Source of the DNA: Ignavibacteriota bacterium
GTDB taxonomy: Bacteria > Bacteroidota > Ignavibacteria > UBA10030 > SZUA-254
Direction of reading: 5' to 3'
DNA length: 64,000 nucleotides
NCBI GenBank assembly: GCA_016212665.1
Contig: JACREZ010000037.1
Coordinates: 62,001-126,000, forward strand
Shown: piece after piece, positions 1 to 64,000 of the stretch
Layout: the number at the start of each line of letters is the position of its first letter
Position numbering within the stretch: the first letter of the stretch is position 1
The notes under the pieces: generated by a model
What the model was told of the DNA's origin: nothing
Databases searched by the model: none
Seen by the model: the letters and a program-made list of their open reading frames with translations, nothing else
Program-made: the position numbers and the translations under genes

Positions 1-1011
1 AATATCGTGCGGAGAGAGAATCACTTCTGCAAGCGAGAAACCCGAACCTTGTGTAACAGGATTATCGTTCTTCTGCGTGCAGTGTAACCTGCTCATCACG
101 GCGGCTTCGCACAATTTCTTCGCCGCCGATTGGACACGTTCCCCTGCGCTTCCGGCAATAACAATTCCCACCTGATGTTTCAGTTTGCTTTCAAACTGCG
201 GAATCAATCCATCATCTTTCTGTGAGGCAGAGAAGGCCTGATCACGCGGGTTTTTATCCGCGTACAGCACTCCGAACTCTGCACGGTTTTTTTCATTCGT
301 CAGAATTCCGAACTCCTGTCCCTGCTCTTCAATGACTGAACGAATTGCATTTCCGGTTAACTCGTTTTTCGTGGTTGCATGTTCAGTGCAAAGTTCAACG
401 ATTTCAACAAGCGAAAATCCGGGATGTTGAATTGCTTCGGCAAGAACATCTCCCAAATCTTTATCGGTGGCAAGTTTCCGTGCGACAAATTCAGCCCGTG
501 CATCGAGCATGACACGGCACATATCTATCGGCGGAATAATGTTTCCGTCGGGAGTGGTCGGCGTAATAAATTCCATCGGGGAAAATGCCGAGTGCTGTCC
601 GCCTGTCATCCCGAATAAAAAATTATTACAGAGCAACACGGTCACATCAACATTGAGCAACGCGGCATTGACGAGATGAAGCAATCCAATCATTGCTCCG
701 CCATCGCCGATGAGAACAACTGTTTTTAATTTTGAATCGGACAACACAGAATCGGCAAGTTCGATGCCTGTGGCAAACGCTGTCGAGCGTCCATGTGTTG
801 TGTGCACTGTATGAGGAGTTTCAAACAGCGCATCCGCCAACCCGATGCATCCGATGTCGGTAACCAAATTCACTTTCGATGGCGGAATCTGAAGTTTCAT
901 CAGCGCATCGTTCAGTTTTCGTAACACGTGCGTGTGTCCGCATCCTTTGCAGAATGGCATCGCACAGTTTTCAGTGATGAATGTTGTCGGCGTGGGTATT
1001 GTCCCGGTCAT
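1..1011 (-). CDS. 2-oxoacid:ferredoxin oxidoreductase, beta-gamma fusion (partial)
   Basis: Catalytic thiamine-diphosphate subunit of a 2-oxoacid:ferredoxin oxidoreductase, an enzyme family that interconverts a 2-oxoacid plus CoA with an acyl-CoA, CO2 and reduced ferredoxin. The 337 visible codons show CKGCGH near residue 21, the ThDP-binding stretch starting GDGG near residue 102 and ending in NN near 130, and FGMTGGQ near 133, all typical of beta subunits. From about residue 280 a second domain begins (VGIVIAGSAGERV) that resembles the gamma subunit, so beta and gamma look fused. The gene runs off the left edge. Its ATG overlaps the stop of the alpha gene as ATGA, so translation is probably coupled. 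Substrate cannot be fixed from sequence; 2-oxoglutarate or pyruvate are likeliest. Confidence 0.88.
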   Translation of the reverse strand, partial: MTGTIPTPTTFITENCAMPFCKGCGHTHVLRKLNDALMKLQIPPSKVNLVTDIGCIGLADALFETPHTVHTTHGRSTAFATGIELADSVLSDSKLKTVVLIGDGGAMIGLLHLVNAALLNVDVTVLLCNNFLFGMTGGQHSAFSPMEFITPTTPDGNIIPPIDMCRVMLDARAEFVARKLATDKDLGDVLAEAIQHPGFSLVEIVELCTEHATTKNELTGNAIRSVIEEQGQEFGILTNEKNRAEFGVLYADKNPRDQAFSASQKDDGLIPQFESKLKHQVGIVIAGSAGERVQSAAKKLCEAAVMSRLHCTQKNDNPVTQGSGFSLAEVILSPHDI

Positions 1012-2153
1012 AGAACCTCCTTCAGAATTTCTTGCGGCGTAATCATCGAACCGATTTTGTTGACTCCGATGACTTCCTGTGTTTTCATAAGATGAGAAAT
1101 GACGCTTCGGTATTGTCCCGAAAGATTTTCCTCCGCAATCACCACCCGCTTCACCTTTCCGAGCGAATTGAGAATTTGTTTTTCGGGAACGGGGAACAGC
1201 GTCAGTAAATGTAAGCCGGAAACTTTCTTTCCCTGCTTTCGTGCAATGTGAATTGCTTCTTCCGTTGCCCGTGCGGTAATTCCGTAACTGATGAGAAGCG
1301 TTTCGGCTTCGGGGTCAACGTCTCGCTTCACAATTGCAAGTCCGTCCTTTCTCAGCCTGATTTTTTCTTCGAGATGATGAAGCACTTCGAGCGTTTCCGC
1401 ATCGTTCTTTTTCAACTCTCCCGATTTGTTATGCGCCGAACCGGTTGCCGTAACTTTTATCAACCCTCCGACCGGAGCGAACTTGGGAATATCACTCAGC
1501 CGGGTAAACTCATACGTCTTTGCCTTGCCATGTCCGTTCGTCGGCTTTTGAAGATGAGAAATTCTATCGGCGGCGTGAAGTAATTGCAGTTGTTCGTAGT
1601 TGACGCTTTCGGTTGTCATGCCGACTTCTTTATCGGTGAGAATCACCACCGGTGTGCGAAGAAGTTCTGCCCACGAAAATGCAAGCACGGTCAGTTCATA
1701 ACATTCAAGCGGAGTGCTTGGACACAAGACGGGAATTGTGTAGCCGCCGCTTGTGCAAAATTCCGTCAGCAAGACATCGCCTTGCGCGCCTTGCGTTGCG
1801 CCGCCGGTGCTGGGACCGAGACGTTGCACCATGGCAATTACAAGCGGCGTTTCCGTCATCAACGCGTATTGCACGGTTTCAATCATCAATGCCCAACCGG
1901 GACCGGAAGTTGCGGTCATCGCTTTGTAGCCGCGTAACGAAGCGCCGACGCAATATGCGAGTGCGGAAATTTCGTCCGGTGAACTGATGGCAAGGTCTCC
2001 CTTGCGTTGCAACAATTCAATCATACTTTTATAGATTCCCGAAGCGGGAGTAATCGGGTAGCCGGCAAAAAAGCGACAACCCGCCTTCACCGCACCTTCG
2101 GCAATCATCTGATTCCCGGTGCGGAGTTTAATTGGAACGTATGTGTGATTCAT
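1008..2153 (-). CDS. korA: 2-oxoacid:ferredoxin oxidoreductase alpha subunit
   Basis: Alpha (pyrimidine-binding) subunit that pairs with the beta-gamma fusion directly downstream. Visible signatures are GNQMIAEGAVKAGC near residue 13, GYPITPAS near 31, the TSGPGWALM stretch near 82, and the C-terminal GITARATEEAI region of the transketolase C-like domain. At 381 residues it is normal for a stand-alone KorA-type subunit. The start follows a small ferritin-like gene by 2 bp and the stop overlaps the next start by 4 bp, so this is a tight three-gene operon. It is clearly diverged from the second alpha subunit in this window (57581-58717), suggesting a different 2-oxoacid substrate. The family assignment is firm; the symbol korA is a best guess. 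Confidence 0.88.
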   Translation of the reverse strand: MNHTYVPIKLRTGNQMIAEGAVKAGCRFFAGYPITPASGIYKSMIELLQRKGDLAISSPDEISALAYCVGASLRGYKAMTATSGPGWALMIETVQYALMTETPLVIAMVQRLGPSTGGATQGAQGDVLLTEFCTSGGYTIPVLCPSTPLECYELTVLAFSWAELLRTPVVILTDKEVGMTTESVNYEQLQLLHAADRISHLQKPTNGHGKAKTYEFTRLSDIPKFAPVGGLIKVTATGSAHNKSGELKKNDAETLEVLHHLEEKIRLRKDGLAIVKRDVDPEAETLLISYGITARATEEAIHIARKQGKKVSGLHLLTLFPVPEKQILNSLGKVKRVVIAEENLSGQYRSVISHLMKTQEVIGVNKIGSMITPQEILKEVL

Positions 2154-2155
2154 GG

Positions 2156-2386
2156 TTAATCTGCTATGGAGGCGCTGAGTTCACGAAGTTCTTCTACTTC
2201 GTGCAACAGTGAATTGAGTTTGGAAATTCGCTCGTCGTGTTGAATGGAAAATGTTGATAACAGTTCACGTGCATCCGGTCCGACTTCCTGAACCGCATCC
2301 TGATAATACCGTTTCATTTCTGCTTCGCGTTCGATTGCCTGACAGAGTATATCATCGAGTGAACAATGGTGAAGTTGAGTATTCAT
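2156..2386 (-). CDS. small ferritin-like/rubrerythrin-like helical protein
   Basis: A 76-residue all-helical protein with the pattern of half a ferritin-like bundle: helix one contains AIEREAEMKRYY and helix two contains LLSTFSIQHDERISKL, resembling the AIxxExxxxxxY and ExxHxxxL signatures of rubrerythrin-type diiron proteins. The usual second-helix Glu is Gln in IQHDE, so metal binding is uncertain. It is the first gene of the oxidoreductase operon, 2 bp upstream of the alpha subunit. A similar 86-residue protein sits at the other oxidoreductase operon (55913-56173), which argues for a functional link rather than chance. A role in oxygen protection or iron-sulfur maintenance is inference. 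Confidence 0.7.
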   Translation of the reverse strand: MNTQLHHCSLDDILCQAIEREAEMKRYYQDAVQEVGPDARELLSTFSIQHDERISKLNSLLHEVEELRELSASIAD

Positions 2387-2440
2387 TTGATTCTACTTCC
2401 GTAAAATTTTCAACTATCATGCCAGAGCAAGAGAAGAAAA

Positions 2441-2465
2441 AAGCCATTCCGTTGGAGAATGGCTT
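2441..2465. terminator. rho-independent terminator hairpin
   Basis: Perfect 9-bp stem AAGCCATTC/GAATGGCTT with a 7-nt loop. Read on the minus strand it is followed by a run of T, so it can end transcripts arriving from the 2609-4831 gene before the oxidoreductase operon begins. Confidence 0.75.
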
Positions 2466-2540
2466 TGATTTTTCTTCGACTGTTTTTTCTTTCTCACGCA
2501 TGACATGCCGCTTTCCTCTGCACTTTCAGACTTGAGAAAT

Positions 2541-2596
2541 CATGTAGGTCTAAGTTCATTTCGACTCGGTCGTCGAGACAACACCCGACCTACATG
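2541..2596. repeat. short palindromic element with 10-bp inverted ends
   Basis: Perfect terminal inverted repeat CATGTAGGTC/GACCTACATG flanks a 36-bp interior that is itself partly palindromic (TCGACTCGGTCGTCGAGA). It lies just after the stop of the 2609-4831 gene. It has the form of a dispersed miniature palindromic repeat; it could also act as a transcript-end hairpin. No transposase is nearby. Confidence 0.6.
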
Positions 2597-2608
2597 AAAA
2601 ATAAATGA

Positions 2609-4831
2609 TTACCTCATCAACAAGAACTTCTTCGTTTCGATGAAGGAACCTGCCTGAAGTTGATAGTAATAAACGCCGCTTGTCAATTCACCCGCATCAA
2701 ATGTTACCGAATAATTTCCTGCCGGAAGTTCTTTATTCACCACATTAACAACTTCCCTTCCTAATACATCAAATACTTTCAATGTCACTAATCCTCCGCC
2801 AGAGGCGGATCCGCCTTCGGAGGAGAAATTGGCAATCCGAAATCTGAAATTCGTTGATGGATTAAACGGATTCGGATAATTCTGTTCAAGCCGAAACTCT
2901 GCCGGAGTTTCTCCGCCAACTTCCCGAACATCAAGTGAAAAACGGGAACGAACGCGGAACTCATCATAGACGACAGTAGTCGGCGTATTGGAAACTTCAT
3001 TTTCTTCGACAAGATACACATACGCCATTGAGAAATTATTATTCCAACTCCCCTGATACTTTTCAACATTATCTATGAACAAAGAAACGGCAGAACCGCC
3101 TTCAAAAATAAATCGAATATCAGAACCGGATGTTTCGTTTGATTCCCAGAGAACAGTTTTTGAATTATTCACATTGAGAACTAATTTCCAGCCCGGGTCT
3201 CCTTGGTCGCCGGTCCACAATTGTAACCATCGGTTAAAATTGTCCGGAGCATCCCAATTTCTTTTTTCGTCAGAAAGAAGAATGTAGGAAGAGTTATGTT
3301 GTCCAAGTTGCGTTCGGTTCATGACGATACGGATATCACGGTCATTGAGGATATATGGTTTACGCGAATAAATTCCCGCGCCGGATCTCCCCGATTGACT
3401 GTGAACCTGAATATGCAAAGTACTATCAATCAACAGGACTTTATATTCATTCCCAAAGGGATTCCCAAAATTAAACGGTTCCCACAGAAAAGGAGATGGA
3501 GCGACAAAGTTTCCATCAAAATTATCGAAGGCGAGAGTTTCCGCAGGGATAATGTTGAACGTAATATTTTCACCCGGAGAAACATTCCCATACGAAGTAT
3601 CAACATACATTCCGGGCGGAAGCGGGTATTCCTCGTTTGGTTGGTTGAACCAAACATTGTAGGTGAGATGTAAATCCGTATCGCTACGCACCGGGATCGA
3701 AAACATTCCCAGTCCATTTGTTATTGCCTCGGAGTAACTGTTGAGTACATTAACCCACGCACTTATTTTATAGGTTCGTGTCGGGATACCACCGTTTTCT
3801 AATACAAGTCCTGTGATGATACTGTTCGTTGAATAGCATGTAAAGTTTGAAATCGAATTATTGACAATTGAGTCCCCCTCACCAATTGTAAAATCGTGGC
3901 TTTGCACACTCATATACTGTGGCAGTAAATCACCCTGACTTACACCTATTCTTCCATTACCTGCAGGCACCATTAATTTGTAATGACCGTTTGCATCCGT
4001 CCGAACTTCACTGCCGCCGCTACGTTGCTGAAGTCCGACACCGATATTCGGAATTGCCGTGCCATGTTCATCGCGCACATATCCACTGATGTACGACGAA
4101 TAGCGGGCAACATAGAAATCCTTCGTGACGTTGCTTTCGATAGTCATCGTTGTATCTGTTGACGAATACCTACCGAACGGGTCGCTGACAAAAAAGCGAT
4201 ACGTTCCGCTATCGAGCGGTAATTCATAATTGCCGTTCACGTCGGTCGTCGCCATAATTTGTCGCGATGAATCTCTCACTCCGACAAACAACCCGGAGAC
4301 CGGTCCATCGTCAACATCATACACAGTTCCACTAACCGTAAACTGCGCCGGGCGATTTTGAAAAATCACCCGACCGTATGCAACCGATGATTCTTCCATC
4401 GCCTTTACGATGATATGCATTGCCGGTGGATTTTCGGGATTGAGATATGCAATAATAACGCCTGGCGTAGCGTCGAAATCTGCAATATTGGTTGAACCGA
4501 CTCCATTATCCACCAGCATATCACCGGTGAAATTGAAATCATTCGTATCAATCGTTCCGTTTCGGTTGGCATCGAGCCAGTATTCGGTAAAAATTGTATC
4601 AAGCGGATTGACATCCATCTTCATGAACAACGAATCGTTCACAAAGATGCTGTCGGGTTCCGAAAAAGGTCCGTTCACACTATTTGAAAACAAGATGTAA
4701 CTTATCGCTGCTTCCATAGTTGTATTTGTCCGGGTGTTTTCTACCGGCTTGTTGTTTATCCGCTTCATAAATTGCGCGTGAGAACTACTCACAATCATGA
4801 GCGTAAGGAATATGATGGTAACGTATTTCAT
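2609..4831 (-). CDS. exported carboxypeptidase-regulatory-like protein with T9SS sorting domain
   Basis: A 740-residue surface or secreted protein. It starts with a signal peptide (MKYVTIIFLTLMIVSSSHAQ). Around residues 165-340 there are at least two carboxypeptidase-regulatory-like beta domains (FTVSGTVYDVDDGPVSG, then YISGYVRDEHGTAIPNIGV, each followed by TDVNGNYEL or TDANGHYKL). A lectin-like or concanavalin-like region follows (about 450-640). It ends in a T9SS-type sorting domain ([30 protein letters not shown], terminal LLMR). No catalytic residues are recognised, so a structural or binding role is likely. The sorting domain carries an unusual Gly/Ser-rich insert encoded by a small palindrome at 2792-2824. 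Confidence 0.85.
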   Translation of the reverse strand: MKYVTIIFLTLMIVSSSHAQFMKRINNKPVENTRTNTTMEAAISYILFSNSVNGPFSEPDSIFVNDSLFMKMDVNPLDTIFTEYWLDANRNGTIDTNDFNFTGDMLVDNGVGSTNIADFDATPGVIIAYLNPENPPAMHIIVKAMEESSVAYGRVIFQNRPAQFTVSGTVYDVDDGPVSGLFVGVRDSSRQIMATTDVNGNYELPLDSGTYRFFVSDPFGRYSSTDTTMTIESNVTKDFYVARYSSYISGYVRDEHGTAIPNIGVGLQQRSGGSEVRTDANGHYKLMVPAGNGRIGVSQGDLLPQYMSVQSHDFTIGEGDSIVNNSISNFTCYSTNSIITGLVLENGGIPTRTYKISAWVNVLNSYSEAITNGLGMFSIPVRSDTDLHLTYNVWFNQPNEEYPLPPGMYVDTSYGNVSPGENITFNIIPAETLAFDNFDGNFVAPSPFLWEPFNFGNPFGNEYKVLLIDSTLHIQVHSQSGRSGAGIYSRKPYILNDRDIRIVMNRTQLGQHNSSYILLSDEKRNWDAPDNFNRWLQLWTGDQGDPGWKLVLNVNNSKTVLWESNETSGSDIRFIFEGGSAVSLFIDNVEKYQGSWNNNFSMAYVYLVEENEVSNTPTTVVYDEFRVRSRFSLDVREVGGETPAEFRLEQNYPNPFNPSTNFRFRIANFSSEGGSASGGGLVTLKVFDVLGREVVNVVNKELPAGNYSVTFDAGELTSGVYYYQLQAGSFIETKKFLLMR

Positions 4832-4907
4832 AAAATTTTCTTTCTTTCTTTTTATTGATTGATAAATTTGTTATCGAATTAAAATCTGATTTGTTTATTG
4901 AGTTAGT

Positions 4908-7685
4908 TTATCGAACTTCGCGCCTATGAGGTTGTGATTGATTACTCATCGCTGAGGATATAATTAATTCCCCATCCTGATTCACCTTCACCCAATACCC
5001 CTTCCCGCTTTCAATGTTCTCGCTTACGAAATATTCATTCCCGTAACCAAAGAACGGAGTTGTAAGCATTAAGGGTGGATTTGATATGACGGACGATGTT
5101 GCAACCGTTTCGGAAATTGAACCGATAAGATTCCATCCTTCCTGAACGTGAATTGTTTCTGCGGTACATTCAACGCCGAGCAACGGAATTGTTTCTTCGT
5201 TGGGAAATTTTAACCAGTACCCTGTGCAGGTCTGTAATGTTTCCTTTAGCACATACCCATTCGTAGTTGAATATTCATACGCAGAAGAAATTGCCGTCGG
5301 AAAGAGAATTGATTTTCTGCAATCAACAGCTTCAAGCGGAAGTGAAACTAAATTCCACTTTTCCTGAACGTGCATGACCATCGTTGCTGCAACAGTGTAA
5401 AGTATTTCCAACGATGAGAATGCTTGATTGGGAAGCACGAGCAGACTTTCCGCTTTCATGTTCACGCGAATCAAACTGCCGTGTGTTTGTTCATCAAGCA
5501 AAAGAAAATCTCCGGTCGGTAATGATGAAGGATTCCAACGAACAGTCATCGGGTAACCGGAAATTCCCGGTTGAACATCGAGCAGGAACGTTCTGGTTGT
5601 TTGTCCTTCGCTTAGTGTGTCACGAATATCAAGAGAGGTTCCGTTTGTTCCGGCAATCCTCCATCTGGCATCGCACCGATAATCATCCGGCGGGGGAAGT
5701 TCGGTTTCTCCAAACAGCGTATCAATTCCATCGCTCGCGCCCGCTTTCATTCCGAACCAAACGGTATCACTCGAACCACCTTGGTCACTCACTCTGAGCA
5801 TCACACAACTTTGTAAATCAACCGGAATTCCTGTGATAGTATCCGAGCCACTACTTTGATTCCCTGCCAAGTCCTGTGCGGTTACATAATAGCGATAAAT
5901 ATCCCAACTCAGATTTGTATCATTCCAAAACGAATCTGCTATTGGTGTACCATTGAGTTTGGTAAACGTCGGGTTTGATTCCGACGAGCGGTAAATGTTG
6001 TAGCCACGCAAATCATATTCCGAATTCTTCTTCCAGTTCAGACGAACCATGTTTGGCAAATTCGTTCTTGTCAGATTTTCCGGGGCGAGAGGAATCAACA
6101 ACGGCGTTCCGGATTGTTCGACAAAACTTCCTTCCTGCCCGGCAATATCAACCGCAGTGACTCCGATGTAGTATCGTGTTCCGTTCGTCAAGCCGCTCAT
6201 TGTTCGCGTCAACCCGGTTTGTGTGAAACTTGTATCGTACACTCCCGGAGTTCTTCCCAGATAAATTTTGTACGATTGAACATCTTTATCCCCGACGCTT
6301 TCCCATTGAACAAGCAGAGAAGTTCCGTTACCGATATCAATCACTTCGACATTAGGAACCGTGGAAGGAATCTGGTCAATCGTCAGCAACGTTGCCAACC
6401 CTGCTTTTATTATTTGCGCAGCATACGGAATGTCAAGATTGGTCAGCAAATCATTCGGTGAATGATAGTACGGACTGAAGTCATGCTCAATGCAGAATAA
6501 ACTTTTGTAACCCTGTTGATAAAACGACCAACTATCGCTCGAACTTCGATAAGACGTCGTCAGCACAGGTGTGAGTAACGTATATGCCGCCTCCATCGAA
6601 GCATGAAGGTCCGATAAATCTTCCGCGCCGGGATACCAGACATGATACACATTATAATCGCTCTGGCTTTGTGTACGATTTCCAATCATATCATAATTGA
6701 GCATCGCTTTGATATTTCGGTTTGCCTGCTTTGCTTTGAGAGCGTACGCCGCACTTCCTTTCAGTCCGGCTTCTTCCGCGGCAAATCCGCAGAAGCGCAA
6801 CGTCATCGAAGGTTGATAATTAATTGCTTTGAGAACTCTTGCCATCTCAAGCGCGGCGACTGTTCCGCTTGCGTTATCATCCGCGCCCGGCGCTTGATTG
6901 AGATTGCTTGAATATGAATCGAGATGTCCACCAATAATAATTTCAAGAGAAGGATTCACAGTTCCGGGAATCGTTGCAATAATATTTTTCTGCCATGTAC
7001 TACTATACTGAAAACTATCATAAGCAACATCCGTAATTCCCGTTTCGAGATAACGGTTTCGCAACCACCGAAACACGCTGTCGCGGTTTGCATTTGTGCA
7101 GTAACGCGTTCCGAAATCCTGCATTTGCTGGATGTACGAACGAATCGAGGAATCGGCTATCTTTGCAATAATAGTACTGATGGGGTCGCTCGGATGCGGA
7201 TTATCGCGCATCATCGAAACTTCCGGCAACGGATTAAATGTCAACGGAACCGGTTCGATTTCAACAAGAGAATACTTTGCTTGCCGCAGCCGCTGAAAGA
7301 TGTTCTCGTTTCCGCTCAGTATATCGAACTCTTCCGATTTGAACAGCACAGTAACATCAAACCCCCGGTATGTTCGTTCAAGAGATTGCACACCTAACTT
7401 TGTGGAAACAGCATACGACGCGCTCCACGGTCGCTCATCAAGAATCTGAATATTCTTTTCCGAGCGCGAGTATTCGTTCAGCGTTTGCCGTGACAAACCT
7501 GCAACATAAAATTCCGGGAAGCGATGATATAAGCGAACAACATTCGGTTGATGTTGAATTGCGTCCATCGCTTTGGATGTCGGAAGAAGAACGAGAACCT
7601 CATCGCTTTGATACGATGAAGAATTTGATTGAGAAAGAACAGGAAATGGGATGATGAAGACGAAAAGAAGTAGAAAGATTACCAT
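4908..7685 (-). CDS. exported M28-family zinc peptidase with Fn3 and GYW modules
   Basis: Secreted metallo-aminopeptidase-like protein of 925 residues. A signal peptide (MVIFLLLFVFIIPFPVLSQ) is followed by the M28 catalytic domain at roughly residues 190-420. Its zinc-ligand motifs are all visible: GGHLDS, GADDNASG, AAEEAGLKG (catalytic Glu), NYDMIG and a late His in YYHSPNDL. Two fibronectin type III-like domains follow (about 430-640). The C-terminus holds two tandem GYW repeats (EKWNLVSLPL...GYWLKF; EGWNLIGSIS...GYWVKVNQDG) and ends in a basic tail, HRREVR, instead of the canonical sorting domain. The ATG is preceded by an AGGAAA ribosome site. It likely degrades peptides outside the cell; natural substrates are unknown. 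Confidence 0.88.
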   Translation of the reverse strand: MVIFLLLFVFIIPFPVLSQSNSSSYQSDEVLVLLPTSKAMDAIQHQPNVVRLYHRFPEFYVAGLSRQTLNEYSRSEKNIQILDERPWSASYAVSTKLGVQSLERTYRGFDVTVLFKSEEFDILSGNENIFQRLRQAKYSLVEIEPVPLTFNPLPEVSMMRDNPHPSDPISTIIAKIADSSIRSYIQQMQDFGTRYCTNANRDSVFRWLRNRYLETGITDVAYDSFQYSSTWQKNIIATIPGTVNPSLEIIIGGHLDSYSSNLNQAPGADDNASGTVAALEMARVLKAINYQPSMTLRFCGFAAEEAGLKGSAAYALKAKQANRNIKAMLNYDMIGNRTQSQSDYNVYHVWYPGAEDLSDLHASMEAAYTLLTPVLTTSYRSSSDSWSFYQQGYKSLFCIEHDFSPYYHSPNDLLTNLDIPYAAQIIKAGLATLLTIDQIPSTVPNVEVIDIGNGTSLLVQWESVGDKDVQSYKIYLGRTPGVYDTSFTQTGLTRTMSGLTNGTRYYIGVTAVDIAGQEGSFVEQSGTPLLIPLAPENLTRTNLPNMVRLNWKKNSEYDLRGYNIYRSSESNPTFTKLNGTPIADSFWNDTNLSWDIYRYYVTAQDLAGNQSSGSDTITGIPVDLQSCVMLRVSDQGGSSDTVWFGMKAGASDGIDTLFGETELPPPDDYRCDARWRIAGTNGTSLDIRDTLSEGQTTRTFLLDVQPGISGYPMTVRWNPSSLPTGDFLLLDEQTHGSLIRVNMKAESLLVLPNQAFSSLEILYTVAATMVMHVQEKWNLVSLPLEAVDCRKSILFPTAISSAYEYSTTNGYVLKETLQTCTGYWLKFPNEETIPLLGVECTAETIHVQEGWNLIGSISETVATSSVISNPPLMLTTPFFGYGNEYFVSENIESGKGYWVKVNQDGELIISSAMSNQSQPHRREVR

Positions 7686-7764
7686 ATTCGTTTCCTGTTG
7701 AATGATTAGATTATGAAACTCTTACACCATGCAGTCATCACATGGTTAGAAATACAAGGTTGTG

Positions 7765-8313
7765 TTACATCCGCTCAAACACTCCGATAGTTTTTGCCAT
7801 AGCGATGACATGTCCGTCAATTGCCTTTTTGAATTTAGTCAATGATGTATGAACATCAAGTTCGAGTGTATCCACACTGAGCGCATAGACAGTTACTTCG
7901 TACCGATGAGCGCCGGAACCTTTCGGCGGTTGCGGTCCGCCGTAACCAACAACTCCCCATGTGTTGTTCAATTCTTTGGCGCCTGCCGGTAATTTGCTTG
8001 TCGTTGATGCGCCTTCGAAGAGCGAATCAACATTCGACGGAATATTGACAACGAGCCAATGTACCCAGTTATTTGCAACCGAGTGTACATCAACTATCGA
8101 AATTGCAAACGACTTGGTCTCTTTCGGTGGGTGTTCCCACGAAAGAGGGAGAGAAATATTCTTCCCTCCAAGCACTCCTGTATTCGCGTACTTAGAAGGA
8201 ATCGCTTTTGAGTGGTCGAATGCACTTGAAGTGATTGTGAACTTCTTGTTATTCATCGTAAATCCTACAACAAATATTGTCAGAAATACAAAACCAAACA
8301 ACTTCATCGCCAT
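7765..8313 (-). CDS. YbhB/YbcL-type PEBP family protein
   Basis: A 182-residue phosphatidylethanolamine-binding-protein-like protein. After an N-terminal hydrophobic stretch (about residues 3-19) that may be a signal peptide come the family hallmarks: SSAFDHSKAIPSKYANTG, LSWEHPP, SFAISIVD, WVHWLVVNIP and the GGPQPPKGSGAHRYEVTVYAL block, which form the anion-binding pocket. Biochemical roles of bacterial members are poorly defined. The first codons overlap the stop of the upstream M1 peptidase gene by about 10 bp, so the two are probably co-transcribed. Either of two adjacent ATG codons (8313 or 8307) could be the start. Confidence 0.88.
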   Translation of the reverse strand: MAMKLFGFVFLTIFVVGFTMNNKKFTITSSAFDHSKAIPSKYANTGVLGGKNISLPLSWEHPPKETKSFAISIVDVHSVANNWVHWLVVNIPSNVDSLFEGASTTSKLPAGAKELNNTWGVVGYGGPQPPKGSGAHRYEVTVYALSVDTLELDVHTSLTKFKKAIDGHVIAMAKTIGVFERM

Positions 8314-10823
8314 CGTCGTAACTGAATTGTTTTTTTGTTGTTCGTTGTTGCTTCCTCCATCACACCCATTTCTCCATCATTCCGTTTGTACGTACGCGTA
8401 TTAGATTCCAAAATCAATTTCCCATCCTGACTAACTTTCACCCAATATCCTTTCGAAGGTTTGAGTGAATCAGTCATCGCATATCCAACATTGTAACCGA
8501 AAAACTCCGAAGCAAGAATTCCCGATGGTTCAGTTACAACATCATCAACAGAAATTGCCCTCGTTAATGAACCGACAAGATTCCATCCTGAATTCACTTC
8601 AATAGTATCGGTATTGCGCGTATATCCCATAAAGGTGACATTCGTTTCAGAATTATATTTTATCCAGTAACCCTTATTTTCAACAAGAGAATCCTTGGCA
8701 ACGTACCCGTTACTTCCTTCAAAAGCAAACGCGGCAGAGGAGGCAGCGGAAAATATTGTCGTCTTGCGCGGGTCAGCGGGTGTAACCGGAAGCGAGACAA
8801 GATTCCAGTTTTGGGAAAGTCTGTGTGTGTAGCGGGGCCAAAGTCCGAATGCCGTTGCAGTAATTTGGTCAGGCGTTCCTAAATTGTGCGTGAAAATAAT
8901 ATGTCCGATTTTTGAGCCATCGCCGGTTGGAGTGAACGTAATATCAAATTTCAGACTCTCTCCAACAGCAATACTACCGGTTGATGGTGTGACCGTATAT
9001 TGTGCCATATCAGATACAACAGAAGAAAACGTCATCGTAGAAACTCCGTTGTTCTTCACCGTCACGCTGAGAGTTTTGCTTCCCCCGACATTTACCGTTC
9101 CGAACGTGAGACTGGATGGTGTAGCGGAAAATGCTTTTGTAAAATCTTTGAGTATCCAATTGTTCGGGTCGAGTTGCGCCGATGTTGGTTCGTGTGAAAG
9201 CAATGTAGTAAATGATTGTATTTGTTGATTGTTGAAAACCGTAATCGTAGTATCCCAACCCGATGCAGAAAATTTTATATCAACCGGCATGGTAAAAAAT
9301 GCCGGGTTACTCGTTCCCGTTGTTTGATTGATGTTGATGGTTGCTTCGTATCCGCCGGTGACCGGTTGAGCGCTCCATCCGAACATGTACTTGGGATATT
9401 TTTCGCCGTAAATCCATTCGGCGAAAAAATAATCAAGGTCTTTTCCTGAAACAGTTTCACACACCGATTGAAAATCTTCCGTCACGGCTGTTCCGTATTT
9501 GAACCTCGGATCATTCGCATAGGTGTACATCGAAGTAAAGAACGCAGTATCTCCAAGAACATGTCGTAACATGTGCAGAACTGTGCCTCCTTTCGCGTAG
9601 ACGAGTGAGCCGCTAAATAAATTTCCGATGTTGTTCGTATCGCTCACATAGATGGAACCGACGGCAGTTTTTGCACTATTCATCTCTCCTGTAACGCTTC
9701 CCCAGTACGCGGCAGAACCGTATTGCCGCTCGTAATACAACGCTTCCAGATACGTTGCAAATCCTTCGTTCAACCAGATGTTGGGCCAAGTTCTGCAAGT
9801 AATCATATCGCCGAACCACTGGTGCGCGAGTTCATGAGCGACAAGTCCTTCACTAAATCCGCCAAGCGAAGTCATTGTCTGATGTTCCATGCCGCCGCCC
9901 CAGCCAAACTCGCTGTGTCCGTATTTTTCATTGATAAACGGATACAAACCGAACAAGTCGGAATAAATTTCCAGCATATCAACCGTGCGCGGGAGATTTG
10001 CCTGCGCACTGGAAAGATGTTCCGGCAACACATAGTTCAACACTTCCATCGAATCTGTCGGCGAGTAATGAAACCAGTTCGAGAAGGATGAATAATTTGT
10101 AATTGCAATTGAAATCAAATACGTCGGAATCGGATATGATTCATTCCAATGATGTGTGGACGTTCCGTTTCCGTTTTCAACGACACTGAGTAATTTTCCG
10201 TTCGACCCGACTTTATATGAAGATGAACATGTGACAAGAATATCAGCCGAGTCTGCTTTATCCGTCGGGTGGTCTTTACAGGGCCACCAATCCTTTGCGC
10301 CGTACGGTTCACTCAGACTCCACACCCACGGTGTTCCCGAGTGAGAAGAAAATTCAAAACTCCCGAAGCCGCTGTTCCCCGGAACGCCGTGATAATATAT
10401 CGTCACGTCTATTTCTTCGTCGAGCGTATATGTTCTGTCAAGTGTAACATTAAACGAAGAAGAGTGCTGAGTAAAACCAACGCTTGTTGTCCCGATGATA
10501 ACCGAATCAACTGTCAGCGAGTTCATTAAATCAATGGTCATCGTTGCCAATCCTTCTTGCTTACTGAATGCTTTCATCAACACACTTCCGCGAATATATT
10601 GCGGAGAGGTTGTTACGATGATATCGAGTTTGTAGTACGTTACGTCGTACCGCTCATCAGCAAGCGTTGCTTGCTGAGTTACAAACCGATGTTTGTACCG
10701 TTCGATTTCGTTTTTGATAAGCATTTTCTCGTCTTCGCTGTTGAATGGTTCTTGAGAAAAAGCAGTGAGACAAAATCCAATAAGATAAAGAAGATGGAAA
10801 AATCTGGTTTGCATAAAGTTCAT
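8304..10823 (-). CDS. exported M1-family zinc aminopeptidase with GYW module
   Basis: Secreted gluzincin aminopeptidase of 839 residues. A signal peptide covers about residues 1-24. The M1 domain shows the substrate-binding GGGMEHQTM motif, then HELAHQWFGD (zinc site HExxH) and NEGFATY 18 residues on (third ligand Glu), all near residues 310-360. Around 560-660 is a choice-of-anchor-D-like domain (SLTFGTVNVGGSKTLSVTVKN). The C-terminus has the paired GYW repeats (QNWNLVSLPV...GYWIKY; SGWNLVGSL...GYWVKVSQDGKLIL) and ends in a basic tail, QLRRWR, with no NYPNPFNP sorting domain. The start could be 10823 or 10814; neither has a strong ribosome site. It is co-transcribed with the PEBP gene downstream. 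Confidence 0.9.
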   Translation of the reverse strand: MNFMQTRFFHLLYLIGFCLTAFSQEPFNSEDEKMLIKNEIERYKHRFVTQQATLADERYDVTYYKLDIIVTTSPQYIRGSVLMKAFSKQEGLATMTIDLMNSLTVDSVIIGTTSVGFTQHSSSFNVTLDRTYTLDEEIDVTIYYHGVPGNSGFGSFEFSSHSGTPWVWSLSEPYGAKDWWPCKDHPTDKADSADILVTCSSSYKVGSNGKLLSVVENGNGTSTHHWNESYPIPTYLISIAITNYSSFSNWFHYSPTDSMEVLNYVLPEHLSSAQANLPRTVDMLEIYSDLFGLYPFINEKYGHSEFGWGGGMEHQTMTSLGGFSEGLVAHELAHQWFGDMITCRTWPNIWLNEGFATYLEALYYERQYGSAAYWGSVTGEMNSAKTAVGSIYVSDTNNIGNLFSGSLVYAKGGTVLHMLRHVLGDTAFFTSMYTYANDPRFKYGTAVTEDFQSVCETVSGKDLDYFFAEWIYGEKYPKYMFGWSAQPVTGGYEATININQTTGTSNPAFFTMPVDIKFSASGWDTTITVFNNQQIQSFTTLLSHEPTSAQLDPNNWILKDFTKAFSATPSSLTFGTVNVGGSKTLSVTVKNNGVSTMTFSSVVSDMAQYTVTPSTGSIAVGESLKFDITFTPTGDGSKIGHIIFTHNLGTPDQITATAFGLWPRYTHRLSQNWNLVSLPVTPADPRKTTIFSAASSAAFAFEGSNGYVAKDSLVENKGYWIKYNSETNVTFMGYTRNTDTIEVNSGWNLVGSLTRAISVDDVVTEPSGILASEFFGYNVGYAMTDSLKPSKGYWVKVSQDGKLILESNTRTYKRNDGEMGVMEEATTNNKKTIQLRRWR

Positions 10824-11040
10824 GGTTGATTGAAAGAAAGATAACAGAGAAAAATTGACAAGCAGTATGCCATGCGAACGGAGCTTTACTCTACAAAAAC
10901 AACAACAAAAATCTGATAAATAAAGGTATTTCTTTTCAACTCAAGCAAAGTCTTTGTTCTTCAGTCTATTGTTATCAAGTTTGATTGTTAATGAATTTCA
11001 TGGCTTCAGAGTTGAGACAATAATTTGGGAGGGAATAAAA

Positions 11041-11070
11041 AAGCCGATTTCATTTTCTAAAATCGGCTTT
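11041..11070. terminator. rho-independent terminator
   Basis: Stem AAGCCGATTT/AAATCGGCTT with an 8-10-nt loop, followed on the minus strand by a run of T. It lies in the 269-bp spacer 22 bp beyond the stop of the 11093-14575 gene and should end that transcript. The rest of the spacer shows nothing recognisable. Confidence 0.8.
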
Positions 11071-11092
11071 GAGAGAAACTCTATATTTATTT

Positions 11093-14000
11093 TTATTTAC
11101 TCACCACCAGCTTCCTCACTTGAGAATAACCATTTGTAGCATCGTGGAGAGCTACTGCCTTCAAGTGAAGAAAATACAATCCGCTCGGGTTTGAGGTTGC
11201 ATCCCATTCGAGTTGTTGATATCCTGCATCCTGAATTTCATTCACAAGTACAGAAACTTCTTTTCCCAACACATCAAATACTTTTAATGTCACATTCGAT
11301 TCAGCCGGAAGTTGATAACGTATCACCGTCGTCGGGTTGAATGGATTAGGAAAGTTCTGTTCAAGACTGAATGTTTCCGGTTTCTGGTTTCGGGTTTCCG
11401 GTTCGATATTGCCCTCGCCTTCAGGCGGCGGAGGTGGTAGTTCATCTGATGCAAGCGCGTTTATTTTTCCCAATGACAAATTACCAATAACGAATGACGA
11501 GAATGTAAGCGTACCTGCCTGATTCACCTTCACCCAGTACCCTTTTCCCGGTCTGAGAGTATCTGTCGTTGTGTATCCGTTTTCGTACTCATAAAATTCG
11601 GAAGTAACAATTCCGCCGGGCGTTGAAGAAATTTCCGTAACTGCCAACGATTGAGAAAGTGAACCGAGTAGATTCCATCCTTCACGAACTTCAATTGCTA
11701 CACTATTGAGTAAGGTTCCATTGACTGTCAATCCTTGAGCGCTATCAAATTTCAACCAATACCCAATCCCGATGTTCAATGTTTCTTCTGCTACGTAACC
11801 GGAACTGCCGAATGAAAACGCAGACGAACTTGAATTCGGGAAAAGAATTTCTTTTTGCAAATCATTTGAAAGAAGAGGGAGCGAAATGAGATTCCATCGC
11901 CCATTCACTTGCATATTCATCGTCGTTACATCAGCATCGAACCACCAAACAGTTGACCATTCGCTGATACTTTCTGTTCGTTCTGCACGAACTCTCCAGT
12001 AGTATCGTGTTCCAAGAAGTAAGCCCTCCACGCTTGTTATTGTATCGGTTTGAATCGTATCCGAGCGGAGCGTCGTAGCGAACAAACTATCAATGCTGAG
12101 TTGAAAAATATATCGTTCAGCACTTACGTTGTTTAACCAAGCAAATGTTAATAATTGAAGTTGATGCGAAGCGTTTGCCGGTGCGTGAAGTGATGGTGTT
12201 GAAAGAATGGTGCGGAAACCTACAGCAACACTGTACGCGCTTGTTCCACCGATGTTTGTTGCACGCACTCTCCAGAAATATTTTGTAAATCCGTTCGGCA
12301 ATTCAATTTGCTTCGAGGTGTCGGGTATGTTTTGAACATCGGCAATGAAACTCGAGAACAACGAATCTGTTGAAACCTGAAGTCTGTAGGTTTGAGCATC
12401 GTTTGAACGGTTCCACACGAATAATAATGATTGAGGAACATCAACCGCACCTCCTGCCGGAAAAACATGAAGTGGAATAGATGGCGTATCAACAATGGTA
12501 GAAAAATTCCATGCAGATGTGAAAGCGCTGTATCCGGAAATATTTCCCGAACGAACCTTCCAGTAATACTTTGTTTTGTTTGCTAACAGACCAACCGATT
12601 TGTTCGTATCTGCAAGCAGGGAATCATCAAACACAAATGTTGAAAAAAGTGAATCGGTAGAAATTCTTAAATGATAACGTGACGCGTTCGTTGAACGTCT
12701 CCATTTCATCGAGAGAACGATTGAACGATTGCTATCTCCGTTCACAGGGAAAACCAACGACGGAGAAACCGGTGGCGCAATCACGCTACTGAATTTCCTG
12801 ACAGCAGACCAGATATTGGGATACATCGTCCTTTGTGATTGGACGCGCCAGAAGTATGTCTTGTTGTTCGAAGAAATTGAAACTGACCGCGACGTATCAT
12901 TCACGGTCGAATCTTCCAGAACGATTTCCGAAGTGAAAGTCGAATCAGTTGCGACCTGAACGCGGTACGGTGCAGTCCAGAACTTACCGTGCCATTTCAG
13001 GTTGATAGTAATTTGGTCGCTCGTGCTTCCATGTTCCGGTGACGATAGTTCCAGAGAAGTTGAATCATTCTCCACAATGGTGAAGTGATTATTAACCGGA
13101 ACATTAGTGAACACCTGTTCTTGACCTGAGAACCATTTCACAACCAACGAATCAATAATTGTCGCGTCACCAAGTCCGAAGTGTTGTTGAAGTGTTTGCC
13201 CGCAATAACCACTTTGTCCATCTATTTCGTGAAGTTGCCAAACCGGATTTCCATTGATCGTCGCCTTCACTTTTATCTTTGTGCCGATAGCAGATTTGTT
13301 TGTTACTGTTCCGATGCAATCGAGTTTCAACCAGGCGTTTGTTGTTCCGTTATTTTTGTAGAAAATACTCTTTGCATTTTCGCTCAAGGTTCCTGCAACA
13401 TATACATCAAGGTCTCCATCGTTATCATAATCTGCCCAACTTTCGCCGTACCAATATCCGTTTTCATTAAGAAGCGGTTCAGTAGTAATTTTTGATAACG
13501 TCGGTTGACCTGTTTCAATCAGTTCATTTTTATACAAGAAACACTTTTGACTTCCTCCGTACGCAGTAGTCACAAACAAATCCAAATCGCCGTCATTATC
13601 ATAATCAATCCAACTCGCTGTGGCAAAATAATCTTGTTCGCTCGTCAGTGTCCCGGCAGAGATTGTATCGAAATTTCCGCCGCCATCATTCCGGAAAAGT
13701 TTGTTTTGCTGATATCCCCAATTTGTAACAAACACATCGAAGTCGCCGTCGTTATCATAATCTCCCCAACTTCCGCTCCACGAGGAACCTCCGCTTGTCA
13801 CCAGCAAACCGGTTGTTACTTTGGCAAACGTATCAACACCTGTTTCGGTGAGCATATTTTTGTACAAGTCTTCGTTTTCATTTTCTTCATTGAGCGCGTA
13901 CATGTCGAGGTCGCCGTCGTTATCATAATCAACCCAATTCACACCGCGAGTATGTTTTCCGTCATTCACAATTGCGCCGGTTGTTATTTTCTGGAACTGG

Positions 14001-14575
14001 CCGTTCCCGAGATTTTTGTACAGAAAATTTTTCAATGTTCCTGCACTGTTCGAAACATACAAATCCAACAACCCATCATTGTTGTAATCACCCCAACTGC
14101 ACGTCTCAGAGTACCCGCCATCGGTTGCCGGATTTCCCGTCGTTATTCGCGTGAATTTTCCTTGCCCGTTGTTCCGGTACATCAAATTATTTCTGTTGTA
14201 CCAGTTCACCACAAACAAATCGGGGTCGCCGTCATTATCCATGTCACCCCAACTGCTTCCATCGGATGGTTCGTTGTCACGGGAAATAATCATCGTGTCC
14301 ATTTTTGTGAATGTGTAGTTCGGTGCGCCGTCATTTCTGAACATCATGTTATTTTGTCCGCCTTGTTTTCCTCTCGTGACGAACAGATCCAAGTCGCCAT
14401 CGCCGTCGTAATCTACCCAATTGACACTTCTTGATGCGGCAAGGTCATTCACATGTGAACCGGAAGTTATCTTGGTAAATTGTTGTGCCGTGCTTGTTGA
14501 TTGAAAAATCAATAAGAACATCAAGCTAACAAATAATTGTTGTTTCCTGTTTAATGTTTGTAATGAAAAGTTCAT
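11093..14575 (-). CDS. exported FG-GAP/VCBS and ASPIC/UnbV protein with Fn3-like repeats and T9SS domain
   Basis: A surface protein of 1160 residues. The ATG at 14575 is chosen over the longer frame (14641) because it begins a signal peptide ending in STAQQ. Seven FG-GAP/VCBS-type calcium-binding repeats follow (pattern SWxDYDNDGDLDLFV) over roughly residues 35-400. Next is an ASPIC/UnbV domain (SAIGTKIKVK...SGYCGQTLQQHFGLG...VVKWFSGQ). Four Fn3-like repeats with the pattern YxLxISTDSLFSxF occupy about 480-840. Then come the paired GYW repeats, a proline-rich [12 protein letters not shown] linker and a T9SS sorting domain (LEQNFPNPFNP, KVFDVLGKEVS). A beta-propeller adhesin-like role is inferred. 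Four heptamer repeats sit in the DNA for the linker (11373-11400). Confidence 0.88.
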   Translation of the reverse strand: MNFSLQTLNRKQQLFVSLMFLLIFQSTSTAQQFTKITSGSHVNDLAASRSVNWVDYDGDGDLDLFVTRGKQGGQNNMMFRNDGAPNYTFTKMDTMIISRDNEPSDGSSWGDMDNDGDPDLFVVNWYNRNNLMYRNNGQGKFTRITTGNPATDGGYSETCSWGDYNNDGLLDLYVSNSAGTLKNFLYKNLGNGQFQKITTGAIVNDGKHTRGVNWVDYDNDGDLDMYALNEENENEDLYKNMLTETGVDTFAKVTTGLLVTSGGSSWSGSWGDYDNDGDFDVFVTNWGYQQNKLFRNDGGGNFDTISAGTLTSEQDYFATASWIDYDNDGDLDLFVTTAYGGSQKCFLYKNELIETGQPTLSKITTEPLLNENGYWYGESWADYDNDGDLDVYVAGTLSENAKSIFYKNNGTTNAWLKLDCIGTVTNKSAIGTKIKVKATINGNPVWQLHEIDGQSGYCGQTLQQHFGLGDATIIDSLVVKWFSGQEQVFTNVPVNNHFTIVENDSTSLELSSPEHGSTSDQITINLKWHGKFWTAPYRVQVATDSTFTSEIVLEDSTVNDTSRSVSISSNNKTYFWRVQSQRTMYPNIWSAVRKFSSVIAPPVSPSLVFPVNGDSNRSIVLSMKWRRSTNASRYHLRISTDSLFSTFVFDDSLLADTNKSVGLLANKTKYYWKVRSGNISGYSAFTSAWNFSTIVDTPSIPLHVFPAGGAVDVPQSLLFVWNRSNDAQTYRLQVSTDSLFSSFIADVQNIPDTSKQIELPNGFTKYFWRVRATNIGGTSAYSVAVGFRTILSTPSLHAPANASHQLQLLTFAWLNNVSAERYIFQLSIDSLFATTLRSDTIQTDTITSVEGLLLGTRYYWRVRAERTESISEWSTVWWFDADVTTMNMQVNGRWNLISLPLLSNDLQKEILFPNSSSSAFSFGSSGYVAEETLNIGIGYWLKFDSAQGLTVNGTLLNSVAIEVREGWNLLGSLSQSLAVTEISSTPGGIVTSEFYEYENGYTTTDTLRPGKGYWVKVNQAGTLTFSSFVIGNLSLGKINALASDELPPPPPEGEGNIEPETRNQKPETFSLEQNFPNPFNPTTVIRYQLPAESNVTLKVFDVLGKEVSVLVNEIQDAGYQQLEWDATSNPSGLYFLHLKAVALHDATNGYSQVRKLVVSK

Positions 14576-14580
14576 AGCAT

Positions 14581-14613
14581 TCTGTGCAGTTGTTGAAAAT
14601 ATTTCTGCACAGA
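14581..14613. promoter_or_regulatory. inverted repeat in the leader of the FG-GAP gene
   Basis: Perfect 9-bp inverted repeat TCTGTGCAG/CTGCACAGA with a 15-nt spacer, starting 6 bp upstream of the ATG at 14575. It could be a regulator-binding site or an mRNA hairpin affecting translation. Function is inferred only from position. Confidence 0.35.
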
Positions 14614-14704
14614 TATACGGAATAAATGCACGCGAATCCACCGTTATTCGATGAACCGTGTAAAAGGAAAGATGAACCGTGAAAAGAAAACGTTCGTCAG
14701 TTCG

Positions 14705-15472
14705 TTATCGAATGCCTTGAAGCGCCTCTAACACTTTTTCGCTGTACGTTCGGCTGAGAGAAACTTTCACACCGTCTAACAATGTCACGACAAAATCTCC
14801 GTTCGAAAGCGGACGAAGTTCCCTCACACGGTTGAGTTGGAGAATGGTCGAGCGGTGAATGCGGGCAAATACACCCGGGTCTAAACGTTGTTCGAGTTCA
14901 TTCATCGTATTCCTGATGAGATGCGTCTTCGTGCCGCAATGGACACGGATGTAGTCGCCGTATGCTTCAAACCAATCCACGTCCCGCACATGAACAACAA
15001 TAATATTTTTTTGAGATTTGATAATGAGCCGTTCGAGGTATTTCCTTTGGAGAGAAACATACTGAAGCATGGTATCTAATTTTTCCCGGAACTTTTCAGT
15101 TTGTTTGAATTGAAGAATACTTTTTGCACGCTCCACGGCGTGATGAAGTTGTTCCTGTCGGAGCGGCTTCAACAAATAATCCAACGCGTGTACCGAAAAT
15201 GCTTTCAGAGCAAACTCATCAAACGCAGTAATGAAGATGATAACAGGAACAATCTTCCCTTCCAACGCTTCAATCACACCAAAGCCATCAAGTTCCGGCA
15301 TCTGAATATCGAGCAACACTAAGTCCGGTTTATTGCTTTGAATTGTCTCAACCGCTTCAACACCATCGGCACATTCACCGATAATTTCAATGTCAGATTC
15401 TGCGTTCAGGAACCGGCGGACACCTTTTCGTGCAATCAGTTCATCATCAACAATGAGAGTGCGAACGAACAT
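14705..15472 (-). CDS. LytTR-family response regulator
   Basis: A DNA-binding response regulator of 255 residues. The receiver domain (residues 1-120) carries the acidic pair DDE at 9-11, phospho-acceptor Asp55 in LLDIQMPELDG, and Lys in LLKPLRQEQL. The LytTR DNA-binding domain occupies about 145-250 (VRDVDWFEAYGDYIRVH, FARIHRSTILQLNRV). The partner kinase gene ends 2 bp upstream, so the pair is one operon. LytTR regulators typically control exported products; the divergent peptidase gene and nearby secreted-protein genes are plausible targets but this is inference. Confidence 0.93.
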   Translation of the reverse strand: MFVRTLIVDDELIARKGVRRFLNAESDIEIIGECADGVEAVETIQSNKPDLVLLDIQMPELDGFGVIEALEGKIVPVIIFITAFDEFALKAFSVHALDYLLKPLRQEQLHHAVERAKSILQFKQTEKFREKLDTMLQYVSLQRKYLERLIIKSQKNIIVVHVRDVDWFEAYGDYIRVHCGTKTHLIRNTMNELEQRLDPGVFARIHRSTILQLNRVRELRPLSNGDFVVTLLDGVKVSLSRTYSEKVLEALQGIR

Positions 15473-15474
15473 AT

Positions 15475-16575
15475 TCAGGATATACTTTCGGTATGAAACG
15501 GAATGAGAATTTCCACAACCGCGCCGCCATTGTCACCATTGGAAATTGATATTGATGAAGCGCTTCCATACAATGACTGTAATCTCGAACGAGAATTAGA
15601 AAGCCCGATACCGGTAGAGTGTGAATTGTTGAGAGCGTTCAAACCATTCCCATTATCCTTTACAACGATGTTCAGATTTTGATGGTGCCGCATCGAACGA
15701 ATTTCGATAACACCTTCTCCCCTTCTTTCGCCAATGCCATGTTTGATGGCATTTTCGACGAGCGGTTGAAGAATCAGCGTTGGGATTTTTGCATCGAGCG
15801 TGTTTTCATCGGCGTCAATCCGAATCTTCAATCGTTCGCCAAATCGGATTTGTTCGATTTCCAGATACAGTTTGAGATACTTCAACTCCTCCTTCAAACT
15901 AATTTCCTGAGTGTTGGTATGTTGCAATGTCAGGCGAAGCAAATCGCTCAGAAGAGCGAGCATTTGTTCGGCTTTCTGCGGCTCATCTTTTATCAACACG
16001 GAAATTGTATTGAGTGTGTTGAATAAGAAGTGTGGCTGAAGTTGCATCTTTAACGCGTGCAGTTGCGAATTGGTAAGTTCTTCTCTCAGTTTCGCTTCAT
16101 TGAGTTGCGCCTGATTCATTTGCTTGTAATAATCAACCGCATGAGCGATGAAGACAACGATGAAGTAAATGAAAAATCCGTAATCGGAAAAGCCGATAAC
16201 ATTGTTCGTTAATCGCTCCCACGAAAAAGGACGCTCGGCAGTTGCTTTCAAATGTTGTACGATGAACTCATAGAGAAACCGCTGAGTTAACGCAATGCCA
16301 ACTGCCGTTAACAGATGTATTCCAATTCTCGAAATCCAGTTCGACCTCCCGACGCGGAATTTTCGCGCACTAAAAACAAGGAGCGGCGTTAACAATCCCC
16401 ACGAAAGAAAAAAGAATACTTCTGACGGATATAAATCCCAGAATGTAATCTGCTGACCGACATTGATTCGATACAAGTATGACTGAACCGTGAACAACGT
16501 CCCGACAACTCCCCACACGCAGAGGAGCAACACAAATTTCAGCCATCGGTTTTTTGTCAAAAGAATTTCTTTCAT
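15475..16575 (-). CDS. LytS-type sensor histidine kinase
   Basis: A membrane sensor kinase of about 366 residues. The start at 16575 (MKEILLTKNRW) is preferred to 16626 because it leads directly into the first membrane helix. Four hydrophobic segments lie between residues 12 and 148. A short coiled coil (QAQLNEAKLREEL) precedes the His_kinase domain, with phospho-acceptor His182 in QPHFLFNTLNT. The ATPase N-box is NAIKHGIG and the G-box is DNGNGL, with IGLSNSRSRL after it. There is no extracellular sensor domain, as in LytS/YehU-like enzymes. It phosphorylates the LytTR regulator encoded 2 bp downstream. Confidence 0.92.
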   Translation of the reverse strand: MKEILLTKNRWLKFVLLLCVWGVVGTLFTVQSYLYRINVGQQITFWDLYPSEVFFFLSWGLLTPLLVFSARKFRVGRSNWISRIGIHLLTAVGIALTQRFLYEFIVQHLKATAERPFSWERLTNNVIGFSDYGFFIYFIVVFIAHAVDYYKQMNQAQLNEAKLREELTNSQLHALKMQLQPHFLFNTLNTISVLIKDEPQKAEQMLALLSDLLRLTLQHTNTQEISLKEELKYLKLYLEIEQIRFGERLKIRIDADENTLDAKIPTLILQPLVENAIKHGIGERRGEGVIEIRSMRHHQNLNIVVKDNGNGLNALNNSHSTGIGLSNSRSRLQSLYGSASSISISNGDNGGAVVEILIPFHTESIS

Positions 16576-16769
16576 GAGGCTGAATGTACGTTTTTCTTTT
16601 TGAATAACAAGGTTTGATATTTTCAACCATTGGGTTCACGAGGTTGTACAAAGAAACTATCGGAAATTTCATGTCCGTTGCGGTTGAACTTCTTGGAATT
16701 GTTTTCCTGATGCCGTACATTCTCACCGCTCATTTTATCCACTATGAATACACTTCAAAGGAATTTTCT

Positions 16770-18842
16770 ATGGTCACAAAATCACTCATTATATTTTTTC
16801 TTTTCTTTTTCATGATTCACACAACGAACGCTCAGCCACAACAACTCCCGTGGCTTGGAAATTCGCAGGCAAAACTTGAAACCGAACTTCTCAAACAATA
16901 CGGAGAAGGGCAACGAGCACGTCTGCAACAAGGACTTCGTCAGGTTGCAAATTTTTGGCGCGCGGAAGATGGTGATGCCGTAGTGTTCGAAGAATTTGTT
17001 CGCACAAACTTTGCCGGCGACAAATCTACGCTCGATGTCATGTTCACTCGCTTCGAAAATCTTTTAGAAAAAATGGACGGACACATGGGAGAAATCAGCC
17101 GAAACCTTCGGACACAAACCGACCTTGACATCGGAACGATTTACCCGTTCGATGAAACATTCGCGGCGTACGAACCTTCAGCGCACATCCTCGATGATTT
17201 CTTTCAGAACAAACTTGCTTTCACCGTCTTACTGAACTTCCCGCTTACCACGCTTGATGAACGATTGACTCAAGGGGAAACATGGTCACGCCGTCAGTGG
17301 GCAGAAGTGCGGCTCGCACAACGTTTCTCCCGCCGCGTTCCTTCCGACGTGAATCTTGCCATCGCCAAGGCAGGCGCGGAAGCAGACCAATACATTGCTG
17401 AGTACAATATCTGGATGCATCATCTTCTCAATGAAAAAGGGGAGCGGTTATTTCCTGCAAAGATGCGCCTCCTTTCGCACTGGAATCTTCGTGATGAAAT
17501 TAAATCAAATTATTCGTTTGGCAAAGATGGACTTCCCAAACAACGGATGATTCAAAAAGTGATGGAACGAATTGTTGACCAGACAATTCCCGATGTCGTC
17601 GTCAACAATCCTCATGTTGATTGGAATCCGTTCACGAACGAAGTCAAAGCGGCAGATGTAAATGATGCCGATTCACCTGCGCCTGCTGACATGAAAATTT
17701 CCAACGCACCTGAACCGGATGAACGATATGCCACACTCCTCAAAACATTTCAGGCATCGGCATTGGCAGATGCGTACTCGCCAAACGCACCAACTCTTAT
17801 TGCACGTCGTTTCGAAATCAACAGAGAAATTCCTGAAACGCGCGTGAAGGCAATGCTTGAACAAGTGCTTGCTTCTCCGCTCGTTGAGAAAACTGCCAAA
17901 CTTATCAAGAAACGTCTCGGTCGTTCGCTCGAACCATTCGACATGTGGTATAACGGATTCAAACCACAAGGAAAATACACACCTTCGGAGTTGGATGAAA
18001 TTGTTGCAAAGAAATATCCGACTACCGATGCCTATAAAAATGACATGCCTGCTCTCCTCATCAAATTAGGTTTCTCACCGGAACGGGCGAACTATATTGC
18101 AAACAATATCGCAGTTGACCCGGCACGCGGTTCCGGTCATGCACAAGGGGCAGGAATGCGTGGTGTTCAGGCACGACTTCGCACACGAGTTGAAAAGTCG
18201 GGAATGAATTACAAAGGCTACAACATCGCTGTGCATGAAATGGGACACAATGTCGAACAGACATTATCACTGAACGACATTGACCACACGTTACTCAACG
18301 GCGTTCCAAACACTGCATTCACAGAAGCGCTTGCGTTTGTGTTTCAGGGACATGATTTGGAACTGCTCGGCTTGACAGCGCCCGATCCACAAACCGAAGC
18401 GCTCAAAACGTTGAACGATTTCTGGGGAACATACGAAATTGCGGGTGTCGCTCTGGTTGATATGGCTGTCTGGCATTGGATGTATGAAAATCCAAAAACA
18501 ACTCCTGCTGAATTGAAGCAAGCAACAATGCAAATCTCAAAAGATGTTTGGAACAAATTTTACGCACCGGTATTCAACAAGAAAGATGTTACTCTTCTCG
18601 GTGTTTACTCTCACATGATTCATTCATTTCTGTACTTGCCGGATTATCCCATCGGACATTTGATTGCGCATCAAATCGAAGAGCAGATGAGAAAAGCCGG
18701 AAGCATCGGAGTAGAGTTTGAGCGCATGGTGAAAGCGGGAAGTATTGCGCCGGATATCTGGATGAAGAATGCGACCGGCGCGCCTGTCGGCGCAGAAGCA
18801 ATGCTCGTTGCAACGGAACGGGCATTGAAAGAAATAAAATAA
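16770..18842 (+). CDS. exported gluzincin-type zinc peptidase, M3-like
   Basis: One of only two plus-strand genes. The start at 16770 is chosen because AAAGGA lies 7 bp upstream and the product opens with a signal peptide (MVTKSLIIFFLFFFMIHTTNAQ); longer frames upstream lack both. The 690-residue protein has HEMGH at about residues 489-493 and a likely third zinc ligand Glu519 in FTEALAF, a gluzincin arrangement. The C-terminal YLPDYPIGHLIAHQ resembles the substrate-binding end of M3 peptidases, but I do not recognise a named family. It is divergent from the LytS/LytTR operon and convergent with the next gene. A secreted or periplasmic oligopeptidase is the likely role. Confidence 0.82.
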   Translation: MVTKSLIIFFLFFFMIHTTNAQPQQLPWLGNSQAKLETELLKQYGEGQRARLQQGLRQVANFWRAEDGDAVVFEEFVRTNFAGDKSTLDVMFTRFENLLEKMDGHMGEISRNLRTQTDLDIGTIYPFDETFAAYEPSAHILDDFFQNKLAFTVLLNFPLTTLDERLTQGETWSRRQWAEVRLAQRFSRRVPSDVNLAIAKAGAEADQYIAEYNIWMHHLLNEKGERLFPAKMRLLSHWNLRDEIKSNYSFGKDGLPKQRMIQKVMERIVDQTIPDVVVNNPHVDWNPFTNEVKAADVNDADSPAPADMKISNAPEPDERYATLLKTFQASALADAYSPNAPTLIARRFEINREIPETRVKAMLEQVLASPLVEKTAKLIKKRLGRSLEPFDMWYNGFKPQGKYTPSELDEIVAKKYPTTDAYKNDMPALLIKLGFSPERANYIANNIAVDPARGSGHAQGAGMRGVQARLRTRVEKSGMNYKGYNIAVHEMGHNVEQTLSLNDIDHTLLNGVPNTAFTEALAFVFQGHDLELLGLTAPDPQTEALKTLNDFWGTYEIAGVALVDMAVWHWMYENPKTTPAELKQATMQISKDVWNKFYAPVFNKKDVTLLGVYSHMIHSFLYLPDYPIGHLIAHQIEEQMRKAGSIGVEFERMVKAGSIAPDIWMKNATGAPVGAEAMLVATERALKEIK

Positions 18843-18859
18843 TCGTTACCCGATTGAAA

Positions 18860-18914
18860 GGAGTAATGGAGTATTGGAGATATTATCCTTCGTACTCCAA
18901 TACTCCACTACTCC
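18860..18914. terminator. bidirectional hairpin between convergent genes
   Basis: A 20-bp inverted repeat (arms 18860-18879 and 18895-18914, one mismatch) with a 15-nt loop, lying between the ends of two convergent genes. The arms are built from repeats of GGAGTA(A/T)T, so it may be a repeat-derived hairpin rather than a classic terminator. No long T tract follows. Confidence 0.55.
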
Positions 18915-18932
18915 AACAATCCAAGGGGTTGT

Positions 18933-21815
18933 TTATCGAAGTAACAAAAGTTTCTTCAATTCTGAAAACTCACCTGCCTGAATGCGATACGCGTAAACAC
19001 CGGTTGGCAGATTACTCGCATCCCACTCCACCGACCTGTAACCCGCAACCTGTAAACCGTCAACTAACGTAGCGACTTCTTCACCAAGCATGTTGTACAT
19101 TTTCAGCGTCACCCACGAATCAACCGGTAACGAGTAACCAATAACGGTTGAAGGGTTGAACGGGTTGGGATAGTTCTGACTCAGACTGAAGGTTTCGGGT
19201 TTCGGGTTTCCAGATACATTGCCGTCACCTTCAGGCGGCGGAGGTGGCAGTTCACTCGTCGGCACAATCTCAATTTTCCCCAACGACAAATGACTATTGA
19301 CCAATGACGACAACGTAAGCGTTCCACCCGCGTTAACTTTCACCCAATATCCTTTCCCCGGTTGGATCGTATCAACTTGAATGTAGCCGCCGCTGTAACC
19401 GTAAAACTGAGATGTAACAAGTCCCGGAGGCGTGGAAGTAATCTGAGCCGGAGCAATGGCGGATGAAATTGAACCAATCATGTTCCATCCTTCTGCAACA
19501 GAAATGGTTTCTTCTGTTCTCATAAAACCGCTCACGGAAACATTCTGACTGCCGTTGAACTTCAACCAATATCCTGAACCATTGGCTAACGTTGTAGCGA
19601 TTTGATAACCCGCCTGATACCTGAACGCATCGGAGACGGCGGTTGGATACAAGGTTGTTTTTGTGTAGTCATCTACAGTAAGCGGAACGCTGAGCATGTT
19701 CCATTTATCATTCATGCTGTAAAGCATTGTTACGCCAAACTCGGCAGACGCCTGAACCGACGGCAAACTTTGATTGTCATGAATATCGCGCGTTACGATT
19801 CGATAATAGTTAACAGAACCCTGCACCGGACTTCCATCGTCGAACTGGATTCCGGTTGTCTGACCGATTTTCGTTCCGGCGTTCGGTGTGAACCCGCTCG
19901 TGAGCGAGCGGTGAACTTCATACTTGCTCACATCATCATCCGTGAGATTCTCATTCCATGTTAACCGCACGGAAGGACCGGCAAGCACCTCGGCCGCAAG
20001 CGTTTGCGCCGCAGTCGGTGCAAGATTATCTACCGAGTAACCGTTGGCAGATTGAGAGACGAAATACATCAGCGGTTTTACTGTGTGCGCGGTTATGAGA
20101 TACGTAAACGGATGAGTGCCGGAGGCGGAAGAATCATCTAACGTTGGTGCAACGAAATTATACGTCGGTGATTGAACGGCGGCTACCGTCGTGATAAAAT
20201 CATAGTTCGCACCCAACGTATCATTCACGAACGGGGCTTGAGGATTCTTCGTTCTCATTGAAGTCATGCCTTCCGGTATTTTTCTCCAAACACCATAGGT
20301 AGTTGTTTGAAGCGCGCTTCCTTCCGTAATATCATTCGGAGACCTCTGCCACTGGATACGTACCTTGCCTCCTTGGTCATTTCCGACATCTTGAATGGAA
20401 AGGATTTGTCCTGCAGGCGGCTGAAAATTCGTACCGCTTCCGTTCACCCATTGGGCATAGATATCACTTTCATTATTCCGATTATCTTCCCAGGCGAAGA
20501 TAAAACCACCCGTACCGTCGTGAATGACTACCGGACTCTCTTGGTCATTATTTGCTGTACAAATTCCCAAACCATGTTCAAACCATAGCACATTCCCATT
20601 GAGATCAACTCGTTGGGCAACAATATCCTGAAAATTATCGTCATAGGGATAGGCTTGCAATGCAATGACAGCCCCTCCTGTTCCATCACTCACCATTGAT
20701 ACATCGTATATACTGTTGTATGAGGAGTAGAGTTCAACACCATTGACTGCCCACAGGATACTCCCCGCGGGGTTAATTCGCTGGCTGAAGATACTCGCGT
20801 GATTTTGACGGTAATCGCGCCATGAAATAATCGCGCCGCCCAGCCCATCCGTTACAAGGTGAGGAGAATCTTGACCATCCGGGGCAGTACATATAGCTAC
20901 GCCATCGGCTGTCCAGAGGGGACTGCCGGCGGCATTTATTCGTTGAGCGTAGATATTTCCATTGTTGCCGGTTCGATTGTCGTACCAGGAGATAATCGCG
21001 CCTCCGGCTCCATCACTTATGATTTCAGGGTTTTCTTGACTGTACACTGCGGTACAGACAGATACACCATTTTGAGTCCAGGGAAGCCCGCCTGTGGAAT
21101 CAATTCTCTGGGCAAAAATGTTGGTATTCCAATGACGGTTGTCGTACCATGTAACAATGGCTCCTCCTTCTCCATCACTGGCAACCCTCACATATTCCAC
21201 ATAGAACGTGGCAGTAAATGCGGCAATACCGTTGACAGCCCACCGGAGAGTTCCCGAACCATCAATTCGTTGTGCGTATAAATCTTCATACCCTCCGCGC
21301 CTATCCTCCCACAGTAGTACTGCGCCTCCTACTCCGTCACTCACAATGATGGGATAGTATTGGTCATCTGTTTGTGTGCAGATGGGAATTCCGTCTGCAG
21401 TCCACTGGACCACTCCCGAGCCATTGATACGCTGGGCATAGATATCACCATTGCCGTTCCGATAATCACGCCATGCAATAATAGCGCCCCCGGCTCCATC
21501 GGTGGTCATGACTACATCGTCCTGAGTATGTGGTTCCGTACAGATTGCCACACCGCTTACATTCCACTGAACTACACCGGAGGAATTAATCCGTTGCGCA
21601 AATATGTCTGAAGAACCCTCATCGGAATTCTGCCCCCAAAGGATGATAGCGCCTCCGGCTCCATCGCTAACGAGAGCGGGTTCATACTGATAGTTTGCCG
21701 CCGTCACGATTGCGGTATTATAGTTCGGGTTGGTTGACCACTGCGCAATCACCGTCAGCGAAAAATATGTAAAGAACATCAAGAATGATAAGATGGTTGT
21801 TGAGAAGCGTTTCAT
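18933..21815 (-). CDS. exported eight-repeat propeller protein with Fn3, GYW module and T9SS domain
   Basis: A secreted protein of 960 residues. The start at 21815 is set by an AAGGAG site 6 bp upstream and an ensuing signal peptide ([25 protein letters not shown]). Eight repeats of about 55 residues follow, each like [14 protein letters not shown]...[23 protein letters not shown], strongly suggesting a beta-propeller. A region of Fn3-like domains follows (about 480-700), then the paired GYW repeats, a [10 protein letters not shown] linker and the T9SS sorting domain ([31 protein letters not shown]). No catalytic motif is seen; binding or structural role is likely. The promoter at 21840-21868 predicts a short leader. 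Confidence 0.87.
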
Positions 21816-21839
21816 AGCGTTCTCCTTTACTGTATTGTT

Positions 21840-21868
21840 ATTATATAGTGAATTAGATTTTATGTGAA
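21840..21868 (-). promoter_or_regulatory. sigma70-like promoter of the propeller gene
   Basis: On the minus strand, TTCACA (21868-21863) and TATAAT (21845-21840) are separated by exactly 17 nt, close to the sigma70 consensus. The -10 box lies 24 bp before the ATG at 21815, leaving a leader of about 15-20 nt that contains the AAGGAG ribosome site. Confidence 0.5.
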
Positions 21869-21997
21869 CAAAAATTTTATCTTCAAAGTAATTTCCAAAA
21901 TCTGATTTCTGTCTGAGTCCCCAACCCGCCACGGGATTCATCGTGGCAATGAACCGACAGATTTGGTTCAATAGTAGTCACGTTTCCATTGGGGTTG

Positions 21998-22100
21998 GGA
22001 GATTGCTTCACCCCGCTGAAGCGGGATTCGCAATGACCCACACTTCATTGTCATTGCGAGTCCCGTTCATCACGTATCAGAACGGGATGAAGCAATCTCC
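21998..22100. repeat. nested palindromic repeat element (MITE-like)
   Basis: Perfect 13-bp terminal inverted repeat GGAGATTGCTTCA (21998-22010)/TGAAGCAATCTCC (22088-22100). Inside is a second 9-bp inverted repeat CGCAATGAC (22029-22037)/GTCATTGCG (22050-22058) and a CCCGCTGAAGCGGG hairpin. The element is 103 bp with no coding content. Its layout parallels the 93-bp element inside the pabB-type gene at 61663-61755. Confidence 0.75.
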
Positions 22101-22378
22101 TCGTCGCTTCTTTCTTCGCATTGACTCTGTTTCGGTATTCGGAACACACTCTTCAAATGTGCCACACACCGAAGTTGCTTTTTGGGCAACCATATGGCAA
22201 TGACCCTTTGGCAACACGCTCACTATGGTTGCCTTTTTTGACAACTTCGACGAAACAATGACTGACCCTTTCTTGTCGGACAGCCACGACATGTTTGTAC
22301 AATTTTTATATTCAGACTGCATACATCATTTTCCTGTTCGTTGCGATGGTTCTTTCACTATCAATGATTCACTCATTC
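22101..22378. other. gene-free spacer between repeat element and tandem array
   Basis: About 280 bp of spacer. Short open frames on both strands have no recognisable product, no ribosome site and no homologous pattern. A near-palindrome around a TTTTTTGACAA tract (22228-22240) is the only feature I see. Confidence 0.4.
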
Positions 22379-22610
22379 GGGAAACAACACCTTCTGCACA
22401 GGGATGCTTCCCTGCTGTTCGGTCGTTTCATCCAGCTATCCTGTGGTGAACATCCCTCATCCTTCCGGGATGTTTCCCGTATCGAAGCGGGAAACAACCC
22501 GCTCTGTCCAGGGATGTATCCCCAACCACTGAGGGATATATCCCGAATCAGTAAGGGATGTCTCCCTGAACGCTGAGGGAGACATCCCCCTGCCTTCAGG
22601 GAGAGATAAA
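22379..22610. repeat. 22-bp tandem array with palindromic GGGATGTATCCC core
   Basis: Units begin exactly every 22 bp at 22379, 22401, 22423, 22445, 22467, 22489, 22511, 22533, 22555, 22577 and 22599. Most open with a 12-nt near-palindrome GGGATRTNTCCC (for example GGGATATATCCC at 22533) followed by a 10-nt variable stretch. The units starting 22379 and 22423 are degenerate, as is the last. Because 22 is not a multiple of 3 the array is unlikely to encode a repeat protein. It is not a CRISPR: the constant part is too short and the variable part is only 10 nt. Confidence 0.8.
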
Positions 22611-23021
22611 TTGCCCTAAATGAAGCGTTTTCAATGAATATTGAAAAGAACGAATCTCTCGGTTGATTGATACTATGAGAGAGTATTGAAGCGCTTTTTC
22701 TTGGGTGTCATGGACCATTCCATGACACATCTTCTGTCATGGTGTGGACATTGACAGCCGGTGCAAATCCGATGACGACTCGGACTCTACACTGTATTTA
22801 ATAACGATGCGGCTCACCTGTTTCAGAAAACATTCTTGTAATCCTTAACGTGAGTTACGCTTTCTTTCCACAAGCGAGCCGCACACTCGTTCTCCTTCAC
22901 ACTCACTTCACTGGTATGAAGCAAGGGAGCGAGGGAGTAGGGAGATAAGGAGAATCATAAGTGCAACAAACTTCCATCTCACTTATCTCATATCTCACAT
23001 CTCAACTACTCAACTACTTAC
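22611..23021. other. gene-free spacer upstream of the lipase-gene end
   Basis: About 410 bp without a credible gene. It holds a small hairpin TCATGGACCATTCCATGA (22710-22727), with another ATGACA/TGTCAT-type pairing after it, and a low-complexity tract of CTCATCTC-like repeats just before 23022. Nothing else is recognised. Confidence 0.4.
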
Positions 23022-26000
23022 TTACTTCATCAACAACAGCGTCTTCGTTTCCGTGAACGAACCGGCTGTTAGTCGGTAGAAATAGATTCCACTTGGTAAT
23101 CTACTCGCATCCCATTCCACGAACTTGTAACCCGCAACCTGTAACCCGTCAACGAGTGTGGCTACTTCTTCACCGAGAACGTTGTACACTTTGAGCGTTA
23201 CATAATTGTCAATTGGCAATTGATAATTGATAATTGTCAATGGATTAAATGGGTTGGGATAGTTCTGGCTTAGGTTAAAGGTGTTAGGTGTTAGGTGTTG
23301 GGTTTCAGGCGACGGCGGTGAAGGGGGCAGTTCATTCGTCAGCTGGAAACGAATGGTACTTCTCGATGTAGTGGATGACAGAGCGAGAAGCGCGAACTGC
23401 CCGTTTATATTAGCCTTCACCCAGTATCCTTTGGCAGGCTTCAGCGTGTCTGCTGTTGTGTAGCCGTTTGCGTAGCCAAAGAACTGAGACAACACAAGTC
23501 CCGGAGTAAGCGAAACAAGATTAGTCACTGCAACAGGAGAACTGAGTGTTCCAATCATGTTCCATCCTTCGCTTACTTCGACTGTGTCGTGTAAACGATT
23601 ATATCCTGTCATCGTTACGTATTGCCCACCGTCGAACTTCAACCAATAACCGACACCATTGGCAAGCGTCGCTTGCGAAGTGTATCCCGCCTGATACTTG
23701 AAAGCATCGGAAACTGCTGTCGGGAAGAGTGAAGTTTTCGCGTAGTTACTCATCAACAACGGTACGGAAATCATATTCCATTTATCCATCATGCTGAGTT
23801 GCATAACCATTTGAGAGGATGAAAACACCGCAGTGATTGAATGGTTTGCAATTACGGCAGTGAACGTGTAACTCATTGTCGAGTCCACTCTCACACCATC
23901 TACAACAAGACTATCAAGCGCACTCCCTTCATCGGGAGTAATCGTGAAGGATTGATTCGCACCGTGCAGTACCACGACGGAACCGGATGGAGTGATGTTC
24001 CCGCTACCGATTGCTGTCGCAGTGATTGTGTAATCATTGCCGGAGAAGTATGCACTGATGGTATGATTCGCCGTCACATTGATAAACGTGTACCTCGTTG
24101 TCGAGTCCACTTTCACACCGTCAACAACCACACTATCGAGCGTGTAGCCCGCGTTGGGAGTAATGGTGAATTGCCTGTTATATCCTTCAGGCACAACCAC
24201 CGTTCCGGAAGGATTGATGGTTCCGCCTGTTCCCGCGGTTGCAATAATGTTGTACGATGTTACAAGAGGATACAGCAAGTTCTCATCTGCGCCCATATAC
24301 GGACGTGCAAGATTTCGTTCCTCGCCATCAATATCATACGGAACAGAAGCAAGGGGAATTCCACTAAGATTCATATCGCCGAGCGATGCGCCTGTCAAAT
24401 GTAAATCTCCGCCCACCGCATTAACAAAGTGTGGAAGTTGAGTGACACTATGTAAGTCCTGTCCGGTTTGAGTTTTCCAGGCAGCAAAATTCACAAACAA
24501 ATAAGCCTCTTCAAAGAACGCGAGAGAATCCGGATGTGTTGTGGAGAAATCGTTGTAATCGCTCGTAAGGTTATGCAACGACCCAACGGTAACAACTATC
24601 GGTATTCCCGTGCCATATTGTTCGTTGCGGAAGATATTATTCTTCAAACTAATTGTAGATGAATCCCAGTGCGAGCGGTAAAAACATTGACTGCGGTTCC
24701 ACGCGAGAATTTTTCCTGCAAGAAACACCGTGTTATGCCATACATTCACAACCCTTGGTGTATTGTTCTGAACTTCAATTCCCCTGCATTGGTCGTAGTC
24801 AACGTCGTTGTCGCCGGAAGTAAACGATATCATGTTGTTGAACACAGATGCACTGGCATTAACAACTATTCCTTTCCACCACATATCCGAATAATCATCG
24901 GTAACACGAGTCGCATAAATTTTATTCTTTGTGATTATTGAAGTAGTAGAAGCACTATACGGAACAACAATTCCAAAAAATGTTGCAGGCGCTTCGCGTA
25001 TCGTATTTTGCCGTAAATGTGTTTCACAATACATATCAATATTTGCAATTGTGTTGTTGTACGTGGACTCCGCACTTGTTTCGATTGATCTCAATTCACT
25101 TGCAATGCTCATACTGTAACGAATTCCCTTCGCGCTATCGGTCGGATGACCGATAATATTGCCGCGGACAATCCCGCTTGAAAGAAATCTAATGCCAGTA
25201 GAAGATTTGTCCGTATAAACTTTACTCCCATCAATGTTCTGTACTGTATTATTCATGACCAAATTATTATTGCCCGTTTCAGTACGGAAGGTTATTCCAA
25301 TGAAACGATTTTGAATTTTTAAAGCATTGCCGCCGCACTGCGGAGCCGTCCCTCCGAGATAATTCATCGAAATCGTATCGTTGCTGGATGCAGACGCAGT
25401 AAACATTATCCCGTACAACAGCTCGAGCGAATCCGTTCCATAAAAACTGTTCCCGTTGATAACCCAATGATTTCCCTGTGTACTATCAACAATAATCCCA
25501 TGTAACACATTGATGAATTCATTTTCAGAAATCGTCGTATTACTGATACCCGCTTCACCCTTGGCAGAAATTCCTTCAACTATTATGTAATACAGTCCAT
25601 CGGCCTTGCGAATGATATTATTGCTAATCGTTATGCCGCTGTTCGGCGTTACCCATGCCTTGAGAGATATCAGTTCGCCGATGTTTCCCAGAACAGATTT
25701 TCCTTCTATCGTACAATTGAGAAGCGCAAAGGTATTCACACCGTTATAAATTCCAATCGTTTTTCCGCCACCATAAGTATTTACAAAACGGAGATACCTT
25801 CCGCTTCCATTAAATCTTCCGTCAATCGTTACACGGTCTGCACCATCAATACGAATCATTCCATTCGCACTATCCACAGAACCGGAAATCATTCGTTCTT
25901 GATTTCCATCAGGGATGATTTTGAGTGTGAAACCGCTTCCCCCGGTTTCTGTCCACTGACGAAGAGAATTCTTTCCATTCTCTGTCAAGTTGGAAGAAAC

Positions 26001-27881
26001 AGAAGCAATGAGATTGCCCGACAATCCTAACGTATTGATTGCTTCGAATAAACCACCGACACCAGTCAAGGAAGTATATGTTTGCGTCGCTCCGACACTC
26101 ACTTGCCCGGAAAGACCTGTCCCCGAAGATGTCGTTGTTACGTTTCGTGGATTTCCGGTCGCAGTATCTCTGTTGTATTGTTCGCTTCCCGCCGTGCCGA
26201 CGTACTCACACACCATCACACGGTACTCTGTTCCCGGCGTAAGTCCCGTTACCGTTACTCCGCCGAGGTGAGTAGTATCGTTAAAGACACAGTACCAGCC
26301 GCTTGTCCCAATTTGAATTCCTGAACCAAAGACAGTATCTGCAACATACGTGACGTTGCTATCCGGCATTGCTGTTCCCGTGTTCGTTTGTTTGATAAAT
26401 GCGGCGCGTTTTGTTCCGCTTCCATCTGTCCAGTTGAATGAAAATTGTGTCGCCTCGGTTGAAAGTGCTGTAATATTTGATGCCTGTGTTGAAGGCGGAG
26501 TCAAACCGGAAAGAACACTTAAAAAATATGGACTTTGCCACGTCGAGTCGGACGCTGTTCCGCGAACCGTTACATAGTATCGTGTTCCAAGTGTTGCATT
26601 GTAAATGATTGCTGTCGCCGTGTCGTTTGCGCTCGCAACCCGAGCAACTTCTTCGTTCGCAGTCGAAACAATAAGTGAATCAACTCCTGCCCCCATACCG
26701 AACGTACTGAACACCATGATGCCATTAGAAAGAGCGCTCACTTTAAATACATCACGGTCGGTGGTAATGCCATTCATCTTTGTTGTGATGAAACAAATCG
26801 TCGGTTGCGCGATTGGAATTTCGTATCCCAGCGTTGTATCGTCCGGCTCATCCATGCCGCGTATGATTGAGGAAACATCCATCGGTTGCAAGAGGTGGGA
26901 AATATTCAACAATAATGTATCGGCGGTAGATGGTGCAGGCGTTGAACCGCTGTATAACCACATCTTCGAGAGTTCAACAAGTCCATCCTGTCCCGTGCCG
27001 CCAAAGTTTGAAGTGACATACGTATAACGAATATTTGTCGGGAGAGGCATTGATGCGTTGTATGTTGTTCCGCTACTAATGCCGGTGATAGTATTCGTTG
27101 CGACACCATTACAATTCACATCAAGATGATGGGGCGAAGGATTCCATTGGAATTGATTTTCCGCACCGCCAAAAAGATACGGCGCAGGAACATTCACGGG
27201 GGGAATTCCCGGTTTTATATACGGATACCGAAGGTCACGACATGCCTCGCTCTTTTCATTTACTCCGGGAATTGCAAGTTGACCGCCCGTATGATTACTT
27301 CCCAAATGCGGAGTCCCGGTCGTTACAACTCTTGCCACGCGGTGACCAAACGAGGAAGTTTGGTCAACCCAATTCGTTCCGCGTCCGCTCACAGTTCCAT
27401 TAAATCCGCGTTGGAGATATTCACGAATTTCCAAACCACCCATCGAGTGACCGACGAGGACGACTTTACCTGCGCTATCAATATCTAACACTGCCTGAAT
27501 CATTGCCTTCAACGCGACACCTTGCTTCAAGATTGCAGATTGATTGCTGAGTCGGTGGTTTTCATGTCCGGTGACAGCGAATTGTGTGTTATCAAAGTTC
27601 ATAACATACAATCGTGTCGGTGAAGGAGCCGTGCCTGTGTCTCTCCATCCGATTGGATACACATCGGTTGTTGTCAACGAGGCGGTCAATGAATCACTAT
27701 CGTGGTTCAGGCAGACATCAAACACTCGAGCGTTGCCGCCTAACGCGGTCACTGTCACGCGCCACGTCGTGTCGTTGGAGACCAATCCATGCAGAAAAAT
27801 AATCGGGTACGGATATTTTGGAGTTTGACTGAAAAGAACATTGCTCATGATAAGGAGTATAAGTACGATGAACTTTTTCAT
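23022..27881 (-). CDS. exported lipase-like alpha/beta hydrolase with beta-helix, repeat domains and T9SS domain
   Basis: A 1619-residue secreted protein. The start at 27881 has AAGGA 7-8 bp upstream and opens a signal peptide ([19 protein letters not shown]). The first 350 residues form an alpha/beta hydrolase of the triacylglycerol-lipase type: oxyanion IIFLHGL near 27 and nucleophile elbow GHSMGG with Ser146. Fn3-like stretches follow. About residues 620-1150 look like a right-handed parallel beta-helix (repeated [12 protein letters not shown] and [11 protein letters not shown] patterns). Two InlB-type bacterial repeats ([23 protein letters not shown]) come next. Then come paired GYW repeats and a T9SS sorting domain ([24 protein letters not shown]). 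Lipid or ester hydrolysis at the cell surface is inferred. Confidence 0.86.
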
Positions 27882-27956
27882 TGTTGTGTCCTTATGTAGT
27901 TTGTATTGTGAATTATTGAAATAGGAAACTCTCATGTGTATTGATGTGCCACACAC

Positions 27957-28298
27957 TTAGCCTTGTATAAATTTCCGCAACTCATGCAGATTTTCTTTCA
28001 ACACGTAGCCAACTGCGCCGGCGTCCCGCGCGGCCTTGGTTAATAAAGCATCGCTGTAATTAGTCACGATGCAGATTTTCGCGTCGTGGTATTTCCGCTT
28101 GATAATTCTCGTCGCATCAATGCCATTCATCCCTTTCATCTCAATGTCCATCAGGACAAAATCCGGGTGAAATAAATCATATGCTTTTACTGCTTCATTA
28201 CCGTTGGCACATTCGATAAATTCCGCCTCAATATTTTTTAGGATGTCAATGATTACTTTTCGAATCCTTGGCACATCATCAACGATCATAATTTTCAT
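27957..28298 (-). CDS. stand-alone receiver response regulator
   Basis: A 113-residue CheY-like protein. The start at 28298 (MKIMIVDD) is chosen because the longer frame adds residues before the conserved first strand. Acidic residues sit at 7-8, phospho-acceptor Asp51 is in VLMDIEMKGMNG, and the conserved Lys is in YVLKENLHEL. There is no output domain, so it must act by protein contact or phosphotransfer. It is downstream of a NarL-type regulator and a propeller histidine kinase on the same strand, so these probably form one signalling locus, though a 244-bp gap separates it from the next gene. Confidence 0.88.
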   Translation of the reverse strand: MKIMIVDDVPRIRKVIIDILKNIEAEFIECANGNEAVKAYDLFHPDFVLMDIEMKGMNGIDATRIIKRKYHDAKICIVTNYSDALLTKAARDAGAVGYVLKENLHELRKFIQG

Positions 28299-28542
28299 GT
28301 CTAACACAGTTGCTAAGTAAGTACGCAGTAAAAATTCGGTACAAAGGTAGGGAGAAAAGAAGGGCGAAAACATAGAGGATTCCTCACTTTTTTGAGGAAG
28401 GCAAACACACGGTTTCCTAAGTGTTTCCACTTAGAAAACTGTGAAAAGTTAAAAATGAAAAGTGAAAGGTTAGTGTTTAACCAAAACAGGAAAGTTAAAA
28501 GTCGATTACACTTTTAACTTTTAACTGATAACTTGTAACTCT

Positions 28543-29196
28543 TTAGAGGAGGTGTTTGTTGTCGAACGCAAACTTGAGCAACGCGTGGCTGCCGTGAATG
28601 TTCAGTTTTGCGCAGATGTTGGTGCGATGATTTTCGACCGTGCGGTAACTGATGTGCAGTTCGTCGGCGATTTCTTTGCTCGTTTTGCTTTCGGCAATGA
28701 GACGGAGAATGTTTTTTTCGGAATGTGTCAGGTCATCGAGACCGGGTTGGGATTTTGCAAGTTTCTTTTCTTTAAGATTTCTGTTGACAAGAAAATTGGA
28801 AATGGTCGGGCAGATATAATACTCATTTTTCATTACGGCATTGAGAGCATTCAAAATTTCTTTCGCTGCATTATCTTTGAGAATATATCCAAGCACTCCG
28901 TGGTCAAGCGCCTCGTTGAACAACTCTTCCTCTTTGTACATGGTCAGAAAAATGACCTTGGTTTTGAGACGCCGCTTTTCAATTTCCTTTGCTACCTCAA
29001 GCCCGTTCATCTCCGGCATATCAACATCGAGAATGGTAACATCAGGTTTCAGTTCTTCCACAAACTGAAGAGCAGATTTCCCATCCTCCGCTTCTTTCAC
29101 TGCATACGAATTCACTGAAGATTCAATGAGTTGCCTTAATCCCTTTCGGAAAATCGGGTGGTCGTCGGCGATGATGATATCTATTGTTCGAAGCAT
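28543..29196 (-). CDS. NarL/FixJ-family response regulator
   Basis: A 217-residue transcription factor. The receiver domain has ADD at 10-12, phospho-acceptor Asp57 in TILDVDMPEMNG and Lys in YILKDNAAKE. The LuxR-type HTH at the C-terminus reads LTHSEKNILRLIAESKTSKE then IADELHISYRTVENHRTNI. Members of this family are phosphorylated by HisKA_3 kinases, and such a kinase is encoded just upstream at 29903-33031, separated only by a toxin-antitoxin pair. They are likely partners. Confidence 0.93.
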   Translation of the reverse strand: MLRTIDIIIADDHPIFRKGLRQLIESSVNSYAVKEAEDGKSALQFVEELKPDVTILDVDMPEMNGLEVAKEIEKRRLKTKVIFLTMYKEEELFNEALDHGVLGYILKDNAAKEILNALNAVMKNEYYICPTISNFLVNRNLKEKKLAKSQPGLDDLTHSEKNILRLIAESKTSKEIADELHISYRTVENHRTNICAKLNIHGSHALLKFAFDNKHLL

Positions 29197-29206
29197 ATTT
29201 ACTTTT

Positions 29207-29380
29207 TCAAGTATTTACTAAAGCATCTTTCCCGTTATATAATTCGTTAATTTCATTTTCTATTTGTTCGGCTTCGTTCCTAATCCTCTGGACAAGATCT
29301 TTGGTGTTCAAGTCTTTGATTTCCTCGTAATGTCGAAGTCGAATGTCATGTATCATTTCAATTAATGTCGTATCATCCAT
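29207..29380 (-). CDS. putative antitoxin of PIN-domain module
   Basis: A 57-residue acidic helical protein (MDDTTLIEMIHDIRLRHYEE at its start). The start at 29380 is chosen because its ATG overlaps the toxin stop in ATGGATGA; an alternative start at 29395 is possible. Size, charge and position beside a PIN-domain gene suggest the antitoxin of a type II pair, here in the less common toxin-first order. I do not recognise a named antitoxin family, so the role rests on context. Confidence 0.55.
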   Translation of the reverse strand: MDDTTLIEMIHDIRLRHYEEIKDLNTKDLVQRIRNEAEQIENEINELYNGKDALVNT

Positions 29381-29852
29381 TGCTATCTCTTTCAATAAAA
29401 CTGTATGGTGTTAAAATTTCGATTTCTTTTAAGCCGAGTATGCGGTTTACACCGTTCACTCCGCGAATTGTTTTAAGATTTACAAAATGTTTAAAATTCC
29501 AACTTATAACTGCATCAACATAGGTTTTGGAAGCACAAGCCAAGTGAAGAGCATCATCTCGAAACTTGACCGGAACTATCTTTTCTTCAATATACTTTTG
29601 TGCAACTGCAACTATCTCATCATCTACATGCACAATTTCATGTGAGATCTCTGCAATGGCACTTTTCAACTGATTGTCTAATGGAAACTTTGAACGTGCG
29701 ATTTCAATGAGGAGAATATCCGAAATAAACACATCAAAAATGTCGAGTCGAAGTAATTTCCAGAACTCCTTTGTCGCTGCTTGTTTATCGGGCGAATCAT
29801 TAGCAAACAGAAATGATGGAACAGATGTATCAAGATAGAGTTTTGTTTTCAT
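29373..29852 (-). CDS. PIN-domain ribonuclease, VapC-like toxin
   Basis: A 159-residue PIN-domain protein. The metal-binding acidic residues are visible as Asp8 in KLYLDTSV, Glu50 in LLIEIARSKF, and Asp/His in FRDDALHLACA with a later SWNFKHF motif, the pattern of VapC-like nucleases. These enzymes cut RNA when not held by an antitoxin. The stop overlaps the start of the small acidic gene downstream. The pair sits between a kinase and a response regulator gene, which looks like an insertion into a signalling operon. Confidence 0.82.
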   Translation of the reverse strand: MKTKLYLDTSVPSFLFANDSPDKQAATKEFWKLLRLDIFDVFISDILLIEIARSKFPLDNQLKSAIAEISHEIVHVDDEIVAVAQKYIEEKIVPVKFRDDALHLACASKTYVDAVISWNFKHFVNLKTIRGVNGVNRILGLKEIEILTPYSFIERDSNG

Positions 29853-29902
29853 TTATTATGAAGGTACAAACTCTCAAGTGAATAATCAAAGACGTCACGC
29901 AT

Positions 29903-32900
29903 TTACACAACAGGCAACGTGATACTCACGTTCGTCCCTTTCTGCATCTTTGAACTGATAGAAAGATGACCGCCAAGAATTGTCACTCGCTCGGTGAGAC
30001 CCGACAGCCCGAATCCTTCTGAAGATTTAAGTTCCCCTTCGTTCGGTTCTGATGTAAATCCTTTCCCATCGTCCTTCACGGTAATTACGACAGTGCCATT
30101 CACTTTTCTTACGGTGATGACCGCTTCATTCGCATCGGAATGTTTTATGATGTTGTTCAAACACTCCTGCAACATCCGATAAACATGAATCTCATGAAGT
30201 TTCGGAAACAAACCGTCAATCCTGTCAACATCATACGTAAAACGAATGGAAGAAGTTTTTGAGATGTTTGTGAGAAGCGATTCCAAGGCTTTCGTCAAAC
30301 CCAACTTATCAATTTGAAAGGGGCGCAGGTTATGCGATATTTTTCTTACATCGTCAATTGTCTGAGATGCCGTTTGAGAAATCTCAGACAAATATTTTTC
30401 TTTCGCTTCATTGTTCTCTTCTTCCAGTGCCATGAAGGAAAGATTCTTAATGATAAGCAAATCCTGTCCGACAGCATCGTGCATTTCCGAAGCGATTCGC
30501 TTCCGTTCGGCTTCCTGTGATTCGATGAGTTGGTGCGCGAATTTCTGCTTCGCTTCCCGTTGCCGATGAAGCGAATTCACCCTGAACTTATACATACCAA
30601 AAATAACGCTCGCAAACAGCGCTATTCCAACAGCACGAAACCATACTGCTTCCCAAAACGGAGGAGCAATAATAATCTTAAGCGATGTTCCTTCATTGTT
30701 CCATACCCGGTCGTTGTTGGAAGCGATAACTCTAAATACATATTCGCCCGCATCAAGATTCGTATAGGTTGCAACTCGTTGCTCGGATGTTGTCGTTCTC
30801 CATGTGTCATCAAACCCGACCATCATGTATGCATATTTATTTTTGATTGGTTCGGTAAACTCCAATGCTGTAAACTCGAACGAAAAAACATAATCGGAAT
30901 ACGAGAGATGCAATTCACTCAGAAATTCGATGGATTGTTCCATGGTGACAGTTTGATTGAACTTCTTGAAACCGGTGATAAGGACTTTGGGGATCGTCGG
31001 ATTCGTCTGTATTTCGGTCGGGAAAAACGAGGTGAATCCTTTTACGCCGCCAAAGAATAGTTCTCCGTTTTTGTTTTTGTAATACGCGAGCGTGTTGAAT
31101 TCATCCCCCTGCAAACCGTCGTGTCTGTCATAATTTGTAAATTCTTTTGTTTCGGGATTGAACATCGAAAGTCCCCGGTTCGTACTTAGCCAGAGGTTTC
31201 CTTTCTCGTCTTCCAAAATCCCATAGATGTAATCATTCGCCAAGCCGTCATCAGTTGTAAAGGCAACGAACTGTTTCTCATTTGCTATGAACAGATTTAA
31301 TCCCGCCGCCGTTGCGATCCAGTCTCTTCCTTTCGCATCCCGGTAAATTGCATTTACTTTATTATCGCTGAGGCTTTGGGGATTGTTATGGTCCGAAATG
31401 ATTCGAAGAAAATGCTTGGTGAGAGTATCATAGATGGAAATTCCACCCAAATCTGTTCCTACCCAAAGTTTACCGGAATCATCTTCGTTAATCGCCTTCA
31501 CCGCACCCGGACCAATTGATGTCGGATTGTCATTTTCATGGATAAAATCTTCAAAGAATTTTCCGGCAGAATTCCACTTGGCTAATCCACGCTCTGTTCC
31601 GAAGTAGAGTTGCCCACTCCGGGTAATATAACTTTTGAAGGCTTTCGAACCGGGGAAATAAAATTGTTTATCTGTCACCTCCGGATGATACTTCGTCACC
31701 TTTTCATTTCTTTTATCAAATCGGGCTACTCCTCCGCCTTCAGTGCCAAACCAAAAAATGTTTGCCTCATCCGGGTCTTCAATAATCGAAAAAACATTTT
31801 CACCAAGCATTGATTGTACAGGTTCCCATTTCGCTTCCCTGTAGTCGCCCGCAAAAGTTCTTTCCGATTTTCTTAATACGTTCAATCCGATATGCCCGCC
31901 AACCCACAAATCACCGTCACGGTCTTCATACATCGCTCTTACAGAAGAAAAACTTAATCCGTGCTTCGTGCTGTCACCTTTAAAAACCGAATTAAATTTC
32001 TTCCTCATCGGATTGAGTTTGACTATTCCGGTTCCGGTTGAACCAATCCAAAGCACTCCGCTTGCATCTACGAACAGTGCGCTCGGATTCGTCAACACAG
32101 TATTTACCCAAACATTCCGCACGCGATGCGTTACGATATCAATCAAATCAACAGAACGATTGGTGAGGACTGCAATCGTATTGCTATCGTGGTGAATAAT
32201 TTTTTTAACATAATTTGTTCTGATATGCTCGGCAAAACCCGGGACGGATTGCAATCGCTTGAAGTTTCCTTGTCCCGGTTGATAAAGATTGATACCACCG
32301 CCAAATGTTCCTATCCATATCTGTCCGAACCGGTCTTCGTAAATTGTCGAGACGATCCGATTACTGAGTTCACTCTCAACCGCCGGATTCTCATCATACC
32401 GATGGATAAAGTTTCCTAAACTATCACATCGCACCAAACCATAACTCGTTCCCACCCAGAGCAAGCCGTCGCTGCTTTGAAAAATTGTATTGACATAGTC
32501 ACCTTGCCCCGGATAATGTTCAACAGAAGGAAAAGGAACAAATGTAAACTTCTGTGTTTCTCTGTCAAGTCGGTTTAATCCGTTTGAGGTTCCTACCCAG
32601 AACACTCCATCTCTTCCTTCCAGCACTGCCGTAACATTATTACTGCTAATACTGTTGATGTTTGAAGTATCATTGAGGAAAAGTGTAAACATCGTTGTTG
32701 CGGGCTCAAATTTATTCAGTCCGTTCCCCGCCGTTCCTATCCAAATGTTGTTGTTGGAATCTTCAAACAAGCACGAGGTCGAATTACCGCTGAGAGAATT
32801 TCTCCGTCTCGAATGTTTATACATGGTGAACGAGTACCCATCGTATTTATTCAACCCATCATCCGTAGCAAACCAAAGGAACCCTCTCTCATCAAGCAAA

Positions 32901-33031
32901 ATATCCCTGACGGTATTTTGAGAGAGTCCCTGTTCGGTCGTGATGATAGTTTGAGATTGATATTCCTGTCCGACAAGAATCGAAACAGAAAGAACAATCT
33001 GTAAAAAAATAATGGATACTGTTTTCTTCAT
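29903..33031 (-). CDS. propeller-sensor histidine kinase (Reg_prop/Y_Y_Y/HisKA_3)
   Basis: A one-piece transmembrane sensor kinase of 1042 residues. The start at 33031 opens a signal sequence (MKKTVSIIFLQIVLSVSILVGQ). About residues 20-690 are two-component-regulator propeller repeats (GFLWFATDDGLNKYDGYSF, NIWIGTAGNGLNKF, LWVGTDLGGISIYD), forming two likely beta-propellers. A Y_Y_Y domain follows (SYSDYVFSFEFTALEF), then one membrane helix near 790. The kinase core is HisKA_3-type: phospho-acceptor His in SEMHDAVGQDLL, and ATPase motifs NNIIKHSDA and DDGKGF. It lacks the receiver and AraC output found in hybrid versions, so it needs separate regulators, probably those at 28543 and 27957. Confidence 0.93.
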   Translation of the reverse strand: MKKTVSIIFLQIVLSVSILVGQEYQSQTIITTEQGLSQNTVRDILLDERGFLWFATDDGLNKYDGYSFTMYKHSRRRNSLSGNSTSCLFEDSNNNIWIGTAGNGLNKFEPATTMFTLFLNDTSNINSISSNNVTAVLEGRDGVFWVGTSNGLNRLDRETQKFTFVPFPSVEHYPGQGDYVNTIFQSSDGLLWVGTSYGLVRCDSLGNFIHRYDENPAVESELSNRIVSTIYEDRFGQIWIGTFGGGINLYQPGQGNFKRLQSVPGFAEHIRTNYVKKIIHHDSNTIAVLTNRSVDLIDIVTHRVRNVWVNTVLTNPSALFVDASGVLWIGSTGTGIVKLNPMRKKFNSVFKGDSTKHGLSFSSVRAMYEDRDGDLWVGGHIGLNVLRKSERTFAGDYREAKWEPVQSMLGENVFSIIEDPDEANIFWFGTEGGGVARFDKRNEKVTKYHPEVTDKQFYFPGSKAFKSYITRSGQLYFGTERGLAKWNSAGKFFEDFIHENDNPTSIGPGAVKAINEDDSGKLWVGTDLGGISIYDTLTKHFLRIISDHNNPQSLSDNKVNAIYRDAKGRDWIATAAGLNLFIANEKQFVAFTTDDGLANDYIYGILEDEKGNLWLSTNRGLSMFNPETKEFTNYDRHDGLQGDEFNTLAYYKNKNGELFFGGVKGFTSFFPTEIQTNPTIPKVLITGFKKFNQTVTMEQSIEFLSELHLSYSDYVFSFEFTALEFTEPIKNKYAYMMVGFDDTWRTTTSEQRVATYTNLDAGEYVFRVIASNNDRVWNNEGTSLKIIIAPPFWEAVWFRAVGIALFASVIFGMYKFRVNSLHRQREAKQKFAHQLIESQEAERKRIASEMHDAVGQDLLIIKNLSFMALEEENNEAKEKYLSEISQTASQTIDDVRKISHNLRPFQIDKLGLTKALESLLTNISKTSSIRFTYDVDRIDGLFPKLHEIHVYRMLQECLNNIIKHSDANEAVITVRKVNGTVVITVKDDGKGFTSEPNEGELKSSEGFGLSGLTERVTILGGHLSISSKMQKGTNVSITLPVV

Positions 33032-33190
33032 AAAGCGATGTGAACGATAGTAGTTCTCTGCTATGCAGACCAAACTGAAGAACAAGGAACTGAGGAAAGA
33101 ACAGGAAGGAAATGATGAATGACAATGCAAATATATCTCTTTACAAAAGAAAAGTCAACAGAAAAACAGAGAATAATCAGACAAAAAAAG

Positions 33191-33223
33191 AAATGCGGCT
33201 TACCTGAAAGATAAACCGCATTT
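33191..33223. terminator. rho-independent terminator
   Basis: Stem AAATGCGG/CCGCATTT followed on the minus strand by a T7 run. It lies 32 bp after the end of the orphan sorting-domain reading frame (33255), which suggests that this frame is, or was, the 3' end of a transcribed gene. Confidence 0.75.
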
Positions 33224-33254
33224 CCAAAGAATATGAAATTGAAATCTTCAACTC

Positions 33255-33623
33255 TTATCTCATCAATACAAGTTTTTTTGTTTCCGTAAATGAGTTCACA
33301 GTCAGACGATAGAGATACACTCCACTCGAAACACGAAACGCATCCCACTCCACGAACCTGTAACCCGCGACCTGTAAACCATCAACTAACGTAACAACTT
33401 CTTCACCAAGCATGTTGTACACTTTCAGCGTCACCCACGAATCAACCGGTAACGAGTAACTGATAACGGTTGAAGGGTTGAACGGATTGGGATAGTTCTG
33501 TTCCAAAGAAAACGAAGTCGGCAAGTAGCGGCGTAGTAACTCTCGCCCGCCTCTGGCGGAAAAAAAAGCGTCGCCTGCCGCTAACGCAACGGCAAACGAC
33601 GCCCGTCCCCGGACCGGACTTTG
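33255..33623 (-). pseudogene. orphan T9SS C-terminal sorting domain, probable gene remnant
   Basis: An open stretch encoding a complete T9SS sorting domain ([37 protein letters not shown], terminal LVLMR) without its own passenger protein. The best start is only a TTG at 33524. The frame stays open upstream to the TAA (33624-33626) that ends the 207-residue gene, and is in the same frame as it, so the two are separated by a single stop codon and a low-quality linker. The upstream gene has no signal peptide, so a genuine secreted fusion is unlikely. A relic of an older cargo gene is the simplest reading; readthrough is a remote alternative. Confidence 0.65.
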
Positions 33624-34247
33624 TTACGAAATCAACACTGTTACCGTTACTTCGTCTGACCAGAGCCCGACTTCCACATCATCTTTCAGGAAGCGTGCTT
33701 TGTAGGAACGAAGTTCCGGCACACCGGCGACAAGATTCTTCCGTTTATCTTCCATCGGCGACCGGTAATCCTCATCGAGTTTTGTGTATTCTGTTTCCGC
33801 TCCGCGTTTCGAGTACACGACAACCCCGTCTGACTTTTCTTTCAACCAATCCAGACGGGCACAATCAACCAACGTTGTCGCGAAAATTTTCGGCTTCGCA
33901 TTTTCAAGAGAACCCGCGCCCGGCGTCTCCGGCGCTACGATTCCCAAATTTTCTCCGATTGCTTCCGTATAGGAAGGATGACGCTTGAGAATACCAGCCA
34001 AATCCTGTACATGCTTTCGCGCAAGAGCAACTACTTCATCCTTGGTTTTCACTTTCGACTGTAAGGTCTTTTTGAGACTGTCAACTTCTGTCAGATTATT
34101 TTTTACGCTATCCCTGTCCGTTGTGAACTGGTCAACCTGCCCGCCGGAGAGTCCGAACAACGCTACATATTCTGCAAGTTTTGCAATAAAATTTTCCAAC
34201 CATTGTAAGAACAATGATTCGCTTCGAGGCAAAAATGTTGATGCCAT
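33624..34247 (-). CDS. conserved hypothetical protein with Fn3-like C-terminus
   Basis: A 207-residue soluble protein without signal peptide. The ATG at 34247 has AAAGGA about 8 bp upstream. The N-terminal 100 residues are predicted helical (MASTFLPRSESLFLQWLENF, then LGLSGGQVDQF and a Lys/Asp-rich helix). The C-terminal half (from about residue 115) looks like a small beta-sandwich, ending RSYKARFLKDDVEVGLWSDE, reminiscent of Fn3-type folds. I recall similar proteins from environmental genomes but no assigned function. A 42-bp tandem array lies in the 5' direction, between this gene and the next. Confidence 0.75.
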   Translation of the reverse strand: MASTFLPRSESLFLQWLENFIAKLAEYVALFGLSGGQVDQFTTDRDSVKNNLTEVDSLKKTLQSKVKTKDEVVALARKHVQDLAGILKRHPSYTEAIGENLGIVAPETPGAGSLENAKPKIFATTLVDCARLDWLKEKSDGVVVYSKRGAETEYTKLDEDYRSPMEDKRKNLVAGVPELRSYKARFLKDDVEVGLWSDEVTVTVLIS

Positions 34248-34374
34248 TTGCTTTATCCTTTATGTTATTGTTGTTTTAATATTTGAATGAAAATAATTTT
34301 ACTTTGTTGAAAACTGATTGCTGATTACTGGTTTCTGCATACTGGTTACCGGTTCCGCTCCTTCGACAACAGAT

Positions 34375-34920
34375 TCCAAATAACAGAAACGTGTTGCGAA
34401 CTTGTTGAAATAGTCTGCCCGATGGAGGAAACAAATTGCACGCGGGCGGAACCTTCCTGCCCGACGGCGGGAACAAGTTGCCCGTGGGCAGAACCTTCCT
34501 GCCCGACGGCGGGAACGAGTTGCCCGTGGGCAGAACCCTCCTGCCCGACGGCGGGAACGAGTTGCCCGTGGGCAGAACCCTCCTGCCCGACGGCAGGAAC
34601 GAGTTGCCCGTGGGCAGAACCCTCCTGCCCGATGGCGGAAACGAGTTGCCCGTGGGCAGAACCCTCCTGCCCGACGGCGGGAACGAGTTGCCCGTGGGCG
34701 GAACCTTCCTGCCCGACGGCGGGAACGAGTTGCCCGTGGGCAGAACCCTCCTGCCCGACGGCAGGAACGAGTTGCCCGTGGGCAGAACCCTCCTGCCCGA
34801 CGGCGGGAACGAGTTGCCCGTGGGCAGACCCCTCCTGCCCGACGGCGGGAACGAGTTGCCCGTGGGCAGAACCTTCCTGCCCGGTGGCGGGAACGAGTTG
34901 CCCGAAGAACAACCCTTCCG
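34375..34920. repeat. 42-bp (2 x 21) tandem array with palindromic cores
   Basis: Thirteen 42-bp periods. Eleven well-conserved units run exactly from 34459 to 34920. Each is a dimer of related 21-bp halves: GCCCGACGGCGGGAACGAGT(T) and GCCCGTGGGCAGAACCCTCC(T). Both halves contain a short palindrome (CCCG-ACGG-CGGG and GCCC-GT-GGGC). The two periods at 34375-34458 are progressively degenerate. The period is a multiple of 3, so frames are open on both strands (for example minus 34954-34346), but none has both a convincing start and a recognisable protein pattern. A plus-strand TTG at 34436 has GGAGGA upstream, created by a degenerate unit. I treat the array as DNA repeat with unproven coding. 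Confidence 0.85.
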
Positions 34921-35138
34921 TTCGCTTCAAAAATGCAGGTTTCCGGAAGGACATGAGAAATTACGCTGTTTTGGGCTATTCATAAAAGGGGAGAAAATCA
35001 AGTATTTTTCAACCTTCTCCCCCCTCAATCCTAAATAACTCAATTTGCCTTACGAAATAACCAATTAACCAATTAACCAATCAACCAATTAACAATGAGA
35101 ACCCCCGCCTTGCGGGATTATTATCAAACTGACTTGCG
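34921..35138. other. spacer with octamer repeats
   Basis: A gene-free stretch with four copies of AACCAATT/C (35059-35090) and a GC-rich hairpin CCCGCCTTGCGGG (35105-35117) that may end the transcript of the 35139-38045 gene. Nothing else is recognised. Confidence 0.5.
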
Positions 35139-38045
35139 TCACTTTGCTAATAACATCTTCTTGATATCAGTGAAGGAACCGGTTTGTCCGCTGACCGGCG
35201 TAGCAGAGAAGCGATAGAAATAGACGCCGCTTGGTAACGCCGAAGCATTGAATGGTACAGAATTATATCCAGCGCTTTCCATCCCGTTGAGTAACGTTTG
35301 TACTTCACGACCAAGCACATCATAGACGATAAGAGAAACGAACGCATCTTCATGGAGGTCGTATTTTATTTCCGTGGTTGGGTTGAAGGGATTGGGGAAG
35401 TTAGAATATAAACGTGTTTCTTTCGGAAGATTATCATCGAGAGCAATAACGGTTTTTGCTTCACCGCCGCCGCCATCAGAAGAGATAACAACTTTCTTAT
35501 TAGAAAAATGTGTTGCACGCGCTTCATAGTAATACCGAATAGTCTCTGTCTCTTGTTTTTGTTTTGCTTGTACAGAAAGGTCTATATATGTGTAACCGCT
35601 AAAATAACCCAAGAATTGATATGGAGTCGTTTCAGGATGCGGATTACAGTCTGACCCATTGGTGCAGGAGTAACGGTAAAGTTTGTACGGACCGCCATTC
35701 GGGTCATAGGTTGTTATGGTAAAAACAGGATTACGATTTGCATTATATGTCATCGACATCTGAATTACACTATCAGCATCAACAACAAAGGAACGAGCAG
35801 ATGAAAAATTACTTTCACCGGCAATATTGCTTGCCGCCACACGCCAGTAATACGTTGTACCATTAATTAACGTAAGTGGCTCATAGGATGGTGAAGTGAG
35901 ATTATTTGCATCATCCAAGATGTTGGTAAAATTTGTGTCGTAAGCGATTTGTATGTGATATGCTACAGCGCCAGCCGGCTCGCTCCAGTCCAATACAACA
36001 TCAAATTTCGTTGGAGTTGCCGGGTCGTTTGGTGTCGGTGATTGAGGTTCAGCAATTTTGTATGTTCCTATTCCTGTTGCAACATACATCGTTCCAGTTG
36101 TTGTTCCTTCGCCGTATAAATTATTGATTGGTGTTGGAATTGAACCTGTTGCATCAATCCATGTTAATCCTGCATTCGGCGAATAATATATTTTTGTTCC
36201 GTCATCGGTTAGCGCGGCGATGGAAGAATTGTTTGTAGTGCTTACTCCGGGACAAATCACTACTTTCTTATAATTCCCGGTTCGTATAGATGACCAAAAT
36301 GTTCCGGAAGTGAAACTTCTATGAATGCCAATAGATGATGCCGCATAAACTACCGATGCAGAAGTTGTATTCATCGCTAAGGATTTTACATCAGCTGTAG
36401 TTGAAGAAAATACTTGCGCCCATCCGCTTCCATAATTCGTACTCCTGTACACACCGCCATTTTTGATTGCCGCAAGCAGTTTTTGGGATTGCCCTGAAGC
36501 GCCAGTAGAATCAACGACCATATCCTGGACGGTATCTGCCGCACTATGGATAACAGAAAGAGTGGTATCCCATGAAGTTCCTCCATTAGAACTGCGATAC
36601 CAGTTTCGGACATTCGTGCTATTTTTTGCCGACCCAAAAAGATACACAATATTTGAATTGAGCGGGTCAACTGCCGTTCCATAAAATTTTGTGTTTGTTG
36701 TCGTGGATGGTTTATAAAGCGTCGGATATGTTACACCTTCATCTGTACTTTGATACAATGCCGCAACGTTATTGAGTTGTCCTGCAGCAAAAAGTCTTCC
36801 ACTCGAAGGATGTCTGCTGATGCGATTTCCTATAAACGATTCTGCACCTCCAAGAGCCACATTACTCCATGTGGTACCGTTATATGTACTTGCATTGGAA
36901 CTCGTTGAAGAAACAGTCCATACATTTGACCCGGAAGAGACGACCGACGAAAGAGACATTCTCCCGATTCCTGTGCTTGAGTTGGTCCAACTTGTTCCTG
37001 CATTAGTACTTTTATAGACCGCGGTAGCAGTGGTGCCAAATGATGTTGCTTCAACATCTCGTGCAATACCATATGAAAATAAATTTTTATCCGTCATGCC
37101 GGTAGGATATGTACCCCATCCGGCCCCGGCATCGGTAGAACGATAAATACCGTTGTCTGTCGCGGCATAGATTGTATCACTACTTGTCATTCGTAATGAT
37201 TTGATAGTTGACACACCGGATAAAACTCTCAATGTGGAGTCCCAAGAGTTGCCGCCATCGGTTGATTTAGCAATTTTCCCTGACGCTGTTCCTGCAAAAA
37301 CTGTTTGTCCGTATGCCGCAACTGCACGCACATTAAAATCTCCCATGGAACGGGAAATCCAGGTTTGCCCACGGTCAAAGGAAACCCAAACACCTCTTTT
37401 GTGAATTGAAGGATTATTGTTTGGTGCGTTTGGGTTGCTTCCTTCAGTTGCATTGTTCGGGTCAGAACCACCTACCCATACTTTCTCTTGGTTTCCCGGA
37501 TCGGGAACAACATCGTATGCATCTGTCTGCCAGTTGAAAGATGGTCGTGCGTCCCAAGTAAATCCTGCATCTCCACTGTAATAAACAGATACACTATTTA
37601 AATGTTTTCTTCCCATATACATAAGGTTTGTATAATTTGTAACCGGGGAAGTGGAAAGACGGAGCGGCACCATACCCGAAGAATATAATGAAGGGACCCA
37701 ATTATTATTTCCACCATTGTCACTATACCATAGCATATCCGTAACACCCGCCACTACAATGGCAGGTACATCCGGTTTACAAGTAACAACAAGCGGCGAC
37801 GGAATTTCGTACTGTGTTGCAAACCAGTTTGAGCCGCCATTTGTGGATTTGAACAGAACAGTTTTATCACATGCGTACAAGGTAATACCTGTTGCATCAA
37901 CTGCAATGTCCTTTACATCTTTTGGTTGACCCAAGGGACCATACAACGATGTGTACTGTGCAAAGGAGGTAAAAGGTGAAAAAAGAATTGTGATTGCAAA
38001 AAAAGCAGCAACCATCCTACTCGGTTTTAAATATTTTTTTATCAT
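35139..38045 (-). CDS. exported BNR/sortilin-like propeller protein with T9SS domain
   Basis: A 968-residue secreted protein. A signal peptide ends near SFAQ (residue 30). About residues 30-640 are repeats of the VPS10/BNR type with Asp-box-like motifs (KSTNGGSNWF, YSDNGGNNNW, STDGGNSWDSTL, STDAGAGWG, YRSTNYGSGWAQVFSS), indicating one or two large propellers as in sortilin or exo-sialidase folds. An Fn3-like domain (WSEPAGAVAYHIQIAYDTNF) follows, and the T9SS sorting domain ends the protein (YSNFPNPFNPTTEI, VYDVLGREVQTL, SGVYFYRF, LLAK). Unlike its neighbours it lacks the GYW module. Enzymatic activity is not evident. Confidence 0.86.
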   Translation of the reverse strand: MIKKYLKPSRMVAAFFAITILFSPFTSFAQYTSLYGPLGQPKDVKDIAVDATGITLYACDKTVLFKSTNGGSNWFATQYEIPSPLVVTCKPDVPAIVVAGVTDMLWYSDNGGNNNWVPSLYSSGMVPLRLSTSPVTNYTNLMYMGRKHLNSVSVYYSGDAGFTWDARPSFNWQTDAYDVVPDPGNQEKVWVGGSDPNNATEGSNPNAPNNNPSIHKRGVWVSFDRGQTWISRSMGDFNVRAVAAYGQTVFAGTASGKIAKSTDGGNSWDSTLRVLSGVSTIKSLRMTSSDTIYAATDNGIYRSTDAGAGWGTYPTGMTDKNLFSYGIARDVEATSFGTTATAVYKSTNAGTSWTNSSTGIGRMSLSSVVSSGSNVWTVSSTSSNASTYNGTTWSNVALGGAESFIGNRISRHPSSGRLFAAGQLNNVAALYQSTDEGVTYPTLYKPSTTTNTKFYGTAVDPLNSNIVYLFGSAKNSTNVRNWYRSSNGGTSWDTTLSVIHSAADTVQDMVVDSTGASGQSQKLLAAIKNGGVYRSTNYGSGWAQVFSSTTADVKSLAMNTTSASVVYAASSIGIHRSFTSGTFWSSIRTGNYKKVVICPGVSTTNNSSIAALTDDGTKIYYSPNAGLTWIDATGSIPTPINNLYGEGTTTGTMYVATGIGTYKIAEPQSPTPNDPATPTKFDVVLDWSEPAGAVAYHIQIAYDTNFTNILDDANNLTSPSYEPLTLINGTTYYWRVAASNIAGESNFSSARSFVVDADSVIQMSMTYNANRNPVFTITTYDPNGGPYKLYRYSCTNGSDCNPHPETTPYQFLGYFSGYTYIDLSVQAKQKQETETIRYYYEARATHFSNKKVVISSDGGGGEAKTVIALDDNLPKETRLYSNFPNPFNPTTEIKYDLHEDAFVSLIVYDVLGREVQTLLNGMESAGYNSVPFNASALPSGVYFYRFSATPVSGQTGSFTDIKKMLLAK

Positions 38046-38314
38046 AAAATTAACTTTCTTTGAAATTGTTATTGTTTCTTTAGTTAGGATTTATTGCTAC
38101 ATTTGCATCGGTGTTTGTGCGAACCCAGCACCGACAAGTGGATAACCCTGCAGATGCGGGGTTTGTATCCCGAGGGACGGTAGTAGCTGTGGACAGAATC
38201 GTTCTGGGAAATCTTCAATCGGTTCCTGAGCGTGAGTCTGCATCACACCGTCTCTCTATTTTTTATTACATTTCATTCACTTGCCGGTGTCTCCTTTCAT
38301 TGGATTTGGTTTCA
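38046..38314. other. intergenic region with hairpin
   Basis: A 269-bp gap between two minus-strand genes. It contains an AACCCTGCAGATGCGGGGTT hairpin (38143-38162) that could stop transcription from upstream. No promoter could be assigned with confidence. Confidence 0.4.
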
Positions 38315-40231
38315 TTATTTAGAATTCATGACTTTACTCATACTTTGAGCTTGTAAAATCAATTTCCCATTACTGTTTACTTTCACCCAATACCCTTTCC
38401 CAGGAAGTATTGCATCGGCGGGATAATATCCTTCTTCGTTATATCCGTAAAACGGAGAGACAACGATATTCATTGGCGATGTGAGAAGTGTTGCAGATTG
38501 AATAGGCGCGCTCAACGAACCGATAATATTCCACCCTTTCTTTACAATAAAACTATCTTCCAATACTTCACTCCCCTGAAATGTCATTGTGTCCGGCGGT
38601 TTCCCCCAATACCCTTTTCCGAACACAAGCGTATCGCTATCGTAATACCCGCCATCATACAAAAACATGGAAGGAACTTTTTGTACCGGACCCGGTCGGA
38701 CGGGAATAGATACCAGATTCCATCCTCGAGAATATTGTGTTTGGTCTTGTCTCCATTTTCCATATCCTGTTACCGGAAAACAACTGGGTGAATTAGGACT
38801 GTTGTAATAAAAAATAATTCGTCCCGTGTACTGTTCTTCTTTTTCCGGTGTAAATGATATACTAAACTCTACGCTATCTTCAGGGAGTATCGCTGCGCTT
38901 GAAGGTGTAACTTGAAAACTTTCGTTGTCGGTAGTTGCTGTTCCAATTTGTAGGATGTCTTGGCCTGCATTTCGCACTGTTACTGACTGTGTCACTGTTG
39001 TGCTGACTTCTGTCGTGTCAAACTTCATCAATGATTGTGAAAAAGAAATTGTTGCTTCATTTTGTAAAAACTCACCTCGTTGATAAAATACACGAAATGT
39101 CGAGCCAACTTCTTTGGAATAGACAACATGCACTGCATGGCTTGAAACTTTGACATCACCTCTACTCGTAAATTTAGCCTGAGGAGTTAGGTCTTTCACC
39201 GGCACGTAGCGTGAAAGTGAATTATTACTTGCCGTTACGACACTGTGAAAGGTATCTAATGCCGCAACCTCATATTTCATTTGAACAGCCCGGAGATTCT
39301 TGTTTATGGCTACCCTGGGATCGAACCCGCGCGGTTCCTGTGTTAGCAGAACTTCCGGTAACCACCGCTTTCCATTTGCAAGCCCTCCTCTACTAATGAT
39401 ACTTGCTCCTAAGGCACCCTTCCAACCGTATTTTGTGTCCCGCCATGCAATCAGTAGTTCAGTACTACAATCATTTGTGTAACCTGCAATTGACGGTATA
39501 TCCGAATACCACTCATCAATTTTTGAAAGAATCGTATCTTTGCCCCATGTTGTGCCTAAATTTGTAGATTGTAAATAGCTAATTTCATTTGTCGGGTCAA
39601 TCCATTTATGGTCAACCTGATGTAGTGTGCCTTGAGTTAACGCAATACGGGTAAAGTCGCCTAAATCTTCATTCGTGCGTGTCCAGGTTCTTCCTCTGTC
39701 CGAAGAACGAGTAATTTTTCTCGGTCCTGTGATATCATGAATAATGGCAATATCATTTTTCCAAATTGTCGCCCATGTTATCTCCCCAGCTCTATCCTGA
39801 CTTATTTGCCGGATACGTTCAAACGTTTCGCCTCTATCACTGCTGTGTGATAAACGTACTTTTGAGTGATAAGGGTAAGGTGGGTCAGGGTTCACAAAAA
39901 AAAGAAAAACATCATTTCCGTCGGCAACTATTTTCATATTCATTGCAATGGAACTTGTTACCAACGAATCCGTTAACAATTCTCTCACCGGCTCAAAATC
40001 TATTCCGCCTGTAACACTTCTTGCATACGCTAATCGTTTCCCTCCTCCATAATATGTAACATGTACAGTATCATTTCCTGATAAGGCAATTGTTGGTATA
40101 AAGGCATTAAATCCACTATCTGATAGTTGGATAGGCGGATACCAAACAATGCCGTCGGTAGTATCTTGCCCGTTCATATTGAACGTGAAGAAAAAATATA
40201 TCAAGAGAAGACAAGTAAGATAATGTTTCAT
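38315..40231 (-). CDS. exported BNR-repeat protein with GYW module (paralogue 2)
   Basis: A 638-residue secreted protein and the last gene of a three-gene overlapping operon. The signal peptide (MKHYLTCLLLIYFFFTFNMNG) is followed by a sialidase-like propeller over about residues 25-390 with Asp-box motifs (SSDRGETFERI, SSDRGRTWTRT, STNLGTTWGKD). A choice-of-anchor-D-like domain follows (about 395-490, TVTQSVTVRNAGQDILQIG), then paired GYW repeats (RGWNLVSIPVRPG...GYWGKP; KGWNIIGSLSAPI...GYWVKVNSNGKLIL). It stops shortly after the module, without a canonical sorting domain. It is a close paralogue of the gene upstream, with which it overlaps by 4 bp (ATGA). Confidence 0.86.
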   Translation of the reverse strand: MKHYLTCLLLIYFFFTFNMNGQDTTDGIVWYPPIQLSDSGFNAFIPTIALSGNDTVHVTYYGGGKRLAYARSVTGGIDFEPVRELLTDSLVTSSIAMNMKIVADGNDVFLFFVNPDPPYPYHSKVRLSHSSDRGETFERIRQISQDRAGEITWATIWKNDIAIIHDITGPRKITRSSDRGRTWTRTNEDLGDFTRIALTQGTLHQVDHKWIDPTNEISYLQSTNLGTTWGKDTILSKIDEWYSDIPSIAGYTNDCSTELLIAWRDTKYGWKGALGASIISRGGLANGKRWLPEVLLTQEPRGFDPRVAINKNLRAVQMKYEVAALDTFHSVVTASNNSLSRYVPVKDLTPQAKFTSRGDVKVSSHAVHVVYSKEVGSTFRVFYQRGEFLQNEATISFSQSLMKFDTTEVSTTVTQSVTVRNAGQDILQIGTATTDNESFQVTPSSAAILPEDSVEFSISFTPEKEEQYTGRIIFYYNSPNSPSCFPVTGYGKWRQDQTQYSRGWNLVSIPVRPGPVQKVPSMFLYDGGYYDSDTLVFGKGYWGKPPDTMTFQGSEVLEDSFIVKKGWNIIGSLSAPIQSATLLTSPMNIVVSPFYGYNEEGYYPADAILPGKGYWVKVNSNGKLILQAQSMSKVMNSK

Positions 40232-42732
40232 AATTCACTCCATAAATAAGTTGTATCACATTCATCCCAATACGGTGGGTAAACATCGGGTTGTAGATGA
40301 ATTGCCTCACTCGGCGTACGACTTGTGTGAGCAAGTTCCCATGTCATGCCTGTATTAAAACTATACCAGACTTCAGTAAGCGTGATTCCGGACTCTGTTA
40401 CGGACGCTTTCATCCAAACGATATCGTTGTTACGCGTCGAGAACGTAATCTCCTTTGGTGTAAAGTTCCTTGACCGATACAGTACAGGTTGCCATAAGCT
40501 ACCGGACTTTCTGTAAATGCTATGTTCAACAGCTACAAGTATGGTTTGGGGACTACTATTATTGACAGCAACAAATGACACATCTTCAGGAAATTCATTA
40601 ACAGGAATCCATGATGTTCCTTTGTTTTTTGTCTGATATAATTTTTTGTTTATTACCTTGTAGTTCGTCTTGTCTTGCTTCATTTTATCCGACATCAATA
40701 CTGATTCATGCTCAGACAAAAGACCTTCATACCACATCATCTCCGCAGTTCGGTACCGTTCTATTTCTGCTTTGGTCGGTGCTAGTTGCTTATCCTCTTT
40801 TCTTTCAATTTTTGATTTAATGATTCCGATTGCACTCTCTCTACTCGTATCCTGAACTTGTAATATTATTTTCCCGTCTTGATTTACTTTCACCCAATAC
40901 CCTTTCCCAGGGAGAATAGCATCAGCCTCAAAGTACCCTTCTTCACCATATCCATAAAAGGGTGATGCCAGAATATTCAATGGTGAAGAGGTCAGGGTGT
41001 TCGTCTGAACAGGCGCACTTAACGAGCCGAGAATGTTCCAACCCTCTTTGACTGCCACCGTCTCATCCGTTGCATAGCTTCCGGTAAATGATACGACGGA
41101 ATCCGGTTTTGCCCAATACCCTTTCCCGAACGTCATCGTCGTTTCGGCTTCATACCCGCGTTCAAACGAATAGAGTGAAGGCAAGCGATGATTGATTCCC
41201 GGTCGAACAGGTAATGAGACAAGATTCCATCCCGATTGATATTGTTGTTGTTCCTGACGATATTTTCCTACACCGGAAACAGTAATACACTCCGGAGATG
41301 ATTCACCGTTATGATAAAAAATGATTTTTCCAGATTTGAGACTGTCACTTACCGGTGTGAACGAAAGAACAAATTGTGTCGAGCTTCCGGGGGAAACGGT
41401 CGTATCATACGGCGTTATGCTGAAGTTACTATCATCGGAAATCGTTGTTCCGACGATGAGCGTATCACTCCCTGAATTGCTCACCATGATTGTATCAAAA
41501 GAACTTGTGGTCGTTTCTGTTGTGTCGAACATAACCGTTCCTGTACTGAGATTGAACTGAACATCCTTTTGGAGAAAATCTCCACGGCGATAATAAATAG
41601 AGAAAAATTCACCCGTTTTCTGTTCATAGACAACATGAATTGATTTGGCTGTTACCGCAACATCCGCGACCCAAACAGTACGGACATTTGGAGTTAAATC
41701 TTTTACCGGTGTAAAATTTGTTAGTGAAGAATTTGTTGCCGTAATAGCGGCATGAAATGTATCAAGGGGTGAGACTTCCGATATCATTACAACAGCGCTT
41801 GCGTTCGTTGACATTGATGCGACAGGAGAAAAATATCTTGGTTCCGGAGTGAGAAGTTTTTCCGGTAACCATATCCTTCCATTTGATATTCCACTACGGG
41901 CAATAATACTTGCTCCAATCGCTCCAAACCAGCCATACTTGGTGTCCCGCCAAGCAGTCAACATTTGAGTACCGCAATCAGTTTTTTTCGCTGCTATCGT
42001 CGGCATGTCGGAATACCAATCATCTATTTCCGATACTACAGTTTCCTGATTCCAGCTAATGCCATAGTCGGTGGATTGTTTATATACGGTTTCGTTTGTC
42101 GGAGGAATCCATGTATGAGCGACCATGTGTATGATTCCCTCTGTTACAGCAATTCTATTAAAATCATCAAAGTCTTCATTTCTTCTCGTCCATGAAGAAC
42201 CGGAATTTGTACTAAAGAGGAATTTTCGGTACTGGTCTTTGGGAGGATACAGCACCGCAATTGTATTTCCATTGATTTTTGCATCTGTTACTTCGCCCGT
42301 TACATCTGTTGTAATTCTTCGCGGATAACTCCAACTGATTCCTCCGTCGTAACTAATGGTTTTACGAAGAGGTGCATAGCTTCCGGTTGCACCTGCAAAA
42401 ATTATTATTACTGTATCGTTTTTTGTCAGTATATGAGAGCGATGGGCTTGAAAAGGAAAGTCAAGCGTGTCTGTAATAAGGTCTCTCATTGGTTCAAAAT
42501 CCTTTCCACCTGTTATACTTCGACAATATGGTAATCGAATATTAAAAAATCCGTGTCCCCATGTTACGTGAAGTGTATCTTCTCCTGTAAGCGCTATTTT
42601 AGGGCTATAGGCATTTTGCATACCATTCGAAAGTAAAATAGGTTCTTGCCAAACGATTCCATCAGTCGTATTCTGAGCGGTACTATATTCGAAGTAAAAA
42701 ATAAGGACTATGAATAGTCTTAAGTATTTCAT
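40228..42732 (-). CDS. exported BNR-repeat protein with GYW module (paralogue 1) and extra C-terminal domain
   Basis: An 834-residue secreted protein, second gene of the overlapping operon. It matches the downstream paralogue through signal peptide, propeller (YDGGISWSYPRR, STNSGSSWTRRN, STDYGISWNQET), anchor-D-like domain and paired GYW repeats (SGWNLVSLPVRPG; EGWNILGSLSAPV; GYWVKVNQDGKIIL). It then has a unique 200-residue extension: a charged helical linker (KSKIERKEDKQLAPTKAEIE) and another BNR-like segment (YQTKNKGTSWIPVNEF, YSFNTGMTWELAHTS). That extension resembles the small protein encoded just upstream, as if a duplicated fragment had been fused. Both ends overlap neighbours by 4 bp. 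Confidence 0.85.
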   Translation of the reverse strand: MKYLRLFIVLIFYFEYSTAQNTTDGIVWQEPILLSNGMQNAYSPKIALTGEDTLHVTWGHGFFNIRLPYCRSITGGKDFEPMRDLITDTLDFPFQAHRSHILTKNDTVIIIFAGATGSYAPLRKTISYDGGISWSYPRRITTDVTGEVTDAKINGNTIAVLYPPKDQYRKFLFSTNSGSSWTRRNEDFDDFNRIAVTEGIIHMVAHTWIPPTNETVYKQSTDYGISWNQETVVSEIDDWYSDMPTIAAKKTDCGTQMLTAWRDTKYGWFGAIGASIIARSGISNGRIWLPEKLLTPEPRYFSPVASMSTNASAVVMISEVSPLDTFHAAITATNSSLTNFTPVKDLTPNVRTVWVADVAVTAKSIHVVYEQKTGEFFSIYYRRGDFLQKDVQFNLSTGTVMFDTTETTTSSFDTIMVSNSGSDTLIVGTTISDDSNFSITPYDTTVSPGSSTQFVLSFTPVSDSLKSGKIIFYHNGESSPECITVSGVGKYRQEQQQYQSGWNLVSLPVRPGINHRLPSLYSFERGYEAETTMTFGKGYWAKPDSVVSFTGSYATDETVAVKEGWNILGSLSAPVQTNTLTSSPLNILASPFYGYGEEGYFEADAILPGKGYWVKVNQDGKIILQVQDTSRESAIGIIKSKIERKEDKQLAPTKAEIERYRTAEMMWYEGLLSEHESVLMSDKMKQDKTNYKVINKKLYQTKNKGTSWIPVNEFPEDVSFVAVNNSSPQTILVAVEHSIYRKSGSLWQPVLYRSRNFTPKEITFSTRNNDIVWMKASVTESGITLTEVWYSFNTGMTWELAHTSRTPSEAIHLQPDVYPPYWDECDTTYLWSEL

Positions 42733-43250
42733 CTCTCTTCTCCTCCTTTCGTGTTCTTATTTTCGTCATAGTAAAGCAATACAGTATTTCTCTCTCTTAG
42801 AAATGGGTTATTGTGAAATGATAGGTGATTTCCTTGAACCCATGAAATGCCGTCATTCAAGCTAAGGAAACTCCTCATTTGTCCAGCATCCTCCGTATGT
42901 TTCGTTACAAGCCCAATGACATTTACATTCGTATGAGAGAATTGTATTTCTTGTATGAGAAAATCTCGTTCAGGAATGAAAGCAGTTGTCCATTGTTTTT
43001 CCTTCTCTCTCAAACGAAGTAAGATATTATCTTCTGTTACTGCGAACAGATGTTCCGGTTGTTGTTTGTTCCATGCGAGAAACGTTATCGGCTCGGAAAT
43101 TTCGGGGAGGAGTTGCCAAGTTGTTTTATTTGTTGTCTTGTAAATAACTCCATCCTCCAATTTATATGCTGTGAGGTTGTGCTTCTCTTGTGAAATCATC
43201 AATGAGAAAAAAAAGATTGATGAGAAGAGAAATAGAGTAAGGTATTTCAT
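42729..43250 (-). CDS. short exported BNR-like protein
   Basis: A 173-residue protein that opens the three-gene operon. The start at 43250 (MKYLTLFLFSSIFFFSLMIS) gives a good signal peptide; 43256 is an alternative. The body contains propeller-like blades (VIYKTTNKTTWQLLPEISEP, FLSLNDGISWVQGN), too few for a whole propeller. It resembles the C-terminal extension of the next gene product. Its stop overlaps that gene's start as ATGA. It may be a split-off blade set or a truncated gene; function unknown. Confidence 0.72.
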   Translation of the reverse strand: MKYLTLFLFSSIFFFSLMISQEKHNLTAYKLEDGVIYKTTNKTTWQLLPEISEPITFLAWNKQQPEHLFAVTEDNILLRLREKEKQWTTAFIPERDFLIQEIQFSHTNVNVIGLVTKHTEDAGQMRSFLSLNDGISWVQGNHLSFHNNPFLRERNTVLLYYDENKNTKGGEER

Positions 43251-43256
43251 AACCAT

Positions 43257-43851
43257 CTTGTTAATGTTGGTGGTTGGAAAATGAAAAGAAAATTCTTGAG
43301 TTTCGGAACAGCGCGCAGTTCTGTATCGGACGGGCAAAGCCATCCTCTTCCCTTTCATCGAAAGGAAAAAATACTTGTTCGCCTGAGCCTCAACTGTACT
43401 CATCTCAAAGTACAGTTCAGTTTACAATTACAATAAATCGGGATTCAGTGAAGAGAAGTGTTTTATTTATTGCTTCCCGTGATTCAGATGTGGTGCGCTT
43501 GGGGGAGTATGAACGCCGAAGTTCGTTCCCTTGTTTTGGTGAACCAGCACAATAAGCAAGGTTCAACCGGTGTGTATTGTTTCGTAGATATGCCATTACG
43601 TTTCTCAAAAAAAATGTGATACTTGTTTATTTATTCACTTGGTTACATCCGTTCATTCATTTGTTTGTTCTTTGTACACTCTAAAAAATAGATTTGCGTT
43701 ACTGAGTTCTCCCTGTTGTTCAGGGCAACAGTTGCCGCAAATATACTGTTTTCAAGAAGGAACAACAAGGCATTCCTTCGCGAAATTCGCGAGAGGCAGG
43801 TTTTTTTCGCGTATAATATCGCACAGAGATAGATTCGATTGACAGGCATTG
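43257..43851. other. 595-bp gene-free region
   Basis: Holds no convincing gene. It contains two TTCGCGAA-type palindromes near 43780, a CTGTTG/CAACAG pairing around 43710-43732, and a TTGACAGGCATTGTCAA hairpin (43839-43855) that overlaps the stop of the neighbouring regulator gene. The operon promoter must lie here or close by, but I could not single it out. Confidence 0.4.
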
Positions 43852-44505
43852 TCAAAATTCTATCAACCCGTGCCTGAGAGAATGCAGTACCAACTCCACA
43901 TCACTCCGGCAGTGTAGCTTGTTCAGTATGTTTCGCCTCTGCGTATCCACAGTGCTTATGGTAACATTCCGCATGGCGGCAATTTCTTTTAACGGTTTCC
44001 CTTGTACAATGTGCAGGAGTATTTCACTTTCAACCGGTGATAGTATTTCATACGGGCTTTTTTCTTCGTCCTTGTTCTTCAATGCTAAGGCGACACTCTT
44101 ACTGAAATAATGATGTTTGGAAAAGACTGTTTTAATAACATGGGTTATCTGTTTCATATCATCCGACAACTTACTAAAGTAACCGCAAGCACCCGCCTTC
44201 ACCATCTCACGGACATAATGAGGATGTTCATGAATCGAATACCCAATCACTTTTTGTTCCGGATGCAAAGCAAGAATTTTTCGAGTTGCGTCCACTCCTT
44301 TCAGGTCGTTCATCGAACCGAGTGAAACATCCATGAGAATGATATCCGGCGTATGTTTATCGGCTAACGTAACCGCTTCTTCCCCGTCTGCGGCTTCCCC
44401 GATAACCTCGATTCCTCCCTCTTCCTGAAGAAACCATGATGTCAGTTGCCGTAACGCTTGTTCATCTTCAACGAGTAATACTGTAATTGGCTTGTTGTCC
44501 ATCAC
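43852..44505 (-). CDS. NarL/FixJ-family response regulator
   Basis: A 217-residue response regulator. The receiver domain has VEDE at 12-15, phospho-acceptor Asp59 in IILMDVSLGSM and the switch Lys in YFSKLSDD. The LuxR-type HTH reads LSPVESEILLHIVQGKPLKE, IAAMRNVTISTVDTQRRNI. No kinase gene is adjacent, so it is an orphan regulator here. It is transcribed toward the BNR operon (43250-38315) and is divergent from an XRE regulator; control of the surface-protein operon is possible but unproven. Confidence 0.92.
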   Translation of the reverse strand: MMDNKPITVLLVEDEQALRQLTSWFLQEEGGIEVIGEAADGEEAVTLADKHTPDIILMDVSLGSMNDLKGVDATRKILALHPEQKVIGYSIHEHPHYVREMVKAGACGYFSKLSDDMKQITHVIKTVFSKHHYFSKSVALALKNKDEEKSPYEILSPVESEILLHIVQGKPLKEIAAMRNVTISTVDTQRRNILNKLHCRSDVELVLHSLRHGLIEF

Positions 44506-44545
44506 TTCTTATTTTTTATCGAACATGTCTTTACCGTGAAAAGAT

Positions 44546-44574
44546 TTGATTCGTTTCATAATTTTTGCTATAAT
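44546..44574 (+). promoter_or_regulatory. sigma70-like promoter upstream of XRE gene
   Basis: TTGATT (44546-44551) and TATAAT (44569-44574) are separated by 17 nt. The predicted start leaves an unusually long leader of about 95 nt before the ATG at 44678. The leader contains two AGTCAAT direct repeats (starting 44583 and 44596), which could bind a regulator. Confidence 0.4.
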
Positions 44575-44677
44575 TTAGCGAAGTCAATTGTTACAGTCAA
44601 TAGTTTTTCAAAATATTTGTTTCCATCTATTAGATACCATGTTTCATTAAGATTATTTTCACCAATGATGCGGAGTT

Positions 44678-44944
44678 ATGCCAAAACAGAAAAGCATAGT
44701 GGAGTTTCGTTCGGCTATTAAAGTTGCACGGAAGAGCCAGGGTTTATACCAAAAAGAAGTTGCAGGGAAACTGAACATTACACCCAAGTATTTTTCCCTT
44801 ATTGAACAGGGAACGAAAGTCCCCAGTCCGAAACTTCAGGAAAAAATTTGTACTGCCCTGAACATTCGAATTCGATACGACGTCCCCCCCCCAAAAAAAA
44901 CAAAGAATGAATGTTATCAGAAATTTGCTGTAAGAGTCAGGTAA
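44678..44944 (+). CDS. XRE-family HTH regulator with C9A8 tract
   Basis: An 88-residue helix-turn-helix protein of the Cro/C1 type. The HTH spans about residues 9-63 (FRSAIKVARKSQGLYQKEVA, then GKLNITPKYFSLIEQGTKVP with SPKLQEKICTALNI). It is a DNA-binding repressor-like protein of unknown target. The 3' part of the gene contains nine C followed by eight A (44884-44900), encoding PPPKK. This is a strong slippage tract; a one-base change would alter the last 20 or so residues, after the DNA-binding domain. It is one of two plus-strand genes and is divergent from the NarL-type regulator. Confidence 0.82.
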   Translation: MPKQKSIVEFRSAIKVARKSQGLYQKEVAGKLNITPKYFSLIEQGTKVPSPKLQEKICTALNIRIRYDVPPPKKTKNECYQKFAVRVR

Positions 44945-44956
44945 GTTGATAAAAGA

Positions 44957-44985
44957 AAAGCCATGGTCAACCGACACATGGCTTT
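44957..44985. terminator. bidirectional terminator between convergent genes
   Basis: Perfect 9-bp stem AAAGCCATG/CATGGCTTT with an 11-nt loop, flanked by T-rich sequence on the plus side and A-rich sequence on the other. It sits between the convergent ends of the XRE gene and the 45008-47506 gene. Confidence 0.8.
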
Positions 44986-45007
44986 GTATTTTCACTCGAT
45001 GTGAGAA

Positions 45008-47506
45008 TTATTTTCTTCTTCGCTGTACTGCCGGCGATGTCATGTACAGTTTTCCGTTCTGTCCTGCTTTTAGCCAGTAACCGTAGCCGGGTTTGATTGT
45101 GTCGGCTTCGGAGTAACCGTTGTTGTAACCGAAGAACGATGATTGAATGACGCCCGGCTGGTCGCTTGTAATGGAAGGAACCGGAACCGGCTTGCTCACG
45201 CTTCCAACAATATTCCAGCCCTCAGCAACACCAACCGAATCGTTTGCCCGTTTAGTGCCGGTGATAAGCACGGTTTGGTCGTCGTTGAATTTTAACCAGT
45301 AACCACGCCCGTATTCTAACGTATCTTCCGCGTGGTATTTATTCGTGTATTCAAATGCCTGAGAAATGGAGGTCGGGAACACGGATTCTTTGCTACGGTC
45401 ATTGGTGTTCACCGGAAGTGAAACAAGATTCCACCGGGCGTTTGCATGAACCGGGAGTTCCATCAGCAATGAATGAACAATCTGCACGGATGTAATGGAG
45501 GAGTTCGTAATCACACATGATGTTTCTGCAAGCATATCAAGCGAGAGGAGCGTTCCCTCCGTCTGAGCGTCGCGCAAGGTGAAATAATCGAGCGGAAACA
45601 ATTCGGGATTCCAGCGAAGCGTGAGCGGATACCCTGCGCTCCCGGGTTGAAGTTCCAAAGTAAAGATAACAGTCGGATGTACATCGCTTAATGTATCGCG
45701 AAGGTCAAGTTTCGTTCCGTTCGTTCCCGAAACCTGCCACCGAGCATCGAACGTACCGGGAGGCGGTTTAATGGTGAGTTCTGATTCACCAAACAATGTA
45801 TCGAGTCCATCGGTCGCCAATGTTTTTTCCCCGAACATTACTGTATCGGAATTTCCGCCGCCATCCTCAATTACGATACTTGCGGAAAACTGTGCCGTAT
45901 CGGAAATCGTAAACACGGAATCGCTGATGCCGACCATATCGAGTTCGGATGTGTTGGTTACTTTTACTTTGCAGTATGAGGAAGGCGTGTGTGGAATCTT
46001 CCACGAATACGAACCGACGGAAGCGTGCATACTCGAAACGAGGTCGAGCCAATTAGCGCCATTATCTGTCGTGAACTGAATCTTGACATGCAATATTCCT
46101 ATCGAACTCCATTGAATCGGGTGAGTCGAACCTGCAAGCCAGTCTTCTCCTCCAACCGGGCTGAGCAACTCCAATGCTACTCTATCAATGATGAATGTAG
46201 CGTTACTCGCATCCTTCAATGTTGTGTTGAACGTATCGGTCACGCGTACAAGACATTCTGCTGAAACTGTATCGGGAACAGTCCATGTGTACGAGCCGGT
46301 TGCCGCTGGTACGCTGTTGATTATCGTTATCCAGTTGAAACCGTTATTGAGCGAGTATTCAAGTTTGACATCGTTCACTCCATTCGCAGTCCATGTAATA
46401 TTGTGAACAGTGTTCGCATGCCAGATTTCTTTTCCGTTCGGCGATGTTACAGCAAGTTGCCCGAGCGGTCGGTCGTGTCGCCACAATCCATCTCCCTGAA
46501 CGATAAATAAACTCATCGTATCAAGCACAAGACACGCGTAGTTTGTTGTGGCGACCAAACCCTGATACGTTCGTTCCCATGTGGTTCCGGCATCACGGGA
46601 AATATAAATTCCTCCGGTCGAAGTGTATGAAGGTCCGTACGTTCCGGTGATAACAAAATTCGGGTCGGTCGTGGAAACAGCAACACCCCACATGTTGATG
46701 CCATTCAACGGTGTGCTGAAGTTCCATGTTTCACCTCCGTCGGTTGATTTCACAAAACCGCCGCCGCCGCTCCATCGGGGACCATATATCGTTCTCGGTT
46801 CATCAGGAGATAACGCAAGCGCAGGAACTTCACCCGTTGCAGTATGTACTTTTTTCCAGTTCACTCCATAATCATACGACTTCCAGATTCCCGATGCGTT
46901 ATCAGCGACAAGCAGAACACTCGGACTATCCGGGCGAATCACACAATATTCCCATCCCTGGTTCGAGGTGTTAAACGGATTCGTTCGAACAGTATCCCAC
47001 GTACTGCCGAAATCTGTGCTTCGGTAAACCGTGTTGCCCCCCATTGTATAAACAGTATCATCATCGAGTTGAGGAAGATAGGCAAGCGGAACTCCCCAGT
47101 AATAAAAATTCTGTTGAAACGTTACAGTCCAAGTTGCGCCGTTGTTCGTAGATTTCAAAATCTTGTCCGGTGGTCCGCTTTCCATCGCGACCAGAATAAC
47201 ATTCGTATCTCTCGCACTGACTGCGACTGCTTTGATTTGCGAGCCGCCTGTCACTGTTGAGAGTGTACTCCACGTGTTTCCCCGATTTCTGGAAATGAGC
47301 AATCCTTGTCCTCCGGCTGCCGAGTAAATGATATTATCATTCCATGGATTGACGCAGAACGGATTTCCCAAGCCACCGCCGCTGACCTTCTTCACCCACG
47401 GAGTTTGTGCTTCAAGTGATGAAATCAAAACAAGAAAAAGAACAAGCAACGGAATGAACATTCCGCGAAGATGATGATGAAATAATTTCGTATCGAATTT
47501 TTTCAT
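45008..47506 (-). CDS. exported BNR/sortilin-like protein with Kre9-like repeats and GYW module
   Basis: An 832-residue secreted protein. The signal peptide ends near SSLEAQ (residue 34). The first 370 residues carry BNR/sortilin-like Asp boxes (ISRNRGNTWSTL, STNNGATWTVTF, STDFGSTWDTV, STDGGETWNFS, SRDAGTTWERT). Two repeats of the Ser/Thr-rich Kre9/Knh1-type domain follow (SPNGKEIWHANTVHNITWTA; SPVGGEDWLAGSTHPIQWSS), each with YSLNNGFNW or FTTDNGANW. The C-terminus has paired GYW repeats (ARWNLVSLPV...GYWLKF; EGWNIVGSVS...GYWLKAGQNGKL) and ends in a basic tail, VQRRRK, with no NYPNPFNP domain. Likely surface binding protein. Confidence 0.85.
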   Translation of the reverse strand: MKKFDTKLFHHHLRGMFIPLLVLFLVLISSLEAQTPWVKKVSGGGLGNPFCVNPWNDNIIYSAAGGQGLLISRNRGNTWSTLSTVTGGSQIKAVAVSARDTNVILVAMESGPPDKILKSTNNGATWTVTFQQNFYYWGVPLAYLPQLDDDTVYTMGGNTVYRSTDFGSTWDTVRTNPFNTSNQGWEYCVIRPDSPSVLLVADNASGIWKSYDYGVNWKKVHTATGEVPALALSPDEPRTIYGPRWSGGGGFVKSTDGGETWNFSTPLNGINMWGVAVSTTDPNFVITGTYGPSYTSTGGIYISRDAGTTWERTYQGLVATTNYACLVLDTMSLFIVQGDGLWRHDRPLGQLAVTSPNGKEIWHANTVHNITWTANGVNDVKLEYSLNNGFNWITIINSVPAATGSYTWTVPDTVSAECLVRVTDTFNTTLKDASNATFIIDRVALELLSPVGGEDWLAGSTHPIQWSSIGILHVKIQFTTDNGANWLDLVSSMHASVGSYSWKIPHTPSSYCKVKVTNTSELDMVGISDSVFTISDTAQFSASIVIEDGGGNSDTVMFGEKTLATDGLDTLFGESELTIKPPPGTFDARWQVSGTNGTKLDLRDTLSDVHPTVIFTLELQPGSAGYPLTLRWNPELFPLDYFTLRDAQTEGTLLSLDMLAETSCVITNSSITSVQIVHSLLMELPVHANARWNLVSLPVNTNDRSKESVFPTSISQAFEYTNKYHAEDTLEYGRGYWLKFNDDQTVLITGTKRANDSVGVAEGWNIVGSVSKPVPVPSITSDQPGVIQSSFFGYNNGYSEADTIKPGYGYWLKAGQNGKLYMTSPAVQRRRK

Positions 47507-47522
47507 GGAACAACTATAATCC

Positions 47523-49385
47523 CTATTTAATGAGAATTAATTTTTTAATGATACTGCTGGCTGAAGTTGAAAGCCGGTAGAAATATAAACCGCTCGAAAG
47601 TTCCGCGCCGTTAAGATACGCGCTGTGCAATCCTGCCGCAAGTGGTTCGCTCACAAGCCGTTCTACTTCTCTTCCGCTCACATCGAAAACTGCTAAAGAA
47701 ACGAATGTCGGCTGAGAAATCCAAAACTCGATTGTCGTTCCGGGATTGAACGGGTTGGGAAAATTTTGCGCAAGCCGGATTTCTACCGGTTGTTCAACGT
47801 CTTCAAAGCGCGGCAACTGCTGGCTGTACCCTGATACGCGAATTTGTTTCACTCCCATTTCCACCGGCTGACCGAATTCAAGCCAATCTTCATACGTTTT
47901 TTCTCCCCACGAATTCCAATCGTACGGGTTGTTGATATTTTCATCGCGAACATATTCGATAAACTCCTTGCTCGCAACCTGATACATCAATTTCACTTCT
48001 ACCGTTTCCGTATTGAACGGAAGTGCGTAGCGAGTTTCATCCCAGTATTGTCCGTCTTCGTAATGATAGCCGACCGGTTCCGCTCGATGTTCAAGAAATG
48101 CCGCGTACGAAAATCCGCGGGGAGGAATTCGATTATCAAGATAAACAGAATCATTCATCGCCGCGAGGAATGATGGTCCAGCAGTCATTCCAACCTGTGC
48201 GGCGAGCGTGTGAGAAATTCCCGGCTCGGTGTGATACAATTTCAGTTGTGCATCAAGGATGACTTTTCGCTCCGTCGTATCGTATCTTCCCGATTCAAAC
48301 ACAACCTGACCTGATTGATTTCTCCCAACAACATTCAACCACAACAGTCTTCCTTCAGGAAAACCGGTTGGCAATTTATGTCCGGTGAGATTGGTTACAC
48401 GAATATGAGCAACAACTGAATCGGTTTCTCTTCCTGCAACAACTTCGAGTAGCGCCGCTTCACTGAGAATCTGTTTTGCTTCTTCCAAACCTTTTCCGAT
48501 TGCAATCGAACTCACGCCGCTCCATTGTTTGTGAACAGAACGTGGCGCAAAAGTATTTCCGCCGGAGAAACTGTGACTTGCAATGTCAAGTCGTGGTCTC
48601 GTTCCGGGCAACGATGAACCCGTTCCCGGTTTCTTCTTCATGTGACACGATTGACACGAACCTGCTTCGCCGCGGGTCGCAAACCAACTGAGTTTCCATT
48701 CACTATAGGTTCGTTCCATCGTCACCTGAAGATGCGGTGAAAGATTGCGCGCATTTTCCGTCAAATACGGATTGCTGACCTGATGACACACACCGCAGTA
48801 CTCGCTTGTTTTATAGAACGGGTCAACAAATGATTGTTCGCACGGATGCGGAGTTCCGCGAGCGCCTCGCACCGGAGCGCTGAATCGTTGCGTTGCATAC
48901 ATTCCGTTTCCATATCCCGGAACAGAATCATTGATTATGGCACTGCCGTCGTTGTTTAACGGGTCAACCATGCGATGACAGAAATCGCAGTGAATTCCAT
49001 CGAGGTCGCTTCCGAACATATCCTTCACCGTTTGCGGATGCGAACGACCGGCAAGCCATCCCGAAGGAGAATGACAACGCAAGCAATATTCACCGACATC
49101 AAGTCCGCGTCCCATCATATATTTTGACGTTATGGAAAGCATCGCGTTGAAGAACGGGTCTTTCGGCGCGTGCGCCATCATACTTCCCGACCATTCTTCG
49201 ACTTGTTGAAGATGACACGGCTTACAACTCGAAACCGGCGCGGCTGTGTCCGCCTGTCCGGGTTGCGTGCCGGGGAGAAAAATGAAGGGTTTGTATTCTT
49301 TATAATTGATGAACGCGAAGAAAAGGAACGCGACAGCGAAAACAATAGGAATGCGCACCCATAATAATGTTTTCGTTGTCTTCAT
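47523..49385 (-). CDS. pentaheme cytochrome c with T9SS sorting domain
   Basis: A 620-residue exported cytochrome. After an N-terminal membrane or signal segment (about residues 7-27) come five heme c motifs: CKPCH, CLRCH, CDFCH, CGVCH and CQSCH, all within the first 250 residues, with cytochrome c554-like spacing. A beta-rich region follows (about 290-510). The C-terminus is a T9SS sorting domain (LAQNFPNPFNPGTTIEF, VFDVSGREVERL, SGLYFYRL, LILIK). The combination suggests a heme protein placed outside the outer membrane, possibly for electron exchange with extracellular acceptors or donors. It is followed on the minus strand by the BNR gene and preceded by a TlpA-like gene, 14 bp away. Confidence 0.9.
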   Translation of the reverse strand: MKTTKTLLWVRIPIVFAVAFLFFAFINYKEYKPFIFLPGTQPGQADTAAPVSSCKPCHLQQVEEWSGSMMAHAPKDPFFNAMLSITSKYMMGRGLDVGEYCLRCHSPSGWLAGRSHPQTVKDMFGSDLDGIHCDFCHRMVDPLNNDGSAIINDSVPGYGNGMYATQRFSAPVRGARGTPHPCEQSFVDPFYKTSEYCGVCHQVSNPYLTENARNLSPHLQVTMERTYSEWKLSWFATRGEAGSCQSCHMKKKPGTGSSLPGTRPRLDIASHSFSGGNTFAPRSVHKQWSGVSSIAIGKGLEEAKQILSEAALLEVVAGRETDSVVAHIRVTNLTGHKLPTGFPEGRLLWLNVVGRNQSGQVVFESGRYDTTERKVILDAQLKLYHTEPGISHTLAAQVGMTAGPSFLAAMNDSVYLDNRIPPRGFSYAAFLEHRAEPVGYHYEDGQYWDETRYALPFNTETVEVKLMYQVASKEFIEYVRDENINNPYDWNSWGEKTYEDWLEFGQPVEMGVKQIRVSGYSQQLPRFEDVEQPVEIRLAQNFPNPFNPGTTIEFWISQPTFVSLAVFDVSGREVERLVSEPLAAGLHSAYLNGAELSSGLYFYRLSTSASSIIKKLILIK

Positions 49386-49399
49386 CGTTTTTTGTTAGA

Positions 49400-49933
49400 T
49401 TATTTCGCCGCGAGCGCTTTATCTAATTGATTCACAATCTCCGCAGCAGGAACACCGGGAAAATGATTTGCGAACTGAATTGTTCCGTTCTTCTGAACTA
49501 CGTAGAGACTTTTCAACGGACAGGTTCCGGGCGTGTATCGTCCACTGTACTTTGCCGTTGCATCGCCTTTCGGGTCGTACAAAAACCTAAGCGTCAATTT
49601 TCTTTCTTTCACGATGCGTTCAATCGTTGCTCTGTCTTCGCCTAACTGACTGACAGCAACAATCTCGACGCCTTTCTTTTCGTACATAGATTTGATTTTT
49701 TCCATATCGGAAATGACGGAGAGACACCCGCTGCATAAATTCGTGAACCAGAACATCCGCACCTTATCATTCTTCGCTTTGGAGAAGTTGAACGCTTTTC
49801 CCTGAAAGTCGGTCAAAGAAAACTCAGGCGCTTGCTCACCCACCTTTGCTACTTTCACGTTTTGAAAGAATTGAGCATAAGTGATAGTTGTGAAACAAAA
49901 TATGATAATGTAAATGATGAATGTTGTTTTCAT
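49400..49933 (-). CDS. exported TlpA/AhpC-TSA-like thiol-disulfide protein
   Basis: A 177-residue thioredoxin-fold protein with a signal peptide (MKTTFIIYIIIFCFTTITYA). The redoxin core starts VGEQAPEFSLTDFQGKAFNF. The active site reads CSGC in FTNLCSGCLSV, as in TlpA/ResA-type proteins. The cis-Pro region is less clear (GRYTPGTCPLKSLYV). Such proteins reduce apocytochrome cysteines or protect against oxidants in the periplasm. Its place 14 bp upstream of a pentaheme cytochrome gene favours a cytochrome-maturation or electron-transfer role. Confidence 0.85.
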   Translation of the reverse strand: MKTTFIIYIIIFCFTTITYAQFFQNVKVAKVGEQAPEFSLTDFQGKAFNFSKAKNDKVRMFWFTNLCSGCLSVISDMEKIKSMYEKKGVEIVAVSQLGEDRATIERIVKERKLTLRFLYDPKGDATAKYSGRYTPGTCPLKSLYVVQKNGTIQFANHFPGVPAAEIVNQLDKALAAK

Positions 49934-49995
49934 TTCTTTCGTTTATTGTTTTCTGAAACAGAAACATCTGTTTCAAAATATTATGATGATTAAAA

Positions 49996-50114
49996 GGGGC
50001 TGTCTCATAAGTCTGATTATGATGTAGCCGCAGACTTTATGTCTGCGTTGTTAATTTGGAAATGCAACCATGAAGGTTGCGCCTACAATAAAATCTACCT
50101 TTTGAGACAGCCCC
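49996..50114. mobile_element. MITE-like element with GGGGCTGTCTCA terminal repeats
   Basis: A 119-bp non-coding element with perfect 12-bp terminal inverted repeats GGGGCTGTCTCA (49996-50007) and TGAGACAGCCCC (50103-50114). Similar ends are known from IS-family transposons, so this is probably a miniature element mobilised by a transposase elsewhere. Internal sub-palindromes include GCAGAC/GTCTGC and GCAACC/GGTTGC. I could not identify a clear target-site duplication. Confidence 0.75.
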
Positions 50115-50206
50115 CTATGATTTCTTTACCGATGCATGAATGCAACGGCAATAAATGTTTATAAAATTAATATTTTTTCCGCCTGCTTCAACAAACAGCG
50201 ACAATG

Positions 50207-50764
50207 TTATGACCAGTATAAATAATATATCCAATATACGACCGGCAACAACACACCGATACTCGTCAACCACGCCCCACGCCCGGTAATTCCATTCTTT
50301 CCTTTCAAAACGAATAAACCTGTTACTGCGACAAAAACGAGCGAAAACGCATACAAATCTGCAATGTACGTCCACGCTTCCTTTGGCGCATTGAGATGGA
50401 GTTGATTCATCTCGAACAGGACGCGTCGTTGTTGTGTTGTTTCAATCATAACATTACCGGTCGGCACATCAACCGAGTACGTTTTGTTTTCATAAAATAA
50501 TTGAAGCGTTTCCTCATCCGGTCTGAACGAATCTTTCGGTCGTTCGGCAAGATTGAGTTTCTTCAATGCTTCATCTACCATCGGCTCGCGTTCTGTCGCG
50601 GCAAGCGGTTCGATAGAGAGAAATTCTTTTTCGATGTTGTAATTCGGATTCCAATCCTGCACATGATTGACGGCGATTCCGGAAATGCCGTACACAATCG
50701 TCAATCCGACAATAAGGTACCCTATGTCGCGATGGAGAATGTTATTCCACTTGCGCCACTTCAT
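50207..50764 (-). CDS. PepSY-associated membrane protein
   Basis: A 185-residue inner-membrane protein. The N-terminus MKWRKWNNILHRDIGYLIVG leads into the first membrane helix (about residues 14-36) and has the HRD motif typical of PepSY-associated transmembrane proteins. A periplasmic part of about 80 residues follows, then two more helices at about 133-182. The family is often tied to iron or cytochrome reduction or to peptidase inhibition. The gene is 31 bp downstream of a DUF4920 gene and belongs to the redox cluster by position. Confidence 0.75.
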   Translation of the reverse strand: MKWRKWNNILHRDIGYLIVGLTIVYGISGIAVNHVQDWNPNYNIEKEFLSIEPLAATEREPMVDEALKKLNLAERPKDSFRPDEETLQLFYENKTYSVDVPTGNVMIETTQQRRVLFEMNQLHLNAPKEAWTYIADLYAFSLVFVAVTGLFVLKGKNGITGRGAWLTSIGVLLPVVYWIYYLYWS

Positions 50765-50795
50765 AGGCGACCTCTCGACATTATGTGATTCATGC

Positions 50796-51263
50796 TTATT
50801 TTACTTCTGCGCCAAGCCCATCAATTTGGACGTAGGTTTTCCCTTCAGTAATGCTCGAAGTATCAAACTTCTCTCCGGATTCTTTCGCGTGCTTCTTCCC
50901 CTGCTCAATCAACTCTTCTTTGGAGACAACTTCCATCGAGAATGTTCCTTCAGCGCGGACTTTCTTTCCTTTTGCATCAATCGGGAACGTCATCACTCCA
51001 TCTTCAACTTTGAACCTGATGGACTCGAATTCTTTGTCGCTCGCAATTTCAATCCAGCAACCGCGCTTTGCACACACTTCTACAATTGTCCCTTCGACTA
51101 ACACTTTCTTTCCGTTGTACTTCTCCGGTTTTTCAAGAATTGCCGAAACCTTTGTGACATTTTTCAGCGTCAATGCTTTGCCATATTTTTTTGCCGAGCC
51201 AGCCATTGCTGTGAATGTGAAGAACAGAAGAATGATAATTCCGATGATTGTTAAGTTTTTCAT
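50796..51263 (-). CDS. exported DUF4920-family protein
   Basis: A 155-residue periplasmic protein. The start at 51263 opens a signal peptide (MKNLTIIGIIILLFFTFTAMA). The mature part is an OB-fold-like DUF4920 domain: YGKALTLKN, EKYNGKKVLVEGTIVEVCAKRGC and WIEIAS, then KVRAEGTFSMEVVSKEELIE and YVQIDGLGAEVK. Two cysteines (CAKRGC) could bind metal or form a disulfide. The biochemical role of this family is unknown. It sits in a run of redox and cytochrome genes. Confidence 0.8.
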   Translation of the reverse strand: MKNLTIIGIIILLFFTFTAMAGSAKKYGKALTLKNVTKVSAILEKPEKYNGKKVLVEGTIVEVCAKRGCWIEIASDKEFESIRFKVEDGVMTFPIDAKGKKVRAEGTFSMEVVSKEELIEQGKKHAKESGEKFDTSSITEGKTYVQIDGLGAEVK

Positions 51264-51325
51264 TGTTTTCCTTTTATTGTTGTTTGTAGATTCATGCAAA
51301 ATCATTAGCATCGCCCAGTGAATTA

Positions 51326-51419
51326 CTTTGTGTTCTTTGTGCTATCCTTTGTGAATCTTTGTGGTAAAACTCCCTTTAAACACAAAGCACACAAAGTATT
51401 TTCACAAAGGTTCACAAAG
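51326..51419. repeat. CTTTGTG/CACAAAG multi-copy inverted repeat
   Basis: Four copies of CTTTGTG (51326, 51335, 51347, 51357) face four copies of CACAAAG (51381, 51390, 51403, 51413) across a 17-bp centre, with similar spacing on both arms. The whole can form a long imperfect hairpin. The last copy supplies the final Leu codon and TGA of the GxxExxY gene. Confidence 0.75.
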
Positions 51420-51792
51420 TTCCATTAATAACCCGTTTGATGCCGTCTTTTAATTTCAGAACATTGAAATTTATTAGTAATCCTAATTTATAATTTCCGA
51501 GTTTTAAGTACGTCAGAGTTTGTGCAAGATGAATATCGTTGATGGCTTCAACGCTTTTTAATTCAAGCACCAATTTATTTTCGACCAACAAATCAATTCT
51601 GTATCCACAATCCAATTTTACCGTTTCATAGAACAAAGGCACTGGTTTTTCTTTTTCGACCGAAATACCTGACGTATTTATTTTGTAGTATAAACATTCC
51701 TTGTACGCACTCTCTAACAACCCGGGACCTAAAGCAGAATGGACATCAATTGCTAAACCAATTATTTTATTTGATAATTCGTTCTCCGTCAT
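51412..51792 (-). CDS. GxxExxY-family protein
   Basis: A 126-residue member of the GxxExxY family, with the diagnostic GLLESAYKECL near residue 24, then PVPLFYETVKLDCGYRIDLLV and the Lys/Glu pattern LVLELKSVEAI that resembles a PD-(D/E)XK nuclease core (Asp in IDLLVE, Glu-x-Lys in LELK). The family is widespread and uncharacterised; a nuclease role is inference. It lies between moaA and the DUF4920 gene, and its 3' end runs into a CTTTGTG/CACAAAG repeat, so the gene plus repeat may be a mobile unit inserted in the redox cluster. Confidence 0.85.
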   Translation of the reverse strand: MTENELSNKIIGLAIDVHSALGPGLLESAYKECLYYKINTSGISVEKEKPVPLFYETVKLDCGYRIDLLVENKLVLELKSVEAINDIHLAQTLTYLKLGNYKLGLLINFNVLKLKDGIKRVINGTL

Positions 51793-51804
51793 ACATCAAA
51801 AAAT

Positions 51805-52800
51805 CTATCCACCGATGGCAACCATGGCGTTGCTTTGCATTTCTACAAGTTCTTCGGTGTCGGGATGTTTTTCCCATTTGAGGATAACTGCGGAGCGGAT
51901 TGTATCTTCGATAATATCAGGTGATGCACCGGAACGAAGCAGACGTTTCAAATCAAAATCATCACGACCGAACAAACAGTTTCGGAGTTTGCCATCGGCG
52001 GTTAATCTCAGTCGGTTGCAATCGCCGCAGAAGTGTTCGCTCATCGTCGTGATAAACCCGATGGTTGCTTCACTTCCTTCAACAAGAAAATCTTTTGCCG
52101 GACCGGGAACTGTTTCATTGGTTGAGAACGGAACAAGCGTGTGTTTTGATTCGATGATGTCTTTCATCTCTCTGTACGACATGAACTTCACTTCATTCCA
52201 ACCATTTTCGAGGAACGGCATGTATTCGATAAAACGGATGTTCAGCGATAACGCTTTTGCAAAATCAACAAAGTCGAGTAACTCATCATCATTAAATTCC
52301 TTCATCACGACCGTGTTGATTTTCACCGAAGGAAATCCGACCTGAAGCGCTTTCTCAATGCCATGTATTGTTTGTTGAAAATTATCGCGAAATGTTATAT
52401 GGTGGAATTTCTCCGGCTTCAAGGTATCAAGACTGATATTCAAATGAGAGACTCCGGCATCCCGTAACGCTTGTGCTTTTTCTCCCAGTTTGATTCCGTT
52501 CGTCGTCAGTGCAAGTGTTTCCAACTTTTCAATAGCGGCAAGACGTGCGCACAATTCATCAACATTTTTCCGCACAAGCGGCTCGCCGCCGGTAACACGA
52601 ATTTTCCTGATGCCAAGTTCGACGAATTGCTTCGCGAGCGTTTCAATCTCATCGAATGTAAGAATTTCTGCACGAGGCATGAGTTCAATTCCATCGGGCG
52701 GCATACAGTAACGGCAACGGAGATTGCATCGCTCCGTCACCGAGATGCGCAAGTACGTATGCACCCGTTTGTAGTTATCAACCAACGGCAGATTCTTCAT
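51805..52800 (-). CDS. moaA: GTP 3',8-cyclase MoaA
   Basis: Radical SAM enzyme that starts molybdenum-cofactor synthesis by rearranging GTP to 3',8-cyclo-GTP. The N-terminal cluster is Cys25-x3-Cys29-x2-Cys32 (ERCNLRCRYC). GGEPLVR follows near residue 70 and TNG near 99. The C-terminal cluster is CGDCNRLRLTADGKLRNCLF, and the protein ends in the conserved GG. At 331 residues it is full length. Its start overlaps the stop of the upstream pentaheme cytochrome gene by 4 bp, an unusual partner; no other moa gene is in the window. A Mo-enzyme linked to the cytochromes is conceivable. Confidence 0.97.
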   Translation of the reverse strand: MKNLPLVDNYKRVHTYLRISVTERCNLRCRYCMPPDGIELMPRAEILTFDEIETLAKQFVELGIRKIRVTGGEPLVRKNVDELCARLAAIEKLETLALTTNGIKLGEKAQALRDAGVSHLNISLDTLKPEKFHHITFRDNFQQTIHGIEKALQVGFPSVKINTVVMKEFNDDELLDFVDFAKALSLNIRFIEYMPFLENGWNEVKFMSYREMKDIIESKHTLVPFSTNETVPGPAKDFLVEGSEATIGFITTMSEHFCGDCNRLRLTADGKLRNCLFGRDDFDLKRLLRSGASPDIIEDTIRSAVILKWEKHPDTEELVEMQSNAMVAIGG

Positions 52801-54146
52801 CGCACCTCCACACTCGTTGTTTGAACATTCATTACAAACGTTGGCAACTCACCGATGTATTGCTCTGCGTTCAACGTACGAAGCAAATACGGACCGAACG
52901 GGCGGAACAACAATCTCGCTTTCACATTCCATGTTCCTGCATACGTCGGTTTGAAGCGATAGCGCGCCGTTCGCGATTGAAATGGAGGAATAGAATTATT
53001 CACCAGCGAATCCATCTCGAACACATTTGTCTCGTGTCCGTTCTTGTACAATGCACCGCCGAAAAGCGTCAGGTCTTTGTCATCATTCGGACGGAGTGCA
53101 CTGTTCTTGTCCATCAAATCGCCGTTCGCATCAACGTAGCCGGAACGATAAATCGTATCGCTTCCGTTCGAGACGGTTACTTCGAGCCACATTTGTCGGT
53201 TGAAGAACACTGAACTTGGCAAGTTATGTCCTGTTCTATCATTATACACACGCACGGTGAATTGAACACTATCATTCACAGAAGCGTTCACCGGTGCATC
53301 AAGAAATAAGGATGCGGATTTTTTCAAGAGAGAATCAACAGCCTTTCGTTGTTCGGTTTTGTTTGGGAAATCAGTCATCGCAACATCTACACCGATAAAA
53401 TCATGCCGATGAACATTATCCCGCACCGGTCCGCCAACGGCGGCTTGTCCGGTGTATGTCGGCATGTGGCAATTCTGACATTCGACCGACATTGCGCCCC
53501 ACGCACTATTCTGCCATTCGGTAAATGTAATTTCAACCGGAATGTTGTTTGAAATCAGATCATGACACGCGCGGCATTGTTCAGAGCGTGTAAACGATGC
53601 TTCATACTTGCTTTCGTGAGCCATGTTCGCTTGTGCATCACTGAGCGGACCGTATTTTATTTTTCCCGGCTTGATGTTGTAAGCAACTGTTTGATTTGTT
53701 GTCGTGTGAGGAGGAAGCATTGAGTGGCATACATCGCACGTTACGCCTTCTCGGACTATCGGTTGCAAATCGGAAAACTGAAACGTCGAAGGAGCATTGC
53801 CGGTCAGAAATCCAATCGGTGAATGACACTGCCAGCACCAATCTTTCAACTTGCCGTTTGTGCTTGCTTGCAAACTGTTGATAGAGTTCATCCAGACCGG
53901 GTCGTTCGTAGCGTAGTGATGCATCGAACCGTTCCATTCATTGTAATGATTCGGATGACAACTTGCGCACAGTTGTGCAGACGTGAAATCTGAAAGTTTA
54001 AGATTTGTTTGATTCGTCGGAGGTGGAGTTATTGTTACCTCATCTTCGCGGCAACCGCTTTCCAAAAAGACCATCAGACAAACCACCACGACAACAAGAA
54101 TGTTATTTCTTTTTCTTACCACTCTCTTGTTCGAGTGTTTCATCAA
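52797..54146 (-). CDS. pentaheme cytochrome c554-like lipoprotein
   Basis: A 449-residue exported cytochrome. The N-terminus is basic (KHSNKRVVRKRNN) then hydrophobic, ending in a lipobox-like LESGC, so a lipid-anchored protein is likely. Five heme c motifs follow: CASCH, CWQCH, CDVCH, CRACH and CQNCH. The layout (EWNGSMHHYATNDPVW...CWQCHSPIGFLTG) matches the other pentaheme cytochrome (47523-49385), showing they are paralogues, but this one lacks a sorting domain. The C-terminal 180 residues are beta-rich. The start overlaps the upstream AhpD-like gene by over 40 bp; the stop overlaps moaA by 4 bp. Confidence 0.9.
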   Translation of the reverse strand: MMKHSNKRVVRKRNNILVVVVVCLMVFLESGCREDEVTITPPPTNQTNLKLSDFTSAQLCASCHPNHYNEWNGSMHHYATNDPVWMNSINSLQASTNGKLKDWCWQCHSPIGFLTGNAPSTFQFSDLQPIVREGVTCDVCHSMLPPHTTTNQTVAYNIKPGKIKYGPLSDAQANMAHESKYEASFTRSEQCRACHDLISNNIPVEITFTEWQNSAWGAMSVECQNCHMPTYTGQAAVGGPVRDNVHRHDFIGVDVAMTDFPNKTEQRKAVDSLLKKSASLFLDAPVNASVNDSVQFTVRVYNDRTGHNLPSSVFFNRQMWLEVTVSNGSDTIYRSGYVDANGDLMDKNSALRPNDDKDLTLFGGALYKNGHETNVFEMDSLVNNSIPPFQSRTARYRFKPTYAGTWNVKARLLFRPFGPYLLRTLNAEQYIGELPTFVMNVQTTSVEVR

Positions 54147-54435
54147 TCCAACTGAGCGCCGCCATCATCGAAGGAAGTCCGAGTGTCGGTAGAGCAAGCA
54201 AGGCAACATGCCGCAATTCATCGGGCTTCACACCGGCAGAGAGCGCTTTACGCACATGCGAATGAACTGCGCCTTCCATTTTTCCACCGACGGAAATTCC
54301 AAGTTTCACCAACGCACGTGTTTTTGCGTCAAGCGGTCCTACCTGATGAACAGCGTTGCCAAGTACTTCATACGCTTGGGCAATTTCCGGATAATCTTTT
54401 GTAAATTTTTGAAATCGTTTTGGAGGTTTTGACAT
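54103..54435 (-). CDS. carboxymuconolactone decarboxylase/AhpD-like protein
   Basis: A 110-residue alpha-helical protein of the CMD/AhpD-like family: LDAKTRALVKLGISVGGKME, then GAVHSHVRKALSAGVKPDEL and RHVALLALPTLGLPSM. The AhpD active-site CxxC is absent (the equivalent region reads GAVHSHV with one conserved His), so it is probably not a peroxidase reductase of the AhpD type. It overlaps the 5' end of the cytochrome lipoprotein gene and is likely co-expressed with the redox cluster. Confidence 0.85.
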   Translation of the reverse strand: MSKPPKRFQKFTKDYPEIAQAYEVLGNAVHQVGPLDAKTRALVKLGISVGGKMEGAVHSHVRKALSAGVKPDELRHVALLALPTLGLPSMMAALSWIDETLEQESGKKKK

Positions 54436-54512
54436 ACAAACAATCTTTGATTAATAACAGATGAAAGGTCGGGTATAATATCGCCAAAGTTTTTTCGTTT
54501 GGCAAGTGCAAG

Positions 54513-55013
54513 TTACACTGATGCGCTTGCTATACTGTCCCTCAATTCTTTGTATTCCACTTCTGAAAAGAGTTTTTTCGCCTTCACAAACAGGATGGTA
54601 TTTTCGTTGACGATATGGGCGCGGAGAAGCCTGACAATTCGTGTCGCTGTTTCCACCAACTCCTGACGGGAGGAACCGCGCAAACGACCGTCTTCCACCT
54701 CATTCACGCACGAGAGCAAGTAGTTGAACGCGCTCCATAATTCGCGGTGTTCGTTCCGGTATTCACTCGTGATGCCCGGCTCATGTCGTTCAAGCAACGG
54801 GAAAAGAAACTGTTCTTCTTTCTTATCATGCTGACGGAATTCGCCTTCAAAAAAACGTATTGCTTCAGCAATGATTCCGAACGCTTGACGAGTAAAGCCA
54901 TCCGAGGTAATGGAATTGACTGCCTGCTCTAACAGTGATAACTGTTTCGCGGCTCGTTGATGTTCGTGCATCAGCACGGAAATCGGGTCAACAACCGATT
55001 GAGTATCGTTCAT
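54513..55013 (-). CDS. hemerythrin-domain protein
   Basis: A 166-residue four-helix protein with the hemerythrin-like diiron ligand pattern: LMHEHQRAAKQL, FFEGEFRQHDKKEEQFLFPL, a downstream EHRELW, and LRAHIVNENTILF. Such proteins bind O2 or NO, or take part in iron-sulfur repair. The gene starts 6 bp after the stop of a TatA-type gene, so both are in one operon. Confidence 0.88.
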   Translation of the reverse strand: MNDTQSVVDPISVLMHEHQRAAKQLSLLEQAVNSITSDGFTRQAFGIIAEAIRFFEGEFRQHDKKEEQFLFPLLERHEPGITSEYRNEHRELWSAFNYLLSCVNEVEDGRLRGSSRQELVETATRIVRLLRAHIVNENTILFVKAKKLFSEVEYKELRDSIASASV

Positions 55014-55019
55014 CCGGTT

Positions 55020-55184
55020 TTATAATCCCTTCGCTGATTTGCTGTCATCCCGGATTTCACGTTTGAACTCGCGCATCGCTTGACCGATTCCTTTCGCAAG
55101 AGCAGGAATTCTTTTCGCTCCGAAAAGTAGAAAAATCCCTACCGCGAGTATTACAATTTCCGTTGTACCTAAATTTCCGAACAT
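55020..55184 (-). CDS. tatA: TatA/E-type twin-arginine translocase subunit
   Basis: A 54-residue membrane protein. The N-terminal helix starts MFGNLGTTEIVILAVGIFLL, then FGAKRIPALAKGIGQAMREF and an amphipathic, charged tail; FGAKRIP and the GIGxAxREFK motif are hallmarks of TatA/TatE. It oligomerises with TatC to move folded proteins across the inner membrane. The hemerythrin gene follows after 6 bp. The other tat genes are not in the window. Confidence 0.93.
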   Translation of the reverse strand: MFGNLGTTEIVILAVGIFLLFGAKRIPALAKGIGQAMREFKREIRDDSKSAKGL

Positions 55185-55317
55185 GTTTAATAATTAGTTG
55201 TATCAGAGTGAAATGTCTATTTAACAATCAACATGCCAACTCATCATTATTTTTTTGATTGCTCAATAATACCGCTTATCATGATATGATAGGTTTTGTG
55301 TCACAATCAGATTTCAT

Positions 55318-55350
55318 GAATGAGAATCAATGAATCAATGATTCTCATTC
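55318..55350. promoter_or_regulatory. inverted repeat, possible Fur-like operator
   Basis: Perfect 12-bp inverted repeat GAATGAGAATCA (55318-55329)/TGATTCTCATTC (55339-55350) with a 9-nt spacer. The half-sites resemble the AATGAGAAT halves of Fur-type iron-regulator boxes, but the usual spacing is shorter. It is about 130 bp upstream of tatA and 46 bp past the Cys-rich gene. It could equally be a transcript-end hairpin, although no T run follows. Confidence 0.4.
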
Positions 55351-55395
55351 TTGGGAATGAAACACCTAACGAAAAAATTACTACTTGCTCAATAC

Positions 55396-55725
55396 TTACG
55401 CGACTGAAGCACGAACATCTTCAATTGCTTCAACAACTAACGGATAGTAACGGTCAAGTCCGCAATCAACCGAGGAACGAACCTGACATTTTCCATCCGG
55501 CGCCTGATGAATACACGTCGCACATACATTGTTACGCAATGCAAACACATACGGTTCGACATGGTCGCTCTTGATTGAAAGTACGGTTTGAACAATTTGA
55601 GGAAAGTGAGATTTCAAAGCACACTCTTCGCGGTCATTGAGTCGGCAATTTCCTGTGCCGTCGCCGTCAATGCACTTTGCACAAATTTTTTGTTGGACTG
55701 CTTGCCAGTAAAGTTCGAGGTTCAT
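55396..55725 (-). CDS. small duplicated Cys-rich protein
   Basis: A 109-residue cytosolic protein with two repeats of one cysteine motif: CAKCIDGDGTGNCRLNDREEC (about residues 15-35, split here as CAKCIDGDGTGN then CRLNDREEC) and CATCIHQAPDGKC with SSVDC (about 68-90). Each repeat gives C-x2-C-x(8 or 9)-C-x(6 or 7)-C, suited to two metal or iron-sulfur sites, and each is followed by a short helix (HFPQIVQTVLSI; YYPLVVEAIEDV). I do not recognise a named family. It is upstream of the tatA-hemerythrin genes and downstream of the oxidoreductase operon with its ferritin-like protein, which hints at iron or redox work. Confidence 0.75.
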   Translation of the reverse strand: MNLELYWQAVQQKICAKCIDGDGTGNCRLNDREECALKSHFPQIVQTVLSIKSDHVEPYVFALRNNVCATCIHQAPDGKCQVRSSVDCGLDRYYPLVVEAIEDVRASVA

Positions 55726-55773
55726 GATGATTCACCATTCATTAATTTTGATTGAAGAACACTTCGTTGATTT

Positions 55774-55900
55774 AAATTCTAATCTCGAAATTATAAATGC
55801 CAAACAAATCCGAAATTATAAATTCTAAATAGAAGCACGGAATGTTTTGAATTTTGTATTTCAAAGTAATGATTTGTTTAGAATTTAGAGATTAGAATTT
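55774..55900. repeat. AT-rich MITE-like repeat with 13-bp inverted ends
   Basis: Perfect terminal inverted repeat AAATTCTAATCTC (55774-55786)/GAGATTAGAATTT (55888-55900), 127 bp in all. The interior repeats CGAAATTATAAAT twice (55785 and 55812). It is non-coding and fills the gap between the Cys-rich and ferritin-like genes. The shape fits a dispersed miniature element. Confidence 0.65.
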
Positions 55901-55912
55901 TGGATTTTCTTT

Positions 55913-56173
55913 CTATACCATTTCAAATCCTTCGCGGACATGGTCAAGCACTTCAAATTTTGTTTTGATGAGCGCTTTCGTTTCCATAAGCAAACTGATG
56001 GAGCGTTGCCGTTGAATGATAAGTTCGTTGAGAATAACTTTCACATCAGGATAATCACATTGGTCGCGAAGCGCACCATACTGAAGAATTGCATCTTTCT
56101 CCCGTTGCGTTGCCGCTTCGATTGCGGTGCAAAACTCTTTGCAGTTATGTGCGCATTGTATTGGATGATTCAT
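55913..56173 (-). CDS. small ferritin-like helical protein
   Basis: An 86-residue helical protein, the last gene of the VOR-type operon, 11 bp after the gamma subunit. It has FCTAIEAATQREKDAILQYG in helix one and ILNELIIQRQRSISLLMETK in helix two, plus an N-terminal Cys cluster (CAHNCKEFC). It matches the 76-residue protein at 2156-2386 in the pattern CxAIE, PD, IQ and IS. The helices resemble half a ferritin-like bundle, but the ExxH pair is not clear, so metal binding is uncertain. The repeated association with oxidoreductase operons is the best clue to function. Confidence 0.68.
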   Translation of the reverse strand: MNHPIQCAHNCKEFCTAIEAATQREKDAILQYGALRDQCDYPDVKVILNELIIQRQRSISLLMETKALIKTKFEVLDHVREGFEMV

Positions 56174-56184
56174 GTTCTTTTCTC

Positions 56185-56742
56185 CTACACTAACGGTGTC
56201 GCCGCTTCAATTATTAATTCTTCTCCTTTTTCGAGCGCTGCCTGATTCATTGGTAACATGTGGTGATACCGTTCCGGCAATACATCAGCCAATGCCTTCA
56301 TAACAGAATGAACGGAAACAACTTCGCACACGCTGAGGAACGCACCAAGCATCACCATGTTTCGCACGCGAACGTTGCCGAGTTTCAATGCTTCAAACTC
56401 TGCGGCGACGGGAACAACTGTTATATCTGTTCTTGATGGAGGGATGAGAATGTTTCCGCTATCATAAATCAACACACCATTCGGCTTCACCGCTTTCTCA
56501 AATTTATCGAGCGATGGCTGATTGAGTGCAACTACGGCATCGAACTTTGCTATGATGGGTGAACTAATCGGTTTGTTCGAGACGATGACAATGCAATTAG
56601 CAGTTCCGCCCCGCATTTCCGGTCCGTACGATGGCATCCATGAAACTTCTTTCTCTTCTAACAAAGAAGCATACGCAAGTGTTTGTCCCATTGAGAGAAC
56701 ACCCTGACCGCCAAAACCGGCAAATAATATTTCGTGTGTCAT
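56185..56742 (-). CDS. vorC: 2-oxoacid:ferredoxin oxidoreductase gamma subunit
   Basis: A 185-residue gamma subunit. Diagnostic motifs are FAGFGGQGVLSMGQ at the N-terminus, SYGPEMRGGTANC near residue 39 and the conserved NMVMLGAFL near 127. It completes the oxidoreductase encoded by the three upstream genes. The stop is 11 bp from the ferritin-like gene. The vor symbol follows the alpha subunit's resemblance to VorB and should be read as family-level. Confidence 0.9.
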   Translation of the reverse strand: MTHEILFAGFGGQGVLSMGQTLAYASLLEEKEVSWMPSYGPEMRGGTANCIVIVSNKPISSPIIAKFDAVVALNQPSLDKFEKAVKPNGVLIYDSGNILIPPSRTDITVVPVAAEFEALKLGNVRVRNMVMLGAFLSVCEVVSVHSVMKALADVLPERYHHMLPMNQAALEKGEELIIEAATPLV

Positions 56743-56789
56743 ATAATCAATTCAAAATGAAAAATTAAAAAGTAAAAAATGTTCTTGTG

Positions 56790-57584
56790 TCAGTTCGTGC
56801 TTCGCGGCTGAATCAATTTTCCATCAACCTTCAAATCGCCGATGGGATACACCGGGAACATGTTCGATTCCATCCACTTGTTTGATTCGAGCGGTGTCAT
56901 CTTCCATCCCGACGGACAATTCGAGACGACTTCAATCAAACAGTATCCTTTCTTTTCTTTCTGCGCTTGAAATGCTTTCAACACTGCTTTTTTAAACGAG
57001 CGAACACCGTTCGGCGTATGCACCGCTTGACGCGTAACGTAGTATGTACCGGGAAGCATCGCAAGAAGTTCAGTTATCTTGAACGGGAACCCTTGTGTAT
57101 CTGTCTCTCGTCCTTCAGGAGTTGTACTTGTTTTCATTCCGAGGATTGTAGTCGGCGCCATTTGCCCGCCGGTCATTCCGTAAATCGCATTGTTGATGAA
57201 GAGTACGAGAATGTTCTCTCCACGATTTGCCGCGTGAATTGTCTCTGCTGTTCCGATTGCCGCAAGGTCTCCATCGCCTTGATATGAATAAACATATTTC
57301 TCAGGCAACACTCGCTTGATTCCTGTTGCGACTGCGGCGGCGCGTCCGTGTGCGGCTTCCTGCATATCAACATTCATATAATGATATGCGAAGACCGAAC
57401 ATCCGACCGGCGCAACACCAATCGTTTCGCTTTGAATGTCGAGTTCCTGTACAACTTCCATGAGGATTTTATGCACAACTCCATGCCCGCATCCGGGACA
57501 ATAGTGCATCTTCGTGTCTGTTAACGTGCCGGGTTTTTCCCATACACATTCAAGTCCATCTACCGGGATTTCCTGATAGTTCAT
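56790..57584 (-). CDS. vorA: 2-oxoacid:ferredoxin oxidoreductase beta subunit
   Basis: A 264-residue thiamine-diphosphate subunit. CPGCGHGVVHKIL near residue 28, then the ThDP motif GDGDLAAIG, ending in FINNAIYGMTGGQMAPTT, and HGRAAAVATGIKR near 79 are all typical. Unlike the fused beta-gamma at 1-1011, this is a separate subunit. It overlaps the alpha gene by 4 bp (ATGA), and is 47 bp from the gamma gene. It catalyses decarboxylation of the 2-oxoacid and passes electrons to the iron-sulfur subunit. Confidence 0.93.
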   Translation of the reverse strand: MNYQEIPVDGLECVWEKPGTLTDTKMHYCPGCGHGVVHKILMEVVQELDIQSETIGVAPVGCSVFAYHYMNVDMQEAAHGRAAAVATGIKRVLPEKYVYSYQGDGDLAAIGTAETIHAANRGENILVLFINNAIYGMTGGQMAPTTILGMKTSTTPEGRETDTQGFPFKITELLAMLPGTYYVTRQAVHTPNGVRSFKKAVLKAFQAQKEKKGYCLIEVVSNCPSGWKMTPLESNKWMESNMFPVYPIGDLKVDGKLIQPRSTN

Positions 57585-58717
57585 CGTGCTTCTGCTCCTT
57601 CTCTTATGATTGCGGATTGCGAATTGTGAATTTCGGATTGTTGATGAAATGCTGAAACTCGCTTTCCGTACGTAATTACCTTTTCCAGAATTTCTTCTGC
57701 CGTCGGAATGATTCCGCCCATGCGTCCGTAAAATTCAACCGGAGTTTTTCCGTTGACCGCAAGCCGTACATCTTCCACCATTTGCCCGGAGTTCATTTCC
57801 ACGACCAACATTCCGCGAATTTGTTCACTCAGTTCTTGTAAGATTTCTGTCGGATACGGGAAGAGCGTAATCGGTCTGAGCAACCCGACGGGCAAACCTT
57901 TGGCGCGAGACAAATCAACCACCTTCTTGCATATACGTGACGAAAGCCCGTACGCGACAAGAAGAATCTCTGCATCATCCGCTTCGTATTTTTCATATCG
58001 CACTTCATTTTCGCGAATGAACTGATACTTTGCTTGCAAATGTTTGTTGATGGCTTCCATTTTTTCCGATTGGATGTGAAGTGACGTAATGATGTTCCGT
58101 TCACGAGTTGGAGGTTTTCCAACTGTCGCCCATGGTTTTTCAGGAATATGTTCTGACGGATTGTATTTTCTGAACACGACCTTCTCCATCATCTGACCGA
58201 GCGCTCCATCGGAAAGAATCATGACAGGATTGCGATATTTATCAGCCAAATCAAATCCGTCGTACACAAAATCAGCCATTTCCTGAACGCTTGCCGGAGC
58301 GAGAACAATCAAATGATAATCTCCGTGACCGCCCCCCTTCGTCGCCTGAAAATAATCACCCTGTGCCGGTTGGATAGTGCCAAGTCCTGGACCGCCGCGA
58401 TTGACGTTTGCCACAAGACACGGCAACTCTGCAGATGCAATATACGAAAGTCCTTCCTGCATCAGACTTATTCCGGGACTTGAAGATGTTGTCATCGCAC
58501 GGACGCCCGCGCCCGCGGCGCCATACACCATGTTAATCGCCGCAAGTTCGCTCTCAACCTGCATGACCACCATTCCACGTTCTCGTCCAACTTCCGATAA
58601 ATATTCAATCACTTCCGATTGCGGAGTGATGGGATAACCAAAGTACGCTTTGCAACCGGCACGAATCGCGGCTTCTGCTAACGCTTCGTTTCCTTTCATT
58701 AATCGAGTATCACTCAT
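57581..58717 (-). CDS. vorB: 2-oxoacid:ferredoxin oxidoreductase alpha subunit, VorB-like
   Basis: A 378-residue alpha subunit. GNEALAEAAIRAGCKAYFGY, PITPQSEVIEYL, TTSSSPGISLMQEG, and NVNRGGPGLGTIQPAQGDYF followed by QATKGGGHGDYHLIVLAP are strongly like 3-methyl-2-oxobutanoate (2-ketoisovalerate) ferredoxin oxidoreductase subunit VorB. That suggests branched-chain 2-oxoacids as substrates, though annotations of these paralogues are often loose. It overlaps the ferredoxin gene upstream and the beta gene downstream by 4 bp each. Confidence 0.92.
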   Translation of the reverse strand: MSDTRLMKGNEALAEAAIRAGCKAYFGYPITPQSEVIEYLSEVGRERGMVVMQVESELAAINMVYGAAGAGVRAMTTSSSPGISLMQEGLSYIASAELPCLVANVNRGGPGLGTIQPAQGDYFQATKGGGHGDYHLIVLAPASVQEMADFVYDGFDLADKYRNPVMILSDGALGQMMEKVVFRKYNPSEHIPEKPWATVGKPPTRERNIITSLHIQSEKMEAINKHLQAKYQFIRENEVRYEKYEADDAEILLVAYGLSSRICKKVVDLSRAKGLPVGLLRPITLFPYPTEILQELSEQIRGMLVVEMNSGQMVEDVRLAVNGKTPVEFYGRMGGIIPTAEEILEKVITYGKRVSAFHQQSEIHNSQSAIIREGAEAR

Positions 58718-59040
58718 ATATCAATCCTTCCTTGAGGGAGTGCATCAACCGTAAGACGAATATCCTTTGCAACATGGGTAATCGTTGCAATCGGTTGCCG
58801 CACTTCTTTCTTTCCTGCTTTCTTCGTACTTCGATAAACAGTGATGACTGCATCCGGACATACAAGCGCGCAGTTCACACAACCGGTGCAGTTATCCTGC
58901 ACCAGCACGGCGTAGTGATATCCTTTGACATTTATTTCTTTCGACATTTTCAGACTTTCCTGCGGACAGGCTTCGACGCACAGTTCACAGCCTTTACAGG
59001 TCTGAACATCTATTTTCACATTTCCACGGACTGATGCCAT
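58714..59040 (-). CDS. vorD: ferredoxin-type subunit (2 x 4Fe-4S) of VOR-type oxidoreductase
   Basis: A 108-residue electron-transfer subunit, first gene of the operon. Two 4Fe-4S motifs are visible: CKGCELCVEACP near residue 14 and CTGCVNCALVCP near 51. It accepts electrons from the catalytic subunits and passes them to ferredoxin. The gene order ferredoxin-alpha-beta-gamma with 4-bp overlaps shows a single transcription unit reading into the ferritin-like gene. Confidence 0.93.
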   Translation of the reverse strand: MASVRGNVKIDVQTCKGCELCVEACPQESLKMSKEINVKGYHYAVLVQDNCTGCVNCALVCPDAVITVYRSTKKAGKKEVRQPIATITHVAKDIRLTVDALPQGRIDI

Positions 59041-59051
59041 GTGTTCCTTTC

Positions 59052-59750
59052 TTACATTGCTCGATTGACTATTCGTTTCAGTTGTTCAAGCAACTTGTCG
59101 TTGCTTGCATCTGTTACATACACATTTTTCGTTGCGAGATACATGCCGATGATTTTTCCGTTCTCAACCCAACAGTTCGCGACTTCTTTCTTGCCGATTC
59201 CAATTCGATAATGTGTCGCGTTTACTGCTTTTTCACCTGATTTGATTTCGTCCGAACCATGTCGTTCGATATCTACATAAATGAAATCCTGCATCTGAGG
59301 CACAGCAACATTCAGGCGAAGTTTTTCTTTCTTTTGCTGCTCATATACCTGAATGAGAAACCAATATTGCGTGTACATATTCGGGTCGAGAAAATATATC
59401 GCTTCTTCTACCGGAAACATTCCGACCATCGCTTCTTTCTCGTACAACTTGAAGAACTTATTATCGTTGCTCGCACGCCACGACGGAAAACCGTTCAGCG
59501 TTTGCTCATAACTTTCCAACGAACTGTTCTGATAGATTATCTTGGCTACTCGTCGTTCTTCTTTCGCTCCGACAGATCGAATGTCGTCGCTATAACTTTC
59601 GCCCTGGACTACTTCGTATTCGTCCGTCTCGATCTTTTGGTCACCACTAAAGATTGCATAGATACCTTCAATGGTCTCCTGTCCTCTGCTTATTGCAGAT
59701 GTGAGGGTCAGGAAAACGACTATTACTAAAAAATAAGTGAACGTTTTCAT
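59052..59750 (-). CDS. exported protein of unknown function
   Basis: A 232-residue protein. The start at 59750 (MKTFTYFLVIVVFLTLTSAI) has GAGGTG just upstream and gives a signal peptide; 59762 is a longer alternative. The mature part starts at SRGQETIEGIYAIFSG and is mixed alpha/beta, with the later segment YVDIERHGSDEIKSGEKAVN followed by HYRIGIGKKEVANCWVEN. Its shape recalls outer-membrane-lipid-handling or DUF3108-like beta proteins, but I cannot assign a family. It ends 12 bp before the VOR-type operon and may be co-transcribed with it. Confidence 0.75.
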   Translation of the reverse strand: MKTFTYFLVIVVFLTLTSAISRGQETIEGIYAIFSGDQKIETDEYEVVQGESYSDDIRSVGAKEERRVAKIIYQNSSLESYEQTLNGFPSWRASNDNKFFKLYEKEAMVGMFPVEEAIYFLDPNMYTQYWFLIQVYEQQKKEKLRLNVAVPQMQDFIYVDIERHGSDEIKSGEKAVNATHYRIGIGKKEVANCWVENGKIIGMYLATKNVYVTDASNDKLLEQLKRIVNRAM

Positions 59751-59762
59751 AACGCACCTCAA

Positions 59763-60116
59763 ATGGTTTGAGACACAGTTGTTTGGTTATGAAAAGACAA
59801 GGGTTATGCCACATGAATGAATTTGGTATTGTGTTTCTCGGAGAATTTGGTAGGTCACGCGCGAAAAGCACATGGTATTTATCAGGGGTGAAAGATTCTT
59901 CTCAGGAGTGAAAGGATGGCGTATCAAGTTACAGAGTTTGGCTCATTCAAAAAACCTGTATTGTATTTTCTTTGTGACTCCGCGTCTCTGTTGTAAACTA
60001 CCGTTCTGACCATCTATGACGATTTCAACGTAGCGAAGGAGGTGAAATGCAGCATAGCCCGAAGCAACTAAGAGTGCAGAGTATATATCACTGGACGATA
60101 CAGCGACCCATTGATA
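59763..60116. other. 354-bp gap with possible 31-residue reading frame
   Basis: No established gene. On the plus strand, an unusually good ribosome site AAGGAGGTGAA (60036-60046) sits immediately before ATG 60047. The frame of 31 codons (60047-60142) runs into the methyltransferase 3' end on the other strand, and its product is not recognised. An imperfect direct repeat AGGGGTGAAAG/AGGAGTGAAAG occurs at 59883 and 59904. Confidence 0.35.
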
Positions 60117-60887
60117 TCATTTTCTTGCTATTACCATCGTAGTACATATTACTTTGTTTTCAAGAACCTCGTTTTCTTCTTCTTGTTCTTTAATATAGTT
60201 TTCGAATAATTTCTTTTTGTCGGGATAAATATCAATTAATTCCAGACAACGTTTCTTCAAATTTTCGAAAATAATGCCATCAGAATTTTTTACATCCTCA
60301 TTCTTGCTGATGACTTCATCTATTACGTGCATGTTGGATACATCAATCTGTTTGAGTATTTCTTCCTTTTTTAGCATCACCGGGTGTTTGTAATCGCTTT
60401 GACCATCAATATAGCCATCATCAATAATAATAATTCCAAAATCACTAAGGCATGTTGAAATTGTTGTCAATGTAGTATGATAATCTCCAATGACAGGTCC
60501 GATAGCGCCAAGAATTATAATGTCAAAAACCGGTAACGTATTTATTTTTTCTCTGATATCTCCAACTTCAAATCTACAGAGATGTTCAACCCGATATTCT
60601 TTTGCTTTATTCTTTGCCTCCACAATAAACTCAGGTATTGCGTCAATTCCATAGCATTGACAACCCAACCTGTGTGCTACTTTTATAGAAACCGCACCTT
60701 TCCCACAGCCTAAATCTAGAACACGTAAAAGATTACATGTTGTAAAATGTTTCCCAATTAATTTTATGATAGTTTCAGGGTCAGCGCCAATTTCCCAAAG
60801 GTCTTGTAAAATATATGGTAAGAATGGAAAAAGTTCTTGAGCAGAACCATCCATTGATGCTACGACGCTTTCTTCAATTGATTTCAT
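60117..60887 (-). CDS. class I SAM-dependent methyltransferase
   Basis: A 256-residue cytosolic methyltransferase. The SAM-binding motif I is VLDLGCGKGAVSIKVAHRLG near residue 56, followed by acidic motif CYGIDAIPEF and motif II-like FEVGDIREK, then FDIIILGAIGPVIGD. The substrate is unknown. It starts within the 3' end of the PabB-PabC fusion gene (ATGA overlap), so it is in the same transcript. The base composition is more AT-rich than the neighbours, which may mean recent transfer. Confidence 0.88.
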   Translation of the reverse strand: MKSIEESVVASMDGSAQELFPFLPYILQDLWEIGADPETIIKLIGKHFTTCNLLRVLDLGCGKGAVSIKVAHRLGCQCYGIDAIPEFIVEAKNKAKEYRVEHLCRFEVGDIREKINTLPVFDIIILGAIGPVIGDYHTTLTTISTCLSDFGIIIIDDGYIDGQSDYKHPVMLKKEEILKQIDVSNMHVIDEVISKNEDVKNSDGIIFENLKKRCLELIDIYPDKKKLFENYIKEQEEENEVLENKVICTTMVIARK

Positions 60888-62845
60888 GTGCTAGCCTTAA
60901 TCTTTGTCTCACTCGTTCGCTCAACTCTCTCTGTTAGATGCACCTCCCTCAACCCCCGAATAGCGTTGGAGATGTAAATGGAATCTGCCCGTTTCAAATC
61001 TTCAACAAACAATACTCGTTCTGTTACATTTGGTAACTTCTCAAGCAAGTACTGACGATACACTCCGTTCAGCAATCCACACTCGATTGGAGGAGTATAC
61101 AATACATCTCCTTTTTTAATGAACACGTTGCTGATACATCCTTCCGTCACTTCATTCTTTTCATTGAGGAAAATGAGATCGGCAAGCCCTTCATCCTTCG
61201 CTTTCTCAAACCACTTGTCGTATGTTGTTCTGTTCGTGGTTTTGTGAAAGAGGAACCTATCAGCAGAATTCGTACGCTCAAAAGCAATCGCCACAACGTT
61301 ATTGTTTGATGTTTCAATCTGAATGATAGAACTTTCAATCTCAATCTCCCCCGAACGACTTACCAATAAGCGGACTTTGTAACTCTGTAATTTCTGAAAC
61401 CCCGAACCTGAAACCTGAAACCTCTCTCGAATTTCTTCTTCATCATATCTAAACTGAAAATACTCAGCAGAGTCACGAAGACGACTGAGATGCTTCTCAA
61501 GCAACGGAAAACCATCTTTCCACAAAACTGTCTCAATCAACCTGAATTTTTCGAAAGGAATTGTAAGGAACTTTGCTTTTAACTTACACTCGTTGAACTC
61601 ACTCTCCGCGTTTGAATCCCAAACAATTCCTCCCCCCGTTCCCATTGTCCCTTGAACCAATTTGTCATTCTGACTGCTAACTTGTCGGGGCAAAGAATCT
61701 TCGATTGTTATAGACGGTCGGGATTCTTCATCCGCTAAAGCGGATTCAGAATGACAGTCAATCGGATTTGTTTCAAGTACCACAGTCCGTATCGCCACAT
61801 TAAACACCGCTTCCTTTTTCGGAGAGATGAAACCAATCGCACCGGTGTAAATTCCTCTCGGAGATTCTTCAAGTTCATGAATGAGTTCGACCGCACGACG
61901 TTTCGGCGCACCCGTCACCGAGCCGCTCGGGAACATCGCCTTGAATAATTCATAGTAACGTACATCATCGCGCAACTCCGCTTCAACATTAGAAACCATC
62001 TGAAACAGCGTATCATATTTCTCCACATCAAACAGCGAAGTCGTCCGAACACTTCCTTGCTTCGATATCTTCCCCAAATCATTCCTCAGTACATCAACAA
62101 TCATCACGTTCTCTGCCTGACTTTTCTCATCGTTCTTCAACCACTCAACCAACTCAGCATCTTCTTTCGTTGTTCGTCCGCGCTTCACTGTCCCTTTCAT
62201 CGGCCTGACCGCGATTCGATTTCCTTGGCGTCTGAAAAATAATTCGGGGGACAAACTGAGAATCGTTTGTTGTTCCGTTTTAATAAATGAAGCATAACTC
62301 ACCCGTTGCTTTTGCTTCAACGATTCGTACAACGAAACAGCATCTTCTTCAACATCAAACTTCACTCTCCCAGTGTAGTTGATTTGATACACATCTCCCT
62401 CCTGAATATGCCATTTGATTTTCTCAATCTTTGGAGAATAGTCTTCTAACGTTGCCGGTTCATTTGTTTTGTGAATCGTGAATCGTGAATCGTGAATCGT
62501 CAGCGGTGAGTGGTGAGCGGTGAGCGGTGAGCTAAGGAACGATGTGGGATCTTCATACACTCCAAACCAAACAATCGGTGTGTGAGAGTGTTCGACGTTT
62601 GGCAGTTCTAAAAAATGAAATCCACATTCATACGTAACGAAGCCGGCGAGATAATAACCTCGTCGAAGCGCGTTCTCCATCTTCTCAAACATGGATGGAA
62701 GTTCACTGATAGTAGAAGTGGATATGATTTCAACAGGGTTGACGAAGAGAAGCGACTTGGTATTCTCCACGTCCCGTACAACGGTTTCAAGGAGAACTAA
62801 GTTTCGTTCATTCTTTCGTAGTTCAAATAATTCGGTTTGCAACAT
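60884..62845 (-). CDS. pabB: PabB-PabC fusion: aminodeoxychorismate synthase component I and lyase
   Basis: A 653-residue bifunctional folate-pathway enzyme. Residues up to about 430 are the chorismate-binding PabB domain: VYQINYTGRVKFD, LSLSPELFFRR, RPMKGTVKRGRT, ENVMIVDVLRNDLGKI and the signature FPSGSVTGAPKRRAVELI with GIYTGAIGFI, then GTGGGIVWDS. From about 430 is a PabC-type PLP domain (EVTEGCISNVFIKKGD, PPIECGLLNGVYRQYL). Together they make 4-aminobenzoate from chorismate, with ammonia from a glutaminase not present here. Two repetitive insertions interrupt the PabB part without breaking the frame: 63 bp of heptamers (62471-62533) and a 93-bp palindromic element (61663-61755). The methyltransferase gene overlaps its stop. 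Confidence 0.92.
   Translation of the reverse strand: MLQTELFELRKNERNLVLLETVVRDVENTKSLLFVNPVEIISTSTISELPSMFEKMENALRRGYYLAGFVTYECGFHFLELPNVEHSHTPIVWFGVYEDPTSFLSSPLTAHHSPLTIHDSRFTIHKTNEPATLEDYSPKIEKIKWHIQEGDVYQINYTGRVKFDVEEDAVSLYESLKQKQRVSYASFIKTEQQTILSLSPELFFRRQGNRIAVRPMKGTVKRGRTTKEDAELVEWLKNDEKSQAENVMIVDVLRNDLGKISKQGSVRTTSLFDVEKYDTLFQMVSNVEAELRDDVRYYELFKAMFPSGSVTGAPKRRAVELIHELEESPRGIYTGAIGFISPKKEAVFNVAIRTVVLETNPIDCHSESALADEESRPSITIEDSLPRQVSSQNDKLVQGTMGTGGGIVWDSNAESEFNECKLKAKFLTIPFEKFRLIETVLWKDGFPLLEKHLSRLRDSAEYFQFRYDEEEIRERFQVSGSGFQKLQSYKVRLLVSRSGEIEIESSIIQIETSNNNVVAIAFERTNSADRFLFHKTTNRTTYDKWFEKAKDEGLADLIFLNEKNEVTEGCISNVFIKKGDVLYTPPIECGLLNGVYRQYLLEKLPNVTERVLFVEDLKRADSIYISNAIRGLREVHLTERVERTSETKIKAST
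61663..61755. repeat. 93-bp palindromic element inside pabB coding sequence
   Basis: Perfect 10-bp terminal inverted repeat GTCATTCTGA (61663-61672)/TCAGAATGAC (61746-61755), with an inner TCCGCT-AA-AGCGGA hairpin (61729-61742). It is exactly 31 codons and adds a segment containing CHSESALADEESR and a further SLPRQVSSQNDK between the strand ending RTVVLE and the conserved GTGGG loop of the enzyme. Confidence 0.8.
62471..62533. repeat. 63-bp heptamer array inside pabB coding sequence
   Basis: Four copies of GTGAATC followed by five GTGAGCG-like heptamers, nine units and 63 bp (21 codons) in all. On the coding strand it encodes a low-complexity LTAHHSPLTIHDSRFTIH stretch in the N-terminal third of PabB, in a region that is normally a loop. 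Confidence 0.8.
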
Positions 62846-62934
62846 GAAACGCTACAAACTAAGAAAAAACTCCCTCTCTTAAAAAGAAACATGCCGACGG
62901 AAAACCATCTGCATTATTCAAACATTACTCTACA

Positions 62935-64000
62935 TTACTTCAAGAGAATCAGTTTCCTCGTCTGTTGAAATTTCCCTGCTGTCATTCGATACATATACAT
63001 CCCGCTTGACAAACCGGAAGCATCCCACTCAATAAACCTGAAACCGCTCACCTGTAAACCATCAGCAAGCTTAGCCACTTCCTCTCCAAGCACATTATAC
63101 ACTTTCAACGTCACCCACGAATCAACCGGCAACTGATAACGGATAATGGTTGACGGGTTGAAGGGATTGGGATAGTTTTGCTCTAACATGAAAGTTTCAG
63201 GTTTCAGGTTCGAGGTTTGGGGTTCGATATTGCCGTCGCCTTCAGGCGGCGGAGGTGGAAGTTCATGCTTACTAATGATATTAAGTTTACCTAATGACGA
63301 TTGACTAGCAACTAATGACAAAACCAATTTTCCTGTTTGATTGGCGTGTACCCAATATCCTTTCCCCGGCTTGATGGTGTCTGTAAGTTCATAACCCCGA
63401 TTATATTCGTACACTCCGGACGTAAATAATACAGAAGGAATCGGAGAGAGATACTTTACTGCAAACGGCGAACTGATAGAACCAATCAAATTCCATCCCT
63501 CAGCAACATTGAATGTATCAACCGAACGTGCAACACCGGTAAGATTGACACTTCCCGATGAAGCGAACTTCAACCAATATCCTTTTCCGTTACGAAGTGT
63601 TTCAGCAACAGCATATCCGCTTCCCGTGTAAGCAAAAGCCGAAGAAGTTGCAGACGGAAACAGGTTGCTACGCCGATAATCCGAAACAGTTAAAGGTACA
63701 GAAATAAGATTCCATCGTTCGTTCATGGTTACTGTTACAGTTACTTCTCCCCCGATAGTTCTGAATTTCCATGTTGATGACCAAGCCGATGTATCGCTTC
63801 CGCTCACAGAACGAAGTCTCCAGTAATGCCATGTTGCAGTTGGCAATTCAAACAAATCTTTCGTTGAAGCGGTAACTCCACTGTTAAACAAAACACTGGT
63901 AAACGCACTATCATATCCAACCTGAAGAATAAATGAAGTGACGCCGCATGGTCGTTGCCAAGTTAACGTTGTGGCAACAGGAACATTCATCGCGCCGTTC
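62935..64000 (-). CDS. exported protein with Fn3, GYW module and T9SS domain (partial)
   Basis: C-terminal 354 residues of a T9SS cargo that continues past the right edge; the frame is open to the last base, so the internal Met at 63990 is not the start. Visible parts are an Fn3-like domain (NVPVATTLTWQRPCG...FILQVGYDSAFTSVLF), paired GYW repeats (ERWNLISVPLTV...GYWLKF; EGWNLIGSISSP...GYWVHANQTGKLVL), a [10 protein letters not shown] linker and a canonical sorting domain ([37 protein letters not shown]). Five heptamer repeats lie in the linker DNA (63194-63228). The missing N-terminus prevents a functional call. Confidence 0.85.
   Translation of the reverse strand, partial: NGAMNVPVATTLTWQRPCGVTSFILQVGYDSAFTSVLFNSGVTASTKDLFELPTATWHYWRLRSVSGSDTSAWSSTWKFRTIGGEVTVTVTMNERWNLISVPLTVSDYRRSNLFPSATSSAFAYTGSGYAVAETLRNGKGYWLKFASSGSVNLTGVARSVDTFNVAEGWNLIGSISSPFAVKYLSPIPSVLFTSGVYEYNRGYELTDTIKPGKGYWVHANQTGKLVLSLVASQSSLGKLNIISKHELPPPPPEGDGNIEPQTSNLKPETFMLEQNYPNPFNPSTIIRYQLPVDSWVTLKVYNVLGEEVAKLADGLQVSGFRFIEWDASGLSSGMYMYRMTAGKFQQTRKLILLK

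Follow-up and report, generated by a model that had tools for sequence, protein, structure and literature searches.

The locus analysed here raises the question of whether a tandem array and the gene that it precedes belong together and, if so, at what level the array acts. Both lie in the window, by which is meant the whole stretch of DNA analysed, 64,000 nucleotides in length, and the features concerned are the following.

33624..34247, minus strand: gene of the 207-residue protein, with predicted helices at residues 10-31, 35-88 and 95-101 and a C-terminal FN3 domain at 112-207 (ORF, alignment, AlphaFold2)
34248..34372, minus strand: spacer from the start codon to the array (sequence)
34373..34414, no strand: decayed unit on the gene-facing edge of the array (19/42 match to the consensus)
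34415..34918, no strand: array of 12 clean 42-bp units (Tandem Repeats Finder and unit-by-unit match)
34909..34934, minus strand: outer flank of the array, TTTTTGAAGCGAACGGAAGGGTTGT on the gene strand (flank comparison with L177:16765 and L075:5594)

Array and gene in the window

Tandem Repeats Finder places at 34415-34904 a repeat with a period of 42, 11.7 copies, 94% matches and a score of 833, which is by far the strongest tandem repeat of the window. Comparison in register confirms that each 42-mer consists of two related 21-mers, and the clean units agree with the consensus at 32-42 of 42 bases. A first reading of the locus, made from the sequence only, had counted thirteen 42-bp periods; this count and its coordinates are right if the decayed unit at 34373-34414 is included (12 clean units plus one), the 19/42 agreement of which equals the 99.9th percentile of the background (19). 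The units at the centre are almost identical, as had been seen, and are taken as showing recent expansion. The decay described toward 34375 is real but is not confined to that end, since both ends decay. The palindromes noted in the units are present, the best helix being GGGCAG-7-CTGCCC on the gene strand, and both strands of the array are open, in all six frames. The array lies on the 5′ side of the gene, at 167 bp from its ATG. The promoter and ribosome-binding region of the gene are presumably contained in 34248..34372, where a promoter scan revealed no clear site.

The unit type of this array is also found in the array of a paralogue (L064) and in two 21-bp arrays adjoining other genes (L075:5300-5594 and L177:16765-17081), the latter of which sits upstream of a long ORF. 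Three of these four arrays have the outer flank in common, and the copy at L075:5594 is more diverged than that at L177:16765. In an empty-site comparison, the matching contig of the sister genome G002 was found to end at the neighbour of the locus.

The window contains another array, at 22400-22600, with 22-bp palindromic repeats around a GGGATGTATCCC core in 3-5 copies; its neighbours are two long secreted-protein genes with T9SS-type tails. The sequence-only reading had suggested that the two arrays are members of one class. This does not hold: the 22-bp array (22510) has 3.2 copies and a period of 22, and it adjoins no helical/FN3 gene, so that it probably belongs to a different class.

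Association of 21-bp arrays with the gene

The proposal that array and protein belong together as one unit has strong support. Of the full-length genes of three protein families (A2, which includes the 207-residue protein, A3 and A4), 70/89 have a 21-bp-period array upstream, compared with 2/508 control windows. Upstream regions of homologues and control windows, the latter drawn from the homologue loci and from the 64-kb window, were compared at a threshold of 25 by a maximal-segment score that uses lags P and 2P, and the pooled count was restricted to full-length genes with enough upstream DNA. By family, upstream arrays are present at 43/59 genes in A2, 14/15 in A3 and 13/15 in A4; two of the 89 genes, the paralogues L065 and L069, have the array on the downstream side, and every other period tested from 15 to 30 was seen at one gene at most. 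In an earlier homologue set, period 21 matched 41/63 homologues at threshold 25 and 2/508 controls, one of these two control matches being the downstream array of a homologue itself, and no other period from 15 to 30 matched more than two homologues. The Fisher p for the association is about 1e-70 when relatedness between loci is ignored; the loci share phylogenetic history, and MAGs are the source of many of them. The arrays lie 24-501 bp from the gene, with the gene downstream, and in most of the genes scored as having neither an upstream nor a downstream array the best lags are still multiples of 21.

Array and gene constitute a two-part module, in which the array stands almost always in front of the gene, and the association extends from Ignavibacteria to at least one bacterium related to them: in G466, which belongs to a different class, upstream arrays are present at both A3 homologues. 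Families A3 and A4 were discovered via two arrays of the source genome, whereas their homologues elsewhere were found by protein sequence, and these homologues from other genomes again have arrays. The outcomes named beforehand as speaking against the pairing, namely homologues lacking a nearby array or arrays scattered without gene preference, did not occur. At L154 (about 1975-2100), a stretch of N interrupts the assembly exactly at the expected site of the upstream array, indicating that arrays probably break MAG assemblies and that 70/89 may be an undercount.

The proteins beside the arrays

The 207-residue protein has no covering family in Pfam, PHROGs, PADLOC or NCBIfam, and no relatives were found in phage, plasmid and viral collections. 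An origin from phages, plasmids or viral contigs was accordingly rejected for want of matches. Its named relatives come from Ignavibacteria and Bacteroidota MAGs. A protein-sequence search found the family, including some distant members, in 25/391 genomes of the class. Besides the window gene, the source genome (3.9 Mb, 45 contigs) encodes nine or more long members of the family and three fragments. No conserved neighbour genes were seen around the family members checked. Residues A2, W16, K69, K88, W134, K136, R148 and R180, among others, are invariant in the family alignment. In the AlphaFold2 model (pLDDT 84.8, 22 sequences), residues 112-207 form an FN3 beta-sandwich and match FN3 structures with a VIA-align Z of about 11 and an rmsd of 2.1-2.8.

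The array-linked proteins are stand-alone proteins of 200-245 residues, consisting of a unit of short helix, long helix and short helix followed by FN3 or by a second helical unit. A4 (205 residues) has helices and FN3, and A3 (244 residues) has a pair of helical units and a tail rich in K/R, which among the array-linked families is confined to A3 members. The models of A2 and A3 have the same order of short helix, 54-60-residue helix and short helix, which occurs twice in A3, and hhalign aligns A2, A3 and A4 in register but weakly (E 0.003, 0.011 and 0.016; probabilities 3-10%). Common ancestry of the helical unit in the three families is plausible. A2 proteins are acidic, with a pI of about 5.3 (as were most members checked), and contain no recognised DNA-binding motif; a Pfam search gave no replication-initiator or partition match for the array-linked protein. 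No significant match was obtained by Foldseek with the A3 model, and therefore no fold family can be named. Two loci, L264 and L265, encode proteins of 101-103 residues that correspond to the helical part of A4 alone, without FN3 and without an array.

Conservation of period and place

The 70 upstream arrays fall into 49 blastn clusters, with a GC content of 17-69% and a median length of 217 bp, and consist of about 3-23 units of 21 bp or a multiple thereof. Among the paralogues L086, L088 and L089 of G021, the spacers between array and gene can be aligned, whereas the arrays cannot. The 49 unrelated array groups and the aligned spacers beside non-aligning arrays indicate that period and place are conserved, and not the sequence. 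Almost every locus has a repeat sequence of its own, which changes far more rapidly than the gene does. No leader motif shared across loci was found outside one group of related arrays. Four f21 orthologues have a promoter-like TTTG-N21-TAAATTTG between array and ATG. A Bacteroidota-type promoter was rejected as a general feature, being found in 18% of cases as against 12% in shuffles and clear in the f21 orthologues only.

The term palindrome satellites, under which the sequence-only reading had classed the array, is apt in part. Dyads are enriched, with a combined p of 1.6e-10 over 39 arrays and 1e-6 over 67 arrays, but they are individually significant in just 18/67 arrays, and the defining feature is thus the 21-bp period and not the palindrome. 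The direct repeats are phased by whole helical turns. One-base phase slips occur in the arrays (43, 85, 104, 83), and the array upstream of the gene at L284:2231-2400 has lags of 41/61/82/102, that is, a period of about 20.5 bp rather than 21. The slips and this 20.5-bp array fit helical phasing better than codons.

Peptide, RNA or DNA

Several explanations can be weighed against these data. First, the array may belong to an RNA module, in which its transcript binds the product of the neighbouring gene or neutralises it, by analogy with type III toxin-antitoxin systems. The layout is that of toxI-toxN, with a tandem repeat upstream of a gene of roughly 200 codons and repeats differing between loci, and it is shared with the ToxIN, CptIN and TenpIN systems, in which a small stand-alone gene is likewise immediately preceded by a tandem repeat of locus-specific sequence (PMC5086642). 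ToxI repeats, however, are 34-36 nt long, occur in 2.8-5.5 copies, are conserved within a toxin group and are followed by a terminator before the toxin (PMC5086642), whereas the present arrays have about 3-23 units of 21 bp, which are not conserved even between close paralogues such as L086, L088 and L089. The gene strand of the arrays has a slight surplus of purines and a folding excess, but the opposite strand shows an equal folding excess (z -1.37 and -1.48), and G.T equals A.C in stem mismatches (64 vs 68 over 67 arrays), so that no strand signature is seen. An RNA leader was also rejected on the absence of a G.U excess, as an early imbalance (GT 24, AC 45) disappeared with all 67 arrays. 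Moreover, stable structure is all but absent from many arrays, Rfam gave no match, and the f21 arrays end 24-50 bp from the ATG, which leaves little room for a terminator. Searches of Pfam, NCBIfam and PADLOC revealed no toxin of the ToxN, CptN or TenpN type, and the predicted fold of the protein, helices plus FN3, does not appear ToxN-like. The RNA module is considered unlikely.

Second, the array may be a hypermutable switch that does no more than set the transcription level of the gene by its length (copy number) and needs no binding protein of its own. The near-identical central units with their recent expansion, the upstream position in 70/72 cases and the frequent lack of common sequence between orthologous arrays are all in line with such a switch, but it does not by itself explain the fixed 21-bp period, the preference for one set of protein families or the two downstream arrays. 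It also seems improbable. In VNTRs and contingency loci, too, a gene is preceded by a homogenised tandem array, but VNTRs are not known to have a fixed period or a protein-family preference such as are observed here.

Third, the arrays may be selfish or neutral satellites, produced by a cellular process with the genes merely lying where that process acts. The link is indeed looser when read from array to gene. In a 0.7-Mb sample of the source genome, the same score detected 13 arrays with a 21-bp period, and no other period gave more than three; there were about eleven non-coding arrays, five of which adjoin genes of the A2, A3 or A4 type and six other genes or none. The unit type and flank of the window array likewise occur in two arrays without such a gene. 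An association of 79% vs 0.4% in several genomes and two classes is nevertheless too strong to leave the genes as bystanders, except where the proteins themselves make the arrays, in which case a new system would again be at hand. Satellites of this kind are rather improbable. The longest array seen, of period 21 and 642 bp (L217:9959-10600), adjoins no helical/FN3 gene, and an AT-rich array of the same period (L213:14732-14913) lies 26 bp before the gene of a 117-residue protein of helix-turn-helix type.

Finally, a coded heptad-repeat peptide (21 bp being seven codons) is very improbable and was dismissed as a general explanation: although the window array is open in all six frames and on either strand the consensus units of all arrays contain fewer stops than chance predicts, also when dinucleotide-preserving shuffles serve as the reference, stops interrupt all three sense frames in 28/69 arrays and all six frames in 14/69, variation is not concentrated at wobble positions (excess 0.000, p 0.98), and one-base slips and a 41-bp period break the frame. 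Intrinsic DNA curvature, calculated from a wedge model, was rejected as well, since arrays were not consistently above column-permuted ones (means 0.139 vs 0.116). With coding, RNA and curvature unsupported, a role at the level of DNA remains.

Proposed protein assembly on phased DNA sites

The preferred reading, held tentatively, is that the array provides DNA-level sites two helical turns apart for the assembly of a protein, which may be the one encoded by the adjacent gene. The array would work at the level of DNA rather than through a message or a peptide. Because 21 bp corresponds to two helical turns, the site in each unit would lie on the same face of the duplex, whatever its sequence, and the dyads in many units would serve a dimer. 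The protein assembling along the phased array would most simply be the product of the adjacent gene, acting via its 54-60-residue helices, and once assembled it may control the promoter between array and gene or build a larger nucleoprotein structure. As each locus has its own site sequence, each paralogue could recognise its own array only.

Several observations stand against assembly on DNA. A2 proteins are acidic and have no recognised DNA-binding motif, significant dyads are found in only about a quarter of the arrays, the predicted curvature is not raised, the arrays of L065 and L069 are downstream, and about half of the sampled non-coding arrays adjoin other genes. In addition, the arrays outpace the protein in evolution, a pattern not easily reconciled with a specific protein-DNA pair.

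Comparison with known DNA repeats

Plasmid-origin iterons and tandem centromere repeats such as F sopC have a spacing of about two helical turns or multiples and lie near the gene of the presumed binding protein. The present arrays are likewise direct repeats of about two turns beside the gene of a presumed binder. Unlike iterons and sopC, however, they occur in many copies per chromosome that are unrelated in sequence, they accompany an acidic FN3 protein, and no replication or partition gene is recognised. REPs are dispersed palindromes of one common sequence linked to RAYT transposases. REP/BIME elements thus resemble the arrays as palindromic repeats tied to a protein family, whereas the arrays have only the period in common. 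No description of such a system was found in the open-access literature and the family libraries searched, which were not exhaustive. The nearly constant 21-bp unit in front of such genes points to a two-part module that is, to this extent, undescribed.

Implications

Conserved DNA elements are normally recognised through their sequence or their folded structure. Here, a length of 21 bp is kept at a fixed place beside genes of one kind, with hardly any constraint on sequence, and conservation of a period alone cannot be seen by ordinary homology searches. It is quite possible, if still short of probable, that the arrays and genes represent a widespread, undescribed chromosomal system, in which paralogous modules of a helical protein and a private array are conserved only in the two-turn unit. 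If so, each cell would hold dozens of distinct and fast-evolving protein-DNA addresses, each on one face of the helix. If the arrays are a by-product, the proteins would be candidate makers of arrays, and thus a new route to bacterial satellite DNA. If the pairing is functional, it would be a new kind of bacterial module, present in many paralogous copies per chromosome, and would raise the question of what reads a period.
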